Of a DNA stretch of 60,975 bases, positions 1 through 60,975 are shown in pieces. Source of the DNA: an uncultured Lachnospiraceae bacterium (lineage in GTDB: Bacteria; Bacillota; Clostridia; Lachnospirales; Lachnospiraceae); assembly GCA_902761225.1 (NCBI GenBank), contig CACWJQ010000027.1, positions 3,618-64,592 of the forward strand, given 5' to 3'. A program made the translations under genes and the position numbers. The notes beneath the pieces were generated by a model, which was not told the origin of the DNA, did no database searches, and saw only the letters and a list, made by a program, of their open reading frames with translations. How positions within the stretch are numbered: the first letter of the stretch is position 1; each line of letters starts with the position of its first letter.

Positions 1-1
1 A

Positions 2-1150
2 GACGGACATTATGACACTTCCTGGACTGTGGATTTTATCACTCATAACAGGACGATACAAAGAGACGGTATGAAAAAATACCGGATGAGTGTGCCGCAA
101 TCGATCTATGAGACGGTGGTGGATGTTCGTGACGGAGAGGACGTGAGCGGGGACAGTTACTGCTGTCCTAACTGCGGTTCCATCTCTACCATAGCAGAAC
201 TTCAGGAGGGATGCGCTCACTGCGGAACCCATTTTGAAATGTCGGAACTGTATCCGAAGGTCAAGAATTATTATTTTGTGTTTGATATGAGCGGTAAGGC
301 TGAGAAGATCTGGAAGACAGTACTTGAGTATGCCCTGTGGCTTCTGCCCGTCAATCTGATCATGTGTATTGCCATATATGCCAAAAACTACGGCGGATTC
401 GCAGCACTTGCTACACCCAAGGGGCTTTTTACCGTGCTTATGACAACGGTTATCATGATGCCTGTCATGGGATATATCGGATGGATATTCGACTGTTTCC
501 GCCGGGCTTTTGCGGTGATGCCCTCGCTGTTTGAAGTGATCGGGTCACGCACAAAATTTGAATACAATATGGCGGTCATATCTCCGGAGTTTACTCTGGA
601 ATATTTCGCCGCAAAGATGATGTCTCTTTTTAAGATATTCGCGTATTCCGAAAAACGCACGGAACTTCCTTTCTACCGCGGATCCGGCAGCGGAGAAGAA
701 TTCGATAATATCGTGGATGCGGAATCCAAAGGCTATATAGCATGTAAAAGCGTCCGAAGAGCCGGCAATATGGTAAATGTCACCGCAGATCTGTATTTTG
801 AAGTTTCAAGGGATCTTGGAAATAAGATAAAGACCAAAGACGAGGTCTATAGGATCAAGGCAGGAAGAAGGACGGATATTCCTTATACCAACAACTTTTC
901 CATAACAAATATACAGTGCTCTTCCTGCGGCGGAAGCTTCGATGCATTTATGTCGAAAACCTGTCCCTACTGCGGTTCGGAATATGATCAGGAGAAGAAT
1001 GACTGGGTTATATATGAGATGCGAAACGTGGGAACACTTATCAGACTCAGAAGATTTCTCACGGGGTTCATCATTGTGGCTGTATTGGTATTATCATGTC
1101 TGGTCACATTGAGTGAAGCGGGAGTGTTAGACAATATATCACTTTTCTGA
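2..1150 (+). CDS. Zinc-ribbon membrane protein, 5' end cut by window
   Basis: The frame is open from base 2, and the residues ahead of the first in-window start (GTG 29) read as protein, so the gene begins upstream. Counting from GTG 29, a zinc ribbon is made by Cys46/Cys49 and Cys62/Cys65, and a second CxxC...CPYCG ribbon lies near residues 297-320. Hydrophobic segments are near 100-117, 130-155 and at the C-terminus (about 350-370). The region between the ribbons resembles the small alpha/beta fold of Tim44-like proteins, but only weakly. It is followed 58-70 bp later by another membrane protein and then an SseB-like protein, so an operon is likely. Function unknown. Confidence 0.75.
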   Translation, partial: DGHYDTSWTVDFITHNRTIQRDGMKKYRMSVPQSIYETVVDVRDGEDVSGDSYCCPNCGSISTIAELQEGCAHCGTHFEMSELYPKVKNYYFVFDMSGKAEKIWKTVLEYALWLLPVNLIMCIAIYAKNYGGFAALATPKGLFTVLMTTVIMMPVMGYIGWIFDCFRRAFAVMPSLFEVIGSRTKFEYNMAVISPEFTLEYFAAKMMSLFKIFAYSEKRTELPFYRGSGSGEEFDNIVDAESKGYIACKSVRRAGNMVNVTADLYFEVSRDLGNKIKTKDEVYRIKAGRRTDIPYTNNFSITNIQCSSCGGSFDAFMSKTCPYCGSEYDQEKNDWVIYEMRNVGTLIRLRRFLTGFIIVAVLVLSCLVTLSEAGVLDNISLF

Positions 1151-1220
1151 GAGGGATGGTAAACAGAGCATTTCATGACTTTGATCATTTCAGAAAGATC
1201 ATTCCGGGGTGGTATGGAAA

Positions 1221-3161
1221 ATGAAATCAAACATCATCAGCTTAGCTGTTACAAATGTCATCGCGATAGGCTTTATCATATTTACGATATTTGCCCGCTT
1301 TGGCACACATATTGAAGTCATAAAGAGGATGGAGCTGCTTCCGGTCAGTGTTGGATATTCAAACTCTGAACGGGTGGTATTGATGGAGCCTGAAGATGAT
1401 GATGACATAGACAGATTCTGGGTGAACGCAAAGTATGTCTATGGTACGGATAAAGAGCGTGAACTCAGGAGGATGATCGAAGATGAGGATACCATAAGGC
1501 TGAATGTCTTCATTGATCCGCGTACGGACGAGGTGCTTGGAATTACGAAAAAAAGCACTTCGGTACTGGCTCTCATCTATGTCAATCACAAGCTCTTCAG
1601 ATACGGGATCCCGATGATCCTGGGTGTTGATATTCTTATTGTTGTGCTCATGCTTCTTTCAGGAAGAAAGATGACAGAGGCAGATAAGGATGCAGGTCTG
1701 AAAAAATACGAATATAATCCTTCGGATCCCAAAAGGCTTGGGGAAGTGCTCCATAAGATGAGAGACCTGAGGCTTCTTTATATCCTGTCGTCTCCTTTAT
1801 GGCTTATGATGCTGGCACTTGCTCTTGCCTGTATTTCGACCTGGGTGAGCAGCGGTATGGATCCTGCATCATATGGGGAGGACTCTTCCGCCAGATGGAT
1901 CTTTACGGGGATCACTGCAGGAGTATTTCTGGTAGTTTTTTTCATATATTTCATGATAAACCGGATCTTGAAAAACAGGGATCTAAGGCCTCAGATCCTT
2001 CAGAATATGAGGATGTACCTTCCCGGAACACCGGAGAATATCTTCGATGATGTGGAGCGTGATCTGTCGAAGGGAATGCCGTTTCTGAAAGATCACAATC
2101 TCGGAATTTCTAATAATTTTGTTATCGGAAATCTGGAGCTTAATAAGCTGAATCCTGTCATAATTCCCAGGCAGGAAGTAGTTGAAGTGGTGTGTGAGAT
2201 ATTCGAGGGAAGAAGCCTGACCATAGCACGTAATGGTGGAGTGACGAACGCAAGGCAATTCTATCAGAATTTCTTTTTCAGACTCAGGAACGGAAATTAC
2301 ATTCCGGTGCAGGTGAATGATAAGTTCGGACTATGGATCGCCCTTGCAGCACTGCGGAAAGCAGGATACAGGACCGTGGAGCTTGACAGGAATGATATCA
2401 GAAACGCACTTAAGTCCAGGAAAAACCGTAATACCTACGTGATGGAACCTGACAGGATCATAGTGAGGTGGGATGACAGTACGCATATCATTCCTCTTTT
2501 GACGGTCAACGGGTATCAGCGGTTTGAAGCCCTTTTCTATGATCAGGAGAATAAACTCAGTGTAATCATCTCTTGCGCAGATGGAAGCAGAGACAGCTTT
2601 GTTATTGATGAAAACACTCTGATGCTTACTGAGGGGAAAAAGCTTCCCGGAAGCACGATGTCCGGATCCGGTGATGATGTGAAACAGAAACTTGATGTTC
2701 GTAAAGATAATACGGATAAAATGACACGAGAGTCATTTTTTGATCTTATAATGAATGTCTGTGACTGGGATAAGTCCGGAGATGACAGTAAGGTACTTGC
2801 TCCGCTTATCGATCATCTTTCAAAGCAAAGTGATGAGTATATTTTTGCATTTGAAGATATCATGTCAGAACTGCTGTATGAGATTGATACACGTAAGAAT
2901 TATGAAGCCGCTGAAAAGATCTATCCCCAGAGTGATGACACATTCCTTTATTCAAGATGCGTTGCCATAATAAACGGAAAGCAATACTATGATGATGTAA
3001 GGAATGGCAGGATAACGGATATCTGGAAGAATGAATTTGAGGCGATCCTGTATGTGGCAAGAGAAGCGTGGGCAAGGAAATATGGAAAGTCTTCCGTTGA
3101 TTTTCCACATATCTCTCCGCTGAGCTACGAGACCGGAAGCAATACAGACGGCTGGAAATAA
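1221..3161 (+). CDS. Membrane protein with C-terminal DUF4240-like domain
   Basis: About 646 residues. I chose ATG 1221 because GGGGTGG sits 8-14 bases ahead of it; GTG 1209 is an alternative four codons upstream. A TM segment lies at the extreme N-terminus, another near residue 130, and a further pair around 195-245, with soluble stretches between and after. The last ~140 residues (starting at M-T-R-E-S-F-F) match the look of DUF4240: an N-terminal helix, a W-D-K-S stretch, then S-D-D-T-F followed by a C-V-A-I-I-N-G-K core and a helical tail. No catalytic motif is visible. It sits between a zinc-ribbon membrane protein and an EF-Tu-domain/SseB-like protein in the same direction with gaps under 75 bp. 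Confidence 0.8.
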   Translation: MKSNIISLAVTNVIAIGFIIFTIFARFGTHIEVIKRMELLPVSVGYSNSERVVLMEPEDDDDIDRFWVNAKYVYGTDKERELRRMIEDEDTIRLNVFIDPRTDEVLGITKKSTSVLALIYVNHKLFRYGIPMILGVDILIVVLMLLSGRKMTEADKDAGLKKYEYNPSDPKRLGEVLHKMRDLRLLYILSSPLWLMMLALALACISTWVSSGMDPASYGEDSSARWIFTGITAGVFLVVFFIYFMINRILKNRDLRPQILQNMRMYLPGTPENIFDDVERDLSKGMPFLKDHNLGISNNFVIGNLELNKLNPVIIPRQEVVEVVCEIFEGRSLTIARNGGVTNARQFYQNFFFRLRNGNYIPVQVNDKFGLWIALAALRKAGYRTVELDRNDIRNALKSRKNRNTYVMEPDRIIVRWDDSTHIIPLLTVNGYQRFEALFYDQENKLSVIISCADGSRDSFVIDENTLMLTEGKKLPGSTMSGSGDDVKQKLDVRKDNTDKMTRESFFDLIMNVCDWDKSGDDSKVLAPLIDHLSKQSDEYIFAFEDIMSELLYEIDTRKNYEAAEKIYPQSDDTFLYSRCVAIINGKQYYDDVRNGRITDIWKNEFEAILYVAREAWARKYGKSSVDFPHISPLSYETGSNTDGWK

Positions 3162-3219
3162 GAAGACAGAAAATGAAAAGACAGAAAATAAAAAGAACTG
3201 TCGCATTACGGAGGGAATG

Positions 3220-4662
3220 ATGGGACTTAAGGAGATGCTTTTTGGAAAGAAGAATCCGGGGAATGCAGAAAGCAAAGGTAATGCAGCTGGTACCGGAAAT
3301 TCAGGTTGTGCAGGTAACGCAGTCAATGCGGGTAACTCAGGAGCACCGGGTGCCGGGGAGTTCAGCTATGGTGTTGAGGATGTATTCAGACTGAATGATT
3401 CCCCTGACCGGATCGTTGTGGGACATGTGTATGGAAGGATAAACAAAGGCGATGCCATCTATATATCGAATCCCGGTGAGGACCATGCGGAGGTGGTTCT
3501 TGGTATCGCCTCTGATCTGTTGATCAATACCACAAATGTAGCTACCGCGGAGAATACGACTGTTTCGATCCGCGTGGAGAATGGAAGTAATTGTCTTCTC
3601 AAAACAGGTACCGTCATTCATTCACGGGGAGCAAGTGTTGGTGATGTGCACAATGCCTATATCAACGCTCTCGGCGAAGGCTATATAAGCTTCAAGAGGA
3701 TGGAACTTAAGCAGGAAGAATATGACAGGATGTCTGTGACGGATATTGTGGAACTGTTCAGGCTTTATCTGGGGTACTGCAAAGAAAATGCCAACGATCC
3801 ATCCAATAAGATTACAGCACGTCAGAAAGAGATCTCAAATACCTTTGCAAATCTCATTTGTTCCAAGGTCCTTGCATCCAAAGAGATATATGTGCTTATG
3901 AGCAAGAGGACAGGAGAGGCAGCCATGATGTCCCACACATATCAGGCGGAAAACGGCAGCTATGTTACCGCTCCTCCCGATCTTCTCATTGTGACCAGAG
4001 CATATGCAGATGTCTGGAAACGGAACTATGACCCGTCAAAGTATGATTTTCTTGAGGTCGTAAACGGACCTGACGGAAATGGGATCTATAATTTCCTGGG
4101 CAATGCATTTTACGTAAACGGTGCATGTGGTGTCCGCGTTATATATGAGAATATGTCCATAGGTGCACAGATGTTTGTGCCGCCACCTGAATATAAGGAT
4201 GTTCCGGAGATTCAGATCCCTGTGACAAATCCAGATCTGGAAAGATGGCTTCTTCTGATAGGACAGCTCACACCTCCTGCAGATGAGAAGGAGAACAATC
4301 TTCTCTCTATTCTGTATTCCCATCTGTTCAGAGAACTCGGGAATGCTAAGTTCCTCGTGCCGATGAAGTTCGATTCAGATCCGGGTGAAGCTGACAGCGA
4401 AGGAAAGATCACTTTAAAGAAAGACACCAGGATGTCCCTTGCAACCCGGCCCGGGAAAAATGGAAGAAGCTCTGTCATGATGTATACGGACTGGAAGAAG
4501 CTCCGTATGTACTACAAGGAAGAAGACGGATGGAGCGGAATGATACAGACAATAGCCGAGGTCATAGAAACCTTCGACTGCGCAATAAATGTCACCGATC
4601 ACCGCGAAGCCGGAGTGTATATCGATAAGCAGACCTACGAGACCAATATATTAAAAAAATAA
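3220..4662 (+). CDS. EF-Tu domain 2-like / SseB-like two-domain protein
   Basis: About 480 residues. ATG 3220 is preferred to ATG 3217 because GGAGGG ends only one base before the latter. Residues ~15-45 are a Gly/Asn/Ala-rich linker. Residues ~48-140 look like translation-factor beta-barrel domain 2: V-E-D-V-F-R-L, V-V-G-H-V-Y-G-R-I, K-G-D-A-I-Y-I. No GTPase domain is present, so it cannot be a translation factor. The C-terminal ~150 residues (W-L-L-L-I-G-Q-L..., then L-V-P-M-K) resemble the SseB family. Role unknown; the stand-alone barrel may be a protein-binding module. Third gene of the first cluster, followed by a gene turn. Confidence 0.75.
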   Translation: MGLKEMLFGKKNPGNAESKGNAAGTGNSGCAGNAVNAGNSGAPGAGEFSYGVEDVFRLNDSPDRIVVGHVYGRINKGDAIYISNPGEDHAEVVLGIASDLLINTTNVATAENTTVSIRVENGSNCLLKTGTVIHSRGASVGDVHNAYINALGEGYISFKRMELKQEEYDRMSVTDIVELFRLYLGYCKENANDPSNKITARQKEISNTFANLICSKVLASKEIYVLMSKRTGEAAMMSHTYQAENGSYVTAPPDLLIVTRAYADVWKRNYDPSKYDFLEVVNGPDGNGIYNFLGNAFYVNGACGVRVIYENMSIGAQMFVPPPEYKDVPEIQIPVTNPDLERWLLLIGQLTPPADEKENNLLSILYSHLFRELGNAKFLVPMKFDSDPGEADSEGKITLKKDTRMSLATRPGKNGRSSVMMYTDWKKLRMYYKEEDGWSGMIQTIAEVIETFDCAINVTDHREAGVYIDKQTYETNILKK

Positions 4663-4735
4663 TCAGTATCGTGATTACAATTCTTACATGTCATCAGAGT
4701 CTTGGTTAATTACGGTTCAGGTGTTCATCTGATCC

Positions 4736-4960
4736 TCATTGGTCTGAAGAGGCATTCGGATCGTACTCGAGTATATCTCCGGGCTGGCAGTTCAGTACAT
4801 CGCATATTGCTTCAAGGGTGGAGAAGCGGATGGCGCTTATCTTGCCTGTCTTGATCTTGGAGAGATTCACATTTGACACTCCGACACGCTCGGAGAGTTC
4901 GTTGAGGCTCATCTTGCGATCCGCCATAACGCGGTCGAGTCTAAGTATTATCTTACCCAT
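4736..4960 (-). CDS. Small XRE-family regulator (YozG-like)
   Basis: A 74-residue protein that is almost entirely a Cro/CI-type helix-turn-helix: R-L-D-R-V-M-A-D-R-K-M-S, then L-S-E-R-V-G-V-S as helix 2 and N-L-S-K-I-K-T-G-K as the recognition helix. The short tail ends C-Q-P-G-D-I-L-E-Y, typical of this subfamily. It starts 11 bp after the DUF2975 gene in the same direction; XRE plus DUF2975 is a recurring pair in Firmicutes (YozG/YoaS type), so it probably regulates that operon and perhaps itself. Confidence 0.9.
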   Translation of the reverse strand: MGKIILRLDRVMADRKMSLNELSERVGVSNVNLSKIKTGKISAIRFSTLEAICDVLNCQPGDILEYDPNASSDQ

Positions 4961-4971
4961 TCCATACCTCC

Positions 4972-5529
4972 TTACAGCGTCTCATCGATCTCTGTCTGAA
5001 GAGCAGCGCCGTATTCGAAGATTGAATAAATGCAGAACAATATGAGACCTACTATAAGTCCGGGACCTATGGAGGAAGTCAGGAACACTGTCACTGTGAT
5101 GGCTATGAAGCTTGTCTTAAGCTGTTTCATGCTTCTTTCGGAGAAGGGATTATTTTCTTCCTTGAGAATGGTGAAGATCTTGATGATGAATGTCAAGATC
5201 ACAGCTTCCAGGATAAATACACATCCTATCACAATGCAGGATATGCCGAGGGGATGTGCGTAGTCATTGGGAGCGTAATATTCATTCAAAGGGATGAAGA
5301 GTTTGAATATCCCCTGGAAGCGGATGCTGGTCTCAATTGTCATGTTGCCGCTCTCAACCTGCTTTACCAGCTCGGGATTGACTGTATCGGCACAGCCTGT
5401 GATGATAAATCCGCAGATGAGGGCTATTACCGCTCCTGCGATCACAAGACCCCGCAGTATCTTTACGATCTTTTCTGCGGTCAGACAGCGTTTTTTGATG
5501 GATTCGAGTTTGGTATTCTGCTCGTTCAT
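4972..5529 (-). CDS. DUF2975 family membrane protein
   Basis: 185 residues counted from the ATG at 5529, which has GGAGGT eight bases upstream; a longer start at 5544 would overlap that ribosome-binding site. About four hydrophobic segments are visible: residues 25-50, 95-120, 135-160 and near the C-terminus. The spacing and the small XRE partner directly downstream fit DUF2975 (YoaS-like). Function of the family is not established; it may be a membrane sensor acting with the regulator. Upstream lies a 12-bp palindrome (5555-5566) that could be the operator. Confidence 0.85.
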   Translation of the reverse strand: MNEQNTKLESIKKRCLTAEKIVKILRGLVIAGAVIALICGFIITGCADTVNPELVKQVESGNMTIETSIRFQGIFKLFIPLNEYYAPNDYAHPLGISCIVIGCVFILEAVILTFIIKIFTILKEENNPFSERSMKQLKTSFIAITVTVFLTSSIGPGLIVGLILFCIYSIFEYGAALQTEIDETL

Positions 5530-5554
5530 ATAACAGACCTCCATATTATATCTT

Positions 5555-5566
5555 ACTCTTTTGAGT
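5555..5566. promoter_or_regulatory. Perfect 12-bp palindrome upstream of DUF2975/XRE operon
   Basis: ACTCTTTTGAGT lies 26 bp upstream of the DUF2975 start. It is the only clear dyad in the short gap before this operon, so it is a candidate operator for the XRE protein encoded two genes downstream. A TATAAT on the minus strand (5545-5550) overlaps the ribosome-binding site and has no -35 partner at 16-18 bp, so it is unlikely to be the promoter. Confidence 0.35.
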
Positions 5567-5608
5567 ATATATTTTCTTTTTTATCTCTGAAGTACTGACT
5601 CCACAGAA

Positions 5609-6268
5609 TCATATCACATTATTCATTACCATTGAAAGCAGACCGAAGGAGTTTGCAAGTATATGTGCGCCTGCTGGGACGCAGATGTTCTCCGTTTTGT
5701 CATAGAGGAATGCGAATATCAGTCCCGCAATGATATACTCCGGCATGTTTATAAGCTGGATAAGGTCACCGCCATAGATTGCAGCCACGGCAATGTGCTG
5801 AAAGCCGAAGAGAAGTGCTGAAACGATATACGCCAGAGCTCTGTCGCGGTCGCGGATCAATCCGAAGGCTGTGTATCTGTACAGTAGCTCCTCCAGTATG
5901 GGACCGTAGAAGCATGCCATGAATCCCATCATAACAGGATTTTCCCTGATCATGGAGATGACATTTTCGGTGTTGGCGTTATCGGTCACTATGCCAAGTC
6001 CTGCTTTGATCTGCGACATGATGATGTTGTCCCACAGTATGGCCTGTATGCCTATTATCGCGATGGCACCGAGCGGGATCAGAAGCAGGCTTTTCCTGCT
6101 TTTGCCAAACTTTGCCGCATCACGGGCAATGTCAGGATTCATCACAAGAACATAGAGGATGTTTATTATATTGAATATCTGAAGGGCCGGAATGTTAAGC
6201 ATGTTAGTGCAGTAGAAAAACAGTAATATGACTCCGGTGATCTTCTTCCATTTTGCGGAACAGTTCAT
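5609..6268 (-). CDS. CPBP family intramembrane glutamic endopeptidase
   Basis: 219 residues, mostly hydrophobic with about six TM segments. The family motifs are all present: E-E-L-L-Y-R (EExxxR motif 1), F-G-F-Q-H (motif 2, FxxxH) and a late H-I-L-A-N (motif 3, HxxxN). These form the glutamate/histidine site of Rce1/ABI-type membrane proteases. GAGGGG lies 7 bases ahead of the ATG. It follows another CPBP protease by 10 bp, so the two are co-transcribed. In Firmicutes such proteases often mature or resist peptides, but no precursor gene is visible here. Confidence 0.9.
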   Translation of the reverse strand: MNCSAKWKKITGVILLFFYCTNMLNIPALQIFNIINILYVLVMNPDIARDAAKFGKSRKSLLLIPLGAIAIIGIQAILWDNIIMSQIKAGLGIVTDNANTENVISMIRENPVMMGFMACFYGPILEELLYRYTAFGLIRDRDRALAYIVSALLFGFQHIAVAAIYGGDLIQLINMPEYIIAGLIFAFLYDKTENICVPAGAHILANSFGLLSMVMNNVI

Positions 6269-6278
6269 ATCGTACCCC

Positions 6279-6887
6279 TCATAATGACATGCATGTCACA
6301 ATGGCGTTTGTGAAGCCGTGCATAAGCCAGCCTGGAATGACAGAACCGCCGCATTTTTTCTCATTGACCCATCCCATGTAGAAACCCACACACCCGGGCA
6401 GAAGAGTGAAAATAACCGCAACAAGGATATTGCCGGATATCAGTCCGAAGGGAATGCCGTGCATAAGTCCGAAGAGAAGTGCCTGGATGGTGTTGCCTGC
6501 CGCAAAACCGAACTTGTTTGCAATCCTCTTGAGCAGGAATCCGCGGAAGACGATCTCTTCCGAAAGACCGGTCCTTACAAATCCGTATATGATGGCAACC
6601 GGAATATATGAATTACCCATGCCTGCAAACTGGCTTCCTGCAGATGTGATCACACCGGAAAAAAGTCCGGTAAAAAATCTTGTAGCAAGACCGTAGGCAA
6701 GGAAGACTGCAGCTGATACCAGTATGGTGATCACAGCGCTGCCCTTGTGCTCGATCTTCTTAAGACCGATCCATGAAAAGAAACTTTCCTTTTTTCTTGC
6801 AGTTATCAGCCACCATATAAAGGGGATCAGTGAAAATACCAGTACCTGCGCTATTGCTCCGACAAGTTCATTAATAAATCCGTTCAT
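6279..6887 (-). CDS. CPBP family intramembrane endopeptidase, second copy
   Basis: 202 residues from ATG 6887, which has AAGGAG ten bases ahead. The frame is open to 7025, but that stretch contains a promoter and palindromes, so the longer start is rejected. Motifs: S-E-E-I-V-F-R-G (EExxxR), F-G-L-M-H-G, and L-M-H-G-F-T-N-A (HxxxN). Six or so TM segments. First gene of a two-protease operon with the CPBP gene downstream. Its upstream region carries a TTGACA/TATTAT promoter flanked by two identical palindromes, implying tight repression. Confidence 0.9.
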   Translation of the reverse strand: MNGFINELVGAIAQVLVFSLIPFIWWLITARKKESFFSWIGLKKIEHKGSAVITILVSAAVFLAYGLATRFFTGLFSGVITSAGSQFAGMGNSYIPVAIIYGFVRTGLSEEIVFRGFLLKRIANKFGFAAGNTIQALLFGLMHGIPFGLISGNILVAVIFTLLPGCVGFYMGWVNEKKCGGSVIPGWLMHGFTNAIVTCMSL

Positions 6888-6939
6888 GTGCTCATTTCTC
6901 CTTTTCAGAACACTTAGGTTCAGATCACTTAGAATTTGT

Positions 6940-7031
6940 CTTAACGTTAAGAATTTAATGTTTATCGATAAAACGATAATATTACACGTTAAAATGATTG
7001 TCAACAAAAATTTATCGATAAACATTAAATT
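6940..7031 (-). promoter_or_regulatory. Promoter of protease pair, boxed by palindromic operators
   Basis: Minus-strand TTGACA (6999-7004) and TATTAT (6976-6981) are exactly 17 bp apart. The palindrome TTTATCGATAAA occurs at 6961-6972 (at the expected transcription start) and at 7011-7022 (just upstream of the -35). The flanks agree too, so the two sites form a 21-bp perfect inverted repeat (6952-6972 and 7011-7031). A further perfect palindrome, CTTAACGTTAAG, lies at 6940-6951 in the leader. This arrangement suggests a repressor binding on both sides of the polymerase; its identity is unknown. Confidence 0.7.
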
Positions 7032-7138
7032 ATATACGGGATATGAAAAAAATGCGGCTTATATACCCGCATATGGCACCTTTTGGCGCCGGATTGAAAT
7101 CCGGGATGCAAATGTCAAGTATTTGGATGCTTTTACAG

Positions 7139-7186
7139 TTGCATTAACTCAGGAACGATGGTATTTTATGAATGAATATTCGTTCA
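7139..7186 (+). promoter_or_regulatory. tetR-type promoter with overlapping operator
   Basis: TTGCAT (7139-7144) and TATTTT (7162-7167) are 17 bp apart and are followed immediately by TGAATGAATATTCGTTCA (7169-7186), a near-perfect 18-bp dyad with one mismatched pair. It lies between the promoter and the ribosome-binding site of the TetR gene at 7205, the usual place for TetR autorepression. Confidence 0.65.
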
Positions 7187-7204
7187 GCCAAAAAGGAGGC
7201 CGGT

Positions 7205-7780
7205 ATGCCCAAGACAGAAGAGCAGTTCAGACAGATGCGTGATGATATGAGATCCAGGATACTTAGAGAGTCTTCGCTGTATTTTGCCAAGAACGGATTC
7301 GGTGATACGAAGATAAGCGACCTGGCCAAGCACATAGGTATAGGACAGGGGACGATCTATCTCTATTTCAAGTCCAAGGAAGAACTCTTTGAAGAGATCA
7401 GGAAAAATGCGGACAATACGAACGAGGTGAAGCTGATAAAAGCACTTGCAAAACTGCCGTTGTCAGCTGCTGCCAAAATAGAAAGGATCTCAGCGGAGGT
7501 AATAAAAAAGCTAGAGGACGAGGAATATGCAGTGAAGATAACCATCTATACCCAGCTCCTTCTCGAGCAGGACAGCGGTCTTTACAAGAGTGAGATGTAC
7601 GAAGCACTTGCGGGGATCATCAAAAAGGGACAGAAGGAAGGCAGGCTGGTGAAGGGAGATCCTCTGATGCTTGCGGATCTCTACTGGGGAACGGTTTATC
7701 TCTATGCTTTGAAGAAGCTGTTCATAAAGGATTTCAAGATGATAGACAAGTCAACTCTCTGTCATCTTCTGGAGGGATGA
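7205..7780 (+). CDS. TetR/AcrR family transcriptional regulator
   Basis: 191 residues from ATG 7205, preceded by AAGGAGG; an earlier ATG at 7172 lies inside the operator dyad. The N-terminal DNA-binding domain is clear: residues ~15-60 with I-L-R-E-S-S-L-Y-F-A-K-N-G-F, then K-I-S-D-L-A-K-H-I-G-I-G-Q-G-T-I-Y-L-Y-F as the TetR HTH. The C-terminal ligand/dimer domain is helical. It ends 1 bp before the SDR gene, so it heads an operon with SDR and an HHxxxDG acyltransferase, and probably represses it. Confidence 0.92.
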   Translation: MPKTEEQFRQMRDDMRSRILRESSLYFAKNGFGDTKISDLAKHIGIGQGTIYLYFKSKEELFEEIRKNADNTNEVKLIKALAKLPLSAAAKIERISAEVIKKLEDEEYAVKITIYTQLLLEQDSGLYKSEMYEALAGIIKKGQKEGRLVKGDPLMLADLYWGTVYLYALKKLFIKDFKMIDKSTLCHLLEG

Positions 7781-7781
7781 T

Positions 7782-8540
7782 ATGGCAAGGATTGCGATAG
7801 TTACCGGTGCTGCCGGAGGGATAGGAAGCAAATTCATTGAGAAGATATCTGTGATGGATGATATAGATGAGATCTGGGCTGTGGGAAGAAATCCGGAAAA
7901 GCTGGAGGCACTTAAGACCATCAGCTCAAGGATTGTTCCTGTGATCATGGATCTTTCTTCCGTAAGCTGCAGAGTCTTATCAGACATGCTTAAGGAAAAA
8001 AAGCCGGATGTCAGGATCCTGGTCAATAATGCCGGAACGGGGTACATGGGAGCCTTCGATAAAATGTCCCCGGAGCAGGTAGTTCAGATCTGTAATATCA
8101 ACTGCACAGCGCCTGCAGCCATCATGTCCGAGGTTCTTCCCTATATGACAAAGGGAGCAAGGATACTGAACATCTCATCTGCGTCATCCTTCCAGCCTGA
8201 CCCATATCTTGCAATGTACAGTGCAAGCAAAGTATTTCTGAAAAATCTCTCAAGAGCAGTGAACAATGAACTTAAAGCCCGCGGTATCACCGTGACAAGC
8301 GTATGTCCCGGCTGGGTGGATACCGGGATGCTCCCAAAGGAGGTAAACGGCAGGAAGATAAATTACATTGGAATGCTAAAGCCTGAGAAGGTCGTCTCCA
8401 GGGCTCTTAAGGACAGCGCAAAGGGTAAGGATATGTCAGTGCCCGGATGGTTTGCAAAATATTTCAGATTCTATTCAAAGATCACACCCACAGGTATCGT
8501 CATGAGACAGTGGGCTGCGATAATGGGAAAGTATGTATGA
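7782..8540 (+). CDS. Short-chain dehydrogenase/reductase (SDR)
   Basis: 252 residues, normal length for a classical SDR. Seen: the NAD(P)-binding T-G-A-A-G-G-I-G near residue 10, N-N-A-G near 84, and the catalytic Y-S-A-S-K with an upstream S-S-A-S-S giving Ser-Tyr-Lys. The C-P-G-W-V stretch after the active site is also standard. Substrate cannot be told from sequence. It is translationally coupled on both sides: 1 bp after tetR, and its stop overlaps the next start (ATGA). Confidence 0.92.
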   Translation: MARIAIVTGAAGGIGSKFIEKISVMDDIDEIWAVGRNPEKLEALKTISSRIVPVIMDLSSVSCRVLSDMLKEKKPDVRILVNNAGTGYMGAFDKMSPEQVVQICNINCTAPAAIMSEVLPYMTKGARILNISSASSFQPDPYLAMYSASKVFLKNLSRAVNNELKARGITVTSVCPGWVDTGMLPKEVNGRKINYIGMLKPEKVVSRALKDSAKGKDMSVPGWFAKYFRFYSKITPTGIVMRQWAAIMGKYV

Positions 8541-9865
8541 GATACAGGATTGAAACCGAGAGAGTTGATCTCTTCGATGTAAGTATAGTGATCACAATGT
8601 GTCTGCACCTGTCTGCGGATGTTACCTTTGAGCTGCTAAAAACAGCCTTCGATAAAGCATGCTCATGTCATGAGGTGCTGCGATCGAAGATAGTGATAGA
8701 GCCTGACGGAGAAGCATATTATACGTATGCAGATGAACAGCCTGATGCTGATAATGTGTCAGAAGCAGGAGCTGATAAATCTTCTGAAAGAAAAAATACA
8801 GTATCGGATGTAAAAACAAAAAGCTGTCCGGGAGGAGATATGCATACCGGAGGAGACGGGCACATAGCGGCCGGGCATGGTAACAGCTTCACTCGCACGG
8901 AGCTTTCTCTTGAAGAACTCATCCGCGAAAACGAAAGACGCAGGTTCAGGATTGAGGATGGTGAGTTCATCAGAGGCTTTGCATCATCTGACGGAATAGT
9001 GCTGATGATGCATCATCTTGCAGGTGACGGGAAATCACTTCTGTATTTTATCGAAACCTTCATGAGATGTCTGAACGGGGAAAGATGCGAATCCGTTCCC
9101 TTCAGGTCACTTGACTTAAAGAGTCTTCCGCAAGGCAGCGCGCTGCCCATGGTCTACAAAGTGCTGACTGCACACTGGAACAGAAGATGGAACAGGGTAA
9201 AACGCATCTTTACATTTGATGATATGGATGCCGCATACACAAAATACTGGAAGGACCGGGAGACAAAGGTCACGATAAAAAGGTATGAAAAACATGACTT
9301 TGGTCACTTGCTGGAGGAAGCGAAAAATAATAATGTATCACTGACAGCTTACATGATCACAGATATGATCAGGGATTCAAAGGGTAAAAATGACATCGGG
9401 CTTGCCGTGGACGGACGGACCGACGGTAACAGATCAATGGGGAATCAGGCCACCGGTATTTCGGTGGAATACAGATACGATCCGAAAGAAACCTTTGGAG
9501 AAAATGCCCGTAAAGTCCATGCATTGATGAATAAAAAGCTTTCCGATAACAGGTACAGATACTTTGTACTCAGATTCATGGGAGCATTGGATACAACTCT
9601 GAAGGATGCTCTGAACCTGGAGCATGCGGGGTGTTTTTCAAGCAGGATATCATCATCCCTGGCACAGCTCCTTGGTTACGGAACCAAAGTGCGTGACATA
9701 AGCATCACCAACCTGACACGAGCAGATATCCCTCTTAAATACGGAGAGTATGAGATAAAGGATATCATCTTCATCCCGCCTGTTGTCTCTTACGCAAAGA
9801 ATGTCTATGGCATTGTGACCGCAGGTGATGTGATGTACGTAACAAGACATATTTTCGAAGACTGA
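8537..9865 (+). CDS. Condensation/PapA-like acyltransferase with HHxxxDG motif
   Basis: 442 residues from ATG 8537, whose ATGA overlaps the SDR stop. The motif H-H-L-A-G-D-G is the HHxxxDG active site of the chloramphenicol-acetyltransferase-like superfamily (NRPS condensation domains, PapA acyltransferases, alcohol acetyltransferases). A later D-G-R and G-N-Q-A-T-G stretch fit the second half of that fold. Residues ~65-120 are a low-complexity, Ser/Gly/His/Asp-rich insertion absent from typical members. No carrier protein or adenylation domain is nearby, so a stand-alone acyl transfer to a small molecule or lipid is more likely than NRPS work. Confidence 0.75.
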   Translation: MRYRIETERVDLFDVSIVITMCLHLSADVTFELLKTAFDKACSCHEVLRSKIVIEPDGEAYYTYADEQPDADNVSEAGADKSSERKNTVSDVKTKSCPGGDMHTGGDGHIAAGHGNSFTRTELSLEELIRENERRRFRIEDGEFIRGFASSDGIVLMMHHLAGDGKSLLYFIETFMRCLNGERCESVPFRSLDLKSLPQGSALPMVYKVLTAHWNRRWNRVKRIFTFDDMDAAYTKYWKDRETKVTIKRYEKHDFGHLLEEAKNNNVSLTAYMITDMIRDSKGKNDIGLAVDGRTDGNRSMGNQATGISVEYRYDPKETFGENARKVHALMNKKLSDNRYRYFVLRFMGALDTTLKDALNLEHAGCFSSRISSSLAQLLGYGTKVRDISITNLTRADIPLKYGEYEIKDIIFIPPVVSYAKNVYGIVTAGDVMYVTRHIFED

Positions 9866-9966
9866 ATTACAGATTCCGGTAATGGCGGATCAGTACAAAC
9901 TCCGGTTGCAGGTTTTCAGTAATTCGATCGGGAAATGGGATCAGAAAATAGTTTTACGGTGAAGTT

Positions 9967-11058
9967 ATGAAAGAAAGAACAGCCGGGAAGAAAGCATCAA
10001 AAAAGAAGATCATACTTATCATTATCGCAGTGATCTTAATTGCACTGATCTGCGGATGGTACGCTTTCTGCGTGTGGATGTACAATTCAAATATCAGCAT
10101 AAGTGCCGACAGCTATGAGCCGCTGATGCTCAGGGTAGAGGACTTTGAAGGACTCGAGTGCAGAGAATATTCTTTTCCATCCGACAAGGGACAGATGCTT
10201 GCAGGATATCTCTACAGTTCGGGTGAAGATCAGCATGGGATAGTGGTGCTTGCCCACGGATTCGGCGGAGGCGGACACAATTCCTATATGGATTGTGCGG
10301 ACTATTTTGCATCTCACGGATATTATGTTTTTGCGTATGATGCCACGGCAATGGATAAGAGCGAGGGAGAGAGCCTTGGCGGAGTTCCGCAGGGTGTTAT
10401 CGATCTTGATCATGCCATATCCTTTGTGGAGGCAAGTGATGAGATCCCGGATCTTCCCATTGTACTCTTCGGTCACAGCTGGGGTGCTTACTGTGTAAGT
10501 GCTGTTCTGACATATCATCCGGAGGTGAAGGCGGTCATCGAGTGCTGCGGTTTTAACAGATCCTCCGATATGTTCGAGTCGGGAGGAAAGGACCAGGCAG
10601 GCGGTGTGATCTATGCAATGACACCCTTTATCAGATTGCATGAGTTTATCAAGTTCGGCAGATACGCGACAAATACTGCGATGGATGGCTTTGATTCAAC
10701 AGGTGCCGCAGTGATGATAGTGCACAGCGCAGATGATGGAGTTATAGGGATTGAGTACGGTCTTGATAAGTATTATGAAAAGTATAGGGATGATTCCCGT
10801 TTTACTTTCATGAGGTTCGAGGATAAGGGACACAACACTATTTTGAATGATCCGGATAATACCTATGCCGAGGAATTTGATGTCCCCTTCGGTGAATGGT
10901 ATGAATCCCTTGGTTATGATCCGGGTGAAGACAGAGAACGTTTCATCAGGGAAAAGGCAGAGTATATAAACGAACATCTGGATCACTACAGATGGAGCCA
11001 CAGACTTGATGAGGACCTGTTTGATACTTTTCTGGAATTTTATGAAGGAAATATCTGA
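9967..11058 (+). CDS. Membrane-anchored alpha/beta hydrolase
   Basis: 363 residues. Residues 1-12 are Lys-rich and are followed by a TM segment (about 15-37), so the enzyme is anchored with its domain outside. The hydrolase features are V-L-A-H-G-F-G-G, the nucleophile elbow G-H-S-W-G, an acid D-D-G near V-H-S-A, and the catalytic His in D-K-G-H-N. Substrate unknown: esterase, lipase or amidase. It follows the HHxxxDG acyltransferase by 101 bp and may act with it. Confidence 0.85.
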   Translation: MKERTAGKKASKKKIILIIIAVILIALICGWYAFCVWMYNSNISISADSYEPLMLRVEDFEGLECREYSFPSDKGQMLAGYLYSSGEDQHGIVVLAHGFGGGGHNSYMDCADYFASHGYYVFAYDATAMDKSEGESLGGVPQGVIDLDHAISFVEASDEIPDLPIVLFGHSWGAYCVSAVLTYHPEVKAVIECCGFNRSSDMFESGGKDQAGGVIYAMTPFIRLHEFIKFGRYATNTAMDGFDSTGAAVMIVHSADDGVIGIEYGLDKYYEKYRDDSRFTFMRFEDKGHNTILNDPDNTYAEEFDVPFGEWYESLGYDPGEDRERFIREKAEYINEHLDHYRWSHRLDEDLFDTFLEFYEGNI

Positions 11059-11138
11059 TTGCCTGCAGAACAGGCTAAGGTTCATGTTTAACCGGAGCCG
11101 TGTTCTGATGCGGACAGATCAGCTTAGTACGAAAAATG

Positions 11139-11168
11139 TTGACATGAAGTAAGACTGTGTTCTATACT
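11139..11168 (+). promoter_or_regulatory. Promoter of GNAT leader
   Basis: TTGACA (11139-11144) and TATACT (11163-11168) are 18 bp apart. Transcription would begin near 11175, leaving a leader of about 215 nt before the acetyltransferase start at 11393. Confidence 0.7.
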
Positions 11169-11197
11169 GACAAAAATCTTTTTTGGAAAGCGATACT

Positions 11198-11314
11198 ATG
11201 ATACAGATCAACAAGCTCACAACCGATATGCTTAATGTGGTCCCCGTGAATACACTTATTCAGAGGGTCTATGTCGTTATGCATGATGAGGGCGATATTA
11301 TCTGTAGAGCATAG
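11198..11314 (+). CDS. Putative 38-residue leader peptide in GNAT 5' leader
   Basis: An ORF of 38 codons (begins M-I-Q-I-N-K, ends D-I-I-C-R-A) lies wholly within the transcribed leader between the promoter at 11139-11168 and the terminator at 11345-11381. GGAAAG about seven bases upstream is a weak ribosome-binding site. Its codons at 11284-11291 contain TGATGAGG, complementary to the first arm of the terminator, so translation through it could decide whether the terminator forms. No protein family recognised; its value may lie in being translated. Confidence 0.45.
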   Translation: MIQINKLTTDMLNVVPVNTLIQRVYVVMHDEGDIICRA

Positions 11315-11344
11315 CATAAGCTGTACAACAGATACCGCAGTAAA

Positions 11345-11381
11345 GCCTCATCAAGCGAGAACTTGATGGGGCTTATTTTTT
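11345..11381 (+). terminator. Intrinsic terminator inside GNAT leader (attenuator)
   Basis: Arms GCCTCATCAAG (11345-11355) and CTTGATGGGGC (11362-11372) with a six-base loop, followed by TTATTTTTT (11373-11381). It sits directly before the GGAGG of the acetyltransferase gene, downstream of that gene's own promoter, so it cannot simply end the previous gene. An 8-base competitor for its first arm lies at 11284-11291. Confidence 0.75.
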
Positions 11382-11392
11382 CGGAGGTTGAT

Positions 11393-11944
11393 ATGAGGAT
11401 AAAAGAGCGATCATACATGTTGCCGGATGGGAGAAAGATCACAATAAAGAGTGCGGGCCCGGAAGATGCACTTAAGATAAAGCTTCACAGAGATAAGGTG
11501 TGCAGAGAAACACATTTCCTGGCAAGGGAACCAGAAGACGGACCATGGAATGCTGAGATGATCAGGGCAAGATTCGAGCGGGTTGCGAATGATGACAGGG
11601 AGTTTATGGTAGATGCTTATCTTGGAGATGAACTTATCGGTGAACTTGGCATAACAGGTGTCGGACCTCATGTCAAATATCTTCACCGTGCATATCTCGG
11701 GATGTCCATTCTGCAGGATTTTACAGGCAAGGGACTTGGAAGCTTTATGATGGCGACAGCACTTAAGCAGGCCAGAGAAAACGGATATGAACAGGTAGAA
11801 CTTGGAGTATACAGTGACAATTTAATAGCAAGGCATATGTACTGTAAAATGGGATTTAAAGAATACGGGATGAATCCCAGGGCTTTTAAATTACCTGACG
11901 GAAGCTACAACGATGAGATCATAATGGCGTATATTTTTGAGTGA
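11393..11944 (+). CDS. GNAT family N-acetyltransferase
   Basis: 183 residues from ATG 11393, preceded by CGGAGG; the in-frame start at 11363 lies in the terminator hairpin. The fold signature is clear: G-E-L-G-I-T-G beta strand, Y-L-G-M-S-I-L then D-F-T-G-K-G-L-G-S as the acetyl-CoA-binding Q/RxxGxG/A-like loop, and V-E-L-G-V-Y-S-D-N followed by M-Y-C-K-M-G-F. Such RimI-like enzymes modify proteins, polyamines or antibiotics; the substrate is not readable here. The attenuator-like leader hints at induction by translation stress. Confidence 0.9.
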   Translation: MRIKERSYMLPDGRKITIKSAGPEDALKIKLHRDKVCRETHFLAREPEDGPWNAEMIRARFERVANDDREFMVDAYLGDELIGELGITGVGPHVKYLHRAYLGMSILQDFTGKGLGSFMMATALKQARENGYEQVELGVYSDNLIARHMYCKMGFKEYGMNPRAFKLPDGSYNDEIIMAYIFE

Positions 11945-11957
11945 GGAGGAGAGCCGC

Positions 11958-12707
11958 ATGTTAAAAGATTTCTATGATGACAAAACTGAAGCTATAGTGG
12001 ACATAAGTCAATTCTACGGAGAGCAGAAGCATATAGTTGATAAGTGTCTGATACTTTTCTCAAGAAGGATATATGAATACATCCTGGAAGAATATGAGTG
12101 TGAGCAGATATCGCGTCTGGGCTCGTGTACCGGAGATATTCCCGTTTATGCATTTGAACATGGAGGTGAAAAGATAGCCTTCTATCTGACCATGATCGGG
12201 TCTGCGCTCGCTTCCTCGCTCTGCTACGAAGTACACTGGCAGACCGGTGCCACGAAGTTCATAATGTTCGGATCCTGCGGCAGTCTTGATGCCGATGCCA
12301 CGAGGGGAAGATACATCATCCCCACCGAAAGCTACAGAGGCGAAGGTGCTTCCCGCTATTATGCTCCTGATTCCGATTACATTGAGATAAAGGGCGCTGA
12401 CAGACTCGAAGAGATCTTTGGAGAGATCAAAGCTCCTTACGTAAAAGGGAGAGTCTGGACGACTGATTCAATGCTCAGAGAAACAAAGGGACTTGTTGCC
12501 GCAAGAAAAGAAGAAGGGTGCATAGCTGTTGAGATGGAGGTCGCCGGAGTCCAGGCTCTGTGTGATTTCTACGGCCTCTCATTATATGATTTCCTTGAAG
12601 CTGGAGATGTCCTTGCAGACAGCGGATATGAAGTGGAAGGGCTGCACGCAGCCAACCATGATATCGGAAAATTCCACATAGCTCTTGAGATTGCTGAAAG
12701 GATCTGA
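11958..12707 (+). CDS. Nucleoside phosphorylase (PNP/UDP family)
   Basis: 249 residues from ATG 11958, with GAGGAGGAG ahead of it. Motifs fit the PNP_UDP_1 family: I-G-S-A-L-A near 83, M-F-G-S-C-G-S-L phosphate loop, and V-E-M-E-V-A-G-V near the C-terminal half (E-M-E binding ribose hydroxyls). Predicted reaction is phosphorolysis of a nucleoside to base and ribose-1-phosphate; whether purine or uridine is unclear. It starts 14 bp after the GNAT gene and is probably co-transcribed. Confidence 0.87.
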   Translation: MLKDFYDDKTEAIVDISQFYGEQKHIVDKCLILFSRRIYEYILEEYECEQISRLGSCTGDIPVYAFEHGGEKIAFYLTMIGSALASSLCYEVHWQTGATKFIMFGSCGSLDADATRGRYIIPTESYRGEGASRYYAPDSDYIEIKGADRLEEIFGEIKAPYVKGRVWTTDSMLRETKGLVAARKEEGCIAVEMEVAGVQALCDFYGLSLYDFLEAGDVLADSGYEVEGLHAANHDIGKFHIALEIAERI

Positions 12708-12752
12708 TGCATTCAATGAGCTGAAGGGCCGGATATGGTCAGGGGAGATTTC

Positions 12753-12781
12753 TTGTCATATGATTTTCATTATGATATTAT
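12753..12781 (+). promoter_or_regulatory. Promoter of ABC-F leader
   Basis: TTGTCA (12753-12758) and TATTAT (12776-12781) are 17 bp apart, 46 bp past the phosphorylase stop. The resulting leader to the ABC-F start at 13070 is about 280 nt. The 362-bp gap between genes holds this promoter, a three-codon ORF with an AGGTG site (12828-12839), a terminator (12955-12992) and a second hairpin (13007-13049). Confidence 0.65.
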
Positions 12782-12954
12782 ACGACTTGATAAGGATGAA
12801 AGGGCGCTGAGGCGCACAGGTGAAGAGATGCATAATTGATGATCAGATTTGGGTATACATATTGTGAGTTGCAAAAAAATGCAGCTTGTTTGTGTACGCT
12901 TATCCGGATCATCATGCTATTTAAGCCTGATCGTATATTAGGTTTGATCTTGTA

Positions 12955-12992
12955 TGGGTCTGTTTTGCGTACGCGGGACAGACTCATTTTTT
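12955..12992 (+). terminator. Intrinsic terminator inside ABC-F leader (attenuator)
   Basis: TGGGTCTGT (12955-12963) pairs with ACAGACTCA (12978-12986; one G-T pair), with a GCGTACGC inner element and a T6 tail (12987-12992). It is downstream of the gene's own promoter and about 75 bp before the ABC-F start. GTCTGT of the first arm can pair instead with ACAGAC at 13010-13015. Confidence 0.7.
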
Positions 12993-13003
12993 CTGCGTAT
13001 TAT

Positions 13004-13049
13004 ATGGAGACAGACACTTTAGGCATCTGATTGTGAAATGTCTGTCTCC
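13004..13049 (+). promoter_or_regulatory. Hairpin and eight-codon ORF just ahead of ABC-F gene
   Basis: GGAGACAGACA (13007-13017) and TGTCTGTCTCC (13039-13049) are perfect 11-base complements. An eight-codon ORF (M-E-T-D-T-L-G-I, 13004-13030) covers the first arm, so a ribosome on it would keep the hairpin open. No good ribosome-binding site precedes this ORF. The pairing partners overlap those of the upstream terminator, giving alternative leader folds. Confidence 0.5.
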
Positions 13050-13069
13050 TGTGAAAGCAGGTGATGTTT

Positions 13070-14611
13070 ATGTTTCAGATAAAAAATGTGACATTGGTGC
13101 ACAGAAAGGATCTGCGCACGATAATAGATGATCTTTCACTGACTCTTAATAACGGCGACCGGGTAGTGATGATCGGAGAAGAAGGAAACGGTAAATCCAC
13201 GCTCATGAAATGGATCTATGATCCCTCGCTCATAGAAGACTATGTGGAATACTCCGGTGAGAAAGCTGTGAGCGGTGAAAAGCTTGGATATCTGCCGCAG
13301 GAGCTTCCGGAAGAGGATAAGGATAAAACAGTTTATGAGTATTTCTGTGAAAGTTTATTTTTCGCGGAGCAGACTCCCGGAGATCTGTCGAAGACTGCAA
13401 ATGAATTCGGAGTTGAGAAGGAATTCTGGTACAGGGATCAGAAGATGAAGACACTTTCCGGCGGGGAGAGAGTTAAGGCCCGGATGATGAGGATCCTCAT
13501 GGAAAGCCCCACCATACTTCTCCTTGATGAACCATCAAATGATATCGATATCGAAACTCTGGAACTGATGGAGAAGCTGATAAACGGATGGAAGGGAGCG
13601 GTACTGTTCATCTCCCATGATGAAACTCTGATAGAGCATACCGCTAACAGAGTTGTGCACTTCGAACAGCTCCGCCGGAAGACAAAGTGCAGACATACCG
13701 TGGCGAATGTGCCCTACAGACAGTATGTGGAGGAAAGACTTCGCGGATTTGAAAAGCAGGAACAGATGGCGATAACCGACCGCAAGGAGAAGGAGATACG
13801 CGATGCCAAATACCGCAGGCTTCTCAGTCAGGTGGAGCATGCGCAAGGGTCTGTTTCAAGGCAGGCACCTTCCATCGGAAAAAATCTCAAGGATAAGATG
13901 CATTCCGTAAAGTCCATGGGCAAACGCTTCGAACGGCTGGACGAACAGATGACAGAAATGCCCGAGCAGGAGGAGGCGATATTCTTCAAGCTTGGAGATG
14001 ATACATCTGCAATCCCATCAGGAAAGTGGGTCATCCAGTATGAAAAGGAAATACTCACTACTGCGGATGAGAGCAGGGTTCTTGCAAGAAATCTGGAACT
14101 GAAGATCCGGGGCTCGGAAAAGATTGCCATAGTCGGAACCAACGGATGCGGGAAGACAACACTCATTTCCCTGATAGCAAGGCAACTGCTGGAAAGATCC
14201 GATCTGCGGGCAGTGTATATGCCACAGGATTATGAGAAGCTTCTTGACATGGATATGACACCGGTTGACTTTCTTGATCCATCAGGTGATAAGGAGCAGC
14301 GGACAAGGATCCGTACATATCTTGGCGCACTTAAGTATACGGCCGATGAAATGGATCATCCAATACGCGAGCTTTCAGGCGGACAGAAGGCCAAGGTGCT
14401 TCTTCTTAAGATGAGCATGTCGGATGCAAATGTACTTATACTTGATGAGCCTACGCGTAATTTCTCACCCTTGTCGGGACCTGTGATCAGAAGGATGCTC
14501 AGGGAATTTCCGGGAGCTATCATCAGCGTATCCCATGACAGGAAATACTTAAGTGAGGTGTGCGACAAAATATACAGACTGACAGATGCCGGACTTGCGC
14601 TCGTTAAGTGA
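13070..14611 (+). CDS. ABC-F family ATPase (ribosome-protection type candidate)
   Basis: 513 residues from ATG 13070, the start best placed after AGGTG; GTG 13061 and ATG 13064 are in frame. Two ABC domains and no membrane segment: Walker A G-E-E-G-N-G-K-S and G-T-N-G-C-G-K-T, signatures L-S-G-G-E-R and L-S-G-G-Q-K, Walker B L-L-D-E-P-S and I-L-D-E-P-T-R-N-F-S-P-L-S. The charged linker between them is rich in Arg/Lys/Glu, as in ABC-F proteins that act in the ribosomal E site. Members include housekeeping factors and antibiotic-resistance proteins; the leader with terminator and small ORFs favours the resistance type. Confidence 0.85.
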   Translation: MFQIKNVTLVHRKDLRTIIDDLSLTLNNGDRVVMIGEEGNGKSTLMKWIYDPSLIEDYVEYSGEKAVSGEKLGYLPQELPEEDKDKTVYEYFCESLFFAEQTPGDLSKTANEFGVEKEFWYRDQKMKTLSGGERVKARMMRILMESPTILLLDEPSNDIDIETLELMEKLINGWKGAVLFISHDETLIEHTANRVVHFEQLRRKTKCRHTVANVPYRQYVEERLRGFEKQEQMAITDRKEKEIRDAKYRRLLSQVEHAQGSVSRQAPSIGKNLKDKMHSVKSMGKRFERLDEQMTEMPEQEEAIFFKLGDDTSAIPSGKWVIQYEKEILTTADESRVLARNLELKIRGSEKIAIVGTNGCGKTTLISLIARQLLERSDLRAVYMPQDYEKLLDMDMTPVDFLDPSGDKEQRTRIRTYLGALKYTADEMDHPIRELSGGQKAKVLLLKMSMSDANVLILDEPTRNFSPLSGPVIRRMLREFPGAIISVSHDRKYLSEVCDKIYRLTDAGLALVK

Positions 14612-14675
14612 TCAAAGTAAAAGCGGACTGACAGTCAGGGGCCTACCTGCGTGTTGGTAATAGAAGGGAGGTTTT

Positions 14676-15464
14676 ATGAACTACTTTATAGAAGGTGTAC
14701 AGGGGGCGGGAAAGAGCACATTGGTAAACAGGCTTGCAGAGACGCTTCCGGAGTATAACGTTTTCAGAGAAGGTGACTATAATCCCCTTGAACTTGCATG
14801 GTGCACATATATGACGGTAGAACAGTATGACGAAGTGCTCGTAAAATATGCTGAGCTTGCGGATGAGATACGTTTCAATACGCATAATGAAAAATCAAAG
14901 GATGAAGAGCGCAGGATAGTGACTTATACACGTATAATAACTGACATTCCGGGCTTTCATAAGGATCTTGAACAGTATGAGATCTACAACGGAAGAGTAT
15001 CCCGCGAGGTATTTGAAGATATTATTCTATCGCGATATGGTGCCTGGAACGGAGAAGATCAGATCTTCGAATGCTCGATATTTCAGAATATAGTTGAGAA
15101 CATGATACTGTATTTCGAGATGACGGATGATGAGATCGTTTCATTTTATAAAAAGCTCAGAACTGTTATCGGTGACAGAGAATTCAGAATCTGTTATCTT
15201 GATGTGGAGAATGTTGCGGAGGGAATAGACGTCATACGCAGGGAAAGAGTTGATGCGGATGGCAATGAGATGTGGTTTCCGCTGATGATGGAATTCATTA
15301 AGAACTGTCCCATGGGAATTCATCTTGGATGGAATGATGAAGAGTGCCTTGTCAGGCATCTCTGTCACAGAAAGACACTTGAGCTGCGTTTGCTGAAGGA
15401 AGTGTTCCCTGATCATGCGGTAATTCTTAAATCCAAGGAGTATGATTTGGGGAAGGGATTATAA
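14676..15464 (+). CDS. P-loop kinase-like protein
   Basis: 262 residues; GGGAGG precedes the ATG. Walker A is E-G-V-Q-G-A-G-K-S-T at residues 5-14, as in nucleotide and small-molecule kinases of the thymidylate-kinase type. No other motif lets me name a substrate. Its stop overlaps the start of a metallophosphoesterase (TAATG), so the two are coupled. Confidence 0.75.
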   Translation: MNYFIEGVQGAGKSTLVNRLAETLPEYNVFREGDYNPLELAWCTYMTVEQYDEVLVKYAELADEIRFNTHNEKSKDEERRIVTYTRIITDIPGFHKDLEQYEIYNGRVSREVFEDIILSRYGAWNGEDQIFECSIFQNIVENMILYFEMTDDEIVSFYKKLRTVIGDREFRICYLDVENVAEGIDVIRRERVDADGNEMWFPLMMEFIKNCPMGIHLGWNDEECLVRHLCHRKTLELRLLKEVFPDHAVILKSKEYDLGKGL

Positions 15465-16381
15465 TGAAGATCGGTGTGATATCTGACATACACAGTAATG
15501 TCATAGCTTTTGAAAACTGTATCAGATATATGGAGGAAGAGAAATGCGATGAGTATCTCTTCCTGGGTGATTATGTTTCCGACACGCCCTATGCAAGAGA
15601 GACCCTTGACCTGTTGTATGACTTTATAAAAAGACATCCGTGTCATCTATTGCGAGGAAACCGTGAGGAGTACATGCTGGACCAGCGGAGGGTTCTTAGG
15701 GACGGTATCAGTGAGAAGACCTGGATATACAATTCGGCGAGTGGAAATCTTCTGTACACTTATGAACAGCTGACAGATGACGATCTTGATTTTTTCGAAA
15801 GTCTGCCCATTACCTTTGAATACAAAAAGGAGGGCTATCCCTCCATAAGATGCTGCCACGGATCTCCGGCAAGTGACAGGGAGCTGATTCAGCTTGGAAG
15901 CGATAAGGCTGAGCTGTGGCTGAGTAGGATAGAAGAAGACTACATGCTATGTGCACATACTCATTTCCCCGGAGAATGCCTGATGAACGGAAAGCACTAC
16001 TTTAATGCGGGCTGTGTCGGAATCTCCATCGGAGATCCCGGCTATGCCCAGTGCATGATATTAAAGGATGTTCAGACAGACGGAGATACCGCGTGGCAGC
16101 CTGAGTTTCTGAGGATACCGTATGATAATAAGAGAGTGGTCCGTGATATGTTCACGTGCGGCCTCCTTGACAAAGCGCCCTGGTTCATAAACAGTAATAT
16201 TCAGATCCTTCTTACGGGAGATGATCACTCTGCAGAGATGGTGGCACTGGCTTCAAAGCTGTCGGAAGAAGCCGGCGAAAAATACGGGTGGCCGCTTATA
16301 GAAGAGAAATACTTTGAGCAGGCTGCTAAGAAGATCGGAATACCGGATTACAGAAGTAGCAATTTTTCGAATTCGTTATAG
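15464..16381 (+). CDS. Calcineurin-like metallophosphoesterase
   Basis: 305 residues. The metal-binding set is complete: D-I-H (S-D-I-H-S), G-D-Y (F-L-G-D-Y), G-N-R-E, C-H-G-S and the final A-H-T-H. This fits the YfcE/MJ0936-like group that hydrolyses phosphodiesters or nucleotides; a C-terminal ~80-residue helical extension is extra. Coupled to the P-loop kinase gene by TAATG. Its 3' end overlaps the convergent regulator gene by 34 bp. Confidence 0.9.
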   Translation: MKIGVISDIHSNVIAFENCIRYMEEEKCDEYLFLGDYVSDTPYARETLDLLYDFIKRHPCHLLRGNREEYMLDQRRVLRDGISEKTWIYNSASGNLLYTYEQLTDDDLDFFESLPITFEYKKEGYPSIRCCHGSPASDRELIQLGSDKAELWLSRIEEDYMLCAHTHFPGECLMNGKHYFNAGCVGISIGDPGYAQCMILKDVQTDGDTAWQPEFLRIPYDNKRVVRDMFTCGLLDKAPWFINSNIQILLTGDDHSAEMVALASKLSEEAGEKYGWPLIEEKYFEQAAKKIGIPDYRSSNFSNSL

Positions 16382-17523
16382 ACCTTCTCATCCGTCCAGC
16401 TCTTAAGCTGACCGAGGTTGAACTCGAGCTTTCCGTCTATCATTTCTCTTGTGTAGCTTCTCATGTTTTCAGCGGCTTTCTTTCCGTAGATGCGGTTGAC
16501 TTCATCGGGGCTGCTTTCGTTAAGCTTATCACAGAATTCACCGTATTCATCAACCTTGACAAGAAGCTTCTTCCAGCACTCCGCAGCCTTTGCGGGGTCG
16601 CCGTTTCTCAGGTAGGCAGCAGTCAGGAACTTGTACGTCTCACGGTAAAATCCCTGGCAGAGTGCTCTCATCTTATCATTCTTCATGAATGTATCCATTA
16701 TGGATATTCCCCAAAGACAGTTTTCTTCTACCTCCTGCAGGGAGCAGATACGCGGGCAGATCCACATCATGGATTCCGCATTATAGACGATCTGCTTGTT
16801 AATGGCACGGATGAAGTTCTGATAATTGTCACGGAGCTGAGCATGCCATTTCTCAATGCCTTCACCTGTGGATATATCAATGTAATAGGGGAGAAGGGTT
16901 TCCTGAAGCATATTGCTGCTGATGGATGGAAGAGCTTCTATATGCTGAAGTCCCTTTTCCCATTCGGCGTTGTGCCAGCAGAGCCATGCAAGAGCGTAAT
17001 GGCATTCGTCGGCAAGCTTTTTATCTCCCGAATAACGGATGACCTGCATTGCCCTGTTTTCAGCGGTGCGGGTGATCTGCTTCCATTCTTTTCCATCATC
17101 CTTCAGCAGTCCTTCATAATAGGAATTCTTAGGATTGACGTAGCGGCTCATATGAGCGATACCCTGAACGTACCTTGTCATGATGCCGTAGTTGAAGATA
17201 TGCTCTTCGCACTGACGGTCCAGGTATTCTGCTGAATTCAGAGCTCCCCGGGACTGTTCTCCCGTATCGCGGAGACGGTCTGCTTCTTTCTTGACCTCGG
17301 CTGCAAGCTTAAGATCATAGCTTTCAGAACTGAATCCAAACAGAGCATCGGTTGTTACGTTGAGAGCCTGGGCAAGCGGCACTATCTGGGTTATATCGGG
17401 AAGTCCTGCTCCGCTTTCCCATCTGCTCACTGCCTGACCTGTTATACAGAGAATGCCTGCCAGTTCTTCCTGGGTAAGTCCTGCATTTCGGCGGTATTTC
17501 TTTATATTATTTCCAAGTGACAT
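16348..17523 (-). CDS. XRE regulator with helical-repeat C-terminal domain
   Basis: 391 residues; GGAGGA precedes the ATG. Residues 1-60 are an XRE HTH: R-R-N-A-G-L-T-Q-E-E-L-A, then Q-A-V-S-R-W-E-S-G. The remaining ~300 residues are helical with repeated Ala/Trp/Cys-rich hairpins, like tetratricopeptide-type peptide-sensing regulators, though no exact TPR consensus stands out. Targets unknown. Convergent with, and overlapping by 34 bp, the metallophosphoesterase gene. Confidence 0.88.
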   Translation of the reverse strand: MSLGNNIKKYRRNAGLTQEELAGILCITGQAVSRWESGAGLPDITQIVPLAQALNVTTDALFGFSSESYDLKLAAEVKKEADRLRDTGEQSRGALNSAEYLDRQCEEHIFNYGIMTRYVQGIAHMSRYVNPKNSYYEGLLKDDGKEWKQITRTAENRAMQVIRYSGDKKLADECHYALAWLCWHNAEWEKGLQHIEALPSISSNMLQETLLPYYIDISTGEGIEKWHAQLRDNYQNFIRAINKQIVYNAESMMWICPRICSLQEVEENCLWGISIMDTFMKNDKMRALCQGFYRETYKFLTAAYLRNGDPAKAAECWKKLLVKVDEYGEFCDKLNESSPDEVNRIYGKKAAENMRSYTREMIDGKLEFNLGQLKSWTDEKVYNEFEKLLLL

Positions 17524-17905
17524 ATGTTCCTCCTTCGGGTACTTATGATCTCAGGTTAATGGTTATCATTCAGATGCATCTTTGATGTGTTAACTATATC
17601 AGACACATAAATGTATTACTAACAATTCGTTTTTGGAAAAAATCCAATTTGGACTTGAATCGCACAATCTGGCCCGGGTTATGATGCGGTAGTAATTCAA
17701 ATATCATGCTTTCCGGGGATTGACAGGCATTTTGCACCTGCAGGGTGAATTACCCGTGATATTACCGAATGTGATATAATTATAAAGTTATATGGGAAAT
17801 CCCTGTGAATACGGATTCCTTTACGGATGCAGGCTGTGCCGAGGCTTTCAGATATGTGCTATTTGGATAAGCTGGCATTGGGGCAGGATATTGGGGGATG
17901 AAGTG

Positions 17906-19453
17906 TTGGAAAAGAAGAAAAATAAAGGAATAAGCATAAAAATAGTTACTGCGGTCTATTCGGCGGTTGTCATAATAGTGCTGACCATAGTCATCGTGGT
18001 TGCAGGCTACAGTCTCTATGAGAATCATGTCATGGAGAATTACAAGAAGTATGTGACTACTGTACTTGAGTATGCATACACCGTGGCAGATGAGTATTCA
18101 TTCGGGGATATGATAACTGCCCGAGAAATGCCAGGTGCATACGAGGAGATGAGAGCGGGACTTAATCATGTCAAGGAAAGCTCCGACATCGATTATCTGT
18201 ATGCAGTTTATTTTGATGATGTTAATGATATATCCAGCCTTACCTATGCGATCAATGCCAAAACAGCAGAAGAGCTGAATAACGGCGGTACATATACATA
18301 TCTTGGAACGCCGTGTGAAGAGGGAAGCTTCGAAGAGGATACATTGCGTATTCTTCAGGATGCTGTCATGACTAAGAAAACCGACAGTGATGTCATGGAA
18401 GGATACTCTGAAGGATATGGCCACATGTTCAACGGATACAAGGTCATATTCAACAGTGCAGGTGAAGCTGCCGGACTTATCTGCGTCGAGATCAATGTAA
18501 ACAGCATCAGGGACGAACTCAGTCACTACATAAGGAACATCGCCCTTTTTGTTGCGGTCTTTACCGTTGTTATAACGGTCATATTTGTGGGCTTGTCCGA
18601 ATATTATATTATTTATCCCATCGCCAAGCTGACGGATTCTGCGAGGGACTTCGTAAAGAATATCGGTGATCAGGAGTCTATCGATAAATGCGTGGAGAAC
18701 ATAAAGTCTATAGGAGTGCGCTCCAATAACGAGATCGGGCAGTTATATACCACAGTCACTAAGATGGAATCCGATATGGCTGACCAGTACCGTGATATAC
18801 GAAGGTATTCCGATAATGTCCTGAAGATGCAGGACGGACTGATCACCCTGATAGCCGATATGGTAGAAGACCGCGATTCCGATACGGGCTACCATATCCA
18901 GAAGACAGCTTCCTATGTCCGGATAATCATGGACGGACTTAAGAGAAAGGGTTATTACGCAGAACAGCTGACTCCGCAGTTTGTGGAGTATGTGGTTAAA
19001 TCCGCCCCTCTTCACGATACAGGCAAGATTAAGATCTCTGATGCCATACTTAATAAACCCGGCAGATTTACACCGGAAGAATATGAGATAATGAAAAAGC
19101 ATGCCGTATATGGCAAGGAGATAATCGATAAAGCCATTAGCACGGTTGAGGGAGAAAGTTACTTAAGAGAAGCAAGCAATATGGCCGGATACCATCATGA
19201 GAGATGGGACGGAAAGGGATATCCTAACGGACTTAAGAAAGAAGAGATACCTCTGTCAGCCCGTATAATGGCCGTTGCGGATGTGTTCGACGCACTGGCA
19301 TCAAAGCGCGTATATAAGCCTGCTTTCCCCCTGGATGAAGCTCTCAGGATAATTGAGGAAGGCAAGGGTACCCAGTTTGATCCCAGGTGCGTCGAGGTAT
19401 TTCTGGAAGCTGTCCCTGATATTGAGGCTGTTCTGAAAGAATATGATTCATAA
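17906..19453 (+). CDS. HD-GYP cyclic-di-GMP phosphodiesterase, membrane sensor
   Basis: About 515 residues. I chose TTG 17906 (GGGGGA seven bases ahead); GTG 17903 or the upstream open frame to 17792 are alternatives. TM near residues 10-32, an extracellular ~150-residue Cache-like sensor, a second TM near 200-222, a HAMP-like linker, then HD-GYP: H-D-T-G-K-I and H-H-E-R-W-D-G-K-G-Y-P, ending V-F-D-A-L-A-S-K-R. Predicted to hydrolyse c-di-GMP in response to an outside ligand. A TATAAT at 17775-17780 may be its -10, but no convincing -35 is at the right distance. Confidence 0.9.
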   Translation: MEKKKNKGISIKIVTAVYSAVVIIVLTIVIVVAGYSLYENHVMENYKKYVTTVLEYAYTVADEYSFGDMITAREMPGAYEEMRAGLNHVKESSDIDYLYAVYFDDVNDISSLTYAINAKTAEELNNGGTYTYLGTPCEEGSFEEDTLRILQDAVMTKKTDSDVMEGYSEGYGHMFNGYKVIFNSAGEAAGLICVEINVNSIRDELSHYIRNIALFVAVFTVVITVIFVGLSEYYIIYPIAKLTDSARDFVKNIGDQESIDKCVENIKSIGVRSNNEIGQLYTTVTKMESDMADQYRDIRRYSDNVLKMQDGLITLIADMVEDRDSDTGYHIQKTASYVRIIMDGLKRKGYYAEQLTPQFVEYVVKSAPLHDTGKIKISDAILNKPGRFTPEEYEIMKKHAVYGKEIIDKAISTVEGESYLREASNMAGYHHERWDGKGYPNGLKKEEIPLSARIMAVADVFDALASKRVYKPAFPLDEALRIIEEGKGTQFDPRCVEVFLEAVPDIEAVLKEYDS

Positions 19454-19482
19454 AGTGATCCGGGATGAAGGTGATCAGTATT

Positions 19483-20175
19483 TCAGGGCTGTCGCTTTAG
19501 ACAGACAAGATCGATGATATCCTGTACGGTATCCGCATGTTCGAATTCATCGAGGATGGGGCAGGGGATGTGGGGCTCAAAGGCTCTTTCGTGGAACCAT
19601 GTACACTGGACGGGATGCATCCCCGCTTCTCTTGCGGCATAGAGTTCTCTCGATCCTCCGTCTCCCACATATATGCACTCATCTGCTCTTACTCCCAGTT
19701 TGTCTGTCATCATCCGGTAAAGCCTCAGATCCGGCTTTATTATTCCCTGTTCGTATGATATCAGTGCCACATCGAAATAGGGGAAAAGGATGCTTTCCCT
19801 TATCAGATCTCTTTCATCGGAAAATGTATTGGTGATAAGGCCTCTCAGGATGCCCTTCTTTTTCAGTTCATCAAGAAGTCTTACCGATTCCGGCTGTATC
19901 GCGGAAAAAGTATCACCGAGGGCTTCGAGTCTCTTGCCTGCAGCAAGCTTCACCTTCTCCGGAGTATAGACTCCGAGGGTTTTGAGGACAATCTCCAGGC
20001 CTTCTTCAATTGTGTATCTGCCGGTGCTTCGGTCGTTTTCGATCTTATGCCATTCTCTTCGGAAATCCTTTGGATCTGCTCCCACATCTGCGGCGATATC
20101 TTCGCCGAAATATGTCCTGCCTTCGAACAGTGTGACCAGGGTTTCAAACATGTCGAAAATAACGGCTCTGTACAT
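19483..20175 (-). CDS. HAD family hydrolase
   Basis: 230 residues. Motif I is F-D-M-F-E-T (DxFxT type of the HAD-IA subfamily), motif II falls in L-I-T-N-T-F-S-D-E, motif III in G-I-I-K-P-D, and motif IV in Y-V-G-D-G-G-S. A phosphatase or dehalogenase-like enzyme acting on a small phosphorylated molecule is likely; the substrate is unknown. GGAGGG lies just before the start. It stands alone, between the HD-GYP gene and the chemotaxis receptor. Confidence 0.9.
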   Translation of the reverse strand: MYRAVIFDMFETLVTLFEGRTYFGEDIAADVGADPKDFRREWHKIENDRSTGRYTIEEGLEIVLKTLGVYTPEKVKLAAGKRLEALGDTFSAIQPESVRLLDELKKKGILRGLITNTFSDERDLIRESILFPYFDVALISYEQGIIKPDLRLYRMMTDKLGVRADECIYVGDGGSRELYAAREAGMHPVQCTWFHERAFEPHIPCPILDEFEHADTVQDIIDLVCLKRQP

Positions 20176-20269
20176 TCATTCCCTCCTTTGCAGATACGAT
20201 CGGTTATGGTTACGGAGTGCCTTTGATAAATTTAAAACCGGCTGCGGTAATTCGCAGCCGGTCTTTATC

Positions 20270-21757
20270 CTATCTGTTAGCCTTGAGCTTTTCTGCATCC
20301 TCGTTCAGGCTTCCCACAAGATTTCCTATGTTGTAGACGATATCCTGATTCTGCCTGCTGACCTCATAGGTCTCGGTAGCATGAGCCGTAACTTCCTCAG
20401 CCACAGCTGAATTGGTCTGGATGCTGTTTACGATCTCCTCGTTTGCCTTGGAAAGTCTTCCTACAAGATCGTTAAGATCGGAAGAGTGCTGTTTGATGAT
20501 CTCAACCGTACCGGATATTTTCTCGAAGCTTGCTGCGGTGTCGGCAGCGCATCTGCTTTCTTCATCGTCCGTCTTGAGAAGTCTTTCGATCGTGGTTACC
20601 ATGACCTCGACCTGCTTGATGACATCTGAGATCAGTGTATTGATGTTCTCGGTAGCAGCGGTGGTCTGTCCGGCAAGGTTGGAGATCTCGCTTGCGACAA
20701 CCGCAAATCCTCTTCCTGCTTCCCCTGCTCTTGCTGCCTCAATGGAAGCGTTAAGTGCAAGGAGTCTTGTCTGTGAAGCGACATCTGTGATTATGACCGT
20801 GATGGAGTTCATCTCGTGAGCGGTCTTCTTGAATTTCTCGAGAGCTCCCGCAACGTCCTTACCTTCATCATCCACCTCTTTGGTGAGCTCAGTCATTCTC
20901 CTGATGTTCTGCTGACCGACGGAAACCGCTTCAGCTGCGAGATCGACATTCTGGGTGATGATACCTGAGGATTCTCTGACCTCTTCGATATGATCCGATA
21001 TCTGTGTGGTCTGAACCAGCTGCACCTGAGAAGCTTCCGCGGATTCGTTGGTTCCCTGTCTTACCTCTTCCATGGAATCGATGGTCTGGTCGATGGAGGT
21101 CTTAAGGGAGGACATCTCACCGGCAAGCTGCTCTGCGGTACGGGTCACTCTGTCAGAAACAGTGAGGACATTGTCAAGAATAGCCTTTGTCTTATTGTTG
21201 GCATTCTCAAGATTCTCTGTACGCATGACCTGCAGATCGTGATTGGTCTTGCTTACCATGATCAGGAAGATGACCATTACGAGGATGACCAGACCCTGGA
21301 TCTCGGCAACTGCAGTATCGGTGATCATTCCCTTACTGTAAGAAATGATTATTGATATGATATTGACTATCGAACATCCGATGCCTATGGACATTATGTA
21401 TTTTACATCGTCATAAAGGGTTATTATGACCAGCATCGGGACAACATAGGTGAATACCAGTATATTCTGTGTGGTGAACAGAACGAAGCAATACATCAGT
21501 GAATATCCTATGGCAATGAGATGCTTTATGATGGGAGATGCATGCTGGGACTTATAGATGAACCATCCGGTTATGGGAGGAGCCATGGCCAGGATTATTA
21601 CAAAGATGACATAGCCTATACTCCGGGTATGCTTGATCATCTCGACTACATAGGCAAGGCTTATGATGCTGCACAAAATGGTGGATGCCTGAAGCAGTCT
21701 CTTGTTGGCGAGTGACATTTGCAGAAAATCGATGTTGCCAGAGCTTCTATCTTCCAT
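20270..21757 (-). CDS. Methyl-accepting chemotaxis protein, polytopic N-terminus
   Basis: 495 residues from ATG 21757 (GGAGT ahead). The N-terminal ~190 residues hold about six TM segments instead of the usual periplasmic sensor, so it may sense membrane or internal state. The C-terminal half is the signalling coiled coil with the conserved hairpin [19 protein letters not shown] and V-V-A-S-E-I. No HAMP domain is evident. The gene has its own promoter. Confidence 0.92.
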
Positions 21758-21806
21758 GAATGATACTCCTTTCATGCATTGCTTTCGCGAAAATACCTAC
21801 AGTCAG

Positions 21807-21836
21807 ATTATACCCGATTACAGCGGTTGATATCAA
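21807..21836 (-). promoter_or_regulatory. Promoter of chemotaxis receptor gene
   Basis: Minus-strand TTGATA (21831-21836) and TATAAT (21807-21812) are 18 bp apart, about 50 bp ahead of the receptor's start. This is a vegetative-type promoter, not the flagellar sigma-D type. Confidence 0.6.
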
Positions 21837-22294
21837 GGGAGTCTGATGTTCATTAATTCTGATGTTCTTAAGGGCTCCTGCGAAGCAAAAATAATAACGC
21901 TGCTGTTACCCGAGGGGATCATTACCCCGTCCATGATCCCGCGCAGGTACACCTGTGCTATATGATTGACGCATACCCTGCAGTCATACAGATCCTTAAG
22001 TATTCCGGCTGCTGAGATGTCCGTAAGATCCGGAATGCCCAGAACATGCTGCATATACAGGTGGAGGATCCTGGCTGCATCCATGCGCCTGAGTACCTTT
22101 CCTGGTTCTGCAAGGTCGCAGGCCTCAATCCAGCCCTGCCTGTAAGCGCTATCCATGATGCCTGCAGTATCTGCAGGGGTGGTATTCAGCAGGTTTACAA
22201 ATTGAAATATAGTGACATTATCTTCCACGAACGCTTTATTCTCCGATGATGTGAAAATGTGCAGCCTGATCTCTCGAGGTTGTTCACAGATCAC
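21833..22294 (-). CDS. Hypothetical protein with SLH-like repeat
   Basis: About 153 residues, with GTG 22294 the longest start and no clear ribosome-binding site. Residues ~70-125 resemble an S-layer homology repeat: M-D-A-A-R-I-L, then D-L-T-D-I-S-A-A, then H-I-A-Q-V-Y-L-R-G-I-M-D-G. No signal peptide is visible. It lies 53 bp after the alpha-galactosidase on the same strand and overlaps the receptor's -35 region at its 3' end. It could be a remnant of a longer SLH protein. Confidence 0.45.
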   Translation of the reverse strand: MICEQPREIRLHIFTSSENKAFVEDNVTIFQFVNLLNTTPADTAGIMDSAYRQGWIEACDLAEPGKVLRRMDAARILHLYMQHVLGIPDLTDISAAGILKDLYDCRVCVNHIAQVYLRGIMDGVMIPSGNSSVIIFASQEPLRTSELMNIRLP

Positions 22295-22347
22295 TAACGG
22301 TCAGAAATGATCTGTACCTCCATGATCACGAGGACGGGCCGTGCGGA

Positions 22348-24024
22348 TTACACAGGAGTGATCTCAAATACCGCATCCCCGTGGGCCGGAAGGGCTTTCA
22401 CCGAGATCTTCTTTTCAACTGTGACATATTCTTCACCGGTCCACAGATAGGGCTCATTATCAAGGTTGAAAAATGCAATGGCCAGCCCGCCGCCTGCCAG
22501 GGGCTTTGCCAGGATATCTGCCCTCTTATTGTCCCTGATGTATTCGGTGTCCGGATGAGCAGATCCCGTTGTGGTATAGACTCTCTTTGCCTGGATGCCG
22601 AGAGGGTCCTGGTTAAGTGCTATCATTTCTCCGTTTGCGATGATCCTGTACAGGTCGTCATCCTTCCTGACTCTTCTGAGGTCAAGTCCAAGCATGAGAG
22701 GGGAGTTCATCATGCACCACATGGAAAAGTGTGTGCGGCACATGGTAAGGTCAAGACCGTCCATTCCTACCATCAGCATGTCGGGATCGTTCCAGCCTTT
22801 ATACAGACCTGCGAACTCATCCATGATGACAGCCTTGTTGTACTGGGTCGCAACACCGGGAGTATAGTCGCTTGACCAGTCGCCGTGACCGGGATTTCCG
22901 TCAGCGCCTACCTGGAAGGTGATATCGTTGAGGATCCTCCATGAATCACCCACTTTGTATCCCCAGTTCTGGGGCTGGGTCTTTCCCCACTCGCACAGGG
23001 ACATGACGATCTCATGATCCTTATCCGCTTCGTAAAATCCTTCAAGCAGTGCGGCGTAGGAGCACAGGGTATTTTCCTGTCTGCGGTGGTTCATGAGTCT
23101 TATGACACCTGTGTCTTTTTTCAGGGTTATCTTTATGGCATCTGAGACCGCATATTCCCCCTCTTTGCTTTCGGGAAGGAGATCATCGTAAAAATACTCA
23201 GTATTTTCTCCCGTACCGGTTGCGACCTGGAGCCATTGTCCCTTTTCGGGTTCCCTGCCGGATGCGTAGGTTACGTAGAGATCGTACTCACCTTCCGGAA
23301 TACCCTTTATATCAAAGGTGAGCTCACCGCTCATGTCGCCCACCGGTGACTGCACGGGACCTGTTCCGTCGAAGGTTCCGATATTTGCGACACAGCCGTC
23401 ATCAGTGATGCAGGGTCCCGCACCTGTTATCCTGCCGTCAGAAGCTGCGGAGAGCTCGAGCTTTGTTTCCTTTCCTTCAAGGCGGATCGACTTTATATGG
23501 GGAGCATAGGTGAATTTCGCATTTTCTGCGTTGGAAAAGGTTGCATTATCCCAGAGATAGTAGCAGTTGTCTACCTTTATAAAATCAACACCCCATTCGG
23601 TGTAGGATCTTGCGTCTTCCTTCTCGTGGCCGCATGTTCCCACAGCGGCTCCCGCGCAGAGATTGGAGCCTATATCATTGTACATTCCGAACTTAAGGCC
23701 CTTTGAATGGATATAGTCGGACAGTGCCCTGAAGCCTGAGGGGAATTTTATTTCTTCATTGGCAAGAAGTCCGTTAACGCGTTCGCTTTTATAGCAACCG
23801 TCATCAAGCACGAGGTATTTATACCCGAGCTTATCGAGGCCCAGTTCGGTGATACAGTCGGCCATGGCTTTGGTAAGAGCTTCCGAGTTGCCGCTTCCGA
23901 AGGCATTCCAGCTGTTCCAGCCCATCATGGGGAGCCTTCCTGTGGTCTTGCCCGGGAATACTTCGCCGTTTGCAAAGCTGTCGAAGCGGTATTTTCTGTC
24001 TGTGATCTGTGACGGTCTGTCCAT
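22348..24024 (-). CDS. GH27 alpha-galactosidase with inserted beta-sandwich-like domain
   Basis: About 558 residues from ATG 24024; the ATG six bases upstream sits too close to GAGAG. GH27 landmarks: M-G-W-N-S-W-N near residue 37, L-D-D-G-C-Y, M-Y-N-D-I, the nucleophile Asp in K-V-D-N-C (Asp154 from the first ATG), and W-N-D-P-D-M-L with the acid/base Asp. Residues ~175-330 are an extra Gly/Thr-rich segment that interrupts the barrel and looks like a galactose-binding/CBM-like sandwich (Y-D-L-Y-V-T-Y). No signal peptide, so it acts on imported galactosides. Confidence 0.92.
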   Translation of the reverse strand: MDRPSQITDRKYRFDSFANGEVFPGKTTGRLPMMGWNSWNAFGSGNSEALTKAMADCITELGLDKLGYKYLVLDDGCYKSERVNGLLANEEIKFPSGFRALSDYIHSKGLKFGMYNDIGSNLCAGAAVGTCGHEKEDARSYTEWGVDFIKVDNCYYLWDNATFSNAENAKFTYAPHIKSIRLEGKETKLELSAASDGRITGAGPCITDDGCVANIGTFDGTGPVQSPVGDMSGELTFDIKGIPEGEYDLYVTYASGREPEKGQWLQVATGTGENTEYFYDDLLPESKEGEYAVSDAIKITLKKDTGVIRLMNHRRQENTLCSYAALLEGFYEADKDHEIVMSLCEWGKTQPQNWGYKVGDSWRILNDITFQVGADGNPGHGDWSSDYTPGVATQYNKAVIMDEFAGLYKGWNDPDMLMVGMDGLDLTMCRTHFSMWCMMNSPLMLGLDLRRVRKDDDLYRIIANGEMIALNQDPLGIQAKRVYTTTGSAHPDTEYIRDNKRADILAKPLAGGGLAIAFFNLDNEPYLWTGEEYVTVEKKISVKALPAHGDAVFEITPV

Positions 24025-24076
24025 AGTCATACTCTCTTTCTTTTAAAATGAATATCCCAAATGAGCAAAATATGAA

Positions 24077-24097
24077 CTCAAATACTGAGTATTTGAG
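24077..24097. promoter_or_regulatory. 21-bp perfect palindrome between divergent glycan genes
   Basis: A perfect dyad with one central base; its core is TCAAATACTGAGTATTTGA. It lies 53 bp ahead of the alpha-galactosidase start and 175 bp ahead of the esterase start, in their shared upstream region, and is a strong candidate operator for co-regulation of both. No regulator gene is adjacent. Confidence 0.6.
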
Positions 24098-24271
24098 GGT
24101 TGCTGCAGGTGTGTTTGGGTTATACTTAATAGGTACATTATATACTGTCGCCTGCGAATTGTCGCTTATTGCTTTGATCTGTCTGAAGGGGGAAATCAGG
24201 CAGATGTGTTAAGGGCTGTGAAAGGCGTCTGCGGGTATACAGAACAGATTATGAGAAAAGGGGTATCGAAA

Positions 24272-25873
24272 ATGGCAATGAAAGAAAGACCCGAAGTGAT
24301 CACTCTTGATGACGGATCAAAGTATTGGGAGCATGAATACGAGAGCTTTATGCTCAAGACTTATGTTCCTGCAAACGATCTGAACGGGCAGGTCAACAAT
24401 TACGGTTTCAAGGCACCGCTCCTTCTTGTCTTCGAGGAGAACAGACAGAGCAGGGATGAGGCGGTAGAGTTTGCCAGAAAGACCGGACTTGAGGATATAG
24501 CGGCATCATATGATGCAAGTGTTCTTTTCATCTATCCTACGGCTGAAGGCGGCTGGAAGAATGCTCCGGCGAGTCTGTATGCCGATGTGATCGCAGAGGT
24601 CAGGATGGATGTGGAATACAGTGACGGTATAGACGAGTGGCATGATTTCTTTGCACGTGAGTTCAAGGGATATCTCATAAGAGGCGCCAAGTTCAGGGCC
24701 GATATCTACAGCTACGGTGAATCTGCGGATTACGTGGCACGCAATCTTCTCAAGACTCAGGACGGAATATTCCTCTGGGGGCCCGGTGAGATCACGCCGG
24801 CTGTCTGTTCCATGGAGAGACTTACGGTCATTCCGGATGTGCAGAGGAAGGATATAGCAATCCTCAGTGTCAGCAATTCCGATGAGATCAACAGGGCATT
24901 CGAGGGATGTGAGCATCTTCTCGTTAAGGATCAGGCAGATTACAGGGATGATTTCATCTCATTTGTACGCAGGTTCAAGATGTGGTGCGGACATGTAGAG
25001 CTGGAGCCCATCTTTGAAGAGATGAACATGACCGAGGAGCCGGGAAGCGTGGATGTTAAGACCTCTCCCAATAACTTCGGAAAATATAAGGATAAGCCGG
25101 AGCATACGGTAGGGTATTTTGCATACTACAATAACGGTATTTTCGATAAGGGTCCCGTGCCCCTTCTTATCGGATGCCACGGCGGCGGTGACTCTTCCAT
25201 GTATCTGACCTTCGTGGCGGGATTCTGGAGAGTGGCGCATGACCATGATATCCTCTATGTCGCACTGGATGATCATCTGAACATTACACCCACCGAGATC
25301 ATTGATGTGATAGAGCATCTGAAGACAAAGTACAGCATAGACGAAAAGCGCATATATATAGGCGGATTCTCAATGGGAAGCGGCAAGACACAGGATATGT
25401 TCCAGGAATATCCGGAGGTCTTCGCAGGTCTTCTCCCCTGCAGTGCTCTTTTCCCTGTTAAGGACAATATGTTCAGTCATCCCTTAGGCGAGATCAATCA
25501 GGATAAGCCCGTACCTCTTTTCTATTCGGGCGGAGAGGATTCACCTCTTCCCGAGCTTCCCAGCCAGGCTGATTCCTGCCTTGACAGGTTCAAGTATTTC
25601 GCTCAGGTCAACAGGCTTAAGAAGAGGGATCAGATAGAGGCCCTTAAGTTTGATGATAAGGCAGACTGGGAAGATCCCTTCTGGGGCATCCCGGGCGACA
25701 GGACCGAGAAGTATTATGACGAGGAGAGGGACGCCTATCTTACGGTTAATTACTACGATAGCGACGACGGTGTGTGCAGGACCGCCTTCGGAAGCGTGAG
25801 CGGACAGCAGCACGAGTGCAGACACCATTCGGTGGAGAATGCATGGCAGTTCGTAAGTAAGTTCACAAGATAG
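24272..25873 (+). CDS. Alpha/beta-hydrolase esterase, PHB-depolymerase-like
   Basis: 533 residues from ATG 24272, placed 8-10 bases after AAAGGGG; starts upstream to 24206 lack a site. The C-terminal half carries the fold: L-L-I-G-C-H-G-G-G oxyanion strand, I-Y-I-G-G-F-S-M-G-S nucleophile elbow, and a late E-C-R-H-H with the probable catalytic His. The N-terminal ~270 residues are a separate alpha/beta domain with no motif I can name. No signal peptide. Divergent from the alpha-galactosidase, it may remove acyl groups from the same glycans. Confidence 0.8.
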   Translation: MAMKERPEVITLDDGSKYWEHEYESFMLKTYVPANDLNGQVNNYGFKAPLLLVFEENRQSRDEAVEFARKTGLEDIAASYDASVLFIYPTAEGGWKNAPASLYADVIAEVRMDVEYSDGIDEWHDFFAREFKGYLIRGAKFRADIYSYGESADYVARNLLKTQDGIFLWGPGEITPAVCSMERLTVIPDVQRKDIAILSVSNSDEINRAFEGCEHLLVKDQADYRDDFISFVRRFKMWCGHVELEPIFEEMNMTEEPGSVDVKTSPNNFGKYKDKPEHTVGYFAYYNNGIFDKGPVPLLIGCHGGGDSSMYLTFVAGFWRVAHDHDILYVALDDHLNITPTEIIDVIEHLKTKYSIDEKRIYIGGFSMGSGKTQDMFQEYPEVFAGLLPCSALFPVKDNMFSHPLGEINQDKPVPLFYSGGEDSPLPELPSQADSCLDRFKYFAQVNRLKKRDQIEALKFDDKADWEDPFWGIPGDRTEKYYDEERDAYLTVNYYDSDDGVCRTAFGSVSGQQHECRHHSVENAWQFVSKFTR

Positions 25874-25906
25874 TGGACAGGATGGAAACCATAAGGTGAA
25901 TGAGAG

Positions 25907-25948
25907 CGGTGAACGGGGAACGTATCCCCTCGTTCACCGTTTTTTTTC
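25907..25948 (+). terminator. Terminator after esterase gene
   Basis: CGGTGAACG pairs with CGTTCACCG, with a GGGG/CCCC inner extension, followed by a run of eight T. It ends the esterase transcript 34 bp past its stop. Confidence 0.85.
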
Positions 25949-25974
25949 GGGCGATTTTTTTACAGATCAGGGGT

Positions 25975-26001
25975 TAAGTATTACCTCTGCCCTGCCGATA
26001 T
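25975..26001 (+). promoter_or_regulatory. Sigma-D (flagellar) type promoter
   Basis: TAAG (25975-25978), 15 bases, then GCCGATAT (25994-26001). The Bacillus/Clostridia sigma-D consensus is TAAA, 14-16 bases, CCGATAT, so only one base of the -35 differs. It lies 130 bp ahead of the DUF6033-like gene and just after the previous terminator, so it can only serve the two coiled-coil genes that follow. Confidence 0.65.
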
Positions 26002-26131
26002 ACAGAATAAGATAACCATCTATGCCCCATTATGCCCCGAAGACAACGCGCAGGTTTAAGGGATTGGGAGCAGGGATGTATGAAGAGAATAACGGAAAAG
26101 GATTTCAGCATACTACAAGGAGGTAGAGGCT

Positions 26132-27094
26132 ATGGCAATTCATGAGATCGCTGCTTATCAGCAGAGCGTTGACAGCTATAAGGCGGCGAAGTCCGGGCCT
26201 GATCAGGCCAAAACATCAAGTGCAGTTAAAACAGCAAAAGCGTCACAGACAGCCGGAAGCTCCCAGACGGCTTCTTCGTCTGCCGCAAAACCCGAACTTA
26301 AAGCCTGGAATCCCATATCCGAGGGAAGCAGTCTCATTCCGAGAAAGACCGATTACGGTATGACCATCGGGGATGTTAAGCTTTCGGAAGGTGCCGGTGA
26401 TTACTATAGCAAGCTGAAGAGCAAGTTCGGCGGCATGGAATTCATCGTCGTCAGCAAGGATATGAAGGAGCAGGTCAAGGCCAATGCTGCGATGTACGGT
26501 AATGCAAAAAAGCAGGTTGTCCTGATCGACGAGGAAAAGCTTGAGAGAATGGCAACCGATGAGAACTACCGTAACAAGTACGAGGGTATCATCGCAATGT
26601 CCCAGGCTAAGCTTACCCAGGCTAAGAATTCCCTTGCATCAACAGGTGCCAATGTGAAGAATTTCGGCATGTCGGTTGACGAGAAGGGAAATGAGAGCTT
26701 CTTTGCCACCGTGGAAAAGGCCGGCCAGGCACAGAAGGAGCGCATAGAGAAGAAGGCAGCCGAGAAGAAGGAAGCCAAAAAGGCCGAGAAGAAGGCTGAG
26801 CAGAAAAAGGCTGAGAAGGAACGCCTTGAGAAGAAGGCGGAAGCAAGGAAGGCCGAGAGGAAGGAAGCTGAAGAAAAGCTTCTTGAGGCAGGGGCTGAGA
26901 ATGTGCCTGTTGAAGGCGTTGAGGCAGGTGAAGAGGCTGCAGTGGCAGACGACAGGGAATATGTCACCATATCCTCCAACTCTCTCAACTCACTTATCAA
27001 TAAGGTCCAGAACTACTCATTCGGAAATGCCGCAGACCGTGTTCTGACCAGCGCAGAGAAGATGGTAGGCGGACATATCGATTTTAAGGGATGA
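26132..27094 (+). CDS. DUF6033-like protein with charged coiled coil
   Basis: 320 residues; AAGGAGG precedes the ATG. Residues 15-50 are Ala/Ser/Gln-rich and probably disordered. Residues ~70-200 form a compact domain (Y-G-M-T-I-G-D-V, F-I-V-V-S-K-D-M, V-V-L-I-D-E-E-K) that looks like DUF6033. Residues ~205-255 are a continuous Lys/Glu/Ala coiled coil. No signal peptide or TM segment. The sigma-D-type promoter suggests a link to flagella or motility; the molecular role is unknown. Confidence 0.75.
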   Translation: MAIHEIAAYQQSVDSYKAAKSGPDQAKTSSAVKTAKASQTAGSSQTASSSAAKPELKAWNPISEGSSLIPRKTDYGMTIGDVKLSEGAGDYYSKLKSKFGGMEFIVVSKDMKEQVKANAAMYGNAKKQVVLIDEEKLERMATDENYRNKYEGIIAMSQAKLTQAKNSLASTGANVKNFGMSVDEKGNESFFATVEKAGQAQKERIEKKAAEKKEAKKAEKKAEQKKAEKERLEKKAEARKAERKEAEEKLLEAGAENVPVEGVEAGEEAAVADDREYVTISSNSLNSLINKVQNYSFGNAADRVLTSAEKMVGGHIDFKG

Positions 27095-27130
27095 TTCGGA
27101 AGTTGCAGGCTTTAAGCCGGAGGCAGGATC

Positions 27131-28285
27131 ATGAATGTGTCTTTTAACGGGACAAATCCATATATGCCGTATTCCGCAGGCAGGACCCCGGGAGCGGGTT
27201 CCGGTTCCCATTCCGGACTGTCATTCCAGTACGTCTCAGGTAAAAACGCAGGAGCTTCCCTGACCGGGTATTACAAGGGAGAAGAGGTCTTAGAAGATAA
27301 AGGAAAAAGTAAGGCTGCCCAGGTAAGAGAGCTCCTTCGTGAGATACAACAGGAATCTGCAAGGAATGCATATCAGGCCGTATCCGAGGACAGGAAGAAC
27401 GGATTCCTTGATCTGACAGGTGCCAAAGAATCCGAAGAAGATGAAATGCTTCCCGAAAATGAGAACTATAACTACAAGGAGGTTGCGAACAGGATACAGC
27501 GTGCCAAGACTTCCGTCAGTGCCGGACAGGCAGTGCTTGCAGCAAAGAGAAAGGTTCTCGAGATAAGGCGGAAGATGTCATCAGGTGACTGTGATCCCGA
27601 GGAGATGCAGTTTCAGCTTACCCATGCAAAGCGCATGGAGATGGTCGCCCAGAGGAAAAAGCATCATCTCGAGCTTGAAGAGATGGTGGCGAGAACTCAG
27701 AAATCCGATGAAAGAGCCGAAAAGCTTGAAGAGACACAGCAGGATATAAAGAGTGCATATACACAGATAGCCGAAGAGAAGATAAATAAAGCCGAAGATG
27801 AGATATTCGAGGAACGCAAAGAGACCATGGAGGACATGGTAAAGGAGGCTGAGGAAAACCGCGAGGAGCTTTCAGAAGAAGAGATCGCGGAGATGAACGA
27901 GCTTGTAAGCCGTTTGGGAGAGAAAGAACTCGAGAAGCTCGAAGAGACCATGGAAGCCTTTGAGGAAATGGAAGTCGTGGATCCTCACATGACCAAAGAG
28001 GAATTCGAGGAACTGAAGAAAAAACACAGAAATTCCGAGAATAAGGCCATTGTAAAGGCTGAGATGGATTATCTTAAGGATACCATTAAGCACCAGCAGA
28101 TGAAGACTTCGGGGATATCGGGAGCATCGGCATCTTCCACAGCGGGAGTTTCGACAGCATCCCTGACCGGAGTAAATGCAGGAGGCTTTACCGGCGGAAT
28201 ATCCACCGGCTTTGATGTATCGGTCGGCGGAGACTTTGCGGGCGGTGCAGGAGGAAGCGCACCTGCGATCAACATCCAGATCTGA
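27131..28285 (+). CDS. Coiled-coil protein of unknown function
   Basis: 384 residues. It starts 36 bp after the DUF6033-like gene, behind GGAGG. The N-terminal ~45 residues are Gly/Ser-rich; residues ~115-185 hold a helical A-N-R-I-Q-R-A-K-T-S-V-S-A-G-Q-A-V-L stretch; residues 190-325 are a long Glu/Lys/Met coiled coil; and the tail is Gly/Ala/Ser-rich. No TM or signal. Probably co-transcribed with its neighbour from the sigma-D-type promoter, so a motility-linked structural or adaptor role is possible. Confidence 0.75.
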   Translation: MNVSFNGTNPYMPYSAGRTPGAGSGSHSGLSFQYVSGKNAGASLTGYYKGEEVLEDKGKSKAAQVRELLREIQQESARNAYQAVSEDRKNGFLDLTGAKESEEDEMLPENENYNYKEVANRIQRAKTSVSAGQAVLAAKRKVLEIRRKMSSGDCDPEEMQFQLTHAKRMEMVAQRKKHHLELEEMVARTQKSDERAEKLEETQQDIKSAYTQIAEEKINKAEDEIFEERKETMEDMVKEAEENREELSEEEIAEMNELVSRLGEKELEKLEETMEAFEEMEVVDPHMTKEEFEELKKKHRNSENKAIVKAEMDYLKDTIKHQQMKTSGISGASASSTAGVSTASLTGVNAGGFTGGISTGFDVSVGGDFAGGAGGSAPAINIQI

Positions 28286-28375
28286 ATAAAGTAAACAAAC
28301 ATCCGCAGGGAGAGCGGATGTTTATAAAGCCCGAACAAGTTAAAATAGGTTACGGGAGAAGAGAGAGAAGAGAAG

Positions 28376-28411
28376 AAAAGAGCACCTGTCCAATGCGTCA
28401 GGTGCTCTTTT
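28376..28411. terminator. Bidirectional terminator
   Basis: A 13-bp perfect stem (28376-28388 with 28399-28411, core AGCACCTG/CAGGTGCT) with a 10-base loop and A/T runs on both sides. It serves the coiled-coil gene from the left and the ATP-grasp fusion gene from the right. A weaker hairpin at 28297-28323 lies between it and the coiled-coil stop. Confidence 0.85.
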
Positions 28412-28493
28412 CGGTTTCATAACGTTAACAGCCTGCTTTATCAACGTTCATGCCCACAGACCATATGTGATGTACAGATCTGTGTCCGATATA

Positions 28494-30992
28494 TCACAGC
28501 GGAGCTTTTTCCTGTGCGGCAACCTTCTTGACCAGGCTTATCTCCATTATCTTGTCCAGGAGATCTCCGAGGCTTCTTCCCGATGCCTTGGCTGAGATCA
28601 CAAGCTGAGAATCGGGATAGAGCTGAGGAAGTGAATCGCACTCGAGGCATACGAAGCTCTCCAGATCCTGGGATACCATGAAGTCTATCTTGCAATAAGC
28701 ATTTGTTCCCAGTACCGAAGTGACATCCTCTGCAGCCTTCTGAAGGGAACGGGCAAGTTCTTCGGGGATATCAGCGGGACATTTGTTGACTGTCTCCCCC
28801 TTATGTGACAGGGCTTTTTCCTTGTCGCCTGTCTGGAAGGGAAGCTTTTCAAGGACGGGAAGGGCCTTGCCTTCAACCGTACATACGGCGAATTCACGTC
28901 CGGAGAAATAATCCTCCACCATTATCTCGCTGTCCCAGTGGAATGCATTTGCGACAGCTTTCTGATAAGCGTTGATGTCCGAAGCAACCGATACTCCGAG
29001 GCCTATGCCGCCGTTATTGGGCTTGACGATAATGGGATATTCGAGTCCCATCTCTTCGGGATTGGGAATATTATCGCCCTTCTTGATGGTATATCCGTCG
29101 GGCACGGGAACTCCCACGGTTTTCATGAGTTCCTTGGCCGCCGACTTATTTGAAGAGATGGCCGATGACCAGTAGTCACAGCCCGTATAATCCAGTCCGA
29201 GCAGGTCGAAGGCCGCCTGGACCTTGCCGTTTTCACCGTTTGCACCATGGAGAGCGATGAAGATAAGGTCTGACTGTCTGCATATCTGGAGCACATTGGG
29301 GCCGAAATAGCTGGCGGACTGGTCGGTCCTGCGCTTTCTGGTTGCCCACAGATCCGGTATCTCATCGGGAATATCCTTGGGAGCAAGGGAATATTTTTCG
29401 GGATTACCGAATACATCGGGAAGGAGCTCTTCCTCTTTTCCGTATCCCATGAATGCATCGAGGAGTATCACATTATTGCCGCGGCTTCTGAGAATATCTG
29501 CAACGGTTACGCCTGTCTTAAGGGAAAGGTTGCGTTCGTTGGAAAGGCCGCCGGCCAGCACAACGATATCAAGATTGCCGGGCAGGACGAATTCACGGAG
29601 CTCTTCCTCAGACAGGTCGATGTTCTCGACTACCATATCTGATCCGTCCATGTTGATCTTCAGGGTTTCTATCATCTGTCTTGTAAGAGTCGCGATCCTG
29701 AGGATGCTCTCGATCTGATCTGGCTTAAGATCGATATCGTATTTCTTCTTCGCAAGATTCTGAACCGTCCTGACGATGGGCTTGCTCACGTGACCTACCA
29801 GGAAATCGGTGACCCCGAGAAGTGCGTTCAGCTTCTTGGAACCTGTCATATCCTCCACCATATCTATGATCTTGAGGATATCCTCGGATCTGAAGGTGGT
29901 CATGATGCTCCTGAAGGAATCCAGCAGATCCGGGTTCTTGCGGGAATACAGTATGCAGTATGCCAGGAGATATGCGACATTGTCGGAGTATTTGGGGTTG
30001 CCGATCATATCGCAGAGAAATGTTACGAACTCATCAAAGCTGCACCCCTTTGACAGAGAGAATGCTTTTTCAACGATCATTCCCACAAGGGTGTTGGTCT
30101 CTGCGCCTTCCTTTTCACTGATGGCGGACCTGATCATGCTGTTGATGAACTGGTCCACTATCTGCATCTCAGGTCGCTGTCCGCTGGGATTGACGCGGAT
30201 ATTATACTCACCGTTTTCCCCGAAGTCGAAGAAGGTGTTGGGTGCATGGGATTCGGAGAATCCGCTCTTGCCGTAGTCGTATCCAATGTAGTATGTCTTG
30301 GATCCTATATCGTTCATAAGGATATTGACATAGTCGAAGTCTATGTTGTGGTTCTCGATAACGGACTGTCTTGCGACTATGCGGCGCTTGTAATGTTCTA
30401 TGAACTTATCGGAAAAGCCCTGTCCGTCAAAGGAAACACAGCGGTCCGGGGTGTCGTTGAGGATGGTGACATACTTTGCCTTGTTTCCTCCCTTGGAATG
30501 GCCGATGACCGTTACATAATACTGATCGAGATCGAGGAATTTATATGCCTGCTTGTACCACTCAAGGGCGTTGATCTGCTGCAGGGAATCTATCTGTCCC
30601 GCACCTTCGAAATCATCTGTCCATTCATTCTGTGCCGTTCCGCGGAATGCCACGACTGCTTCGCGCCTTCCGTTTTCATCAGTGACTGTTTCGTCGCTGA
30701 TAACGACAATGGAGATGCCGCCGCCTGCTCCGAATGCATTATCGAGATGAGTGCATACTATCTCGGCATTTGTTATGGACGGATTCTTTTTCATTGCAAG
30801 GATGATGTTACGGAAGTCACGGCCGTTCATCTGGGTAGAATATATGTATTCATCATCGAGAGCGTTTATATCTATCCTGTCCAGATACTCGCCTACCTTC
30901 ATCCCCTCAGCATCCAGGATGGAGATGATGGGCGCGATACCGGGCATATAGGTGAGATGCTCGATAAGAAGCAGTTCATCGGTTCTGTACAT
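28494..30992 (-). CDS. Fusion: Mbeg1-like (DUF2974) hydrolase and Ddl-type ATP-grasp ligase
   Basis: 832 residues in one uninterrupted frame. Residues ~1-290 are a DUF2974/Mbeg1-like alpha/beta hydrolase: A-F-R-G-T near 115 and the elbow G-H-S-K-G-G (Ser166). Residues ~300-465 are a helical linker. Residues ~474-832 are a D-Ala-D-Ala-ligase-type ATP-grasp: G-G-L-S-N-E-R-N-L-S-L (Glu486), H-G-A-N-G-E-N-G, I-V-K-P-N-N-G-G, K-I-D-F (Asp770) and E-C-D (784-786). The metal-binding Asn of Ddl is Asp786 here, so the product may not be D-Ala-D-Ala. No TM or signal. It follows the cNMP-binding gene by 15 bp. Confidence 0.85.
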   Translation of the reverse strand: MYRTDELLLIEHLTYMPGIAPIISILDAEGMKVGEYLDRIDINALDDEYIYSTQMNGRDFRNIILAMKKNPSITNAEIVCTHLDNAFGAGGGISIVVISDETVTDENGRREAVVAFRGTAQNEWTDDFEGAGQIDSLQQINALEWYKQAYKFLDLDQYYVTVIGHSKGGNKAKYVTILNDTPDRCVSFDGQGFSDKFIEHYKRRIVARQSVIENHNIDFDYVNILMNDIGSKTYYIGYDYGKSGFSESHAPNTFFDFGENGEYNIRVNPSGQRPEMQIVDQFINSMIRSAISEKEGAETNTLVGMIVEKAFSLSKGCSFDEFVTFLCDMIGNPKYSDNVAYLLAYCILYSRKNPDLLDSFRSIMTTFRSEDILKIIDMVEDMTGSKKLNALLGVTDFLVGHVSKPIVRTVQNLAKKKYDIDLKPDQIESILRIATLTRQMIETLKINMDGSDMVVENIDLSEEELREFVLPGNLDIVVLAGGLSNERNLSLKTGVTVADILRSRGNNVILLDAFMGYGKEEELLPDVFGNPEKYSLAPKDIPDEIPDLWATRKRRTDQSASYFGPNVLQICRQSDLIFIALHGANGENGKVQAAFDLLGLDYTGCDYWSSAISSNKSAAKELMKTVGVPVPDGYTIKKGDNIPNPEEMGLEYPIIVKPNNGGIGLGVSVASDINAYQKAVANAFHWDSEIMVEDYFSGREFAVCTVEGKALPVLEKLPFQTGDKEKALSHKGETVNKCPADIPEELARSLQKAAEDVTSVLGTNAYCKIDFMVSQDLESFVCLECDSLPQLYPDSQLVISAKASGRSLGDLLDKIMEISLVKKVAAQEKAPL

Positions 30993-31007
30993 TGAAAGCC
31001 TCCAAAA

Positions 31008-31490
31008 TTAATTAGATTCTATTTCTTCTATAAGAGCCTGGTAGACCAGGTTGAGATTCTCATTTTCCTTGCGGATATTCCTTACAAGATTGACTCCGAT
31101 GAACCTGAGGAGAGCCACTCCTGCAGCAGGGTGTGAGTCTGCAAAGGAATTAAAATCGGTACGGGATATCTTCAGTGAGATACAGTCTGTTTTGGCTCTT
31201 ACCGTGGCGGACCTTTTGTCACTGTCTATAAGAGCCATCTCTCCGAACACACATCCGATATCATCGCTGAGACTCGCACAGACGAATCTGTCTCCGAAGA
31301 TGGTAGTCTTGATGATGTCAACGGTTCCTTTGATCAGGAAGTACATATCGGATCCCGTCTCGCCCTCTGTTATGATATCCGCTCCGGCAGGAGAGGAAAC
31401 AGGCTTAAGCAGAGCTGCGAAGCTTTTCAGATCGTCCTCCGTGATCTTTTCAAAAAGAGGGAAAGCCTTAAGCTTATTAATATAGTCCAT
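31008..31490 (-). CDS. Cyclic-nucleotide-binding domain protein
   Basis: 160 residues that form one cNMP-binding barrel and little else: an N-terminal helix, G-E-T-G-S-D-M-Y-F-L-I-K-G, and the phosphate-binding cassette F-G-E-M-A-L-I-D-S-D-K-R-S-A-T with the Glu and Arg that contact cyclic nucleotides intact. A C-terminal helical stretch follows; there is no HTH, so it is not a transcription factor. Its start overlaps the stop of the channel-like gene (TGATG), which ties it to channel gating or to the ATP-grasp fusion downstream. Confidence 0.92.
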   Translation of the reverse strand: MDYINKLKAFPLFEKITEDDLKSFAALLKPVSSPAGADIITEGETGSDMYFLIKGTVDIIKTTIFGDRFVCASLSDDIGCVFGEMALIDSDKRSATVRAKTDCISLKISRTDFNSFADSHPAAGVALLRFIGVNLVRNIRKENENLNLVYQALIEEIESN

Positions 31491-31890
31491 CAGTGCTCCT
31501 CCCCTAATATGATCGCTCCCGCATTTGAGGGAATGATGTAATCGTCACCGGGATTGAGACGCGGTTCGTTGGTCTCCATGTCCCTGACTGTTTTGAGCTT
31601 CTGTATTATCTCGCCGTAATTGGTGGATTTCTGCGCCTCTGAAAGAATGCTGTGCTTGAGTTCCTTCTCGACACCCATATTCTCCAGAAGTCCCAGGAGC
31701 AGGACGTGCTTTTCCTTCTTGTACCATTCGAAGAGCTCGATGTACTTCCTGCCTATCCATTTTTCACCGACGGGTTCGATCTGTACGGATGTGCCGTCGC
31801 CGTTATCGAGGAACGAGCTCATGACCTGCTTCGAGATAATTGCGGTATCTTTCGGTGCGGACCTGTGCACATATATGACATTTTGAGTTG
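31490..31890 (-). pseudogene. 3' part of the channel-like gene in a shifted frame
   Basis: The +1 frame carries the missing C-terminal domain: I-I-S-K-Q-V-M-S-S-F-L, then a helical G-L-L-E-N-M-G region and a final P-G-D-D-Y-I-I-P turn, as in RCK C-terminal domains. The frame is open back to an ATG at 32005, but residues upstream of ~31890 are a shadow of the first part. It ends in TGATG with the cNMP-binding gene. Either a real frameshift, a sequence error or, less likely, programmed +1 shifting. Confidence 0.7.
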
Positions 31891-32591
31891 AGGTTGCGGG
31901 CAAGGAGAGCGGTGACAAAGACTCTTGAATCGATGAGTTCTTCATCCAGTCCTTCGGTGTTCTCACCGATAATGAGGACTTTGGCTGCCTTGAGGATGTT
32001 GGCATTCTTCAGGGTCTGCTCTTCCGTGAAGTCCCCCTTCAGGATAAGGAGCCCGCTCAGGGCATCATCATCTCTCAGGTTCTGGAGCTTGACATCATCC
32101 GCAGCCGTGACCAGTATTATGTCCGAAACCGAGAGGTTCCTGTTCTTGTGCAGTATCCCGCTTATGAGGGATTTGATATCGTTCTTGAACCCGCAGATTA
32201 TTATGTGGTCTTTCATGTTCTGCATCTTTTTGATACCTCTCTCGACATTGAGCTTTCTTGCTACAAGTGCTGATGATATATAACCGGTTATGGTGGAAAG
32301 TGCCACGACACCCAGTGACAGGACTATCAGTCCCAGTATCCTTCCGGCCGGTGTTTCGGTGAATTCGTAATCGTTGCCCGCAAGAGCAAGCAGGTTGTAG
32401 ACGATGACATCGAAGAAGCTCAGTCCGTTTTCACGTGCATCGGAGAAGATGTAGCATGCGTAGCATACCACGAAGACCAGTATGATGATCAGAAGCGATG
32501 TCGTTATGTGGGACCGTTTCAGGAAGTCTCCAAACCTTTCCGACAGCTTTCGTTTATCCTTTGTTATATTGTTGCCATCATTTTTGCCCAT
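31803..32591 (-). CDS. Two-TM channel-like protein with NAD-binding domain, first part of a frameshifted gene
   Basis: 262 residues to the stop at 31803. TM helices at ~32-49 and 84-108 flank a pore-like loop, but the K+ filter T-V-G-Y-G-D is replaced by A-G-N-D-Y-E-F, so potassium selectivity is doubtful. From residue ~128 comes an RCK/TrkA-N-like Rossmann domain (H-I-I-I-C-G-F, later V-L-I-I-G-E-N), as in Castor/Pollux-type channels. Homologous sequence then continues in another frame (31490-31890). The overlapping bases read plausibly in both frames, so an indel or collapsed repeat lies at about 31815-31865. Confidence 0.8.
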   Translation of the reverse strand: MGKNDGNNITKDKRKLSERFGDFLKRSHITTSLLIIILVFVVCYACYIFSDARENGLSFFDVIVYNLLALAGNDYEFTETPAGRILGLIVLSLGVVALSTITGYISSALVARKLNVERGIKKMQNMKDHIIICGFKNDIKSLISGILHKNRNLSVSDIILVTAADDVKLQNLRDDDALSGLLILKGDFTEEQTLKNANILKAAKVLIIGENTEGLDEELIDSRVFVTALLARNLNSKCHICAQVRTERYRNYLEAGHELVPR

Positions 32592-32831
32592 ACATCTGTA
32601 ATTTTACTTCATTTTGCGCGGTTTTTCCATATTTTTGAGTATGGAAACGATATGCCGGCCGGCAGTCGGAAATAATAGGGCGAAAGGGGCGGAATGAATA
32701 AAGAATGGCAGGCGCGGATGCAGAAAATAAGCACTGCTTGGACAAGCGTTGCGGAATATATTATTATGGTGAGTGCAGTTTTTGATCTCAGATCATTTCC
32801 GGGCCAGGTTCAGCCCGATTAAGGGGAAGTT

Positions 32832-34268
32832 ATGGAAGATAAAGTCGGCCGTATAATAATGCGTTTTTGCTGGGTTCCTCTGTTGCTTGGTATCATCGGA
32901 TACTATACCGTTGGGGGACTTCCTTTTTTCGAAGCACTGTATGATGCGGGAGCTCTGTATTTTGTCAATCCCGCATCTGAAATAAATAATGTATGGGTAA
33001 TGGCATCCAAGCTGTCGGCACTTATCGTTGCAGCAGGCGTGGTGCTCAGCTTTCTTACATCCGTATACAGGACGATCGACAGATGGTTCATGCATTTCTT
33101 CGGCGACTCAACTGCCGTTTATACGGACAATGAGGTTGGAGAGAAGCTCCAGGAAAAGCTTAAGCACGGTTTTTACGGACGTATGGAGTCCAAGAGAGTG
33201 GAGAAGGCCAGATACCATATCATCTTTCTCGACGATGATACCAAGAGCCTTCAGTTCTATGAGGAGCGCAGGAAGCTTTTTGGAAAGAACATAATATGCC
33301 TTCTTGTGAGAAATATGGATCCTTTCCTTTTGAATGCTGTAAACCGCAGGAATATCAGGATCATCAATATCTACGAAGTCATGGCCAGAAAGTTCTGGAG
33401 AAGGTTCCATCTGTTCGATGTAAGGAATATTAAGGACTATTCCATATCCATAATCGGATACGAAAATATCGGCAGGGCTATCTTCAGATACGGTTATCTC
33501 AACAACATCTTTGCCCTGGATCAGAAGATCACCTATCACATCTGGGGGTGCAACGAATCTGACGCGGTATTTCTGAATTCCCTGAATACCATGAACAATG
33601 ACAGGATCGTGGTCCATGAGAAAAAATGGCAGGATGATCTTGATGAGATCGCAAAGGCTGACAGGGTGATCATAACTCAGGAAGAGTATTCGATGCTCAT
33701 AACCCAGGAGGTCATGTACCGTAACAGCGCCGCATCGATCTTCTATTTTAACGAGGAAGGACGTAAGTGGGGAGGCTTTTACGCAGGGGATAATCTTCAG
33801 TATTTCGGAGATCTGGATGAATATCTTACCGAGGATGATATCAAGGAAGAGAGGCTTTACAGGCTCGGCAAGTTGTTCAACTATGATTACAATCTCAGAT
33901 ATGGCGGAAAACCCGAAGACAGCTTCAATGAGGCGGAGGTCGATGCACAGTGGGATGAACTGCCGGGATTCAAGAGAGCGTCCAGTATGGCAAGAGGGGA
34001 TCATTACTGGATAGAAAAGAGGATCCGCGAGGATGGAACATTCTCCGAAGAAGAATTCTGGGAGATAGAGCATGTCCGCTGGAGCAGATATCATTTTATC
34101 AATCATTGGACCTATGCGCCCGAGAGGGACAATGCGAACAGAAAGCACAATCTGCTTGTGCCCTTTGAGGATCTTCCTCTTTCAGAGAAGGAAAAGGACG
34201 GAATATACGGAAGCGTTACACATAAGCTTATAGATGAGCTTATAGAAGAAGAGAACAGGGAGCTGTGA
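32832..34268 (+). CDS. Two-TM, NAD-binding-like protein with C-terminal RyR domain
   Basis: 478 residues; AAGGGGAAG precedes the ATG. TM helices lie at ~10-30 and 58-80. A first Rossmann-like half follows (I-I-F-L-D-D-D) and a second around 203-240 (S-I-I-G-Y-E-N-I-G). Residues ~375-460 read as a ryanodine-receptor repeat: conserved Trp, E-I-E-H-V-R-W-S-R, then R-K-H-N-L-L-V-P-F-E-D-L-P and E-K-E-K-D. Bacterial RyR domains are thought to bind nucleotides or related ligands. It is divergent from the channel-like operon across 240 bp and stops directly against the convergent GGDEF gene. Confidence 0.82.
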   Translation: MEDKVGRIIMRFCWVPLLLGIIGYYTVGGLPFFEALYDAGALYFVNPASEINNVWVMASKLSALIVAAGVVLSFLTSVYRTIDRWFMHFFGDSTAVYTDNEVGEKLQEKLKHGFYGRMESKRVEKARYHIIFLDDDTKSLQFYEERRKLFGKNIICLLVRNMDPFLLNAVNRRNIRIINIYEVMARKFWRRFHLFDVRNIKDYSISIIGYENIGRAIFRYGYLNNIFALDQKITYHIWGCNESDAVFLNSLNTMNNDRIVVHEKKWQDDLDEIAKADRVIITQEEYSMLITQEVMYRNSAASIFYFNEEGRKWGGFYAGDNLQYFGDLDEYLTEDDIKEERLYRLGKLFNYDYNLRYGGKPEDSFNEAEVDAQWDELPGFKRASSMARGDHYWIEKRIREDGTFSEEEFWEIEHVRWSRYHFINHWTYAPERDNANRKHNLLVPFEDLPLSEKEKDGIYGSVTHKLIDELIEEENREL

Positions 34269-35345
34269 TCAGACTACCATGTTCCTGCCGCTGTTTTTGC
34301 CCCTGTACAGGTTCTCGTCGGCATTCTTTATCCATTTATCAACGGACAGAGAACTGTCATATTCGCAGATACCGGCAGTGATGGTCACATCCATCTTCCG
34401 GCCTTCATAAATGAACTCATATTTTTCAACAGCAGTCCTTAAGTCTTCCATTGCCTTGAGGACTGTTTCTTTTTGACCCGGTGTGAGAATGAGGAATTCC
34501 TCACCTCCCCATCTGCAGATATCGGAACCCGGAAGGTTCTCTGTGAGGATTTCGGCAAGTGCCTTAAGAACAACGTCTCCGCCGCTGTGACCATAGGTGT
34601 CGTTTATTACCTTGAAATGATCGATGTCGGCGATGGTAAGGCAGGTGTCTTTATCTTTCTTTTTCCGAAGGATCTCCATCATATAGTGGCGGTTGAACAG
34701 GCCGGTGAGTTTATCGGTCTGAGCCATTTTCTTAAGGGATTCCTCGGACCTTATGATCATGTGGATGAGCCAGTTATTGTAGAAGATAAGGAAACCGAAC
34801 ACGATTATGGAGTTGATGCTCCAGAACAGTCCGGCAGCACTCTTGTCCACATCATATACGGGACCGTGATAGGAGATATATCCTGTGCATGCAAGATATG
34901 CAAGTCCTACGGCGATACAGACATATAAAGCCTTCAGGCTCTTTTCTTCAAGCTTGTAGGCAAGGTATTCTGTCACGAACATGACGGAGATCATGGACAT
35001 GCAGTAGAGGTGGAAGCCGAAGTCATACCCCAGGCAGATTGTCGTTACGCACATGTAGAGCGTCAGCCACATATATACCATCCACACGTAGATATCCAGG
35101 TGCCCTGTGATGATAAGGACATAGCCGATGAGATACACACATATGGTGGGAATGCTGAAATAGACCAGAAAAGGAACCTTCAGCACCCAGAAAAAAGCCA
35201 TCAGTCCGAAAACCATCAAAAGTATGATGGTATTGACTGCGTATGTGAATTTATTGATCTGTTTTCTGTTCATGGTTTTAATAATATCATGTATTGCCTG
35301 AAAATGATATTCATGCATGGATTTCACAGGACCGGGTCCCATCAT
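34269..35345 (-). CDS. Membrane GGDEF diguanylate cyclase
   Basis: 358 residues (a start at ATG 35273 is possible; neither has a strong ribosome-binding site). About five to six TM segments occupy residues 35-195. The GGDEF domain follows: K-L-T-G-L-F-N-R-H, D-H-F-K-V-I-N-D-T-Y-G-H-S-G-G-D, and the active-site loop R-W-G-G-E-E-F. An RxxD inhibitory site five residues before the loop is not evident. Predicted to make c-di-GMP. It ends flush against the RyR gene stop. Confidence 0.92.
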   Translation of the reverse strand: MMGPGPVKSMHEYHFQAIHDIIKTMNRKQINKFTYAVNTIILLMVFGLMAFFWVLKVPFLVYFSIPTICVYLIGYVLIITGHLDIYVWMVYMWLTLYMCVTTICLGYDFGFHLYCMSMISVMFVTEYLAYKLEEKSLKALYVCIAVGLAYLACTGYISYHGPVYDVDKSAAGLFWSINSIIVFGFLIFYNNWLIHMIIRSEESLKKMAQTDKLTGLFNRHYMMEILRKKKDKDTCLTIADIDHFKVINDTYGHSGGDVVLKALAEILTENLPGSDICRWGGEEFLILTPGQKETVLKAMEDLRTAVEKYEFIYEGRKMDVTITAGICEYDSSLSVDKWIKNADENLYRGKNSGRNMVV

Positions 35346-35364
35346 GTGCCCACCGGAGTAAAAA

Positions 35365-35395
35365 ATAAGGCACTGAGATGATCTCAGTGCCTTAT
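35365..35395 (-). terminator. Terminator of tRNA-Leu
   Basis: A 13-bp perfect stem (ATAAGGCACTGAG with CTCAGTGCCTTAT) and a five-base loop, followed by a T run on the minus strand. It lies nine bases past the tRNA 3' end. Confidence 0.85.
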
Positions 35396-35403
35396 ATCCG
35401 GAA

Positions 35404-35483
35404 TGCGGATGAAGGGACTCGAACCCACACGCCTAAGCACAAGAACCTAAATCTTGCATGTCTACCAATTCCATCACATCCGC
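35404..35483 (-). tRNA. tRNA-Leu (anticodon UAG)
   Basis: Acceptor arms GCGGATG and CATCCGC pair over seven bases with discriminator A; CCA is not encoded. The anticodon stem CAAGA/TCTTG encloses TTTAGGT, giving anticodon TAG. The T loop reads GGGTTCGAGTCCC and there is a short class II variable arm (TGCTTAGGCG). It stands alone with its own promoter and terminator. Confidence 0.95.
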
Positions 35484-35530
35484 GTATCAGTTCAGGCGGG
35501 CTTTAGTGAGCAGTCCGCAGAAACTACTGT

Positions 35531-35559
35531 ATTATAGGATATTATGTATTTTGTGTCAA
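35531..35559 (-). promoter_or_regulatory. Consensus promoter of tRNA-Leu
   Basis: Minus-strand TTGACA (35554-35559) and TATAAT (35531-35536) exactly 17 bp apart: a perfect sigma-70/sigma-A promoter, 48 bp ahead of the tRNA. Confidence 0.9.
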
Positions 35560-35577
35560 AGTCTTTGACAGCAATGT

Positions 35578-35620
35578 AAAAGCCCTGCCGGTCTGCAGTT
35601 TTAGCTGACCGGCAAGGCTT
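35578..35620 (-). terminator. Terminator of GMP synthase gene
   Basis: AAGCC-TGCCGGTC on one side pairs with GACCGGCA-GGCTT on the other, with one mismatch and a 13-base loop. A CTTTT tail follows on the minus strand, 15 bp past the stop. Confidence 0.75.
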
Positions 35621-35634
35621 GTTTTACGGTAATA

Positions 35635-36618
35635 TCACTCGTATTCAACCGTAGCAGGGGGCTTCGGTGTATAGTCGAACAGCACTCTGTTGATACCGGG
35701 AACTTCTGAAATGATCCTCTTTACAAGATGATCGATAAGCTCATCAGAAAGATGCTCTACGGTAACCTCCATGACATCGGTGGTGTTGATGGCACGGATG
35801 ATGCAGGGCCAGTCGAAGGTTCTCTTTCCGTCCTTGACACCGGTGGACTTAAAATCGGGAACAACCGTAAAGTACTGCCATACCTTTCCTTCAAGGCCGT
35901 TCTTTGCGAACTCCTCACGAAGGATTGCATCTGACTCACGGACTGCTTCGAGTCTGTCCCTTGTAATGGCACCGGGGCAGCGGACGCCGAGTCCGGGGCC
36001 GGGGAAGGGCTGACGGTATACCATGCCTGCGGGAAGTCCGAGGCGCTCACCCACAATACGTACCTCATCCTTGAACAGGATCTTAACGGGCTCAACAAGC
36101 TCGAACTTCATATCCTCGGGAAGACCGCCGGCATTGTGATGAGCCTTGATGCCTGCTTCGCTCTCAAGGATATCGGGCCAGATGGTTCCCTGTGCAAGGA
36201 ACTCGATGCCGTCAAGCTTACGAGCCTCCTCTGCGAATACCTCAATGAATTCTCCGCCTATTATCTTACGCTTGGTCTCGGGATCGGTCACCCCTGCAAG
36301 CTTATCAAGGAATCTGTCGGTTGCATCCACATAGATCAGGTTGGCTTTCATCTGGTTGCGGAACACTTCGATAACCTGCTCAGGCTCGCCTTTTCTGAGC
36401 AGTCCGTGGTTAACGTGAACGCAGACAAGGTTATCGCCGATAGCCTTAATGAGCATCGCAGCGACTACGGAAGAGTCAACTCCTCCGGAAAGTGCAAGCA
36501 GCACCTTCCTGTCTCCGATCTGGTCTCTGAGTGCCTGAAGCTGCTCTTCAATGAAAGCATCTGCAAGCTCGGGTGTGGTGATCCTCACCATATCATCCGG
36601 TCTTCTGTCGTATACCAT
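35635..36618 (-). CDS. guaA: GMP synthase ATP-pyrophosphatase subunit (no glutaminase domain)
   Basis: 327 residues; AGGAGG precedes the ATG. It covers the synthetase part of GuaA only: P-loop L-S-G-G-V-D-S-S at ~43-50, V-N-H-G-L-L-R, F-L-A-Q-G-T-I, H-H-N-A-G-G-L-P, R-Q-P-F-P-G-P-G-L and the dimer tail ending T-V-E-Y-E. It amidates XMP to GMP with ATP. Usual bacterial GuaA is about 510-525 residues because a glutamine amidotransferase domain precedes this part. No such domain lies upstream; a separate subunit elsewhere, or ammonia use, is implied. It has its own promoter. Confidence 0.93.
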   Translation of the reverse strand: MVYDRRPDDMVRITTPELADAFIEEQLQALRDQIGDRKVLLALSGGVDSSVVAAMLIKAIGDNLVCVHVNHGLLRKGEPEQVIEVFRNQMKANLIYVDATDRFLDKLAGVTDPETKRKIIGGEFIEVFAEEARKLDGIEFLAQGTIWPDILESEAGIKAHHNAGGLPEDMKFELVEPVKILFKDEVRIVGERLGLPAGMVYRQPFPGPGLGVRCPGAITRDRLEAVRESDAILREEFAKNGLEGKVWQYFTVVPDFKSTGVKDGKRTFDWPCIIRAINTTDVMEVTVEHLSDELIDHLVKRIISEVPGINRVLFDYTPKPPATVEYE

Positions 36619-36663
36619 TTTAGATCCTCCTAAACAGATTGGTTAATTAAAACGTACAGATTG

Positions 36664-36692
36664 ATTATACGCCCGGTACAGCCTTTTAACAA
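36664..36692 (-). promoter_or_regulatory. Promoter of guaA
   Basis: Minus-strand TTGTTA (36687-36692) and TATAAT (36664-36669), 17 bp apart, 45 bp ahead of the start. No purine riboswitch is visible between them and the gene. Confidence 0.75.
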
Positions 36693-36733
36693 TGAAGAAT
36701 CCGCCGGCAAAGCCTGCGGATCCACCTGTTTTA

Positions 36734-37393
36734 TCATATTTCCCAGTTTACAAAATGTCTTTTTTCGCCGCGCCACAGTGCGGTAAAATCCTTCCTGTTC
36801 CCGTAAAAGAAAAGTCCCTCGGTATACCCGCACCAGTTCTCTCCGTGCCTGCCTGTCTTCAGGTCAAACAGCGCACTTGCAAGGGTTACCACATGACTGT
36901 CATGAGAGCAGATGATATCCACACTGTTTTCCGATTCGGGGACAGCAAATATCATATCCACGATAGGACGCGCTGCCTCTGTAAGGGTGGTTCCCGCAGT
37001 CAGCTCAGGCATATTGTTCTGGAGTCCGTAATAGAAATCATACCATCCTATCCCGAACTCGGACTGAGCCCTGCCGAGTCCTTCAAGGTGTGCGAATTCA
37101 TGAACGGTCTTTATATCAGGCTCCGTGATCCCTGCGCCCCTGCATATTTCGGTGACAGTTTGTCTGCACCTCCCCACAGGACTGGAATACAGGTATCCTA
37201 TGGGTCTGTCCAGACCCCTGCCTATTCCCTGAGCGATCTCTATCCCTTCCGGGGTGAGCATCAGATTGCTGTAATCTCCGTCCGGAGGGTTGTCATATCT
37301 TATGGAATGACGCATATAGACCTTGACATTACCGGTATCCGGAAGCTTCAGTGCATCCGAAGTCATTGTGCTGCATATGCCGTTAAAGATCAT
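36734..37393 (-). CDS. Histidine phosphatase superfamily protein
   Basis: 219 residues from ATG 37393, with GGAG seven bases ahead; the frame is open further upstream but runs through the aldolase terminator. The phosphatase motif is M-R-H-S-I-R (RHG box with Ser for Gly). The second catalytic His is in I-C-S-H-D-S-H, and S-S-P-V-G-R-C-R-Q-T is the expected phosphate-pocket stretch. Substrate unknown: a sugar phosphate or similar small molecule. It lies downstream of fba past a terminator. Confidence 0.87.
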   Translation of the reverse strand: MIFNGICSTMTSDALKLPDTGNVKVYMRHSIRYDNPPDGDYSNLMLTPEGIEIAQGIGRGLDRPIGYLYSSPVGRCRQTVTEICRGAGITEPDIKTVHEFAHLEGLGRAQSEFGIGWYDFYYGLQNNMPELTAGTTLTEAARPIVDMIFAVPESENSVDIICSHDSHVVTLASALFDLKTGRHGENWCGYTEGLFFYGNRKDFTALWRGEKRHFVNWEI

Positions 37394-37403
37394 ATCATTC
37401 TCC

Positions 37404-37436
37404 AAAAAGGCCGCTCCCAAGTTGGGAACGGCCTTT
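37404..37436 (-). terminator. Terminator of fba
   Basis: AAAGGCCGTTCCC pairs with GGGAGCGGCCTTT across a five-base loop (one mismatch), with a five-T tail on the minus strand. It lies 11 bp ahead of the histidine-phosphatase start, so some read-through probably expresses that gene. Confidence 0.85.
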
Positions 37437-37460
37437 AATGCGGTTAGTTTCGCGTGGTTA

Positions 37461-38429
37461 TCAGATCTTGTGATCGGATCCGAGAACGTTGAGGATCTTG
37501 TGAGCGACCATATCCTTAACAGCCTGACGAGCGGGCTTGAGATACTGTCTGGGATCGAAGTGATCGGGATGCTCAACGAAGTACTTACGGATGTTAGCGG
37601 TCATTGCAAGACGGATATCGGAGTCGATATTGATCTTACATACTGCAAGGGTAGCTGCCTTACGGAGCTGCTCTTCAGGGATACCTACTGCATCGGGCAT
37701 ATTTCCGCCGTACTCATTGACCATCTTAACGAATTCCTGAGGAACTGATGATGATCCGTGAAGAACGATGGGGAATCCGGGAAGTCTCTTGATGCACTCC
37801 TCGAGAACGTCGAAACGAAGTGGAGGGGGAACAAGGATGCCGTCGGCATTTCTGGTGCACTGCTCAGCGGTGAACTTGTAAGCACCGTGGCTGGTTCCGA
37901 TAGCGATAGCGAGGGAGTCGCATCCGGTTCTGTCTACGAACTCTTCAACCTCTTCGGGTCTGGTGTAAGCTTCTTTACCGGACTCAACCTGAACTTCATC
38001 CTCGATACCTGCGAGAGTTCCGAGCTCAGCTTCTACAACTACGCCGTGGTCGTGAGCATACTCAACTACCTGCTTGGTAAGAGCGATGTTGTCTTCGAAG
38101 GACTTGGAAGAAGCATCGATCATGACTGAAGTGAATCCGCCGTCGATACAGGACTTGCAGAGCTCGAATGTATCGCCGTGATCAAGGTGAAGAGCGATGG
38201 GAATCTGTGGATTCTCCTGAACAGCTGCCTCTACCATCTTAACAAGATAGGTGTGGTTGGCATATGCTCTTGCTCCCTTGGAAACCTGAAGGATAACAGG
38301 GCTCTCAAGCTCTCCTGCAGCTTCAGTGATACCCTGAACGATCTCCATGTTGTTGACGTTGAAAGCACCTACAGCGTATCCGCCGTCGTAAGCCTTCTTA
38401 AACATCTCTTTGGTTGTTACCAATGCCAT
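37461..38429 (-). CDS. fba: Class II fructose-bisphosphate aldolase
   Basis: 322 residues from ATG 38429, which has AAGGAGG ahead; an earlier in-frame start at 38483 lies in the promoter. Metal ligands and signatures are present: H-L-D-H-G-D (catalytic Asp and zinc His), V-V-E-A-E-L-G-T-L, A-I-G-T-S-H-G-A-Y, V-L-H-G-S-S-S and K-I-N-I-D-S-D. It cleaves fructose-1,6-bisphosphate in glycolysis. Single gene with its own promoter and terminator. Confidence 0.95.
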   Translation of the reverse strand: MALVTTKEMFKKAYDGGYAVGAFNVNNMEIVQGITEAAGELESPVILQVSKGARAYANHTYLVKMVEAAVQENPQIPIALHLDHGDTFELCKSCIDGGFTSVMIDASSKSFEDNIALTKQVVEYAHDHGVVVEAELGTLAGIEDEVQVESGKEAYTRPEEVEEFVDRTGCDSLAIAIGTSHGAYKFTAEQCTRNADGILVPPPLRFDVLEECIKRLPGFPIVLHGSSSVPQEFVKMVNEYGGNMPDAVGIPEEQLRKAATLAVCKINIDSDIRLAMTANIRKYFVEHPDHFDPRQYLKPARQAVKDMVAHKILNVLGSDHKI

Positions 38430-38482
38430 AACGAAAAACCTCCTTAAAAGTGAATGTTTTACGAAAAGACTCGCATGTATCA

Positions 38483-38511
38483 ATAATAATTTGCAAAGAG
38501 TTTTTAGTCAA
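38483..38511 (-). promoter_or_regulatory. Promoter of fba
   Basis: Minus-strand TTGACT (38506-38511) and TATTAT (38483-38488), 17 bp apart, 54 bp ahead of the start. Confidence 0.75.
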
Positions 38512-38525
38512 TTTTTATTTTCTTT

Positions 38526-38542
38526 ATGGTGCCAGGCACCAT
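38526..38542. repeat. Perfect 17-bp dyad between fba and metF
   Basis: ATGGTGCC, one base, GGCACCAT. It lies between the two divergent promoters, with a T-rich run to its right. It may be an operator shared by the two genes or a small repeat element; no second copy was noticed in the window. Confidence 0.4.
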
Positions 38543-38574
38543 TAATTTTTTATAAACAACATACACATATATTT

Positions 38575-38603
38575 TTGCAACGGAGAGTAAAAACGTGTAG
38601 AAT
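38575..38603 (+). promoter_or_regulatory. Promoter of metF
   Basis: TTGCAA (38575-38580) and TAGAAT (38598-38603), 17 bp apart, 63 bp ahead of the start. No SAM riboswitch or T-box is visible in this short leader. Confidence 0.65.
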
Positions 38604-38666
38604 GTTCTGCGGGGTTATCGGTATGACGATCCTGAGATCCTGATCATATATGAAAAGAGGAACCTG

Positions 38667-39527
38667 ATGAAGCTTACGGAAATATACAAGAGTAAGGACA
38701 GAGTACTGTCTTTCGAGATCTTCCCGCCCAAGGCTCAGGAGGAGCTTGATAACATAGATGAGACACTTGAGATCCTGTGCGATCTGAAGCCCGATTATAT
38801 AAGTGTCACCTTCGGTGCGGGCGGAAGTTCCAATAACAATAAGACCATAGAGATCTGCAGGAAGATCCGCGAACAGTATCATACAGAGGCTGTGGCTCAT
38901 CTTACCTGTCTGTGCTATGACGAAAAGGAGATAGAGGAATTCTGCAAACAGCTTCAGGCTAACGGGATAGAGAACATCCTTGCCCTCCGCGGTGATGTGA
39001 ATCCCAATGCCCCTGCCAAGGGAGTATTCCAGCATGCATCGGATCTTATTTCATACATCAGACCCCATACGGATTTCTGCATAGCAGGTGCCTGCTATCC
39101 CGAGAACCATCCCGAATCTTCCGACAGGGTTCAGGAGATGACTAACCTCAGAAAAAAAGTCGATGCCGGAGCAGAGATACTTCTTTCCCAGCTTTTCTTT
39201 GACAATAACGATTTCTTCTCGTTTGTGGAGGATGCGAGGATCGCGGGCATCGATGTGCCAATCACACCCGGCATCATGCCCTGCCTTTCCGCAAAGAGCA
39301 TCAAGCGTATGGTGACGACCTGCGGTGCAAAGCTTCCTGCAAGGTTCGAAAGGATCATCAATAAATACGAAGACAATAAAGAAGCTCTGTTTGATGCCGG
39401 ACTGTATTATGCCATAAGTCAGATTATAGATCTTATCGCAGCGGGAAGCGACGGAGTTCATATCTACACCATGAACAGACCTGCCGCCGCAAGACGTATC
39501 TGCGAGGGTATCCGCAACATAATATGA
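38667..39527 (+). CDS. metF: Methylenetetrahydrofolate reductase
   Basis: 286 residues, usual length for bacterial MetF. Seen: the opening F-E-I-F-P-P-K, S-V-T-F-G-A-G-G-S, H-L-T-C-L-C, A-L-R-G-D and S-Q-L-F-F-D-N. It is a TIM barrel with FAD that reduces methylenetetrahydrofolate to methyl-THF for methionine synthesis. A GAGGA lies eight bases ahead of the ATG. Single gene. Confidence 0.95.
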   Translation: MKLTEIYKSKDRVLSFEIFPPKAQEELDNIDETLEILCDLKPDYISVTFGAGGSSNNNKTIEICRKIREQYHTEAVAHLTCLCYDEKEIEEFCKQLQANGIENILALRGDVNPNAPAKGVFQHASDLISYIRPHTDFCIAGACYPENHPESSDRVQEMTNLRKKVDAGAEILLSQLFFDNNDFFSFVEDARIAGIDVPITPGIMPCLSAKSIKRMVTTCGAKLPARFERIINKYEDNKEALFDAGLYYAISQIIDLIAAGSDGVHIYTMNRPAAARRICEGIRNII

Positions 39528-39528
39528 A

Positions 39529-39562
39529 AAAATGAGTCAGGGGATATCCTCTGACTCATTTT
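39529..39562. terminator. Bidirectional terminator between metF and AraC gene
   Basis: AAAATGAGTCAG and CTGACTCATTTT are perfect complements around a 10-base loop. The stop codon of the AraC gene lies inside the right arm. Confidence 0.88.
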
Positions 39563-40377
39563 GCACCATGCTGTTCCTTCACGTAATCCGTGGGAGAACA
39601 GCCTTTTAATTTCTTGAACTGCCTGTTGAAATGCTCCACACTGTCATATCCGCAGGCGGCCGCAATGACGGCGATGCCTGCGTTTCTGTTTCTGAGAAGA
39701 TAAGCGGCATATTCTATCCTGGACACTATCAGGTCTCTGGTCACGGGAACTCCGTAGAGAGCCTTATAGACATGCTGGAAATATGAAACGCTCATGTTCA
39801 TCTCTTCGGCAAGCACCGAGACATTCTCAATCCTTGCAGCTTCGCCGCCCTGATATATCCTTCCCCTCAGTCTGTTGAAGGCAGGCCTGTAGGATTCGAG
39901 GGTTCCTGAGGTAAAGTCCCTTTTAGGATCCACACTTTCTCCCTTTGAATCTGCTATCTTATATATGAGAAGCCTTGCCAGAGAGTCCATTATCATATCG
40001 TGGTTGGAACTCTTTTTCCTGGCTTCTGCGGCAATGCTCTGCATGATGGCGGAAGCCTCCGAGCTGTCGTAGACGACCAGTGCCCTGGCGAACTTAAGTC
40101 CGAGGCTGTCAAACAGCTCCTCAAGCTCTCCTTCCTCCGCCTCCAGATGTATCCAGTCGTCCGTATAGGGACCGTCCTTATAGTAGAACAGTTCGGGGTC
40201 TGCCGGCCTGTAGAAAAGGAAGGCAGCCCTGTCCACAAATACGATCCTGCCGTTTTCCAGGTAATAGAAGGGATTCCTGATGCGTATTATGCTGTAGAAT
40301 CTGATACCGTTAGGTCTGTTTATCTCCCATCCGTCCTGATGGTAATAATTATATCCGGCATAAGGTATTTTTATCAT
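39556..40377 (-). CDS. AraC family transcriptional regulator
   Basis: 273 residues; AGGGA seven bases ahead of the start. The N-terminal ~150 residues are a cupin-like ligand/dimer domain. The C-terminal ~100 hold both AraC HTHs: V-L-A-E-E-M-N-M-S-V-S-Y-F, and I-A-A-A-C-G-Y-D-S-V-E-H-F-N-R-Q-F-K followed by G-C-S-P. It is divergent from a two-gene ABC exporter across ~220 bp and is the likely regulator of it. Confidence 0.92.
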   Translation of the reverse strand: MIKIPYAGYNYYHQDGWEINRPNGIRFYSIIRIRNPFYYLENGRIVFVDRAAFLFYRPADPELFYYKDGPYTDDWIHLEAEEGELEELFDSLGLKFARALVVYDSSEASAIMQSIAAEARKKSSNHDMIMDSLARLLIYKIADSKGESVDPKRDFTSGTLESYRPAFNRLRGRIYQGGEAARIENVSVLAEEMNMSVSYFQHVYKALYGVPVTRDLIVSRIEYAAYLLRNRNAGIAVIAAACGYDSVEHFNRQFKKLKGCSPTDYVKEQHGAK

Positions 40378-40596
40378 TCCGTGTTCCCTGTGCGATTATC
40401 CCCATTTTTGTTCAATACATCCCTATTTTTGCTCTCCGGAGCAGAAAAAGTCAAGCATTAAGCATATAAAATCATTGAATAAATGTGCTCTTGACTTAAA
40501 ATTTTATATGTATTCTAAGCAGATGCAAAACAGGGCTTTATGGCAGCGGAGGGCGGATCGGATAAGCCGGCTGCACAGGCTGTGAGGATTTATAAA

Positions 40597-42375
40597 ATGG
40601 GAAAGAAAAGAAACGATCCTGAATGGAAGATGGCGATGAGGTGGTTCTACCGCTATCTCGGAAAGTATAAATGGAAGGAAGGAGTGGGGCTTGTCCTTGT
40701 CACATTCTGTTCCGCACTTACCATAGTCAATCCTAAGATAACCGGATTTATCGTCGATGACATAATCGGAGACGGCACCGGTATTGCAGACAGGATGGGC
40801 GCACTTCCTCTTGCGATAGCACTGATGATCGGATGCGCTCTGATGCGTGCCGTTCTCAAGCTTTCTTCGCAGTGGCTTTTTGAGACATGCTCCCAGGATA
40901 TGCTCTATGACATGAGGGACGGTGTGTACAGGAGCCTTCTTCAGAAGGATTTTGCATTCTATAACAGAAACAGGACAGGTGATCTTATGAGCCGTCAGAC
41001 AGGTGATATGATGGCGATAAGACACTTTGTTGCCTACGTAATATATTCGATCTATGAGAATGTTCTGTTATTCGTGATAGCACTGGTGATGATCTTCTCT
41101 GTTGACTGGAGAGTGGGCCTTGCCATGATCACCGTGCTCCCCATAAGTGCCTTTACCACCTATCTTCAGTCAAAGACCATCAAGCCCAAGTTCATGAAGA
41201 TAAGGGAGAGATTCTCCTCACTTAACGCCCTTGCACAGGAGAACATCTCAGGTAACCGTGTTGTAAGGGCATTCGCCAAGGAAGATTACGAGCTTGAGAA
41301 GTTCGATAAAGAGAATGCGGCATACCGTGATGCGGAGCTTGATGCAGCGAAGGTGTGGACGAAGTTCGTTCCCGTGTTCGAAATAGTATCACAGTTTCTT
41401 ACAGTCATACTGATGCTTGTGGGAGGGATCATGTGCATTAAGGGAGCCATGACTCTCGGTAACATGGTCATGGTCAACTCTTATCTGTGGATGCTGAACA
41501 TGCCTCTCAGGATGTTCGGATGGCTGATCAACGATTATCAGAGGTTCACAACATCTGTAGTGAAGATATACACCACCGTTTCCGAAAAGCCTCAGATCAC
41601 CACCCCCGTCAATCCCAGGAAGGGAGATAAGGTCCGCGGCGAGATCGAGTTCAGGGATGTCTCCTACAATGTGGAGGGTGAGCCCATACTCGATCATGTA
41701 TCGTTCCATGTAAAGCCCGGAGAGACAGTCGGAATACTCGGTGCCACAGGTTCCGGAAAGACTACGATCATGAACCTCATCTGCAGGTTCTACGATGTTA
41801 CGGACGGCGCGGTTCTTGTGGACGGTACGGATGTAAGGGAGATGGAACTGCACAGGCTGCGCGACAGTATCGGACTTGCCATGCAGGATGTGTTCCTTTT
41901 CTCGGATACCATCGAGGGCAACATCGCATACGGAGATCCTGACTGTACCATCGAGCAGGTCAAGTGGGCCGCAAAGATGGCTGATGCCGACGGATTCATC
42001 AATGAGATGACTGACGGATATGACACTGTTGTCGGAGAGAGAGGGATAGGCCTGTCAGGCGGACAGAAGCAGAGGATAGCCCTTGCGAGAGCAATCCTTA
42101 AGAAGCCTGCGATAGTCATACTTGATGATACAACCTCAGCGGTGGATATGGAGACAGAGACACAGATCCAGAGAGACCTTAAGCTGCTTGAGAATGAGAC
42201 CGTGTTCATCATAGCCCAGCGTATCTCGTCGCTTCATGATGCAGACATGATACTTGTCGTTGAAAACGGAAGGATCATACAGCAGGGCACACATCAGGAA
42301 CTTATCAGGCAAGAAGGCTATTACAAGACGGTTTACGATCATCAGCTTGGAGACCTTAAGGAAAGAACCGCATAA
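40597..42375 (+). CDS. ABC exporter half-transporter with degenerate ATP site
   Basis: 592 residues from ATG 40597 (GAGGA ahead); an in-frame ATG at 40540 is possible. Six TM segments (about 25-300) are fused to an ABC domain: Walker A G-A-T-G-S-G-K-T, signature L-S-G-G-Q-K-Q-R, Walker B I-L-D-D-T (Asp in place of the catalytic Glu) and A-Q-R-I-S (Gln in place of the switch His). This is the usual pattern of the inactive-site partner in heterodimeric multidrug exporters such as BmrC/D. It pairs with the next gene, 14 bp downstream. Confidence 0.93.
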   Translation: MGKKRNDPEWKMAMRWFYRYLGKYKWKEGVGLVLVTFCSALTIVNPKITGFIVDDIIGDGTGIADRMGALPLAIALMIGCALMRAVLKLSSQWLFETCSQDMLYDMRDGVYRSLLQKDFAFYNRNRTGDLMSRQTGDMMAIRHFVAYVIYSIYENVLLFVIALVMIFSVDWRVGLAMITVLPISAFTTYLQSKTIKPKFMKIRERFSSLNALAQENISGNRVVRAFAKEDYELEKFDKENAAYRDAELDAAKVWTKFVPVFEIVSQFLTVILMLVGGIMCIKGAMTLGNMVMVNSYLWMLNMPLRMFGWLINDYQRFTTSVVKIYTTVSEKPQITTPVNPRKGDKVRGEIEFRDVSYNVEGEPILDHVSFHVKPGETVGILGATGSGKTTIMNLICRFYDVTDGAVLVDGTDVREMELHRLRDSIGLAMQDVFLFSDTIEGNIAYGDPDCTIEQVKWAAKMADADGFINEMTDGYDTVVGERGIGLSGGQKQRIALARAILKKPAIVILDDTTSAVDMETETQIQRDLKLLENETVFIIAQRISSLHDADMILVVENGRIIQQGTHQELIRQEGYYKTVYDHQLGDLKERTA

Positions 42376-42389
42376 CTACGGAGTAGAAA

Positions 42390-44204
42390 ATGGCAAGAAA
42401 CAAGATAAATGAAGATGAAAATCTCGAAGAGTCCTTTGATCTCGAGCAGCTTAAGAGGCTCGGACATTACGTGGGACCCTTCAAGGGAAAGCTCGCGGTA
42501 ACGGTCGTGATAATGATCATATCGAGTGCCTTATCCATGCTTATACCCATTCTCATGAAAAACGTCATGGATGTCATTACCGAGACTAATTTCGGAGGTC
42601 AGCTGTCCCAGTCGGATGCCATACGTAAGATCGTTATGTATGCGGTCGCAACATTTCTCATTACGGTGGTATGTGCATTTATAACAAGACTGAAGATCAA
42701 GCTCACTTCACAGGTAGGACAGGGTGTCATCTACAATCTGAGAAGAGAACTGTTCGTGCATCTTCAGGAACTTCCCTTTTCATATTTTGACGACAAGCCC
42801 CACGGCAAGATCCAGGTAAGGGTGGTCAACTATGTGAACAACCTTTCCGATCTTCTTTCCAACGGTATAGTCAATACCATTACCGATATCTTCTCCATGA
42901 TATTCATAGTGGTGTTCATGCTGTATCTCAATGTGAAGTTCACACTGATAGTTCTGTGCGGAATGCCCATACTGGCATTTGTCATAGTGTTCATCAAGAA
43001 CAGGCAGCACAAGGCATGGCAGCTTCAGTCCAATAAGCAGTCCAATCTCAACGCCTATATCGCTGAGTCTGTCAACGGAATAAGGGTCACACAGTCCTTC
43101 GTAAGGGAAGATTACAACACGGAATATTTCAACACCCTTAACCGTGAAGCAAGGAGCTCATGGCTGAATGCCGTTAAGTACAATTTCATTCTCTGGCCGA
43201 TGATCAACAATATCAATGTCATCTCTGCATCCATCATCTACATCCTCGGTATAGGATGGCTTGCAAAGGGAAATGTTCTGATCACGGTAGGCCTTCTTAC
43301 CGCATTCACAGGATATGCCGCAAGGTTCTGGCAGCCCATCATGACTCTTGCGAACTTTTATAACTCGCTCCTGACAGCGATATCGTATCTTGAGAGGATA
43401 TTCGAGACCATCGATGCACCTGTACTTGTTAAGGATAAGGAAGGTGCGGGTCAGATGCCTCCGATAACAGGCGAGGTTGAATATAAGGATGTGCGCTTTG
43501 CCTACGAAGACGGTGTTGAGGTGCTTCACGGAGTATCCTTCAAGGTTAAGCCCGGTGAGAGCTACGCCATTGTGGGTCCTACCGGTGCGGGCAAGACCAC
43601 GATAGTCAATCTCATAAGCAGGTTCTATAACGTGACATCGGGCGAGATCCTGATAGACGGAGTCAATATAGAGGATGTGACCATCAGATCCCTCAGGACA
43701 CAGATGGGTGTCATGATGCAGGATTCCTTTATCTTCTCCGGAACGATCATGGAGAATATCCGTTACGGCAATAAGGAAGCTACTGACGAAGATGTCATAA
43801 GAGCGGCAAAGACGGTATGTGCTCACGACTTCATCATGTCACTGGAGAAGGGCTATGATACAGAGGTTAATGAAAGAGGCTCGAGGCTTTCTGCCGGCCA
43901 GCGTCAGCTGATCTCTTTTGCCAGAGCCGTACTTGCCGATCCCAAGATACTGATCCTTGATGAAGCGACTGCGGCCATCGATACCGAGACCGAGATCCTG
44001 CTTCAGAAGGGTCTTGCCGAGATGCTCAAAGGCCGTACCAGTTTTATCATCGCACACAGACTTTCAACGATCAGAAATGCCGACTGTATCATGTATGTGG
44101 ATCACGGCATGATTGAGGAGAAGGGAACGCATGATGAACTGATGAAGATAGAAAACGGTAATTACAGAAGGTTGTGTGAATCGCAGCTTAGTGCATTTGA
44201 ATAG
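42390..44204 (+). CDS. ABC exporter half-transporter, catalytic partner
   Basis: 604 residues. Six TM segments and an ABC domain with Walker A G-P-T-G-A-G-K-T, Walker B L-I-L-D-E-A-T (catalytic Glu intact), switch I-A-H-R-L-S-T, and an altered signature L-S-A-G-Q-R-Q. With its partner's altered Walker B and His it makes one working and one degenerate ATP site, as in heterodimeric exporters. Substrate is probably a drug, lipid or peptide. Confidence 0.93.
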   Translation: MARNKINEDENLEESFDLEQLKRLGHYVGPFKGKLAVTVVIMIISSALSMLIPILMKNVMDVITETNFGGQLSQSDAIRKIVMYAVATFLITVVCAFITRLKIKLTSQVGQGVIYNLRRELFVHLQELPFSYFDDKPHGKIQVRVVNYVNNLSDLLSNGIVNTITDIFSMIFIVVFMLYLNVKFTLIVLCGMPILAFVIVFIKNRQHKAWQLQSNKQSNLNAYIAESVNGIRVTQSFVREDYNTEYFNTLNREARSSWLNAVKYNFILWPMINNINVISASIIYILGIGWLAKGNVLITVGLLTAFTGYAARFWQPIMTLANFYNSLLTAISYLERIFETIDAPVLVKDKEGAGQMPPITGEVEYKDVRFAYEDGVEVLHGVSFKVKPGESYAIVGPTGAGKTTIVNLISRFYNVTSGEILIDGVNIEDVTIRSLRTQMGVMMQDSFIFSGTIMENIRYGNKEATDEDVIRAAKTVCAHDFIMSLEKGYDTEVNERGSRLSAGQRQLISFARAVLADPKILILDEATAAIDTETEILLQKGLAEMLKGRTSFIIAHRLSTIRNADCIMYVDHGMIEEKGTHDELMKIENGNYRRLCESQLSAFE

Positions 44205-44242
44205 TCATAATCCTCCCCAAAAGCTCACGTATCATGTGAGTT

Positions 44243-45115
44243 TTAATGACCCTCATACCTGCTGCGGTTCAGCTCCAATATCCTGCATCTGTAGTCCACA
44301 TCCCCCCAGGCGCTTGCTACGCTGCCCTGGGGGATGTGTGCGTTTTTAAGCTTATTTGCGCAGCTTGTGCTCACGGGAGTTATGTCATATACGACCCTGT
44401 TTATGCGGTAGTATTTGTACATGCGGGGATCGAAGGAGGCGGTGCCGAAGCGTTCCATGTAGTGTTTTAAATAGGCGTTTAGAGAGTTCCTTCTGCTCTC
44501 TGAATCGAAGATATAGAGCTTCCCCGGAGCGGCACTCATTATGAGCGGGTCTCTTCCCACCATCTCTCCGATCTTATTTAACAGTCCCGGATAGAAGAGC
44601 AGAGCTTCTCCAACAGCAGGAGAGGCGTTTACGATGAACTTAAGTCTTGAGGAGGATTCGTTTTCGTAAGCATCATTTTCTTCCGCGGCAATGGAAGCGC
44701 TTACTGTTTCAAAGGAATACATGACGGGTTCCGGCCGGGCTTCTGCTTTACCCCTTACACTTGTCTTAAGCGGTATTATCCTGCCCGTGTCCGTATCTGT
44801 TATCCGTGCAGGGAACAGCAGCGGCATATTGGAAAGGGCGGTGCTTATCATTGCGGAGACAGGCACATTCCAGCTGCGGCCTTCGCCGACCCTTATCCTG
44901 TCTGTAAGTTCATCGCTGCCCTGCCTTATATATCTGCACAGGATCAGGGTCATCCCTTCCTTTGAATCCGTTATGTATTTCTCACTGAGGTCCCGCAGGT
45001 CCGGAAATCTGCCTGCTGTCACACACAGATCATCTTTTATCTTGTAATAATCATTCATGGGCCGGTTGATCCAGCTTGCCGGATCGTCCCTGCGGATCTC
45101 ATCATTCGGTTTCAT
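44243..45115 (-). CDS. Hypothetical protein, possibly DUF5688-related
   Basis: 290 residues; AAGGAG five bases ahead of the ATG. No signal peptide or TM. The middle (about 120-200) has S-A-M-I-S-T-A-L-S-N and L-L-F-Y-P-G-L-L-N-K-I-G-E; late segments include L-Y-I-F-D-S-E-S-R-R-N-S-L and V-V-Y-D-I-T-P-V. The overall look recalls the Lachnospiraceae DUF5688 proteins, but I cannot confirm it. It follows an XRE-like gene by 16 bp, so the two form an operon divergent from the TIR gene. Confidence 0.65.
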   Translation of the reverse strand: MKPNDEIRRDDPASWINRPMNDYYKIKDDLCVTAGRFPDLRDLSEKYITDSKEGMTLILCRYIRQGSDELTDRIRVGEGRSWNVPVSAMISTALSNMPLLFPARITDTDTGRIIPLKTSVRGKAEARPEPVMYSFETVSASIAAEENDAYENESSSRLKFIVNASPAVGEALLFYPGLLNKIGEMVGRDPLIMSAAPGKLYIFDSESRRNSLNAYLKHYMERFGTASFDPRMYKYYRINRVVYDITPVSTSCANKLKNAHIPQGSVASAWGDVDYRCRILELNRSRYEGH

Positions 45116-45131
45116 CGATACTCCTTTTTAA

Positions 45132-45617
45132 TCAGGTTAAATACTTGTTTTTTCTGAATATGCTGATACTGTAAAGCGACTGCATCTGAAGCGTGAGAGC
45201 TGCAAGGCCCTCATCGTTCAGGACTGTTTTGAGTAATACAAACTGTTCGAACAGAGGGTCTCCTGAGAAGATTTCTTTCCCCAGAATGGCAAGCGGATCG
45301 AAACTTTTTGCGTAGTTTTTAAGCTGGTACAGATGCTTTACGGTTATATCCCCGCTTCCGGATTCCATTCTGGAGATGTTGGACTGTGAGGTGCTGAGCA
45401 GAACACTGTAATCATACTGGGAGTGGTGAATGCTGTTTCTGTAGGATCTGAACCTGTTGCCCACTCTTATCAGATACTGGTCGGGCGTGATGACAGAGCT
45501 GTCGGCGGGGGCGGAGCGGCAGAATGAATTGACATATTCCGAGATGATCGCCTGTCGCCTGAGCTTATCGTTTCTTGTAGTGCCGATCACGAGTTCAAAA
45601 GTCTCAAATTGGTTCAT
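45132..45617 (-). CDS. XRE-like HTH protein
   Basis: 161 residues from ATG 45617 (GGGGGA seven bases ahead). Residues ~55-105 contain a Cro/CI-like HTH: V-G-N-R-F-R-S-Y-R, then Y-S-V-L-L-S-T-S-Q-S-N-I-S-R-M-E-S-G-S-G. The N-terminal 50 and C-terminal 50 residues are not recognisable. It is upstream of the DUF-type gene and divergent from the TIR protein gene, so it may control either. Confidence 0.75.
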   Translation of the reverse strand: MNQFETFELVIGTTRNDKLRRQAIISEYVNSFCRSAPADSSVITPDQYLIRVGNRFRSYRNSIHHSQYDYSVLLSTSQSNISRMESGSGDITVKHLYQLKNYAKSFDPLAILGKEIFSGDPLFEQFVLLKTVLNDEGLAALTLQMQSLYSISIFRKNKYLT

Positions 45618-45840
45618 GTCTGTATCCCCCATGTATTCAGTTTTGCAGTGGCGTTAAAGCCGGTTTTTGTTACGCGGATAATGGTAAAGAAGGGGGAGGG
45701 AGTATTCTATACGGTATGTGGGTATATTTCCGTTTTTTATTCATATATGAATGAAACAGAATGACACAGGCTGTTCAATGCCGATAAATACTGATTTGCA
45801 GAGAGGGGCAGAGGAATTACAATATAGTGGAAATATGATT

Positions 45841-45852
45841 ACAACATGTTGT
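45841..45852. promoter_or_regulatory. 12-bp palindrome in the XRE/TIR divergent region
   Basis: ACAACATGTTGT is a perfect dyad about midway in the 370-bp gap between the XRE-like gene and the TIR gene. A possible promoter (TTGTTT, 17 bp, TTTATA) starts beside it and points to the TIR gene, and TATAAT occurs at 45949-45954 without a good -35. Nothing else is seen in the gap. Confidence 0.35.
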
Positions 45853-45987
45853 TGTTTTTTGAAAAACATACAATTTTATACATTTGCTGACGGTGGCTGT
45901 ATTTTTTCCGTCAATTTACAGGGAGGGGTAAAAACTGCGCATCCGTGTTATAATCTCATACAGGTGCGGTTTTGAAAGAGGAGTATC

Positions 45988-48900
45988 ATGGATAGAAAAT
46001 ACAACGCATTTATTTCATACAGACATGCTCCGGAGGATATCAAGATAGCCTCCGAGATTCAGACTCAGCTGGAGAGGTTTAAAATCCCGGCTGCGATACA
46101 GAAGAAAACAGGGGTCAGGAGATTTGAGAGAGTGTTCCGTGACAAGGAAGAGCTCCCCATAACCAGTGATCTTAACGATGATATCGATCTTGCTCTAAGG
46201 AACTCGGATCATCTTATTGTCATATGCTCTGTCAGGACAGGTGAATCCATCTGGGTCATGAAGGAGATAGAGACCTTCCTTAAGTATCACACCAGGAAGG
46301 AAATATTTACCGTGCTTGTGGACGGCGAGCCTGAGGATGTGATCCCCGATATCCTGCGCCGCGATACCGTTACAAGGAAGTTCGCGGGAGGAATAGAGGA
46401 GACAAGGGAAGAGATCATAGAGCCCCTCAGCTGTGACTACCGTATAGGGATCAAGAAGGCCCGTAAGACCGAGCTTCCCCGACTTGCGGCATCCATGCTG
46501 GGAGTTGCTTACGATGAGCTGATCCAGAGGAGAAAACAGTACATAAGAAGAAGGATAGCGGTCATTGCCTCGGCGGGTGCGGTCCTTGCATCCTGTGCCA
46601 TCGGATATCTGATCTGGAGTATGTTCCAGATCCAGAAGAACTATGATCTTGCGATGTTCAACTATCAGCTCGCTCAGGAAAACTATGACATGGCTCAGGC
46701 CAATTATCTTACTGCCGAGCAGAATTATCAGGAGTCATTGAAGAATCAGTCAAGATATCTGGCATCCGAATCCAGAGAATTGCTGGCCGCACATGACAGA
46801 CTCGGAGCCGTTCAACTGGCTCTTGCTGCGCTTCCTTCTGAAGGAAATGACAGACCTGTTACAAGCGAGGCTGAATTTGCGTTGGCGGAGGCACTCGGTG
46901 CATATACTACCCCCGGCCTTTTGGAGACAAGTCCTGTGTGGAAGTACGGTACAGGATATAACATACGTAAATTCCGTGTGGATCCGGATAACTGCAGGAT
47001 CGCCATTCATGATGATCAGCGGAATCTGATCATCTGGAGTACTGTTGATCACAGTCAGATCGCATCCTTCAAGGAGGATGGACATAATCTGAACGATTTC
47101 ATTCTTGGCGAGAACGGAAAGCTGTTCCTGTGTTATTCCGACGAGCTGAGAGTCTATGATAATGATCTTGAGACGATCCTCTGGAGCCTTCCGCTGAGCG
47201 GCAAGCAGTCCAGTTACGGTGCCGATAATATGATGAGAGCACTGTTTGATACATCCGACCTTCTGTATGCTTCATCGGATGTGGTAATGCTGATCGACCT
47301 TGAAACGGGAAAGGTTAATGAAGAGCATATTGTAGAGGATGAGCTGGTTTTGCCGGATGGCAGCAAGCCGGGTGATATTACGATCATGGAGTCAAGGATA
47401 TCATATGACGGTTCCATGGTTGCCATCGAGTGTCTCCTTGATTTCACGGACAGAGCTATATATGTATATGACAGGAATGAAGGTGTATGGACATTTATGG
47501 GGGATGGCTTTAAGTCAGTGTCGGACTTTAAATTTTCCGAAGATATGGAAAAGCTCATAGTTACCTATGAAAGAGATCATTTCTTTTCCAGTTACTCGAT
47601 CAGTGATTTTCAGGTGCTTTCCGAATCTATCAGGAGTAATACCGCATACGATGTTCATACCGGCGAGGCTGTCTGGAATGTTGATGTGCCTCATACGCTT
47701 GTCGGTTATGGAACGGATATACAATTTGTTAATTATGGTACCGGTGATGATGCTGTAAGAGTGGCAGCCATACTGTTTTCCAATAAGTGCCTGATCGTGG
47801 ATCCGGAGACCGGTGAAGTGCTGGAAATTAAGGAAATGGTATCTGAGTATATCGATTCCTATATTCCGTCAGCAGAAAACAGTCTTGTCATAATTCTCAG
47901 AAACGGACTGTATCTGAATATGGATCTCAAAGAACCCGGGTCTGCCATGACTGCCAGGGGTTATTTCGCAGACGATGTGGGCGATACTCTTGTGTACTGG
48001 ATGGAGGGTGAGGGAAACCGCTTCCTTATTGAGTATTATGGTTCCGGATACATAACGGAATATTCCACCAAGTTTAGCGACAGGGATTATATACCGGTTC
48101 CGGAAAGTGGAACAGAATCCCTGGAAAAATATATTGCCACGGATGACCATCTTTTCGTACTTGCCGGTGATATGACCATGTACTGCTATGATACCGTGAA
48201 TTGCAGGATGGAATGGAGTGTGAAGGTGCCGGGTGAGGCTGCTTACAATGTAAGATTTATATGTAATGATGAGGCGGGTAATGTTTATTTTCAGAATATA
48301 AATGAAGTTTCCCCAAGCGAGCCCAGGGGAGCTAAGATTTATAAGGTGAGCCTTGAGAGCGGTGAGATCTCATGTGTACTTGTTGTTGACACTTTTGATC
48401 TGTCGACCGATAGTCAGGCCGGAAAGATCTATTATCCGTTTTATGACTATGCTACCGCAAATGCTTATATCGGCGTTATAGATCTTGCCACCGGTGATGC
48501 CGGGAAGATCGATCTTGTCGGGGATGTGCCTAATGATCTCAGACTTTACGATATATATGTATCTCCTGACGGCAAGTATGCGATACTTCCCAAAACAGGT
48601 AGTGGAACTCCCGCCATTTATGGTGCGGATCTTGAGACCGGTGTAACCAATAAATTTGAAGGTGAGGAGGATAGCTTTGCGGCGTGGAGCCCGGATTCCT
48701 CAAAATATGTGATCTCCACCATATACGAAGCTGTTGTGTATAACATAAATGGCGGAGAGATCTTCAGAGTGGCTACATCAGAATCCGGGATACTGGATGT
48801 GTACCTTTGCGAGATGGGACTTATAGTGGTACAGGGCAATGGGATAGCATCTCTGTATGATTATGAAGGGGAACTGATAACTGTGCTCGATGTGCTTATG

Positions 48901-49221
48901 GGAGACAGTGTTTCGCAACGTTCCAATTACCTGGATGTGGATTTTGTTGTCACGGGGGATACCATGATACTGTATATCGATGGAACATCGGTAGTTGTCG
49001 ACATGAAAGACTTCAAGGCAAAGGCTCGTATGGAGGGGCTGTTATCGTATGATCCGGATTCCGGAAACTGTTATTTGGCAGTCCCCTTTCCAAGTGAGAC
49101 GATCGGCTCGTTCGGTTACTTCCATATCAAGAGTGTTGATGACCTTATAGCAGAAGGAAATGAGTTTGTGGGCAGCGAAGTTATGAGCTTTGAGATGAAG
49201 AGAAAATACGGAATAGAATGA
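45988..49221 (+). CDS. TIR domain - TM - beta-propeller protein
   Basis: 1077 residues. Residues 1-150 are a TIR domain: A-F-I-S-Y-R-H at 7-13, R-D-K-E-E-L, S-D-H-L-I-V-I-C-S, and W-V-M-K-E with Glu93 at the place of the NADase catalytic glutamate. A TM helix spans ~189-211. It is followed by five exact heptads of N-Y-x-x-A-type (Asn-Tyr at 218, 225, 232, 239, 246), a coiled coil. Residues ~300-1075 are beta-propeller-like repeats (V-Y-D-R/D-L-E-T-G, S-P-D-G-K-Y-A) of WD40/PQQ style. TIR inside, propeller outside is the likely topology. Single gene. Confidence 0.9.
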   Translation: MDRKYNAFISYRHAPEDIKIASEIQTQLERFKIPAAIQKKTGVRRFERVFRDKEELPITSDLNDDIDLALRNSDHLIVICSVRTGESIWVMKEIETFLKYHTRKEIFTVLVDGEPEDVIPDILRRDTVTRKFAGGIEETREEIIEPLSCDYRIGIKKARKTELPRLAASMLGVAYDELIQRRKQYIRRRIAVIASAGAVLASCAIGYLIWSMFQIQKNYDLAMFNYQLAQENYDMAQANYLTAEQNYQESLKNQSRYLASESRELLAAHDRLGAVQLALAALPSEGNDRPVTSEAEFALAEALGAYTTPGLLETSPVWKYGTGYNIRKFRVDPDNCRIAIHDDQRNLIIWSTVDHSQIASFKEDGHNLNDFILGENGKLFLCYSDELRVYDNDLETILWSLPLSGKQSSYGADNMMRALFDTSDLLYASSDVVMLIDLETGKVNEEHIVEDELVLPDGSKPGDITIMESRISYDGSMVAIECLLDFTDRAIYVYDRNEGVWTFMGDGFKSVSDFKFSEDMEKLIVTYERDHFFSSYSISDFQVLSESIRSNTAYDVHTGEAVWNVDVPHTLVGYGTDIQFVNYGTGDDAVRVAAILFSNKCLIVDPETGEVLEIKEMVSEYIDSYIPSAENSLVIILRNGLYLNMDLKEPGSAMTARGYFADDVGDTLVYWMEGEGNRFLIEYYGSGYITEYSTKFSDRDYIPVPESGTESLEKYIATDDHLFVLAGDMTMYCYDTVNCRMEWSVKVPGEAAYNVRFICNDEAGNVYFQNINEVSPSEPRGAKIYKVSLESGEISCVLVVDTFDLSTDSQAGKIYYPFYDYATANAYIGVIDLATGDAGKIDLVGDVPNDLRLYDIYVSPDGKYAILPKTGSGTPAIYGADLETGVTNKFEGEEDSFAAWSPDSSKYVISTIYEAVVYNINGGEIFRVATSESGILDVYLCEMGLIVVQGNGIASLYDYEGELITVLDVLMGDSVSQRSNYLDVDFVVTGDTMILYIDGTSVVVDMKDFKAKARMEGLLSYDPDSGNCYLAVPFPSETIGSFGYFHIKSVDDLIAEGNEFVGSEVMSFEMKRKYGIE

Positions 49222-49238
49222 GATGCAGTAAATAGAAT

Positions 49239-49266
49239 AATGCCCGGTGCCACGGCACCGGGCATT
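49239..49266. terminator. Bidirectional terminator after TIR gene
   Basis: AATGCCCGGTGC and GCACCGGGCATT are perfect 12-base complements, extended by one C-G pair, with T-rich sequence on both sides. It also ends the convergent DHH gene. Confidence 0.88.
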
Positions 49267-49278
49267 TATTTTCTCATG

Positions 49279-50838
49279 TTATGACTGTGTGACAGGCGGA
49301 GTCGGATCGGAAGGTGTTACCGGTTTGTAGGAATCGGGGAATATGTCCTTGCCGATGATGTAGATATCTTCGGGATCGGACAGCTTGTATCCGATATAGT
49401 CTCCCGGCATTCCCTTGATGTATTCGTTCTTATGCCACTTGGTGAATACCTTGGCTTCCTTCTTGAGCTTCTTGGCCATGATATGGTTGCTTCCCGTGGA
49501 AATGCACATATGCGCATGGGGAGCGAGATCTATGGTCTCGGAGGTGGATATTACCCTTATGGTGGGAGTGTATTCCAGGTTCAGATCGTATTTTCCGCGG
49601 AGCTTCTTATAACTCTTTTTGAAAACGGAAATCCTGGTGGGCCACACCTCACCCACAATACCGATCATTATAACGGTATCCTTGTCAACCATCAGGTTCA
49701 TATCACCTTCCAGTGATCTTACAAGGATATGGGAACCGAGAGGAAGGAATTCGGAGGGAATGACATATCCCTGCTTGATGGGAAGCTTCTCATATTCCTT
49801 CATGCCACGGCTTGATATTTTGGTCTTTCCTGCGTAGATGATATCGGAATTGGAGTAATAGTTCTGCATCTTTTCCCTGAGAATGGGAGTGACGGCAGCA
49901 ATGCGTTCCTTCTCGGTAGCTTCTGCATAATTTTTGTACAGCTGGGTAAGGAGCTCGTGCTGAATAAAGCCGCCGGCCTTATCCAGATGACCGCCGCCGG
50001 AACCGATGCCTCTTGAGATATATGCTGCAAGCTCATCCGCTCTGACTTCGGGGGTGTCGCTTCTTACGGAGAATTTGATGCCGTAATCGAGCACGGAATA
50101 GACAAGGCATACATCAACGGTATCTACCGAAAGGAAGAAGTCACTTATAAGTCCGAGGATATTGGGGTCGCAGGGCTGGGCCTCGAGTATTGCATATCTG
50201 TTCTCCGGATGGAACTCGACACCGAGAAGCGCTATGCCTGCTATCTTGGCTTCTTCGAGAGTGATGTTCATTCCGTTGAGCCTGCGAAGGAGGGATTTAT
50301 CAAAGTAGATCTCGTCCATCATATCCTTGTCCAGCGGGTGTGATATCTCGGAGAAGGAGTTCGTGTCGGTAAAGAGACCGTAATAAAGAGCTGAAGAGAC
50401 ATCCGAATCCGGCTGAAAACCCTCTTTTTTCAGCATATCCCAGATAACGGTACAGCAACTTCCCATGCCGGACCTTATCTCGCACAGCTCGGGGAGCTTC
50501 TTGCCCTTTGCAACCTGATGATGATCGATGATGGCGACATTCCTTGCGGGGAAATATGTCACATTGCCTTCCTCGTACTGGCAGTCGCATGTGAGCAGAA
50601 GATCGGGATCTCCGATGCTTATGGATTCATATTCGATGGGAATGGAAAGGGTCTGGACCAGATATACAAGATTGGATTTTGTTATCCTGTTCTTGCCTGC
50701 ATAGATGAAGCGTACCTTCCTGCCCTTACTCTTAAAATAAGAATACAGGGCAAAGCCGGAACCTATGGCATCGGCGTCAGGATTATCATGGCACTGGATG
50801 ACAATGTTCTTGTAGACAAGAAGATCGGACAGTTTCAT
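49279..50838 (-). CDS. DHH/DHHA1 phosphoesterase with extra C-terminal domain
   Basis: 519 residues from ATG 50838 (GGGAGG seven bases ahead). The DHH set is present: H-D-N-P-D-A-D-A-I-G, C-D-C-Q, and I-I-D-H-H. DHHA1 is marked by G-S-G-G-G-H-L-D-K-A near 285. NrnA-type nanoRNases and PAP/c-di-AMP phosphodiesterases are about 320-340 residues, so this has ~170 more, with a late K-G-M-P-G-D-Y-I-G motif. It cleaves short RNA or nucleotide phosphodiesters; the exact substrate is open. Divergent from the epimerase gene. Confidence 0.88.
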   Translation of the reverse strand: MKLSDLLVYKNIVIQCHDNPDADAIGSGFALYSYFKSKGRKVRFIYAGKNRITKSNLVYLVQTLSIPIEYESISIGDPDLLLTCDCQYEEGNVTYFPARNVAIIDHHQVAKGKKLPELCEIRSGMGSCCTVIWDMLKKEGFQPDSDVSSALYYGLFTDTNSFSEISHPLDKDMMDEIYFDKSLLRRLNGMNITLEEAKIAGIALLGVEFHPENRYAILEAQPCDPNILGLISDFFLSVDTVDVCLVYSVLDYGIKFSVRSDTPEVRADELAAYISRGIGSGGGHLDKAGGFIQHELLTQLYKNYAEATEKERIAAVTPILREKMQNYYSNSDIIYAGKTKISSRGMKEYEKLPIKQGYVIPSEFLPLGSHILVRSLEGDMNLMVDKDTVIMIGIVGEVWPTRISVFKKSYKKLRGKYDLNLEYTPTIRVISTSETIDLAPHAHMCISTGSNHIMAKKLKKEAKVFTKWHKNEYIKGMPGDYIGYKLSDPEDIYIIGKDIFPDSYKPVTPSDPTPPVTQS

Positions 50839-50942
50839 TTTGCGGCCTCCCAATTCATGTGATATCATTGGTGGGAAAAACATTTCCTGTATATTATACA
50901 TTATGACATTATGGCTGTCATTACATAACCAATGCACTGCTT

Positions 50943-51824
50943 ATGAAGATACTTGTTATAGGCGGCAGTTACTTTTTGGGACCTGCCTTCATTAAAAAAT
51001 CCATAGACGAAGGCCACAGGGTTACCGTGTTCAACCGCGGCACCAGACCTCTGGGAGTGCCCGGGGTGGAGGAGATACGCGGCGACAGGACAAGTTCCGC
51101 GGATCTGTCCCGTATAACCGGGGAATATGATGCGGTCCTTGATCTGTGCGCATATGAAAAGGGTGATATCCTGAGGGTTAAGGAATCCCTTGGCGACAGG
51201 TGCGGGAGATATGTGTTTATCAGCACTGTGGATGTGTATGAGAGAGGTACAGGAAAGCTCCTTAATGAAGAAGCCGGTTTTGAGACCAGGGATTTCGGCG
51301 GAGAGGCCGGTGCATATATCCTTGGAAAGGCTGCTCTTGAAAAAGAGATCAGAGAATGCGGGGATTACTGCGTACTCAGGCCGTCTGTGATCTATGGCCC
51401 GGGGAATTATGCTCCCAGGGAAAATATCTACTTTAAATGGATAAGTGCAGCGGGTCAGATACTTGAGCCTTCGCCATCGGACGGATTTTTCCAGACGGTA
51501 TATGTGAAGGATGTTGCAAGAGCTGCTCTCTGCGCCTGCACGGATGATTCTTTTGCCCGGAGGGCTTTTAATGTTACGCCGTCTGAGACCATAACCTACA
51601 GGGATTATACGGAGATACTGAGGAAGGCCTGCGGAACGGAATTTGAAGTGATATATGTGACGCCTCAGGAGGCGTTCATGCAGCAGGTCCCCTTCCCCTT
51701 TGCCATAAGCAGGGCGGAATCGGAAGAGTACGACGGATCGGCGCTGGAAAAAACAGGATTTGAATACACGGACGTTGTGACCGGTATGAAGGAAACGTGG
51801 GAATATTATGTACATAGCAGATAA
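50943..51824 (+). CDS. NAD-dependent epimerase/reductase (atypical SDR)
   Basis: 293 residues. Rossmann start K-I-L-V-I-G-G-S-Y-F-L-G (GGxxFxG, as in CSP41-like atypical SDRs), Asn-Arg-Gly after strand 2, D-L-C-A-Y, and V-F-I-S-T-V-D-V-Y followed by L-R-P-S-V-I-Y-G-P-G. The start lacks a strong ribosome-binding site. The last 17 bp overlap the methyltransferase gene. An ATGACA...TGTCAT dyad (50903-50921) lies between it and the divergent DHH gene. Confidence 0.87.
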   Translation: MKILVIGGSYFLGPAFIKKSIDEGHRVTVFNRGTRPLGVPGVEEIRGDRTSSADLSRITGEYDAVLDLCAYEKGDILRVKESLGDRCGRYVFISTVDVYERGTGKLLNEEAGFETRDFGGEAGAYILGKAALEKEIRECGDYCVLRPSVIYGPGNYAPRENIYFKWISAAGQILEPSPSDGFFQTVYVKDVARAALCACTDDSFARRAFNVTPSETITYRDYTEILRKACGTEFEVIYVTPQEAFMQQVPFPFAISRAESEEYDGSALEKTGFEYTDVVTGMKETWEYYVHSR

Positions 51825-52704
51825 ATGGAAGGATTATGAGGTCCTGGATACAGGTAACGGTGAGAAGCTTGAGAGGTGGGGGGATTATATCCTTATAAGA
51901 CCGGACCCTCAGGTTATATGGAGCTGTGATCATAAGGCACCCGGATGGAAGAAGGCAAACGGTCACTACCACCGTTCGTCAAAGGGCGGCGGAGAATGGG
52001 AGTTCAGGGGCCTTCCCCAGGAGTGGAGCATTAAATATGACCTCGCCTCAATAGGCGCAGAACTGGACTTTAATCTCAAGCCCTTTGCCTTCAAGCATAC
52101 AGGCGTTTTCCCTGAGCAGGCTGCCAACTGGGAATGGACTTCTTCTATAATAAAGGAAGAAGTATCGAAAAGGGGCGAAGGGGATCCGGTCAGGGTCCTG
52201 AACCTTTTTGCCTACACGGGAGGCGCTACCCTTGCCGCACTGGCAGCAGGCGCAAGTGTCACCCATGTGGATGCTTCCAAGGGAATGGTAGGATGGGCCA
52301 AGGAAAATTCTGTATCCAGCGGGCTTTCGGACAGACCGGTCAGATGGCTGGTTGATGACTGCGGCAAGTTCGTTGAGCGCGAGATAAGACGCGGCAATAA
52401 GTACGACGCCATCATCATGGATCCTCCTTCATACGGAAGAGGTCCCAAGGGTGAGATATGGAAGATAGAGGACAGTATCTATCCCCTTATTGAAAGCTGT
52501 GTCAGTATCCTTTCGGACAGGCCGCTGTTTTTCCTGATCAATTCTTATACCACGGGACTGCAGGCGGGAGTGCTGGATCATATGCTGGGCAGGCTGATCG
52601 TGAGCAGGTTCGGAGGAAGGTGCGAATCCGATGAAGTGGGACTTCCAGTTTCGGATACGGGACTTTATCTTCCCTGCGGTGCATCCGGCAGGTGGAGATC
52701 CTGA
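51808..52704 (+). CDS. Class I SAM methyltransferase, RlmI/RlmK-like
   Basis: 298 residues. SAM-binding N-L-F-A-Y-T-G-G-A-T near 133, acidic V-D-A-S-K-G at ~154, and the catalytic I-M-D-P-P-S-Y-G-R-G (DPPxF/Y type of base N- or C5-methyltransferases). The N-terminus is shorter than in RlmI and has no clear PUA domain. Likely target is 23S rRNA. It overlaps the epimerase gene by 17 bp and may be coupled to it. Confidence 0.88.
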   Translation: MYIADKWKDYEVLDTGNGEKLERWGDYILIRPDPQVIWSCDHKAPGWKKANGHYHRSSKGGGEWEFRGLPQEWSIKYDLASIGAELDFNLKPFAFKHTGVFPEQAANWEWTSSIIKEEVSKRGEGDPVRVLNLFAYTGGATLAALAAGASVTHVDASKGMVGWAKENSVSSGLSDRPVRWLVDDCGKFVEREIRRGNKYDAIIMDPPSYGRGPKGEIWKIEDSIYPLIESCVSILSDRPLFFLINSYTTGLQAGVLDHMLGRLIVSRFGGRCESDEVGLPVSDTGLYLPCGASGRWRS

Positions 52705-52868
52705 TCTTTTACCTTATTACAATTACCCGGGCTGGGAGCCTGACCCCGACCGGAGATCCGGACATGGGAAAAAGCGTCATCCGGTTGTGGTGTTTTGTCC
52801 GGATGACCACCATAGATTGTGGCAAAAATATTTTTGGAAAAATTTTACAAAATTTCTCAAAAAAATTC

Positions 52869-52897
52869 TTGCAATTATTTCCCAAGGTGTGTATGAT
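52869..52897 (+). promoter_or_regulatory. Promoter of S10-spc ribosomal operon
   Basis: TTGCAA (52869-52874) and TATGAT (52892-52897), 17 bp apart, in an A/T-rich stretch. Transcription should start near 52904, giving a ~290-nt leader to rpsJ. The gap 52705-53197 holds only this promoter and the structured leader. Confidence 0.75.
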
Positions 52898-52903
52898 ATC
52901 AAA

Positions 52904-53197
52904 TGCTGTGACGTGATAGCTGTGAAGCGTGAGGTTGCTGCAAGAGAGTGATCCCCTGCAGGTTATTCCGCGGAGCGAATGTCAAGTTACAATACTGACG
53001 ACAAGTCACTGTACCATTACAGTCTGCCTTGGGCAGAAACGACGTGTGGCCTGAAGGACCGGGGCCGAAAGGGTTCTGAACTCACTCGAGCAGGAAACAC
53101 ACGGGCAAGTGTACAGTCACCGCTTGTCGCAAGATTGCGGGGTAACTTCCAATAAAGGAAGATCCTGCGAAATCGCGAAAAGGAGGCGACTTTTTTT
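52904..53197 (+). ncRNA. Structured 5' leader of the S10 operon
   Basis: Nested pairings are visible by eye: CGACAAG (52999-53005) with CTTGTCG (53123-53129), ACTGTAC (53008-53014) with GTACAGT (53111-53117), CGTGTG (53043-53048) with CACACG (53098-53103), and small hairpins TCTGCC/GGCAGA (53023-53037) and CTTCC/GGAAG (53146-53161). They form a closed multibranch fold just ahead of rpsJ, as expected of a ribosomal-protein autoregulatory leader. The ligand would be a protein of this operon; which one cannot be read from sequence. Confidence 0.7.
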
Positions 53198-53515
53198 ATG
53201 GCAAAATCAGTAATGAGAATTACACTTAAGGCTTATGAGCATGAACTCGTTGATGCTTCTGCAGCAAAGATCATCGAGACTGCTAAGAAGAACGGCTCAA
53301 AGGTTTCCGGACCTGTTCCTCTTCCCACCAAGAAGGAAGTAGTTACCATTCTTCGTGCAACACATAAGTATAAGGATTCCAGAGAGCAGTTCGAGCAGAG
53401 AACTCACAAGAGACTCATCGATATCGCAGCTCCCACTCCCGGAACCATCGAGTCCTTACAGCGCCTTGAGATGCCTGCCGGTGTCTTCATCGATCTCAAG
53501 ATGCTCAACAAATAA
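53198..53515 (+). CDS. rpsJ: 30S ribosomal protein S10
   Basis: 105 residues, normal length. Begins [13 protein letters not shown]; the conserved G-P-V-P-L-P-T and R-T-H-K-R-L-I-D-I loop is intact. A head-domain 30S protein and NusB partner in antitermination. AAAAGGAGG lies ahead of the start. First gene of the S10 operon. Confidence 0.97.
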
Positions 53516-53616
53516 TCATCTCTACTATACACGAACGCACGCAAAGGCGGTCCAATATGTAGACAATCATGTGTCACAAGGCCCGGACACTGAATTAAGA
53601 GAGGTAAAGAAAGAAA

Positions 53617-54300
53617 ATGAAAAAGGCAATTCTTACAACAAAGGTCGGAATGACTCAGATCTTTGCAGATAACGGAGAGCTTATCCCCGTTACCGTACTC
53701 CAGGCTGGTCCCTGCGTCGTAACCCAGGTTAAGACAGTAGAGAACGATGGCTATGAAGCAGTCCAGGTCGGCTTTGTCGAGAAGAAGGACAAGGTCGTTG
53801 AGAAGGACGGCAAGGGCGATAAGAAGATCGCACACAGAAACGGTGCAACCAAGGCAGAAGCAGGACACTTCAAGAAGGCCGGCACCACATCCAAGAGATA
53901 TGTCAGAGAGTTCCGCTTTGAGAACAGCACCGAGTACAACGTAGGTGATGAGATCAAGGCTGACATCTTCGCAAACGGAGATCATGTTGATGCATCAGGC
54001 GTTACCAAGGGTAAGGGATTCCAGGGTGCAGTCAAGAGGCTCGGACAGCACAGAGGACCCATGATGCACGGTTCCAAGTTCCACAGACATCAGGGATCAA
54101 ACGGTGCATGTTCATCCCCTTCAAGAGTTTTCAAGGGAAAGGGAATGCCCGGACACATGGGAAGCGTTAATGCAACAGTACAGAACCTCGAGATAGTCAG
54201 AGTTGATGCCGAGAAGAATCTCATCCTTGTAAAGGGCGCAGTACCCGGAGCAAAGAATTCTCTCGTCACTCTCAAAGAGACTACCATCGCAGAAGTTTGA
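53617..54300 (+). CDS. rplC: 50S ribosomal protein L3
   Basis: 227 residues, slightly longer than many L3 because of a charged stretch near 55-75. Conserved K-V-G-M-T-Q-I-F near the start and the tentacle [10 protein letters not shown] are intact. The tail ends in the common V-T-L-K-E. It begins 101 bp after rpsJ; no structure stands out in that gap. Confidence 0.97.
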
Positions 54301-54326
54301 TCTGAGCGAAAGGAGGACCAATTAAA

Positions 54327-54947
54327 ATGGCAAAAGTATCCGTATACAATATGGAAGGCAAGGAAGTAGGTACTGCCGAGCTCAACGATTCAATCTTCGG
54401 TGTAGAAGTCAACGAGCATCTCGTACACATGGCTGTGCTTCAGCAGCTTGCCAATAACAGACAGGGAACACAGAAGGCTAAGACCCGTTCGGAAGTATCC
54501 GGCGGCGGACGTAAGCCCTGGAGACAGAAGGGAACCGGTCATGCAAGACAGGGATCCATCAGAGCTCCTCAGTGGAAAGGCGGCGGCGTAGTATTCGCTC
54601 CCACCCCCAGAGATTATTCATTCAAGCTCAACAAGAAGGAAAAGCAGGCAGCTCTTAAGAGCGTGCTTACCGATAAGGTTGTAAACGGTGCACTTGTAGT
54701 AGTTGATGAGCTTAAGCTCGACGAGATCGCTACCAAGCAGTTCGCACAGGTTATGAAGAACCTTAATGTCGAGAAGGGACTTGTAGTCCTTGCAGACAAC
54801 GACAAGAACGTAGTGCTCAGCGCCAGAAATATGGCTGATGTAAATACCGAGGTTGTAAATGCGATCAACGTTTATGACATTCTTTCCGCAGGAAAGCTCG
54901 TACTTACCAAGGATGCACTCACCAAGATCGAGGAGGTATACGCATAA
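54327..54947 (+). CDS. rplD: 50S ribosomal protein L4
   Basis: 206 residues, normal. The tunnel loop [19 protein letters not shown] is intact; changes here give macrolide resistance in other species, and none is seen. L4 is the classic autoregulator of S10 operons in enterobacteria. Its stop overlaps the rplW start. Confidence 0.97.
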
Positions 54948-55246
54948 TGGCTGACATTAAGTATTATGATGTGATCCTTAAGCCCGTGATCACTGAGAAG
55001 AGCATGAGCGGAATGGCTGACAAGAAGTATACATTCCTTGTTCATCCCGAATCAAACAAGAGCCAGATCAAGGAAGCAGTCGAGAAGATGTTCGACGGCG
55101 CCAAGGTCAAGAGAGTCAACACCATCAACCTTGATGGCAAGACCAAGAGAAGAGGCCGTACAGTCGGAGAGACCGCCAAGACCAAGAAGGCAGTTGTGTG
55201 GCTTACCGATGACAGCAAGGACATTGAGATCTACAGCGGATTATAA
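54947..55246 (+). CDS. rplW: 50S ribosomal protein L23
   Basis: 99 residues, normal. K-P-V-I-T-E-K-S near the start and the exit-tunnel loop with K-T-K-R-R-G-R are present. Docking site for trigger factor and SRP. Coupled to rplD by a one-base overlap (TAATGG). Confidence 0.97.
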
Positions 55247-55267
55247 TCTGTCCTTACGAAAGAGTAT

Positions 55268-55308
55268 ACAGACGGGCGTGACAAAATAAACTGATATACG
55301 CCCTCTGT
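55268..55308 (+). promoter_or_regulatory. Hairpin in the rplW-rplB spacer
   Basis: ACAGA-GGGCGT (55268-55279, one bulged base) pairs with ACGCCCTCTGT (55298-55308) around an 18-base loop. A GGAG/CTCC hairpin follows just downstream. The 113-bp spacer is the longest within the operon after rpsJ-rplC. There is no T run, so it is not a terminator; it may be an RNA-processing or translational control site for L2. Confidence 0.45.
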
Positions 55309-55359
55309 GCAAACGGAGCTAAAGACTCCGGATAGTTTAGAAAAAGGAGAACTGAAAAA

Positions 55360-56202
55360 ATGGGTATCAAGACATACAGACCCTATACAGCGTCCAGAAG
55401 GAACATGACCGGTTCCGACTTTGCTGAAGTAACCAAGAAGACTCCCGAGAAGAGCCTCATCAGCAACAAGAAGAAGAACGCAGGACGCAACAGCCAGGGT
55501 AAGATCACCGTTCGTCACAAGGGCGGCGGCAACAAAGTAAAGTACAGACAGATCGATTTCAGAAGACTTAAGGACGATGTTCCCGCTAAGGTAATCGGAA
55601 TCGAATATGATCCTAACAGAACCGCTAACATCGCACTTATCTGCTACGAAGATGGCGAGAAGGCATACATCCTTGCACCTCAGGGACTTACCGACGGAAT
55701 GAAGGTTATGAGCGGTGAGAACGCCGAAGTAAGAGTAGGCAACTGCCTCCCTCTTGAGAAGGTTCCCGTAGGTACCATGGTACACAACATTGAGCTCTAT
55801 CCCGGAAAGGGCGGCCAGATGGTCCGCAGCGCCGGAACCGGAGCACAGCTTGTTGCTAAGGAAGGCAAGTATGCAACACTCAGACTTCCTTCAGGCGAGA
55901 TGAGAATGGTTCCCATCGGCTGCAGAGCAACCATCGGAATCATCGGCAATGTAGATCACAACCTCGTAAAGCTCGGCAAGGCCGGACGTAAGCGCCACAT
56001 GGGCATTCGTCCTACCGTAAGAGGCTCGGTCATGAACCCTAACGATCACCCTCACGGCGGTGGTGAAGGAAAGACCGGAATCGGTCGTCCCGGACCCAGC
56101 ACCCCTTGGGGCAAGCCTGCTCTTGGTCTTAAGACCAGAAAGAAGAAGAAGGCTTCCAACAAGCTGATCGTCAGAAGACGTGACGGCAGGACACTTAAGT
56201 AA
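55360..56202 (+). CDS. rplB: 50S ribosomal protein L2
   Basis: 280 residues, normal. R-N-M-T-G-S-D-F near the start, R-H-K-G-G-G-N-K, and the essential C-terminal P-H-G-G-G-E-G (with the peptidyl-transferase-proximal His) are all intact. AAAAGGAG precedes the start. Confidence 0.98.
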
Positions 56203-56216
56203 GGTAGGAGGATAAA

Positions 56217-56501
56217 ATGGGCAGATCATTAAAAAAAGGACCTTTCGCAGACGCAAGCCTGCTTAAAAAGGTGGATGCAATGAATGAGTCGGGCAACAAG
56301 TCAGTTATCAAGACCTGGTCCCGCAGATCCACGATTTTCCCTTCATTCGTCGGACATACGATCGCCGTTCACGACGGACGCAAGCATGTTCCCGTATATA
56401 TCACTGAGGACATGGTAGGACATAAGCTTGGAGAGTTCGTGGCAACACGTACATACAGAGGCCACGCAGGTGCTTCAGAGAAGAAGACCGGAGCGAAATA
56501 A
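56217..56501 (+). CDS. rpsS: 30S ribosomal protein S19
   Basis: 94 residues, normal. [10 protein letters not shown] at the start and W-S-R-R-S-T-I-F-P, then G-H-K-L-G-E-F in the second half. 14 bp after rplB. Confidence 0.97.
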
Positions 56502-56534
56502 GGCCACCGACTGATTTGAAAGGAGTAAACATCT

Positions 56535-56924
56535 ATGGCTAAGGGACATAGATCTCAGATTAAGAGAGAGAGAAATGAGCAGAAGGATATGCGTCCTTCA
56601 GCAAAGCTTTCCTACGCCCGCATCTCTGTACAGAAGGCATGCTTCGTACTCGATGCGATCCGCGGGAAGGATGTACAGACAGCTATGGCCATTCTGGAGT
56701 ACAATCCCAGATACGGTTCACAGATAGTAAAAAAGCTTCTTGCTTCAGCAATCGCCAATGCAGAGAACAATCAGGGACTCAACCCCGAGAACCTCTATGT
56801 TGCTGAGTGCTATGCCAACCAGGGACCTACCATGAAGAGGATAAGACCCAGGGCACAGGGCAGAGCTTACAGGATCCTTAAGAGGATGAGCAACATAACG
56901 GTCGTACTTGACGAGAAGAAATAA
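56535..56924 (+). CDS. rplV: 50S ribosomal protein L22
   Basis: 129 residues, normal. The tunnel hairpin near the C-terminus (G-P-T-M-K-R-I-R-P-R-A-Q-G-R) is intact. AAAGGAG precedes the ATG. Confidence 0.97.
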   Translation: MAKGHRSQIKRERNEQKDMRPSAKLSYARISVQKACFVLDAIRGKDVQTAMAILEYNPRYGSQIVKKLLASAIANAENNQGLNPENLYVAECYANQGPTMKRIRPRAQGRAYRILKRMSNITVVLDEKK

Positions 56925-56946
56925 GGAAAGGAGCTTATAAAGCAAA

Positions 56947-57615
56947 ATGGGACAGAAAGTTAATCCTCATGGACTTAGAGTCGGCGTTATAAAGGACTGG
57001 GATTCAAGATGGTATGCAAGCGATGCTGATTTCTCAGATTATCTCGTCGAAGATTACAATATTCGTAAGTATCTCAAGAAGAAGCTCGCAAGCGCAGGCG
57101 TTTCCAAGATTGAGATCGAGCGTGCTTCCGATCGTATCCGCGTGATCGTTTTCACTGCTAAGCCCGGTGTTATCATCGGAAAGGGCGGCACTGAGATCGA
57201 CAAGACCCGCGCAGAGATCGAGAAGATGACCGGCAAGAAGGTCAAGATGGACATCACCGAGATCAAGCGCCCTGACCGCGATGCTCAGCTTGTAGCAGAG
57301 AATATCGCACAGCAGCTTGAGAACCGTGTTTCCTACCGTCGTGCAATGAAGTCCTGCATGGGCAGAACCATGAAGGCAGGTGCTCTCGGAATCAAGGCAT
57401 CATGCGGCGGAAGACTTGGCGGTGCAGATATCGCACGTACCGAGTTCTACAGCGAGGGAACCATTCCTCTTCAGACCCTCAGAGCTGATATTGACTACGG
57501 ATTTGCAGAGGCCAATACCACTTACGGAAAAGTAGGTGTTAAGGTCTGGATTTACAAGGGTGAGGTACTTCCCACAAAGGGAAATGCCGCTAACTCAGAA
57601 GGGAGCGAAGCATAA
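56947..57615 (+). CDS. rpsC: 30S ribosomal protein S3
   Basis: 222 residues, normal. [11 protein letters not shown] at the start and the KH-domain loop V-I-I-G-K-G-G are intact. Its stop overlaps the rplP start (TAATG). Confidence 0.97.
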
Positions 57616-58047
57616 TGTTAATGCCTAAGAGAGTCAAGCACCGCAAGCAGTTCCGCGGCAGCATGGCAGGAAAGATTTCCAGAGGTAATAAGATTACATA
57701 CGGTGAGTTTGGTCTTGTAGCAACTGAGCCTTGCTGGATCAAGTCAAACCAGATTGAGGCAGCCCGTGTCGCTCTCACCAGATATACCAAGCGTGAAGGA
57801 CAGGTCTGGATCAAGATCTTCCCCGATAAGCCTGTTACAGCTAAGCCCGCTGAGACCAGAATGGGTTCAGGTAAGTGAACCGTTGAGTACGGGGTAGCAG
57901 TTGTTAAGCCCGGAAGAGTAATGTTCGAGATCGGCGGAGTATCTGAGGCATGCATCTGCCAGAGAGGCACTCAGACTCGCATCTCAGAAGCTCCCTTGCA
58001 AGTGCAAGATCGTCAGCAAGGAGCAGCAGGAAGGCGGTGAGCAGTAA
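57615..58047 (+). pseudogene. rplP: 50S ribosomal protein L16, disrupted by stop and frameshift
   Basis: The first 87 codons are normal L16 ([11 protein letters not shown]) up to R-M-G-S-G-K, where TGA (57876-57878) stands in place of a Gly codon. In the same frame V-E-Y-G-V-A-V-V-K-P-G-R-V-M-F-E-I follows, with Gly for the conserved Trp of E-Y-W. At 57948-57960, 13 bases replace the expected nine, shifting the frame; the true C-terminus (R-E-A-L-R-L-A...C-K-C-K-I-V-S-K) then runs to TAA at 58045, in the usual TAATG overlap with rpmC. L16 is essential in most bacteria, so sequence error is the first suspicion. Confidence 0.85.
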
Positions 58048-58250
58048 TGAAATCAGCAAAGTATAACGAAGAACTTCAGGCAAAGAGCATTGATGCCCTT
58101 AAGCAGGAGCTCACGGATGCTAAAAAGGAACTGTTCAACCTGAGATTCCAGAACGCAACCAACCAGCTTGACAATACAGCCAGAATTACGGAAGTCAGAA
58201 AGAATATCGCTCGTATTCAGACAGCACTTACCGCTAAGGCTAATGCTTAA
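58047..58250 (+). CDS. rpmC: 50S ribosomal protein L29
   Basis: 67 residues, normal. Helical, with [13 protein letters not shown] and I-A-R-I-Q-T as in the family. Its start overlaps the ancestral rplP stop. Confidence 0.96.
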
Positions 58251-58266
58251 CGAAAGGACAACGGCA

Positions 58267-58524
58267 GTGGAAGAAAGAAATTTGCGCAAGGTAAGAACCG
58301 GTAAGGTTACCAGTGACAAAATGGACAAGACGATCGTAGTTGCCATTGAGGAGCGCGTCAATCATCCTCTTTACAATAAGGTCGTTAAGAGAACATATAA
58401 GCTCAAGGCACATGACGAGAACAATGAGTGCAAGGTCGGTGATACCGTCCGCGTCATGGAGACAAGGCCCCTTTCCAAGGACAAGAGATGGAGACTGGTC
58501 GAGATCGTTGAGAGAGCGAAGTAA
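58267..58524 (+). CDS. rpsQ: 30S ribosomal protein S17
   Basis: 85 residues from GTG 58267, with AAAGGA ten bases ahead; longer starts run through rpm[16 protein letters not shown] near the start and R-P-L-S-K-D-K-R-W near the end are typical. Confidence 0.95.
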
Positions 58525-58536
58525 GGAGGAAGTAGA

Positions 58537-58857
58537 ATGGTACAGCAGGAAACCAGACTTAAGGTAGCTGACAATACCGGTGCCAAGGAACTCCTTTGCA
58601 TCCGCGTAATGGGCGGCTCTACCAGAAGATATGCCAACATCGGCGATATCATCGATGTTGTTAAGGCTGTTGTAGTACGTACTGTAAAGGGTGCTCGTCG
58701 TAAGGACGGTTCCTACATCAAGTTCGATGAGAATGCAGCAGTTATCATCAAGGAAGACAAGACTCCTACAGGAACCCGTATTTTCGGACCGGTAGCAAGA
58801 GAGCTTCGTGAGAAGAAGTTCATGAAGATCGTATCACTTGCTCCCGAAGTATTATAA
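58537..58857 (+). CDS. rplN: 50S ribosomal protein L14, 16 residues missing inside
   Basis: 106 residues; L14 is almost always 122. Both ends are normal ([15 protein letters not shown] and [14 protein letters not shown]). After N-I-G-D-I-I the sequence jumps straight to D-V-V-K-A-V-V-V (junction about 58653/58654). The loop that normally lies between, with its A-x-P-x-G-x-V-K-K-G-D pattern, is absent. The frame is kept. That loop contacts rRNA and is conserved, so a true deletion would be surprising. Confidence 0.92.
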
Positions 58858-58870
58858 GGAGGGCCTATAA

Positions 58871-59215
58871 ATGCTTAAAGTTAAGAAGGGTGATACAGTA
58901 GAGATCATCGCAGGCAAGGACAAGGGCCAGCAGGGCAAGATCAAATCCGTTGATGTTAAGAACGGCAAGGTTGTTGTTGAGGGACTCAACATGGTAACAA
59001 AGCATGCTAAGCCTTCACAGTCCAACCCCAATGGCGGCATCAGCGAGATGGAAGCTCCCATCGATATTTCCAACGTTATGCTCGTCGTTGACGGCAAGAA
59101 GACCCGTGTTGGTTTTCAGGTAGAGACTAACGACAAGGGCAAGGTTGTTAAGAAGTCCAGAGTTGCAAAGTCTACCGGCAAAGTTATCGATGTAGTATTC
59201 GATAAGACCAAATAA
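58871..59215 (+). CDS. rplX: 50S ribosomal protein L24
   Basis: 114 residues, about ten longer than many L24 owing to a C-terminal extension. KOW motif K-K-G-D-T-V-E-I-I-A-G-K-D-K-G at the start and A-P-I-D-I-S-N-V-M-L are intact. An assembly initiator protein. Confidence 0.96.
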   Translation: MLKVKKGDTVEIIAGKDKGQQGKIKSVDVKNGKVVVEGLNMVTKHAKPSQSNPNGGISEMEAPIDISNVMLVVDGKKTRVGFQVETNDKGKVVKKSRVAKSTGKVIDVVFDKTK

Positions 59216-59235
59216 CGGGAAGGAGGAAACATTAA

Positions 59236-59641
59236 GTGAGCAGACTTAAGGATCAGTATAAAGCAGAGACTCGAACAGATAACAGGACAGAAGGCAGTTC
59301 TTACAAAGGCTAAGAACTCAATCGCAAACTTCAAGATCCGTGAGGGCATGAACATCGGATGTAAGGTTACCCTCCGCGGCGAGAAGATGTATGAGTTCCT
59401 TGACAGACTTGTAAATCTTGCTCTTCCCCGTGTCCGTGACTTCAGAGGAGTCAATCCCAACAGCTTCGATGGCAGAGGCAACTATGCACTCGGCATCAAG
59501 GAGCAGTTCATTTTCCCTGAGATCGAGTTCGACAAGGTCGACAAGGTCCGCGGAATGGACATCATCTTCGTAACAACGGCAAAGACAGACGAAGAGGCCA
59601 GAGAGCTTCTCACCCTGTTTAATATGCCTTTTGCTAAATAA
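59236..59641 (+). pseudogene. rplE: 50S ribosomal protein L5, internal deletion and frame loss
   Basis: The start is normal: AGGAGG, then GTG 59236 giving [10 protein letters not shown]. At about 59269-59272 the sequence jumps to another frame at [14 protein letters not shown] and then runs normally to the end ([11 protein letters not shown], stop 59641). About 45 codons are missing, and the native frame from GTG stops early at a TAA. Only 97 residues could be made from ATG 59348. L5 binds 5S rRNA and is usually essential, so an assembly fault is likely. Confidence 0.87.
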
Positions 59642-59659
59642 TAGGGAGGAAAAGTTCAA

Positions 59660-59845
59660 ATGGCTAAATTATCCATGAAGGTCAAACAGCAGCGCAAGCC
59701 CAAGTTCTCTACCCAGGCTTACACACGTTGCAAGATTTGCGGCCGTCCTCACTCCGTGCTCAAGAAGTACGGCATCTGCAGAGTTTGCTTCCGTGAGCTC
59801 GCTTACAAGGGCGAGATTCCCGGAGTCAAGAAGGCATCTTGGTAA
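59660..59845 (+). CDS. rpsN: 30S ribosomal protein S14, zinc-type
   Basis: 61 residues, the short zinc-binding form: C-K-I-C-G-R-P-H and C-R-V-C-F supply four cysteines. Typical of Firmicutes. GGGAGG precedes the ATG. Confidence 0.97.
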
Positions 59846-59860
59846 AGGAGGAAAAGCGCA

Positions 59861-60262
59861 ATGACAATGAGTGATCCTATTGCAGATATGCTTACAAGAA
59901 TCCGTAATGCTAACACTGCAAAGCATGATACAGTAGACATCCCCAGCTCACGCATGAAGCTGGCTATAGCAGATATCCTTGTTGATGAAGGATACATCGC
60001 TAAGTACGAGATGGTTGACAACGGCAATTTCAAAGATATCCGTATCTTCCTGAAGTACAATAACAACAAGAACGAGAGAGTCATCTCCGGTATCAAGAGA
60101 ATCTCAAAGCCCGGCCTCAGAGTATATGCAGGCGGCAACGAGCTTCCCAAGGTTCTCGGCGGACTCGGCACCGCTATCATCTCCACCAACCAGGGTGTGC
60201 TTACCGACAAGCAGGCTCGTGAGAAGAAGATCGGCGGCGAGGTTCTTGCATTCATCTGGTAA
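59861..60262 (+). CDS. rpsH: 30S ribosomal protein S8
   Basis: 133 residues, normal. [12 protein letters not shown] at the start and the C-terminal S-T-N-Q-G-V-L-T-D...G-G-E-V-L-A-F-I-W are intact. S8 is the spc-operon autoregulator in enterobacteria. AAAGGAGG precedes the start. Confidence 0.97.
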
Positions 60263-60298
60263 TCGTTAATCTATATATTTCAAGGAGGTACGGGCATT

Positions 60299-60838
60299 AT
60301 GTCACGAATCGGTAAAATGCCAATCGCTGTCCCTGCAGGTGTTACTGTAGAGGTGGCAGAAAATAATAAAGTGACTGTTAAGGGCCCTAAGGGAACTCTC
60401 GAGAGAGTATTCCCTGCGGACATGAAGATCGAGCAGGAAAACGGTGAGATCACCGTTTCAAGACCCAACGATCTTAAGAAGAACAGATCCCTTCACGGAC
60501 TTTCAAGAACTCTTCTCCACAACATGATCGTTGGTGTAACCGACGGATTTGAGAAGAAGCTTGAGATCAACGGTGTAGGTTACAGAGCTGCAAAGCAGGG
60601 CAAGAAGCTTACACTTAACCTCGGATATTCACATCCCGTAGAGATGGAAGATCCCGAAGGCGTTGAGACTGTTGTTGAAGGCAACATCATAACCGTTAAG
60701 GGTATTGATAAAGAGAAGGTTGGACAGCTTGCAGCTGTCATCCGCGACAAGAGAAGACCTGAGCCTTATAAGGGCAAGGGAATCAAGTACGCTGATGAGA
60801 CTATCCGCCGCAAGGTTGGTAAGACCGGTAAGAAGTAA
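60299..60838 (+). CDS. rplF: 50S ribosomal protein L6
   Basis: 179 residues, normal. S-R-I-G-K-M-P-I at the start, K-G-P-K-G-T-L, and the C-terminal [13 protein letters not shown] are intact. AAGGAGG precedes the start. Confidence 0.97.
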
Positions 60839-60861
60839 ATCACGATAAGGAGAGTGTGAAG

Positions 60862-60975
60862 ATGGTTAGCAAAGTTTCAAGACAGGATGTACGTGCTAAG
60901 AAGCACGATAGAATTCGTAACCGCTTCAAAGGAACCGCAGAGCGTCCCCGCCTTGCAGTTTTCAGAAGCAACAGC
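60862..60975 (+). CDS. rplR: 50S ribosomal protein L18, 3' end cut by window
   Basis: The first 38 codons are seen: M-V-S-K-V-S-R, K-K-H-D-R-I-R-N-R-F, and G-T-A-E-R-P-R-L-A-V-F-R-S, the standard opening of L18. GGAGA precedes the ATG at 60862. Continues beyond the window. Confidence 0.93.
   Translation, partial: MVSKVSRQDVRAKKHDRIRNRFKGTAERPRLAVFRSNS

Follow-up and report, generated by a model that had tools for sequence, protein, structure and literature searches.

The window analysed here is a stretch of 60,975 nucleotides from a gut bacterium of the Lachnospiraceae. Three genes on its reverse strand are followed by a divergent gene for a RyR-domain membrane protein, and a TIR gene lies 11.7 kb from the latter. 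The features referred to below are as follows.

28494-30992, (-): fusion gene, 832 aa; Mbeg1-like alpha/beta hydrolase and Ddl-derived ATP-grasp
28527-29573, (-): Ddl-like part of the fusion, residues 474-822; ECDSLPQLYPDS replaces the EANTLPGMT-type motif
31008-31490, (-): cNMP-binding gene; stand-alone protein of 160 aa
31490-32591, (-): channel-like gene in two frames; 2TM and Slo-like RCK
32832-34268, (+): RyR-domain membrane protein gene, 478 aa
32874-33092, (+): TM helix, pore-type helix and TM helix, residues 15-87 (model helices 15-27, 32-44 and 54-87)
33111-33806, (+): two Rossmann/RCK-like domains, residues ~94-325, boundaries read from the model
34038-34241, (+): RyR domain, residues ~403-470, with H414, W417, H439 and D456
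45988-49221, (+): TIR gene, 1077 aa; Pfam TIR_2 and ThsB_TIR

The layout given in the first-pass annotation was confirmed. The channel-like and cNMP genes overlap in TGATG at 31490, the cNMP gene ends 15 bp before the fusion gene, and the RyR gene is divergent from the channel-like gene across 240 bp. All the domains named there gave Pfam matches over cut-off (Mbeg1-like, Dala_Dala_lig_N/C, cNMP_binding, Slo-like_RCK, TrkA_N and RyR). The channel-like gene had been taken for one intact frame and was found in two, 31803-32591 and 31490-32005, because 83 bp near 31828, present in the nearest relatives G020 and G023, are missing. On either side of the gap, third codon positions account for most of the differences between the window and G023 (123/157 and 56/72), so the loss is either recent or an assembly artefact.

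Recurrent adjacency of at least three of the four genes had been set as the check on the locus. This held for the channel-like, cNMP and fusion genes, all three of which were found in order in 14 of the 31 genomes of the genus, but not for the RyR gene, which adjoins the operon in only three of the 31. The conserved order shows that the three genes cluster more than chance would allow. A single four-gene unit was rejected as the main reading on the strength of the RyR count; the locus consists of two neighbouring modules, the RyR gene and the three-gene operon. The suggested theme of a nucleotide-sensing membrane system applies to both, with the RyR gene standing outside the operon unit.

The three-gene operon

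Pfam Slo-like_RCK and TrkA_N were matched over cut-off by the channel-like gene, in which a TVGYGD-type filter is absent and LALAGNDYEF is found instead. The intact channel, used as a sequence query, had no match in the PDB, and an AlphaFold model of an intact relative, built from three sequences, was set aside (pLDDT 40.3). The cNMP protein scored 62.6 bits against Pfam cNMP_binding, over the cut-off, and the phosphate-binding cassette FGEMAL...RSATVRA was present in 10/10 aligned homologues. A class III cyclase is encoded in the window genome on another contig (C53), and the cyclase is present in 24 of the 31 genus genomes. The cNMP protein would bind a cyclic nucleotide and probably regulates the 2TM/RCK pore-type protein.

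The hydrolase part of the fusion matched Pfam Mbeg1-like (PF11187) with 32.5 bits against a cut-off of 21.1; we take this family to be the former DUF2974. GHSKG (GxSxG) and a downstream His were found in all 13 fusion copies containing the hydrolase part. The second part exceeded the Pfam cut-offs for Dala_Dala_lig_N/C and scored below every listed NCBIfam cut-off. Its ATP-site and metal-site residues are retained, and the DYxxKY, catalytic Arg, ENTxPG-type and SSVG-type motifs were altered in all 14 fusion copies compared, of 15. Because these Ddl-specific residues were lost from the ATP-grasp part, D-Ala-D-Ala ligation by the fusion is unlikely. The protein joins a hydrolase to an ATP-grasp that derives from Ddl and has an altered acceptor site. 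The lipid or peptide chemistry proposed earlier stays a guess, the hydrolase having kept its Ser and His motifs and the ATP-grasp part having lost its Ddl-specific residues. That the fusion is the sole Ddl of the cell was rejected, as all 15 genomes with the fusion have another Ddl-family match (partial only in G017 and G020). Neither a scan of viral contigs with the fusion nor a literature search on it returned anything relevant. The operon contributes a Ddl-derived enzyme in which the Ddl residues are lost and a new invariant motif is kept.

The RyR-domain protein

The RyR protein matched Pfam RyR (PF02026) with 31.6 bits against a cut-off of 27.4. Its AlphaFold model (pLDDT 92.8, pTM 0.86) consists of a 2TM pore-type fold, two RCK (Rossmann) domains and the RyR domain at the C-terminus. 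The nearest solved fold found by Foldseek was GsuK (E 5e-5), with low TM-scores (0.33-0.37 by query length) and an rmsd of 13-15. In the alignment the TVGYGD filter is not present in the window protein; with a pore of this kind, ion conduction is uncertain.

H414, W417, H439 and D456 of the window RyR domain are spaced identically to H75, W78, H100 and D117 of the phage protein RyDEP, which contact 3'cADPR (PMC13232231). In the 27 filter-less RyR proteins, H414 and W417 are conserved in 27 and H439 and D456 in 26. Among the RyR proteins compared from the GTDB scan described below, H439 was found in 69/69 and D456 in 68/69; only these two are free tests, as the search pattern itself requires H414 and W417.

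Linkage of RyR and TIR genes

RyR genes of the window protein's family adjoin TIR genes far above chance. The 397 genomes sampled gave 62 RyR places, spread over 56 genomes. At 16 of the places a TIR gene lay within 200 bp, in 14 cases on the same strand, compared with about 0.08 expected if 2,700 genes per genome are assumed (TIR matches per genome were transferred by hand into the count). The TIR profile was seeded from TIRs on RyR contigs and three others, and several of the pairs were confirmed independently by Pfam TIR_2 places. In a GTDB scan of 183 relatives, a TIR gene was within 200 bp of the RyR gene in 26 of the 80 listed loci, two of which were without a recovered ORF and several of which end near the gene. 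No TIR gene was found within that distance at the other 46 places and 54 loci. The two counts are not independent because the genome sets overlap (L182 is G024's contig).

The filter-less class, which includes the window gene, was TIR-linked in 11/27 cases against 1/21 in the sister class with the TVGYGD filter, and the gaps at its linked loci are often short and same-strand. This comparison covered 48 of 67 RyR proteins, with 19 of other lengths left out and five added from the genus; the filter-less class includes four proteins of other architecture, and G024 and G314 were scored as linked by hand. In G314 the TIR gene lies 2.3 kb upstream of the RyR gene on the same strand, with one gene between. 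In G024, of the same genus as the window, the RyR relative and a TIR gene share a 4-bp overlap, on a contig other than that of the operon. Outside the window gene's RyR family, three of nine places were TIR-linked. The TIR domains of 29 RyR-TIR pairs fell into 11 clusters at 40% identity, and 30 of the 31 domains aligned have the TIR glutamate, the remaining one being cut off before it. The window TIR protein exceeded the Pfam cut-offs for TIR_2 (42.3 bits) and ThsB_TIR (31.7 bits); its homologues occur in 31/31 genus genomes, in 25 of which no RyR match was found.

PADLOC named none of the RyR proteins tried. Defence families near TIR-linked RyR genes showed no clear difference from controls (PADLOC, 1e-5) when 90 complete neighbour ORFs per set were compared, taken from 216 (TIR-linked) and 168 (K+-filter) collected. 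Families numbered 21 near TIR-linked and 12 near K+-filter RyR genes, with at most two and three members, and those common to both sets include mad2, mad3, mad8, AriA and HEC.

Proposed function

We see about an even chance, judging from sequence and the structural model, that the locus combines two modules and that its RyR protein, GsuK-like and channel-like, is the receptor for an ADP-ribose signal made by TIR. Enzymes of the TIR kind are able to produce nucleotide alarm signals. From NAD+, a TIR enzyme would here make a signal of the ADP-ribose type (2'-cADPR, 3'-cADPR or a related compound) and the RyR domain would bind it; binding would move the RCK gating ring, and the membrane part might then conduct ions or turn leaky. 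For the window genome, a TIR protein encoded at another site, for example the one 11.7 kb away, would be the source of the signal. A further proposal is put forward more tentatively, at somewhat less than even: that this is a bacterial forerunner of the animal cADPR-ryanodine-receptor pathway, in which TIR makes a cADPR isomer and a RyR channel-like protein built on a nucleotide gating ring answers. The window gene would be a receptor of this kind, now separated from the TIR partner with which the relative in G024 continues to overlap.

Three other explanations were weighed against the receptor reading. Phage RyR proteins bind TIR-made cADPR, and RyDEP ends or buffers TIR signalling with a catalytic dyad of H75 and D117 (PMC13232231). 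By analogy, the RyR domain could be a membrane-tethered cADPR hydrolase or sink with the pore-type part as its anchor, which would fit the dyad counterparts H414 and D456 (the latter in 26/27 filter-less proteins), the pore without a filter and the RyR-only genes of ~93-102 aa found near TIR genes in four genomes. We consider this unlikely, since cleavage of the signal was seen with just one of the phage proteins tested whereas six of eight homologues bound it (PMC13232231, a preprint), and a gating ring with a TM pore fold is excess machinery for a sink. Improbable as well is a sensor like GsuK that responds to common metabolites (NAD+, ADP, ADP-ribose) and serves ion or redox balance, with the TIR link relevant to some relatives and not to the window gene. 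GsuK, the best solved fold, is opened by NAD+ and ADP (PMC3510474); the filter-bearing sister class is seldom TIR-linked, defence enrichment is not clear and the window RyR gene has no adjacent TIR gene. The TIR linkage seen in 11/27 of the filter-less class, of which the window gene is a member, and at 26 of the 80 listed scan loci, often with short same-strand gaps, argues against it.

That all four genes form one nucleotide-sensing system of ion flux and lipid or peptide chemistry, as originally suggested, is very improbable. They do occur together in the related genomes of the window, G020 and G023. Both membrane proteins are also of 2TM/RCK types, and a search with the channel protein gave a weak match to a RyR membrane protein (G034, E 7e-4). 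However, the operon is found without an adjacent RyR gene in 11 other genomes, and in G024 the RyR gene has a TIR gene as its partner.

An old question is whether cADPR acts on ryanodine receptors at all and, if so, where. Burroughs and co-workers reportedly surveyed nucleotide-centred conflict systems in 2015. The receptor question is taken up again in the discussion of PMC13232231, which, dealing with phage proteins, was the only relevant paper in a search of open-licence literature; none dealing with RyR genes next to TIR genes in bacteria was found. RyR domains are not treated in the available portions of PMC8195603, PMC9503650 and PMC7159879. If the receptor reading is true, a channel-type effector is added to TIR signalling, and small bacterial proteins with a RyR domain and gating ring, encoded beside the ligand-making enzyme, would allow direct measurement of binding and gating.

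Comparison with known systems

The locus resembles Thoeris, which pairs TIR with an effector, in that TIR genes adjoin RyR genes in many relatives and ThsB_TIR was over the Pfam cut-off in the two TIR proteins with a listed match to it. However, PADLOC ThsB models matched only two of seven TIR proteins tried, weakly, and the adjacency seen at 16/62 family places and 26/80 listed scan loci is not found in the window. Thoeris effectors are SIR2-SLOG or macro-domain proteins (PMC11204291); here the partner is a RyR membrane protein, and the window protein has neither a SIR2-SLOG or macro Pfam domain nor a PADLOC match. The phage RyDEP/R12 proteins share with it a RyR domain (PF02026) over the Pfam cut-off and the H, W, H, D spacing, but are small soluble anti-Thoeris factors, whereas the window RyR domain ends a bacterial 2TM/RCK membrane protein. 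In Pycsar a cyclase gene stands beside a cNMP-binding TIR or TM effector; in this genome the class III cyclase is on contig C53, and the best PADLOC match of the cNMP protein, PycTIR, extends over the cNMP domain only. The fusion is homologous to D-alanine-D-alanine ligase and keeps its ATP and metal sites, but differs in the four changed motifs.

The TM-pore helix-TM fold and RCK domains of K+ channels of the GsuK/MthK type are found in the window RyR protein, but their TVGYGD-type filter is not. GsuK itself, a dual-RCK nucleotide-gated K+ channel (PMC3510474), shares the 2TM pore-type fold and two RCK domains, and differs in having the filter and in lacking the added RyR domain. With animal ryanodine receptors, which are calcium-release channels, the likeness is limited to the RyR domain, which matches RyR1 in sequence (E 2.4e-16, family profile), whereas the pore and gating ring of the window protein are of the K+-channel type.

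Organization of the locus

The locus consists of two modules: one is an operon conserved at genus level, in which the Ddl-like fusion is altered, and the other is a channel-shaped RyR-domain protein of a family tied to TIR genes. All four genes described in the first-pass annotation were found in the window (genome of 2.7 Mb, 106 contigs). Coordinates and strands were confirmed, each predicted domain was backed by Pfam, and the TGATG junction and the divergent RyR gene were both seen. The proposal of a single four-gene membrane system was supported in part, for the three operon genes; the RyR gene is best read as a separate module.

28494-30992, minus strand: fusion gene (Mbeg1-like alpha/beta hydrolase and Ddl-derived ATP-grasp)
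31008-31490, minus strand: cyclic-nucleotide-binding (cNMP) gene
TGATG end at 31490, minus strand: channel-like gene
32832-34268, plus strand: RyR gene (478 aa), divergent across 240 bp
45988-49221: gene of a 1077-aa TIR protein (TIR_2, ThsB_TIR)

The three-gene operon

The channel-like, cNMP and fusion genes were found in this order by tblastn in 14 of the 31 genus genomes, a count including the window genome and G019, whose fusion is split between contigs. Recurrent adjacency of at least three of the four genes, named as support in the first-pass annotation, was thus observed. In G007 the cNMP and fusion genes were present and the channel gene absent. In seven relatives (L065, L066, L068-L071, L073) look-alike genes lie several kb away; in L065, which was scanned with Pfam, one is a Na+/H+ exchanger and the other a TrkA protein. 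Beyond the fusion, at 26132-28285, lies a DUF6033 gene, accompanied by a second gene in the window, G020 and G023. In G015, G011, G028 and G007 the fusion is likewise followed by a DUF6033 homologue.

The hydrolase part of the fusion retained GHSKG and a downstream histidine in all 13 copies holding that part. In the ATP-grasp part, the ATP-site and metal-site residues, as read with the alignments, were retained. Of the 15 copies, 14 were compared, and all 14 had altered DYxxKY, catalytic arginine, ENTxPG-type and SSVG-type motifs. Judged by its sequence, the fusion departs from an ordinary Ddl, and each of the 15 fusion-bearing genomes contained another Ddl-family match. The new motif ECDSLPQLYPD was identical in 14/14 copies compared, an invariance more suggestive of a new acceptor than of decay.

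The channel-like gene was a single frame of about 380-415 aa in 13 aligned relatives, with a Slo-like RCK domain in both relatives scanned. TVGYGD was not found in this gene, the pore-type sequence there being LALAGNDYEF. The window copy is in two frames because 83 bp are absent compared to G020 and G023. Differences from G023 were mostly at third codon positions on both sides of the gap (123/157 and 56/72), indicating that the loss would be either a recent event or an assembly artefact. The phosphate-binding cassette of the cNMP protein was kept in 10/10 aligned homologues, and a class III cyclase was present in 24/31 genus genomes, including the window's own. Control of the channel-like protein by cyclic nucleotides is plausible.

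The RyR-domain module

An AlphaFold model of the RyR protein, built with 69 sequences (pLDDT 92.8, pTM 0.86), predicted a helix (15-27), a pore-type helix (32-44), a long helix (54-87), two Rossmann-type domains and the RyR domain. Comparison of 48 RyR membrane proteins (43 via the Pfam model, 5 via genus search, ligand residues being no selection criterion) gave 21 with a TVGYGD-type K+ selectivity filter and 27 without, the window protein among the latter. RyR-domain proteins with TVGYGD or SVGYGD filters were seen at L085, L087, L088, L089 and other loci; the one scanned had a Pfam Ion_trans_2 match.

According to a 2026 preprint, phage RyR-domain proteins bind the TIR products 2'cADPR and 3'cADPR, one of these proteins cleaves them, and the ligand contacts are H75, W78, H100 and D117 (PMC13232231). 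H414, W417, H439 and D456 of the window protein are the same residues with the same spacing. Their counterparts were kept in 27/27, 27/27, 26/27 and 26/27 filter-less proteins, and in 19/21, 20/21, 20/21 and 7/21 filter-containing ones. The frequent replacement of the D117 counterpart suggests a different ligand or no cleavage for filter-containing proteins.

The RyR family shows a strong link to TIR genes. RyR was found in 56 of 397 sampled family genomes (62 places) and TIR_2 in 176 (341 matches). A TIR gene lay within 200 bp at 16 of the 62 places (14 on the same strand), compared to about 0.08 immediate neighbours expected, and TIR was commoner in genomes with RyR (39/56) than without (137/341; Fisher p 3.5e-5). 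In a GTDB scan, which listed 80 of 183 relatives, the loci closest to the window's among the matches listed were from uncultured Lachnospiraceae MAGs; among the same matches, TIR was within 200 bp in 26/80 loci (21 same-strand), and the 29 pairs at up to 250 bp formed 11 TIR-domain and 10 RyR-protein clusters at 40% identity. Outside the family, in the phylum sample, a TIR match lay within about 1.5 kb at 3/9 RyR places (3/6 genomes). In G024, of the same genus, a RyR relative 56% identical to the window's shares a 4-bp overlap with a TIR gene. TIR linkage was seen for 11/27 filter-less and 1/21 filter-containing proteins (p 0.006, hand additions included). The TIR glutamate, a catalytic residue, was present in 30/31 aligned domains, the remaining one ending before that position. 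Scanned TIR proteins carried WD40-like, TPR, MORN or nSTAND-like parts, and in G314 the TIR and RyR genes are separated by one that matches nSTAND weakly.

Against a TIR signal, the window TIR gene is 11.7 kb from the RyR gene and has homologues in 31/31 genus genomes; in 25 of these the search yielded no match to RyR. A TIR gene within 200 bp was absent at 46/62 family places and, among the matches listed, at 54/80 GTDB loci. PADLOC families showed no clear enrichment near TIR-linked pairs compared to the neighbourhoods of filter-containing RyR genes, and none of four RyR proteins tried received a PADLOC name. The RyR module is likely a new variant of TIR signalling. It holds most of the interest of the locus, and the TIR-signalling reading is directly testable.

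Four side observations concern TIR or RyR loci. At L129 (3214-7044, G259) a filter-less RyR gene lacking a TIR match is convergent with the gene of a 1276-aa protein, the start of which presumably resembles DUF4062; this protein is a possible alternative partner. The presence of the window TIR gene throughout the genus is an unusual constancy for a TIR gene. RyR-only genes of about 82-102 aa lie 0.1-1.0 kb from same-strand TIR genes at L161 (G345), L163 (G260), L164 (G238) and L166 (G058), and possibly encode soluble signal binders or degraders. At L081 (13713-15694, G065), two genes near a TIR/RyR pair resemble DNA adenine methylases, judged by eye.

Comparison with known systems

The profile of the bacterial RyR family matched animal RyR1 in sequence (E 2.4e-16). 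The best PDB match to the predicted fold was GsuK, a channel opened by NAD+ and ADP (PMC3510474); GsuK chains made up the top six Foldseek matches (E 5e-5 to 2e-4), with TM-scores by query of only 0.33-0.37. MthK, TrkA, KtrA, the CASTOR gating ring and an RyR R12 chimera followed at E 0.001 or weaker, interspersed with dehydrogenases. The top rows from the viral library included RyR-domain proteins of phages (E 0.001 or weaker).
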